A DNA stretch of 7,105 nucleotides from Candidatus Solincola jinzensis (GTDB taxonomy: Bacteria; Actinomycetota; Geothermincolia; Geothermincolales; RBG-13-55-18), in assembly GCA_015711875.1 (NCBI GenBank), contig JACVJG010000140.1, positions 1-7,105 of the forward strand, given 5' to 3'. Positions 1 to 7,105 of the stretch are shown in pieces; the stretch's first letter is position 1; every line of letters starts with the position of its first letter. The position numbers and the translations under genes are program-made. The notes under the pieces were generated by a model. The model did no database searches. It saw nothing but the letters and a program-made list of their open reading frames with translations, and was not told the DNA's origin.

Positions 1-60
1 GCTGACCAGGCGGGAGACCGAATGGTGCGTCTTCTCTTCGTCGATCAAAGCGAACCTCAC
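1..60 (-). CDS. IS3-family transposase OrfB, N-terminal fragment (cut by window edge)
   Basis: Reading the minus strand from GTG at 58-60 gives [20 protein letters not shown]. This is the usual opening of IS3-family OrfB, the part of the transposase that later carries the HTH_21 region and the DDE integrase core. Only 20 codons lie in the window, so none of the catalytic residues can be seen. The GTG overlaps the TGA of orfA by two bases (GTGA). OrfB may be reached by reinitiation there, or by -1 slippage on the A-rich CGAAAG just upstream to make an OrfAB fusion. The second mode is the family norm, but this site is a poor slippery sequence. Confidence 0.75.
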
Positions 61-350
61 TTTCGCTGACCCGTCTCCCGGGCGAAGAAAAGCGCTGCCT
101 TTCGGAGGATCTCTTTCTCCTCCTTGAGGATTCTACACTCCCGGCGCAGGCGGTTGAGCTCCTCCCGCTCCTCTGAGGTGAGCCCTTCCGCCTTGCCCTC
201 GTCGATGTCCGCCTGGCGCACCCAGCGGGCGAGGGTCCAGTCGGAGACTCCGATCTCCCGTGCCGTCTCGGCGAGGGTCCTTCCGCCCATGCGGTAGAGC
301 CTCACCGCCTCCGCCCTGAACTCCGGTGGAAAGGGTTTCCCTTGTGCCAT
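57..350 (-). CDS. IS3-family transposase OrfA (HTH_Tnp_1)
   Basis: This 97-residue protein begins [20 protein letters not shown] and matches the IS3/IS911 OrfA pattern. A helix-turn-helix lies at about residues 25-46 ([17 protein letters not shown]). A charged linker follows, then a leucine-zipper-like helix at about 62-88 ([18 protein letters not shown]) that in this family mediates multimerisation with OrfAB. It binds the terminal inverted repeats. The ATG at 348-350 is chosen over one 36 bp upstream because AAGGAG precedes it by five bases. The predicted protein is full length for the family, so this half of the element looks intact. Confidence 0.9.
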
Positions 351-390
351 GCTCACTCCTTTCTCGAGGGACCCATTATCCCTCAATCCA

Positions 391-418
391 GGGTGTCAAC
401 GAAAGCGGGTCAACTTCA
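391..418. repeat. Probable IS3 terminal inverted-repeat end and insertion junction
   Basis: On the minus strand this stretch reads TGAAGTTGACCC, then GCTTTCGTTGACACCC, leading into the short orfA leader. IS3-family ends usually start with TG and lie 40-80 bp before orfA, as here. The interrupted ATPase frame resumes at about 419. The partner repeat is outside the window, so the exact tip (412 or 418) is an inference. A TTGACA and a GATAAT occur on the minus strand but are only 13 bp apart, too close for a normal promoter. Confidence 0.5.
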
Positions 419-1525
419 GAACTGGATGAGGAGCTCGGGAGGATAAACGCCAGGCTTCCGGTGATAGAGGCCACCGTAAAGTATCTCGAGGGACTCGAGG
501 ACCGTGTGGCTGCCGCTCCCTGCCCGTCATGCGAGCAGGAGATAATCCCCGCGGATGTGCTGCGGAGGCTTGGGGACGTCAAGGCCGGCATGGGCGAAGA
601 GGCGGCGGAAAAGAGCGAGAAGAAGAGGCAGCTCTCCGATGCCCTGCAGGCACTCAAGAAAACGATAGACAGGCTGAGGGCCATTCTGGACGACGAGCTC
701 CCCAAGGCCGAGGCGGAGGTCAAGGCCTCCCGCGAGAAGCTGGGAGAGATGATCGGCCGAGGGATCGGCGAGGACGAGGACCCCGAGGCGCTCGCCAGAA
801 ACAGGCTGGCCGAGGTCGAGGCCAAGCTGGAAGAGGCAAGCAACGTGTTGCGGGCATACAACCAGGAGATAGACGAGATAGAGGATGTGCTGAAAGAGGC
901 GCGGATCATTCGCGACGCGCTGGCGGCGCAGAAAAAGATCGATGCGATCAATACGGTCACCGATTCGCCCGAGTGGGAAGCCATGGTCGAGGCGCGCGAC
1001 AGGCTGAACAGGGAGCTGGAGGCCGCCGCAAAAGTAAGGGATGCGGTTGAAGCCGTCATCAACGAAATCGCGGGGGAGAGACTGCGCGACGCCGAGGACT
1101 TGATAAAGGAGTATTACCAAGCTCTCGTGGAAAGGCCTGATTTCGACGCGATAATTATCGATGCCGAGGACCACGACGTTTACGCGGTAAGCGGCATGGA
1201 AAAGGAGAGGCTGATAACCTTCTTCAACCAGGGGGATATGAACTGCGCCGCTCTCAGCATCTTTCTCTCCCTGGGTGCTTGCTCGCTTCGCGAAGGCGGT
1301 ACCGCTTTCCTGATACTGGACGATCCCTCCCAGAGCCTGGACTCGGTCCAGAAACGCAGGCTGGCCGCGCTCATCGACAGGGTGGCTTCTGACCGGCAGG
1401 TGGTGCTCTCCACCATGGACGAGGAGCTGCTGCGGGCGTTGAAGGAGGAAGTGACCAAGGTCAAAAGGGTCTACCGTCTCGGCGAATGGGACCCGGTCAA
1501 GGGACCTTCGATCAAGGAGGAATGA
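419..1525 (+). pseudogene. Zinc-hook Rad50/SMC-like ATPase, 5' part cut off by IS insertion
   Basis: About 368 codons remain of a larger ATPase. Near the new left end is a CPSC motif (521-532), a Rad50-type zinc hook. It is flanked by a short helix before it and a long charged, heptad-like coiled coil after it (about 550-1080). The C-terminal ATPase lobe follows: an ABC-signature-like segment FNQGDMNCAALSIFLSL (1223-1273), Walker B FLILDD (1307-1324), D-loop SQSLDS (about 1328-1345) and an H-loop-like region VVLSTMDEE. Walker A and the first coiled coil are missing, as expected if the IS at 1-418 split the gene; the N-terminal half should lie beyond the left edge. The open frame continues upstream to an ATG at 326, but that part is antisense IS sequence and not native. 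The fragment cannot form a complete nucleotide-binding head unless made in trans with the other half. The protein resembles SbcC/Rad50-like ATPases of repair and defence loci. No specific family is assigned. Confidence 0.8.
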
Positions 1526-1531
1526 TCGCCT

Positions 1532-2056
1532 TTGGGATTGCCCTACCGTACCGCCAACGAACTGGAGAGGATACGTGCGCTTCACGGTGACGATTTCGGC
1601 AAGATCGCCCAGAAGCTGCTGGCGCTTGCCTTCGTCGAGCTCGGATTCCGCTTAGCCGAGGAACGCGCCGTGCAAGGGGTGGACATCGACCTCGTGGACG
1701 AAGAGACTGGCGAAAAGCTCTCCTTCGAGGTGAAGACCAGCCAGAGCTCACAGTTAAGAATAGAATTAAAGGACATCAAAGGCCTGGAATCCCGGCGCGA
1801 GAACGACGGGTACGCACCCTATTTCGCCTTTCTCTTCAAGCCTCACCATATCGGGGAAGGGTGGATCATCGTGCCCGCCAAGGGGATCAAGAAGGGCACC
1901 CACAACGCCATGCGACTGGCGAGCAAGGACCATCGAGCCCTGTCAGGTCGGGTGAACGCCGCGTTCGCGCAGGTAGTGGAACGTGCTTATGAGGATCTTA
2001 TCGGGTGCCGGAAGGGAAGCGCTCAGGGAATGCTTAAGAGAAAATACGGGATCTAA
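1532..2056 (+). CDS. Putative PD-(D/E)XK nuclease-like protein
   Basis: This 174-residue protein has the core signature of restriction-endonuclease-like nucleases. After an N-terminal helix (FGKIAQKLLALAFVELGF, residues 22-39) comes GVDIDLVD with Asp51/Asp53, a short turn, and FEVKTSQ with Glu66 and Lys68, giving D-x(n)-ExK. A strand GWIIVPAK (110-117) and a helical C-terminus follow. Such proteins cut or bind DNA using metal held by the D and E residues; its substrate is unknown. The start is TTG at 1532, with AAGGAGG at 1514-1520 inside the end of the ATPase frame. The ATG at 1522 is out of frame. The stop-to-start gap to the ATPase is six bases, so the two were surely co-transcribed. The IS upstream may now have polar or altered effects on expression. 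It could instead be a Holliday-resolvase-like or Mrr-like domain. Confidence 0.7.
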   Translation: MGLPYRTANELERIRALHGDDFGKIAQKLLALAFVELGFRLAEERAVQGVDIDLVDEETGEKLSFEVKTSQSSQLRIELKDIKGLESRRENDGYAPYFAFLFKPHHIGEGWIIVPAKGIKKGTHNAMRLASKDHRALSGRVNAAFAQVVERAYEDLIGCRKGSAQGMLKRKYGI

Positions 2057-2105
2057 GAAGAGATGTCCGTGAAGTCCGGGAGTTATGTGTAAGGCGGTGA
2101 TGCGA

Positions 2106-2315
2106 ATGCCTTTCCCCATCGATTCCTTCGGAGATGCTTTTCTGGCGGGCGAGGTCATCAGGTTCATCGAAGACCACACCAAGACCTGCCGCAGGTGCGG
2201 CAGGGACAGCTTTTACGGGGAGAAAGATTACGAACACGAAGACCGCGGCGATTACCTTTGCCCGCGCTGCTGGGACGCATACGACGAGGACGACGGATAC
2301 GAGGACTTCGATTGA
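2106..2315 (+). CDS. Small acidic zinc-ribbon-like protein, unknown function
   Basis: This predicted 69-residue protein begins MPFPIDSFGDAF. It has two CxxC pairs, C28-RR-C31 (CRRCG) and C52-PR-C55 (CPRCW), spaced like a zinc ribbon. It ends in a strongly acidic tail (YDEDDGYEDFD). The ATG at 2106 is preferred over upstream ATGs at 2085 and 2100 because an AAGGCGGTG ribosome-binding site ends six bases before it. It lies 49 bp after the nuclease gene on the same strand and could be the third gene of that unit. Zinc ribbons of this size often bind nucleic acid or act as protein adaptors, but nothing here shows a specific job. No named family is recognised. Confidence 0.6.
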   Translation: MPFPIDSFGDAFLAGEVIRFIEDHTKTCRRCGRDSFYGEKDYEHEDRGDYLCPRCWDAYDEDDGYEDFD

Positions 2316-2322
2316 TATATGA

Positions 2323-2421
2323 CTCAGACACGGGGGTCCAGACACGGGGGTCAGGCCTCGTTCGATGTCTGAGAGAAGGGGGTCGCCTGGGGCGCAGCTG
2401 AGACCTCGCTTGATGTCTGAG
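2323..2421. repeat. Hairpin-forming REP-like repeat, tandem partial copies
   Basis: A complete unit lies at 2340-2370 with core CACGGGGGTCAGGCCTCG (2343-2360), bounded by AGACA and TGTCT. An extra copy of its left half sits at 2326-2339 and an extra copy of its right half at 2404-2421 (CCTCGCTTGATGTCTGAG against 2356-2373). The outermost arms CTCAGACA (2323-2330) and TGTCTGAG (2366-2373) are perfect 8-bp complements, so the transcript can fold. It begins eight bases after the stop of the zinc-ribbon gene and could end or stabilise that mRNA. Related units are at 4857-5028 and, degenerate, at 3037-3063. Confidence 0.75.
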
Positions 2422-2677
2422 GCATTGAAGCCTTCCATTCGCTAGGCACTCGATGCGCTGAATTTTTCACCGGGATTATTGCTTCCCTTATCGCTTGATT
2501 CGCTAGCCCGATAAAAGAATCCAGGCATGAGGAAATGCCATTATTTAGCAGTTGAGGGGGCGATCAATCACATAAAGTGTGGGAGTGGGGATATCCGCCG
2601 GCTCCCTTCCACCTTCAGGCCTCCGGGCCTGGCCGAGCCCTTCGTCGGCCCTTCCGGCTTCCAGGGGTTGGATTGGG
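2422..2677. other. Intergenic stretch without a recognisable gene
   Basis: No ORF here has a good start site or protein-like composition. The only structure seen is a 6-bp GC stem with a four-base loop, CAGGCC (2616-2621) against GGCCTG (2626-2631). It lies 3' of the tRNA on the minus strand. No T-run follows on either strand, so it is not called a terminator. Confidence 0.5.
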
Positions 2678-2750
2678 TGCCCCCGGCGGGATTCGAACCC
2701 GCGACCTCCCCTGCGCCAGAGGGGTGCTCTATCCGCTGAGCTACGGGGGC
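2678..2750 (-). tRNA. tRNA with GGC anticodon (nominal tRNA-Ala; isotype doubtful)
   Basis: The 73-base cloverleaf is complete. It has a 7-bp acceptor stem GCCCCCG/CGGGGGC, T8-A9, D stem GCTC/GAGC with loop AGCGGATA, anticodon stem CCCCT/AGGGG with loop CTGGCGC (T33, anticodon GGC at 34-36), a 5-base variable loop AGGTC, T stem GCGGG/CCCGC with loop TTCGAAT, and discriminator A73. CCA is not encoded; CCC follows A73. GGC reads GCC/GCU, alanine codons. However, position 3:70 is C:G rather than the G:U pair that bacterial AlaRS requires. A20, the A73 discriminator and the general body are more like an arginine tRNA. G37 is also unusual for alanine. The gene call is firm; its charging identity is not. 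Confidence 0.85.
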
Positions 2751-2783
2751 TCCCCACTCCGAATCTCGGGTTTCCCCGAAACA

Positions 2784-2811
2784 TGTATATCTTATAATCT
2801 ATGTATGACAA
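2784..2811 (-). promoter_or_regulatory. Probable promoter of the tRNA gene
   Basis: On the minus strand TTGTCA (2811-2806) is followed after 16 bp by TATACA (2789-2784), a reasonable sigma-70-type pair. It would start transcription near 2777 and leave a leader of about 27 bases before the tRNA 5' end at 2750. Its -35 overlaps the -35 of the divergent plus-strand promoter. Confidence 0.5.
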
Positions 2812-2834
2812 TTAGGATGCTGGCGTGATATAAT
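2805..2834 (+). promoter_or_regulatory. Extended -10 promoter directed at the tRNA-half copy
   Basis: ATGACA (2805-2810) lies 18 bp before a perfect TATAAT (2829-2834), and TGA at 2826-2828 gives the extended -10 TGN motif. Transcription would begin near 2841, at the start of the partial tRNA copy. The next substantial plus-strand gene (3135) lies beyond a terminator-like hairpin, so the promoter seems to serve a short RNA. Confidence 0.5.
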
Positions 2835-2838
2835 AGAA

Positions 2839-2897
2839 CTGCGCCAGAGGGGTGCTCTGAAAAGAGCTACGGGAGAGGCGGGAGACCGCCTCTTTCC
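2839..2897 (+). ncRNA. Candidate short RNA antisense to the tRNA 5' half
   Basis: Bases 2839-2858 are identical, over 20 nt, to 2711-2730 of the tRNA locus. Bases 2864-2873 repeat 2738-2747. On the minus strand this is a copy of tRNA positions 4-13 and 21-40 with the D-loop replaced by five bases. Read on the plus strand from the promoter at 2805-2834, the RNA would be complementary to the anticodon arm, D stem and part of the acceptor stem of the tRNA. It would end at the hairpin at 2874-2893, giving roughly 55 bases. The changed D-loop makes a neat GCTCT-GAAA-AGAGC hairpin (2854-2867) with a GNRA loop. The alternative is a non-transcribed tRNA pseudogene or duplication scar. Sequence alone cannot decide between them. 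Confidence 0.45.
2874..2897 (+). terminator. Intrinsic-terminator-like hairpin
   Basis: AGAGGCGG (2874-2881) pairs perfectly with CCGCCTCT (2886-2893) around a GAGA loop, followed by TTCCTTAT. The T-tract is interrupted but adequate. The only nearby plus-strand unit it could end is the short antisense RNA starting near 2841. Confidence 0.55.
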
Positions 2898-3098
2898 TTA
2901 TGGGGTCACTTTGCATGGGATCACCTTGCGCGATTGCGCCTTCGACGCCTGGGGCCTTTTCCCTTCCGGGGTCATATCTTCGTTTTTCGCTTGCTCCGCT
3001 TCCGAGGGCGCAAGGGTCTGGGCACAGGGTTCGATCCAAACACGGGGTCTTATCAGGTGTTTGAAACGGGAGAAAACCCCCGCACCTAAAGCCTATAC
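2898..3098. other. Intergenic stretch before the AbiE pair
   Basis: No supported gene is present. Apart from the degenerate hairpin repeat at 3037-3063, annotated separately, nothing is recognised. Base composition shifts to AT-rich after about 3086, as the AbiE promoter region begins. Confidence 0.45.
3037..3063. repeat. Degenerate copy of the hairpin repeat
   Basis: CAAACAC (3037-3043) is the exact reverse complement of GTGTTTG (3057-3063), with CACGGGGTC retained from the left half of the repeat seen at 2340-2370. The loop is shortened. The stem bases differ from other copies but still pair, consistent with a conserved hairpin. Confidence 0.45.
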
Positions 3099-3134
3099 AT
3101 TGCAATAAATAGACATATATGGCATATTAGCGTT
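3099..3134 (+). promoter_or_regulatory. Candidate AbiE promoter/operator, possibly leaderless
   Basis: This AT-rich stretch in a GC-rich region has TTGCAA (3100-3105), a 17-bp gap and CATATT (3123-3128). The -10 ends six bases before the ATG at 3135, and there is no Shine-Dalgarno sequence, so the mRNA may start at or next to the start codon. Two small palindromes overlap the elements: ATTGCAAT (3099-3106) and ATATG-G-CATAT (3117-3127). AbiEi antitoxins are known to repress their own promoter through inverted repeats, so these are candidate binding sites. Confidence 0.4.
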
Positions 3135-3776
3135 ATGAGATTTGAAAGAATCCAGGAAATTGTGGGCGACGAGCCCTTGTTCGAGACCGGGCTCCTCCTG
3201 GCGGGGGACGTCGACCCCGCGAGCGTGCGGCGCCAGTTGTCGCGCCTGGTCGCCTCCGGCCGCATACTCCAGCTCCGCCGCGGCCTCTACGCTCTCGCGC
3301 CGCCCTTCCAGAAAGTGAGGCCCCACCCCTTCCTGGTCGCAAACCACATCGTGCGGCCCTCCTACGTCAGCCTGCAGTCGGCTCTCGCCTATTACGGGCT
3401 CATCCCGGAGCATGTGCCCATGGTCACCAGCGTCACCACCTCGCGCCCGGGGCGACGCGATACCCCCCTCGGCGCTTTTGCATACCGCCACATAAACCAG
3501 GATCTGTTCTCAGGTTATCGCCTTGAGGATTTAAGAGGAGGCCAGAACGCCATGGTGGCCGCCCCCGAAAAGGCGTTGCTCGACCTGCTTTACCTCGCGC
3601 CCCGATCGGACCGACGGGGTTATCTCAGGGAGCTGCGGCTTCAGAACCTGGATTCCTTGAACCTGGAGGAGCTCGCGCGCCTTGCCGAAGCCGCCGGCAG
3701 CCCCAAACTGCGCAGGGCGGTCGCTAACGTGAGTAAGCTTGCGCGCATGGAAGCCGAGGAGTACGAGGCGCTGTGA
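3135..3776 (+). CDS. AbiEi-family antitoxin / transcriptional repressor
   Basis: This 213-residue protein has the AbiEi layout. An N-terminal winged helix-turn-helix covers about residues 1-53 (VRRQLSRLVASGRILQLRRGLYAL at 31-54). The antitoxin domain follows, with the family stretch SYVSLQSALAYYGLIPE (76-92), TSVTTSRPGR (98-107) and APEKALLDLLYL (143-154). In characterised AbiE systems this protein binds promoter inverted repeats and neutralises the AbiEii nucleotidyltransferase, a type IV toxin-antitoxin arrangement used in abortive phage infection. Length fits the family. The ATG at 3135 has no ribosome-binding site, which fits a leaderless start. Its stop overlaps the GTG of the toxin gene (GTGA), so the two are translationally coupled. 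Confidence 0.88.
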   Translation: MRFERIQEIVGDEPLFETGLLLAGDVDPASVRRQLSRLVASGRILQLRRGLYALAPPFQKVRPHPFLVANHIVRPSYVSLQSALAYYGLIPEHVPMVTSVTTSRPGRRDTPLGAFAYRHINQDLFSGYRLEDLRGGQNAMVAAPEKALLDLLYLAPRSDRRGYLRELRLQNLDSLNLEELARLAEAAGSPKLRRAVANVSKLARMEAEEYEAL

Positions 3777-4594
3777 AGGAATACCGGTCCGGGCTCGCGC
3801 GAGCCGCGGCGTCGCCGCTTCAAGCCCGCAACGACGTGAGGGAATACCTCCAGGCGCGCATCCTGGGCGTCCTGCAAAGGCAGGGAGCCATGGTTCCGCT
3901 CGCCTTCCATGGGGGAACCGCGTTGCGGTTTCTCTACGCTACCGCCCGCTACTCGGAGGATCTCGATTTCTCGCTTGCGGGGAGAAGGGAGGGCTACGAC
4001 CTCCGGTCCTGGCTCAAAGCGGTCCACCGGGAGTTGTCCCTCGAGGGTTACGAGGTGCTGATGAAGGTAAACGACAAGAAGACCGTACACAGCGCTTTCG
4101 TCCGCTTCCCTGGACTTTACCACGACATCGGGCTTTCCTCCCATCGCCGGGAGACCTTATCCGTCAAGCTGGAGGTGGACACGAACCCCCCGCGGGGAGC
4201 CGTCCTCGAGACCACCGTGGTGCGCCGCCACGTCCTCCTGCAGCTTCAACATCACGACAGGGCGACCCTGCTGGCGGGAAAACTGCACGCCGTGCTCATG
4301 AGGCCTTATCTTAAGGGGCGCGATCTTTACGACCTCTGCTGGTATCTCGGGGACCCTGAATGGCCGGAGCCCAACCTGGTCTATCTCAACAATGCCTTGC
4401 GCCAGACGGGCTGGGACGGCCGTCCCTTGACTTCGAGAAACTGGCGCAGGGCGGTTCGCGACAGACTTGAGGAGGTCGCGTGGGAAGAGGCGGTGGAAGA
4501 CGTCAGGCCTTTCCTGGGGCCGGGCGCCGACCCCTCCATCCTGGACAAGAAGAACCTCTTCCGCTTGCTCAACCAGGCGGAAAAGCGAGGGTAA
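3773..4594 (+). CDS. AbiEii/MenT-family nucleotidyltransferase toxin
   Basis: This 273-residue protein carries the motifs of the AbiEii (DUF1814) nucleotidyltransferase fold. They are HGGTALRFLY (46-55), the metal-binding SEDLDF with Asp63 and Asp65, KLEVDTNPP with Asp136 as probable third acidic residue, and AGKLHAVLMRPYLKGRDLYDL (168-188) with Lys170, Arg183, Asp184 and Asp187. All expected catalytic positions are present, so it looks active. Characterised relatives transfer nucleotides; the mycobacterial MenT3 homologue adds pyrimidines to tRNA 3' ends and blocks charging. The substrate of this protein is unknown. The GTG start overlaps the AbiEi stop by two bases with no strong ribosome-binding site, so translation depends on the antitoxin gene. 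The tRNA locus about 1 kb upstream may be relevant. Confidence 0.9.
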   Translation: MKEYRSGLARAAASPLQARNDVREYLQARILGVLQRQGAMVPLAFHGGTALRFLYATARYSEDLDFSLAGRREGYDLRSWLKAVHRELSLEGYEVLMKVNDKKTVHSAFVRFPGLYHDIGLSSHRRETLSVKLEVDTNPPRGAVLETTVVRRHVLLQLQHHDRATLLAGKLHAVLMRPYLKGRDLYDLCWYLGDPEWPEPNLVYLNNALRQTGWDGRPLTSRNWRRAVRDRLEEVAWEEAVEDVRPFLGPGADPSILDKKNLFRLLNQAEKRG

Positions 4595-4622
4595 AAAGCG
4601 AAGCCCTGATCCTTTTCGCTTT
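4595..4622 (+). terminator. Hairpin immediately after the toxin gene (weak terminator candidate)
   Basis: AAAGCGAA (4595-4602) is perfectly complementary to TTCGCTTT (4615-4622), with a 12-base loop, starting one base after the stop codon. The stem is AT-richer than usual and only TTT at its 3' side acts as a U-tract, so termination may be partial. Confidence 0.4.
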
Positions 4623-4628
4623 GCGTGA

Positions 4629-4847
4629 TTGTCAAGAGAACTTGAAAGCCCGTGTACTGTGGGTCAGCGTGGGATCGAGCCTATCAGGTCGATCTTTCCC
4701 GCTCCCGATGAGGTGGAAACCTTAAAGCGCTTGAAGGACCGGGAGAAAAAGTGGCTCATGGAGCGGCGGGCTGAGAGGCGACTTGAGAAGAGACCCTGGC
4801 GATGGGGCTCGACCGGGTTCATCCTCTTTCCGTTTGGGTATAATTAA
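4629..4847 (+). CDS. Possible small hypothetical protein or gene remnant
   Basis: This is an open frame of 72 codons from TTG 4629, with no ribosome-binding site. The second half looks more protein-like than the first: from about codon 27 it has G/C-rich third positions and a charged helix (VETLKRLKDREKKWLMERRAE), then RPWRWGSTGFILFPFGYN, a short aromatic/hydrophobic end. The first half has mixed codon use. It may be the tail of a decayed gene, or a shorter protein from the ATG at 4758. No family is recognised, and a chance ORF is quite possible. Confidence 0.22.
   Translation: MSRELESPCTVGQRGIEPIRSIFPAPDEVETLKRLKDREKKWLMERRAERRLEKRPWRWGSTGFILFPFGYN
4839..4844 (+). promoter_or_regulatory. 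Isolated TATAAT, possible -10 element before the repeat cluster
   Basis: A perfect TATAAT lies 13 bp before the first repeat at 4857. The -35 position holds only GGTTCA (4816-4821), a poor match. If used, it would transcribe the repeat cluster towards hsp20. Confidence 0.2.
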
Positions 4848-4856
4848 AACGTTCTC

Positions 4857-5050
4857 AGGCACGGGGGTCAGGCCTCGCCCGGTGCCTCAGGCACGGGGGT
4901 CAGGCCTCGCTTAGTGCCCGGGAGGACGGTTGGAAAACCGGGTATAAGGCCTGGATCAGGCTTTGCTCGGTGCCCGAAGGTCCGGCACAGAAGCCACAGG
5001 CACGGGGAGCAGGCCTCGCCCGGTGCCCGGGAGGAAGGTTGGAAGGCGGG
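4857..5050. repeat. Cluster of REP-like hairpin repeats
   Basis: Three good 31-bp units lie at 4857-4887, 4889-4919 and 4998-5028, with a decayed unit at about 4947-4975. Each has core CACGGGG(G/A)(T/G)CAGGCCTCG between arms GGCAC and GTGCC, so each can fold. The first two are head-to-tail with a 32-bp period. The second and last are also followed by related tails, CGGGAGGACGGTTGG and CGGGAGGAAGGTTGG, so a longer composite unit of about 53 bp was duplicated. Compared with 2340-2370, the arms changed from GGCAC/GTGCC to GACAC/ATGTC, with one base pair (G:C to A:T) changed on both sides. This is the typical look of REP/BIME-type elements. No REP-associated transposase gene is in the window. Confidence 0.8.
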
Positions 5051-5348
5051 CTTCATATCCCGGTGCGCGAAAAGCCCGCAAAGGGGATAGCCAGGCAGGC
5101 GAGCGCCACATGAAGCTCAAGTGGAAAGAGGACTTCTCGCCGGCGGGCCCGGACAAGTACTCGTAGAGCCGGGGCAGGGAGAAGAAAGAGGTCCTGAGAG
5201 GTCAAGAGAAGGTAACATCTACCATCCATAACGGAATTCGCCGTCGTGGAAATGCGGTCTTTTGGATTATGACTGGAGAACATGCCAGGCTGCTTAAAAA
5301 GATGCCTGGCCGCTTCCCGGTGAGCGAGCCGGGCTTTGCGGGCAAGCA
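5051..5348. other. Upstream region of hsp20 without a supported gene
   Basis: No gene with credible start and composition is visible. A 17-codon frame from ATG 5110 has no support. GCCAGGC (5284-5290) and GCCTGGC (5304-5310) form a perfect 7-bp inverted repeat with a 13-base A-rich spacer, and CCCGG (5316-5320)/CCGGG (5329-5333) a smaller one. Both are in the likely leader or promoter region of hsp20. No CIRCE or HAIR heat-shock operator and no clear -35/-10 pair was found. Confidence 0.4.
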
Positions 5349-5370
5349 TGCCGCGCAAGGAGGTTGTGAC

Positions 5371-5433
5371 CTGACCGGTTTTCGGGGGGTACCTGCTCCG
5401 CTGCGGGCATACTCAGGCACGCGTGCCGCGTAA
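5371..5433 (+). CDS. Possible 20-codon leader peptide (CTG start)
   Basis: The frame starts at CTG 5371, seven bases after a strong AAGGAGG, exactly the geometry of the hsp20 start. It reads LTGFRGVPAPLRAYSGTRAA if the first codon is taken literally. Its TAA overlaps the hsp20 ribosome-binding site. CTG starts are rare, so expression is uncertain; if translated it could couple to or modulate hsp20 initiation. Confidence 0.2.
   Translation: MTGFRGVPAPLRAYSGTRAA
5416..5427. promoter_or_regulatory. 12-bp perfect palindrome just before the hsp20 ribosome-binding site
   Basis: GGCACGCGTGCC is self-complementary and ends four bases before AAGGAGG. The preceding CTCAGGCAC equals the left arm of the repeats at 4857 and 4889, so it may be a repeat arm whose loop was lost. 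It could act as an operator or fold near the initiation site. Confidence 0.35.
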
Positions 5434-5445
5434 GGAGGTTGTGAC

Positions 5446-5895
5446 TTGACCGAGGCTACCTGGGAATTGGACGAGTTCGACGAAATCCTGAACATGCGCA
5501 GCGACATGGAGCGCTTTTTCAGCCATATGCCGCGCTGGAAAAAGCCCTCCGCGGTCTTCGAGAAGGCCTGGAAGCCGCTGTGCGACGTCTACGAGTGCCC
5601 GGACCACTTCACGGTGGTCCTGGAGCTGGCGTGGGTGGACGAGTCGGAGGTCGAGGTGGTGCTGCACGGCAGGGTCCTCACCGTGAGGGGGCAGCGCCGG
5701 CAGTTCAGGCCCCAGAACATGAGCACCGCCCACATGCTGGAGATCAACTACGGCGAGTTCGAGAGGAAGCTCGAGCTGCCGGTGGACATCGACGCGGATG
5801 CCACGCGCGCCGTTTACCGGCGCGGTTTTCTGGAGATCACCCTGCCCAAGCTGAAGCGCGACCGCCTGCGGGAAGTGGACATCCGCAGCGAGTAA
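5446..5895 (+). CDS. hsp20: Small heat-shock protein (Hsp20/alpha-crystallin family)
   Basis: This 149-residue protein has a short variable N-terminus (about 1-40, rich in aromatic and charged residues). It then has an alpha-crystallin domain at about 41-135: WKPLCDVYECPDHFTVVLELAWVD opens it, VLHGRVLTVRGQRR forms the central strands, and YGEFERKLELP and GFLEITLPK close it. The C-terminus has VDI, close to the I-x-I/V anchoring motif. Such proteins are ATP-independent holdases in the cytoplasm that keep unfolding proteins soluble. The start is TTG at 5446 with AAGGAGG seven bases upstream; no in-frame ATG near it has a site. lon starts 34 bp after its stop on the same strand, suggesting a shared stress operon: one protein holds damaged proteins, the other degrades them. 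Length and domain are normal. Confidence 0.93.
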   Translation: MTEATWELDEFDEILNMRSDMERFFSHMPRWKKPSAVFEKAWKPLCDVYECPDHFTVVLELAWVDESEVEVVLHGRVLTVRGQRRQFRPQNMSTAHMLEINYGEFERKLELPVDIDADATRAVYRRGFLEITLPKLKRDRLREVDIRSE

Positions 5896-5929
5896 GCCCG
5901 GTCACGGTTTCGATCACAGGAGGTAAGCC

Positions 5930-7105
5930 TTGCCGGACAACAGTTTTCCCATGGGAATGGCGGAGCCTTATATCCCCGAGGTGCTGCCCGTGCTCCCCTT
6001 GAAGGACACGGTCATCTACCCACATATCATCGTCCCCCTGCTCATCACACGGGAGGAATACGTCAAGCTCATCGACGACGCCCTCACCGCGGACCGCCTG
6101 GTGGCCGCCGTGGCCAGTAGGGAGGAGGTCGAGACCCCACAGCCGGAGCAGATCTACGACATAGGGACCGCCGCCGCCATCATCCGCATGCTCAAGCTGC
6201 CTGACGGCTCCATGCAGCTCTTCGTGCAGGGGGTGCAGCGCATCCGACTGGTGGAATACGTGCAGCGTCAACCCTACCTCAAGGCGAGGGTGGAGAAGGT
6301 CAGGGAGGTCATAGAGGAGTCGGTGGAGCTGGAGGGGCTGGCGCGAAACGTGCTCACCCAGTTCAAAAAGATGGTCTCCCTGGCGCCTTACCTGCCCAAC
6401 GAGATCTTCATCGCGGCCATGAACATCGGCGAGCCCAACAACCTGGCCGACTTCATCGCCTCCAACATCAACATCAGCCTGGAGGAAAAGCAGGAGCTCC
6501 TGGAGGCGCTGGACGTTAAAGTGCGCCTGGAAAAGCTCACCGTCTTCCTCAACAAGGAGATCGAGATCCTGGAGATCGGCTCCAAGATCCAGTCCGAGGT
6601 GCAGACGGAGATGTCCAAGAGCCAGCGGGAGTACTTCCTGCGCGAGCAGCTCAAGGCCATCCAGAAGGAGCTGGGCGAGTTCGACGAGCGCACCATGGAG
6701 ATCAACGAGTTCCGGGAGAAGATAGAGCAGAGCGGGATGCCGGAGGCGGCGCGCAAAGAGGCAGAGCGCGAGCTTGACCGCCTCTCCAAGATGCCGGTGG
6801 CGGCGGCGGAGTACACGGTGGCGCGCACCTACCTGGAATGGCTTACCAGCCTGCCCTGGAACGTTAGCACCGAGGACAACCTGGACATCGCGCGCGCACG
6901 CAAGGTGCTGGACGAGGACCACTACGACCTGGACAAGGTCAAGGACCGCATCATCGAGTACCTCGCGGTGCGCAAGCTCAAGGAGGACATGAAGGGCCCC
7001 ATCCTGTGCTTCGTGGGCCCGCCCGGGGTGGGCAAGACCTCCCTGGGCCAGTCCATCGCCCGCGCCCTGGGGCGGAAGTTCGTGCGCATCTCCCTGGGCG
7101 GGATG
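5930..7105 (+). CDS. lon: ATP-dependent protease Lon (LonA), N-terminal 392 codons
   Basis: The open frame runs past the right edge. The N-terminal LAN substrate-binding domain begins with PEVLPVLPLKDTVIYPH (about 16-32) and extends to about residue 210. The family helix SKSQREYFLREQLKAIQKE (229-247) and the coiled linker follow, then LPWN (about 312). The AAA+ domain opens with Walker A GPPGVGKT (363-370, Lys369), close to its place in E. coli Lon. Walker B and the Ser-Lys protease dyad would lie beyond the window. Lon is a cytoplasmic hexamer that unfolds and degrades misfolded and some regulatory proteins. TTG at 5930 is chosen because AGGAGGT (5918-5924) is five bases upstream; ATGs at 5951 and 5957 are in frame but lack such a site. 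It follows hsp20 by 34 bp with no terminator between, so it is likely co-transcribed. Confidence 0.96.
   Translation, partial: MPDNSFPMGMAEPYIPEVLPVLPLKDTVIYPHIIVPLLITREEYVKLIDDALTADRLVAAVASREEVETPQPEQIYDIGTAAAIIRMLKLPDGSMQLFVQGVQRIRLVEYVQRQPYLKARVEKVREVIEESVELEGLARNVLTQFKKMVSLAPYLPNEIFIAAMNIGEPNNLADFIASNINISLEEKQELLEALDVKVRLEKLTVFLNKEIEILEIGSKIQSEVQTEMSKSQREYFLREQLKAIQKELGEFDERTMEINEFREKIEQSGMPEAARKEAERELDRLSKMPVAAAEYTVARTYLEWLTSLPWNVSTEDNLDIARARKVLDEDHYDLDKVKDRIIEYLAVRKLKEDMKGPILCFVGPPGVGKTSLGQSIARALGRKFVRISLGGM

Follow-up and report, generated by a model that had tools for sequence, protein, structure and literature searches.

In type I toxin-antitoxin systems an antisense RNA acts against the mRNA of a toxin, and in the plasmid ColE1 the antisense RNAs RNAI/RNAII set copy number by controlling the replication primer. 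The locus described here resembles the former in that the antisense RNA gene adjoins its target and the latter in that the specificity of loop and stem diverges between systems; unlike both, its target is a tRNA rather than a small-peptide mRNA or a replication primer. Two RNAs also make up CreTA (type VIII), in which, according to the portions of the two reports used here, CreT acts through a tiny ORF to sequester a rare tRNA and CreA directs Cascade to the promoter of creT (PMC8501985, PMC12737573). Judged by the same portions, our locus would share with CreTA and type VIII systems the two RNAs, here predicted, in a small locus and a likely attack on translation via tRNA, and differs in having a tRNA as the candidate toxin and a plain antisense RNA as its partner (PMC8501985, PMC12737573). 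CreTA is also marked by one or more CRISPR-like repeats within the antitoxin gene and by a type I CRISPR-Cas locus close by. In the window, as we call the whole 7,105-nt stretch of DNA analysed, none of the 20 largest of 52 repeat families is a CRISPR-like array, and the 9 proteins scanned contain no cas domain.

Mistranslating tRNAs likewise join the body of one identity to the anticodon of another and can be toxic; in the partial accounts that we drew on these are variants or engineered molecules, unlike the conserved cassette with its own antisense RNA found here. Integrative elements also place a partial tRNA copy near a tRNA gene (PMC9897764, in the part used here), but the promoter, terminator and covariation described below would be unexpected of such fragments. 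Among the titles and abstract openings of open-access papers (preprints and subscription papers lie outside this set) we found no antisense RNA gene dedicated to a bacterial tRNA.

A tRNA gene faced by a partial antisense copy

The only tRNA of the window lies on the minus strand at 2676-2750, carries the call Ala(GGC) and scores 70.5 bits against the tRNA model. About 90 bp from its 5' end, on the opposite strand, lies a predicted antisense unit (Table 1). A sequence-only reading had described there a TATAAT with a TGN extension, 20-nt and 10-nt exact matches antisense to the tRNA, a GAAA-loop hairpin replacing the D-loop and, after the complement, a hairpin with a T-rich tail. All of these were recovered: the promoter element and the matches from the sequence and a repeat search (20/20 identity between 2839-2858 and 2711-2730), the replaced D-loop from sequence and fold (GAAAA at 2859-2863 stands where a copy of the tRNA would have ATCCGCT), and the final hairpin from the fold.

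Table 1. Features of the tRNA-antisense locus, in positions of the window
Feature	Positions	Strand	Basis or remark
Antisense RNA promoter: -35 ATGACA, 18, extended -10 TGATATAAT (2826-2834)	2805..2834	+	promoter scan
Predicted antisense (anti-tRNA) RNA, ~55 nt, predicted start G2841	2841..2895	+	six bases past TATAAT
20 nt complementary to the tRNA anticodon loop, the 5' strand of its anticodon stem and the 3' strand of its D-stem	2839..2858	+	identical to 2711-2730
GCUCU-GAAA-AGAGC hairpin replacing the D-loop complement	2854..2867	+	fold
10-nt complement of the tRNA 5' D-stem and inner acceptor stem, GAGCTACGGG	2864..2873	+	identity read from sequence
Terminator-like hairpin and short U tract	2874..2895	+	fold; hairpin proper 2874-2893, T-rich tail
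Target tRNA, anticodon GGC, loop CUGGCGC, A20, C3:G70, A73, CCA not encoded	2678..2750	-	tRNA call, Rfam, sequence
tRNA leader GGAGUGGGGA, complementary to the trailer end	2751..2760	-	sequence; paired in fold of 2577-2785
Conserved 3' trailer; 2582-2591 pairs with the leader	2579..2677	-	alignment of six copies
Putative tRNA promoter region and start of leader hairpin; boxes uncertain	2779..2811	-	alignment

The antisense promoter (ATGACA-18-TATAAT with its TG) scores 11/12. Between 2500 and 3200 there are two promoter-like sites in all, this one included, where shuffled sequences average 0.3. When the antisense strand of 2837-2900 was folded, z was -3.11, and 2 of 200 shuffles were equally stable. 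The hairpin at 2874-2893 is missing from the list of the window's terminator scan because its T tract falls short of the scan rule. In the window the copy has a promoter and a terminator-like hairpin of its own in the antisense direction; in the relatives the same was read by eye only. As predicted from sequence, both RNAs would be non-coding, as in type VIII systems: one matches the tRNA model, and the ~55-nt unit contains no Rfam match (the Rfam matches fall on the tRNA). As a further observation on the tRNA gene, the 10-bp perfect complement between 2582-2591 and 2751-2760 is kept in four cassettes and is reminiscent of rRNA processing stems; such leader-trailer pairing suggests that maturation of the tRNA might be regulated.

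The locus is a ~320-bp cassette in related genomes

The Lon encoded next to the locus in the window is 98% identical to that of the Actinomycetota MAG Ch49 (L001) and 89% identical to that of Candidatus Solincola quzhuomuensis (class Candidatus Geothermincolia). Strong matches to the tRNA-antisense locus were found in three of the 12 genomes of Lon relatives (G005, G001 and G003), all Actinomycetota MAGs that are probably Geothermincolia, and gave, with the window, four cassettes to compare (window, L081, L082 and L083). On alignment the cassette is a discrete block of ~320 bp, from the trailer end (2579) to the antisense terminator (2895). The flanks of the related cassettes have no DNA match to the window in 1-1.5 kb on either side, and the neighbours scanned are unrelated: G003 has an acyl-CoA dehydrogenase and an FAD enzyme there, G005 an IF-2B family protein and a ribosomal S30AE protein, and G001 a PD40 protein. 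Lon/Hsp20 synteny was set aside as a guide, the ten closest relatives aligning from the Hsp20 region or Lon onward and not at the tRNA locus. BLAST matches to the trailer occur in 4 of 26 genomes, and the 2779-2811 region is conserved in the window, L081 and L082 and diverged in L083.

All four cassettes carry an extended -10 (TGN-TAWAAT), a six-base gap, a start G at identical spacing from the -10, and the hairpin. The -10 and the hairpin were judged by eye from the aligned copies. For L081-L083 neither a promoter nor a terminator at the antisense hairpins is listed by the consensus scanner, because the -35 elements and T tracts miss its thresholds (it also lists no promoter in the viral contig L177, described below). 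The GCUCU-GAAA-AGAGC hairpin is full in the window, L081 and L083 and shortened in L082, which has also lost the equivalent of the 10-nt complement at 2864-2873. In the terminator-like hairpin one G-C pair has become A-U in L081 and L083, with both sides changed.

These signals also bear on the direction of the unit. Read on its minus strand, the copy corresponds to a 5' tRNA half, and it could in principle be a sense-direction mimic that titrates a tRNA-binding protein; the extended -10 and the U tract point the other way in 4/4 cassettes, however, and the fold of that strand has z = -1.66 against -3.11 for the antisense strand, and we consider such a mimic highly improbable.

We surveyed 245 distinct tRNAs (ARAGORN plus script) of the loci examined for the best ungapped copy of tRNA positions 21-38 within 700 bp and outside tRNA genes. 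Four of them, those of the window, L081, L083 and L177, reached 17/18 or 18/18, and the other 241 scored 9-15/18. All four belong to this one family, and the antisense copy is not a chance match. The family member L082 scores 15, as do two unrelated tRNAs, and was accepted because of synteny and not because of this score.

The cassette is rare and patchy in the genomes scanned. An arginine-like body with a UGGCG loop was found by exact pattern in 4 of 396 genomes of the phylum, one of them a wreck (G014). The scan behind this count matched 27 genomes, of which 20 were judged in context (G003 among them), three were already known (G001, G005 and G014) and four (G033, G056, G072 and G112) were judged from the matched string alone. 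Other patterns matched none of 325 genomes of the class of G053; in the phylum of L023's genome the one match among 400 is an ordinary tRNA-Ala with a best copy of 12/18, and at the one match in 50 mixed genomes ARAGORN finds no tRNA. These patterns are exact, and diverged members would be missed.

The G014 locus (L111) has a full-length tRNA with an 8-nt loop and two broken acceptor pairs and, with a best copy of 12/18, no antisense unit. That the tRNA is broken where the antisense RNA is absent hints that a cell does not tolerate it by itself. A second copy in G001 (L093), truncated to the tRNA 3' half and trailer and lying ~5 kb from L082, is uninformative on this point because one truncation removes both genes; the tRNA of L083 has two C-A mismatches, in its acceptor and anticodon stems, despite a kept antisense unit. 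As a side observation, G001 contig C82 (L138) holds direct copies of the tRNA 3' half and trailer at 160-296 and 5078-5314, ~5 kb apart, of which the first is truncated; they could be the flanks of an inserted segment or an assembly effect.

A tRNA-antisense pair on a phage contig

Pattern scans of viral contigs returned 0, 48, 1, 75, 5, 13 and 6 loci, which were screened by script for anticodon-arm copies. A tRNA-antisense pair was found in L177 and, tentatively, in L186. The former is a viral contig of 48 kb whose record also contains SSB, DnaB and terminase domains. Its arginine-like tRNA, with the loop CUGGCGA, is convergent with a 17-nt exact copy of the anticodon and part of the D-stem; the D-loop is again absent from the copy, and a strong hairpin follows. 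L186 is a prophage record in which a GGC tRNA without G3:U70 adjoins a phage integrase. On the same strand this tRNA is followed by TTGACT-18-TAGACT, by 13 nt complementary to its anticodon loop and stem, by a D-arm complement that sits in a predicted hairpin loop, and by a terminator. We treat L186 as only tentative, since its match of 13/18 lies inside the background and the integrase makes a tRNA remnant possible. A search of viral contigs for relatives of its integrase returned only L186 itself.

Other candidates from these scans were discarded: L213, from a pattern for the D-hairpin, is a chance match within an ORF of a viral contig; L314, L315 and L316 are ordinary tRNA-Ala genes with no copy; and L184 is a tRNA-like match with a long insert and no copy. 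By BLAST, the window tRNA matched 455 phage records (best 40 considered) and 62 plasmid records (best 20), with one phage and one plasmid record of the 99% band outside the matches listed. Of eight matches inspected, four have a tRNA called Arg and two have one called Thr; L317 and L324 gave no clean call.

The scans also turned up unusual tRNA-like sequences of other kinds. In the viral contigs L182, L200 and L208, tRNA-like 5' parts run into CTGGCGAAAGCYG past the D-arm, and a normal 3' half was not evident in the stretch viewed. Perhaps these are interrupted phage tRNA genes; Rfam at its gathering threshold gave no intron in the three. At L301:1609-1688 there is an 80-nt tRNA-like gene called Pro(TGG), with TGTGGCGAAAGC in the anticodon arm and 51.5 bits to the tRNA model.

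The copy covaries with its tRNA

To characterize the match between the two genes, we compared tRNA and copy across five pairs (four cassettes and L177). Intermolecular covariation is seen at eight tRNA positions (26-32 and 38), each with at least two different Watson-Crick pairs among the five. On the contrary side there are two mismatches and one G-U within 26-32 (A-A and U-G in L082; C-A in L083), and further mismatches at positions 21 (L082), 38 and 39 (L177) and 41 (L083). When all ways of assigning copies to tRNAs were ranked by summed pairing, the true partners alone came first in each comparison: among 24 assignments for the four cassettes, among 120 once L177 was added and among 720 with L186 as well. 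Complementarity kept by compensatory change, as expected of an antisense regulator, is what the five pairs display (best of 120), although covariation of this kind would fit compensatory mutation and gene conversion between tRNA and copy alike; the match is maintained either way.

By predicted RNAduplex energy the cognate tRNA was the best partner for five of the six antisense RNAs, the exception being L186. By cofold gain it was best for only four of six: L186 failed, as did the window antisense RNA, which did better with the L083 tRNA (-21.8) than with its own (-18.9).

Covariation and the conserved signals together decide against the view that the copy is an integration scar. Fragments of tRNAs from integrated elements do occur and mislead annotation (PMC9897764, in the part drawn on), and a truncated 3' half (L093) lies ~5 kb from L082 in G001; on this view the copy would be an attachment-site remnant or a displaced half, with an accidental promoter and hairpin. 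Yet the D-loop complement is absent in all five firm copies, the extended -10, the start spacing and the hairpin are present in 4/4 cassettes, the copy tracks its tRNA, and the layout in L177 is another one. This is not the picture of a locus free of selection, and we rejected the scar, to which we give next to no weight.

The changes in the tRNA are concentrated in the anticodon stem. When the four cassette tRNAs are compared in pairs, this stem differs at 27/60 sites (5' strand 12/30, 3' strand 15/30), the T-arm at 0/102, the D-stem at 0/48, the acceptor strands at 7/42 and 3/42 and the D-loop at 9/48. The loop core U33-G34-G35-C36-G37 is invariant in the four cassettes and also in L177, L186 and the relic L111. 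With a fixed anticodon triplet and a varying stem, the specificity of each pair would be carried by the stem.

A constant loop over a variable stem also bears on possible roles in phage or mobile-element warfare, in which the antisense RNA or a decoy tRNA would counter an anticodon nuclease or a rival's tRNA and stem variation would be escape. The pair on the phage contig L177, and perhaps that beside the integrase in prophage L186, would suit such a role, and phage tRNAs have been proposed, in the portion of the report used here, to evade anticodon nucleases via loop mutations (PMC10264068). Here, however, it is the stem that varies around an unchanging UGGCG core, the reverse of what escape through the loop would give, and the neighbour genes scanned, few as they are, share nothing. 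We regard warfare as a distinctly unlikely explanation.

We favor silencing of the tRNA. The minus strand would give the GGC tRNA and the plus strand an antisense RNA of ~55 nt, running from the anticodon loop through the anticodon stem and D-stem. Its predicted first nucleotides face the anticodon loop, on which the 5' end would seed; pairing would then open the anticodon arm and D-arm and remove the tRNA from translation. The sequence-only reading had suggested that a small RNA pairs with or titrates the tRNA or its 5'-half fragment, to be checked by covariation of the complement with the tRNAs of relatives and to be abandoned if relatives kept the tRNA half without the TATAAT and the hairpin; in L081, L082 and L083 the complement covaries and both signals are kept, which supports the proposal. 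Judged from these comparisons, it is very probable that the antisense RNA silences the cassette tRNA, through transcription and in-cell pairing as predicted.

An alanine anticodon on an arginine-like tRNA body

AlaRS recognises its tRNA by G3:U70. The cassette tRNA does not have this pair of the ordinary tRNA-Ala(GGC): C3:G70 is found in the tRNAs of the window, L081, L082, L083 and L177, and G3:C70 in that of L186. In E. coli, A20 is a mark of tRNA-Arg, and ArgRS needs C35. A20 (in our numbering of the D-loop) is present in the cassette tRNAs and in those of L177 and L186, and the cassette anticodon is without C35. When 98 genomes were searched by BLAST, the loci ranked next after the cassette loci and the G014 relic (L112-L137) gave, in 24 of 26 cases, the call Arg(CCG) or Arg(CCU) for the tRNA that was matched. 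Overall identity is about equal, with 49-55 of 73-74 positions shared with the tRNA-Arg(CCU) of the clade and 50-53 with its tRNA-Ala(GGC), and appears undecisive between the two; the body looks arginine-like on the basis of the BLAST ranking, A20 and the absent G3:U70. With G37 invariant, the loop also holds an arginine anticodon, GCG, shifted by one base, and charging by ArgRS or four-base decoding would be possible.

A separate ordinary tRNA-Ala(GGC) exists in all four relatives with a cassette or relic (G001, G003, G005 and G014); its G3:U70 is present in G005 and readable too in G001, G003 and G014. With an ordinary tRNA in the same genomes, the cassette tRNA would be spare. In five window ORFs, 54 of the 104 codons for alanine are GCC or GCU, which means that many sites would be struck by a misloaded GGC tRNA.

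The main rival explanation is that the tRNA is a useful, non-toxic extra GGC tRNA, kept by cell or phage for some condition and serving stress decoding or a reaction outside translation, and that the antisense RNA tunes it. All of the pairing and conservation evidence fits this equally well, and the 70.5-bit score and the leader-trailer pairing in the predicted fold look as if maturation matters. Against it stand the spare anticodon on a non-alanine body alongside an ordinary tRNA-Ala(GGC), the patchy occurrence (those 4 of 396 phylum genomes by exact pattern, one a wreck) and the fast change of the anticodon stem, which to our knowledge is unusual for a useful decoder. On balance we find a useful tRNA rather unlikely.

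A possible RNA-only toxin-antitoxin system

Why should a cell keep a tRNA merely to silence it? Toxin-antitoxin logic seems to us the best answer, and it is from this that we infer a toxin. Hints in this direction are the mismatch of anticodon and body and the broken tRNA of L111, where the antisense RNA is missing. Free GGC tRNA, misloaded or unloaded, would be harmful because GCC/GCU codons would receive an incorrect amino acid or none at all, and the antisense RNA would be its antitoxin; the diverging anticodon stems would keep cassettes from neutralising each other. That the tRNA is toxic and the antisense RNA its antitoxin is a possibility that we rate slightly short of even, and the explanation taken whole, a two-gene, RNA-only cassette with both silencing and toxin-antitoxin function, stands for us in the balance. 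More tentative is the general form of the idea, namely that Geothermincolia-like bacteria and phages share an RNA-only toxin-antitoxin system whose toxin is a complete, identity-swapped tRNA (an arginine-type body with an alanine anticodon in the constant UGGCG core), whose antitoxin is the antisense RNA and whose anticodon stem, able to change through compensation, is a code by which each cassette is immune to itself alone; this we would sooner doubt than assert.

If the tRNA is toxic, the cassette would represent a toxin-antitoxin system with a code-misreading tRNA as its toxin, and the anticodon stem would hold the specificity code. If it is harmless, the cassette would still be a natural candidate for control of a single tRNA by base pairing, carried out by a simple pair of short RNAs.

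Neighbourhood of the cassette in the window

An AbiEi/AbiEii type IV toxin-antitoxin pair lies at 3135-4594 on the plus strand, 240 bp from the antisense gene. It has no match in the examined flanks of the other cassettes, and the scanned neighbours in L138-L141 are other genes; as a cassette partner it was treated as incidental. A dispersed repeat around CAGRCACGGGGGTCAGGCCTCG forms two clusters, at 2320-2421 and 4851-5029, and looks REP-like by eye. Finally, a partial AAA/SMC-like ATPase is encoded at 326-1525 on the plus strand, with LmuB and DndD as best PADLOC matches, to the C-terminal part of the models. A gene with a transposase-type HTH (57-386, minus strand) adjoins it, and the ATPase probably belongs to a defence system whose gene was cut short close to an insertion element.
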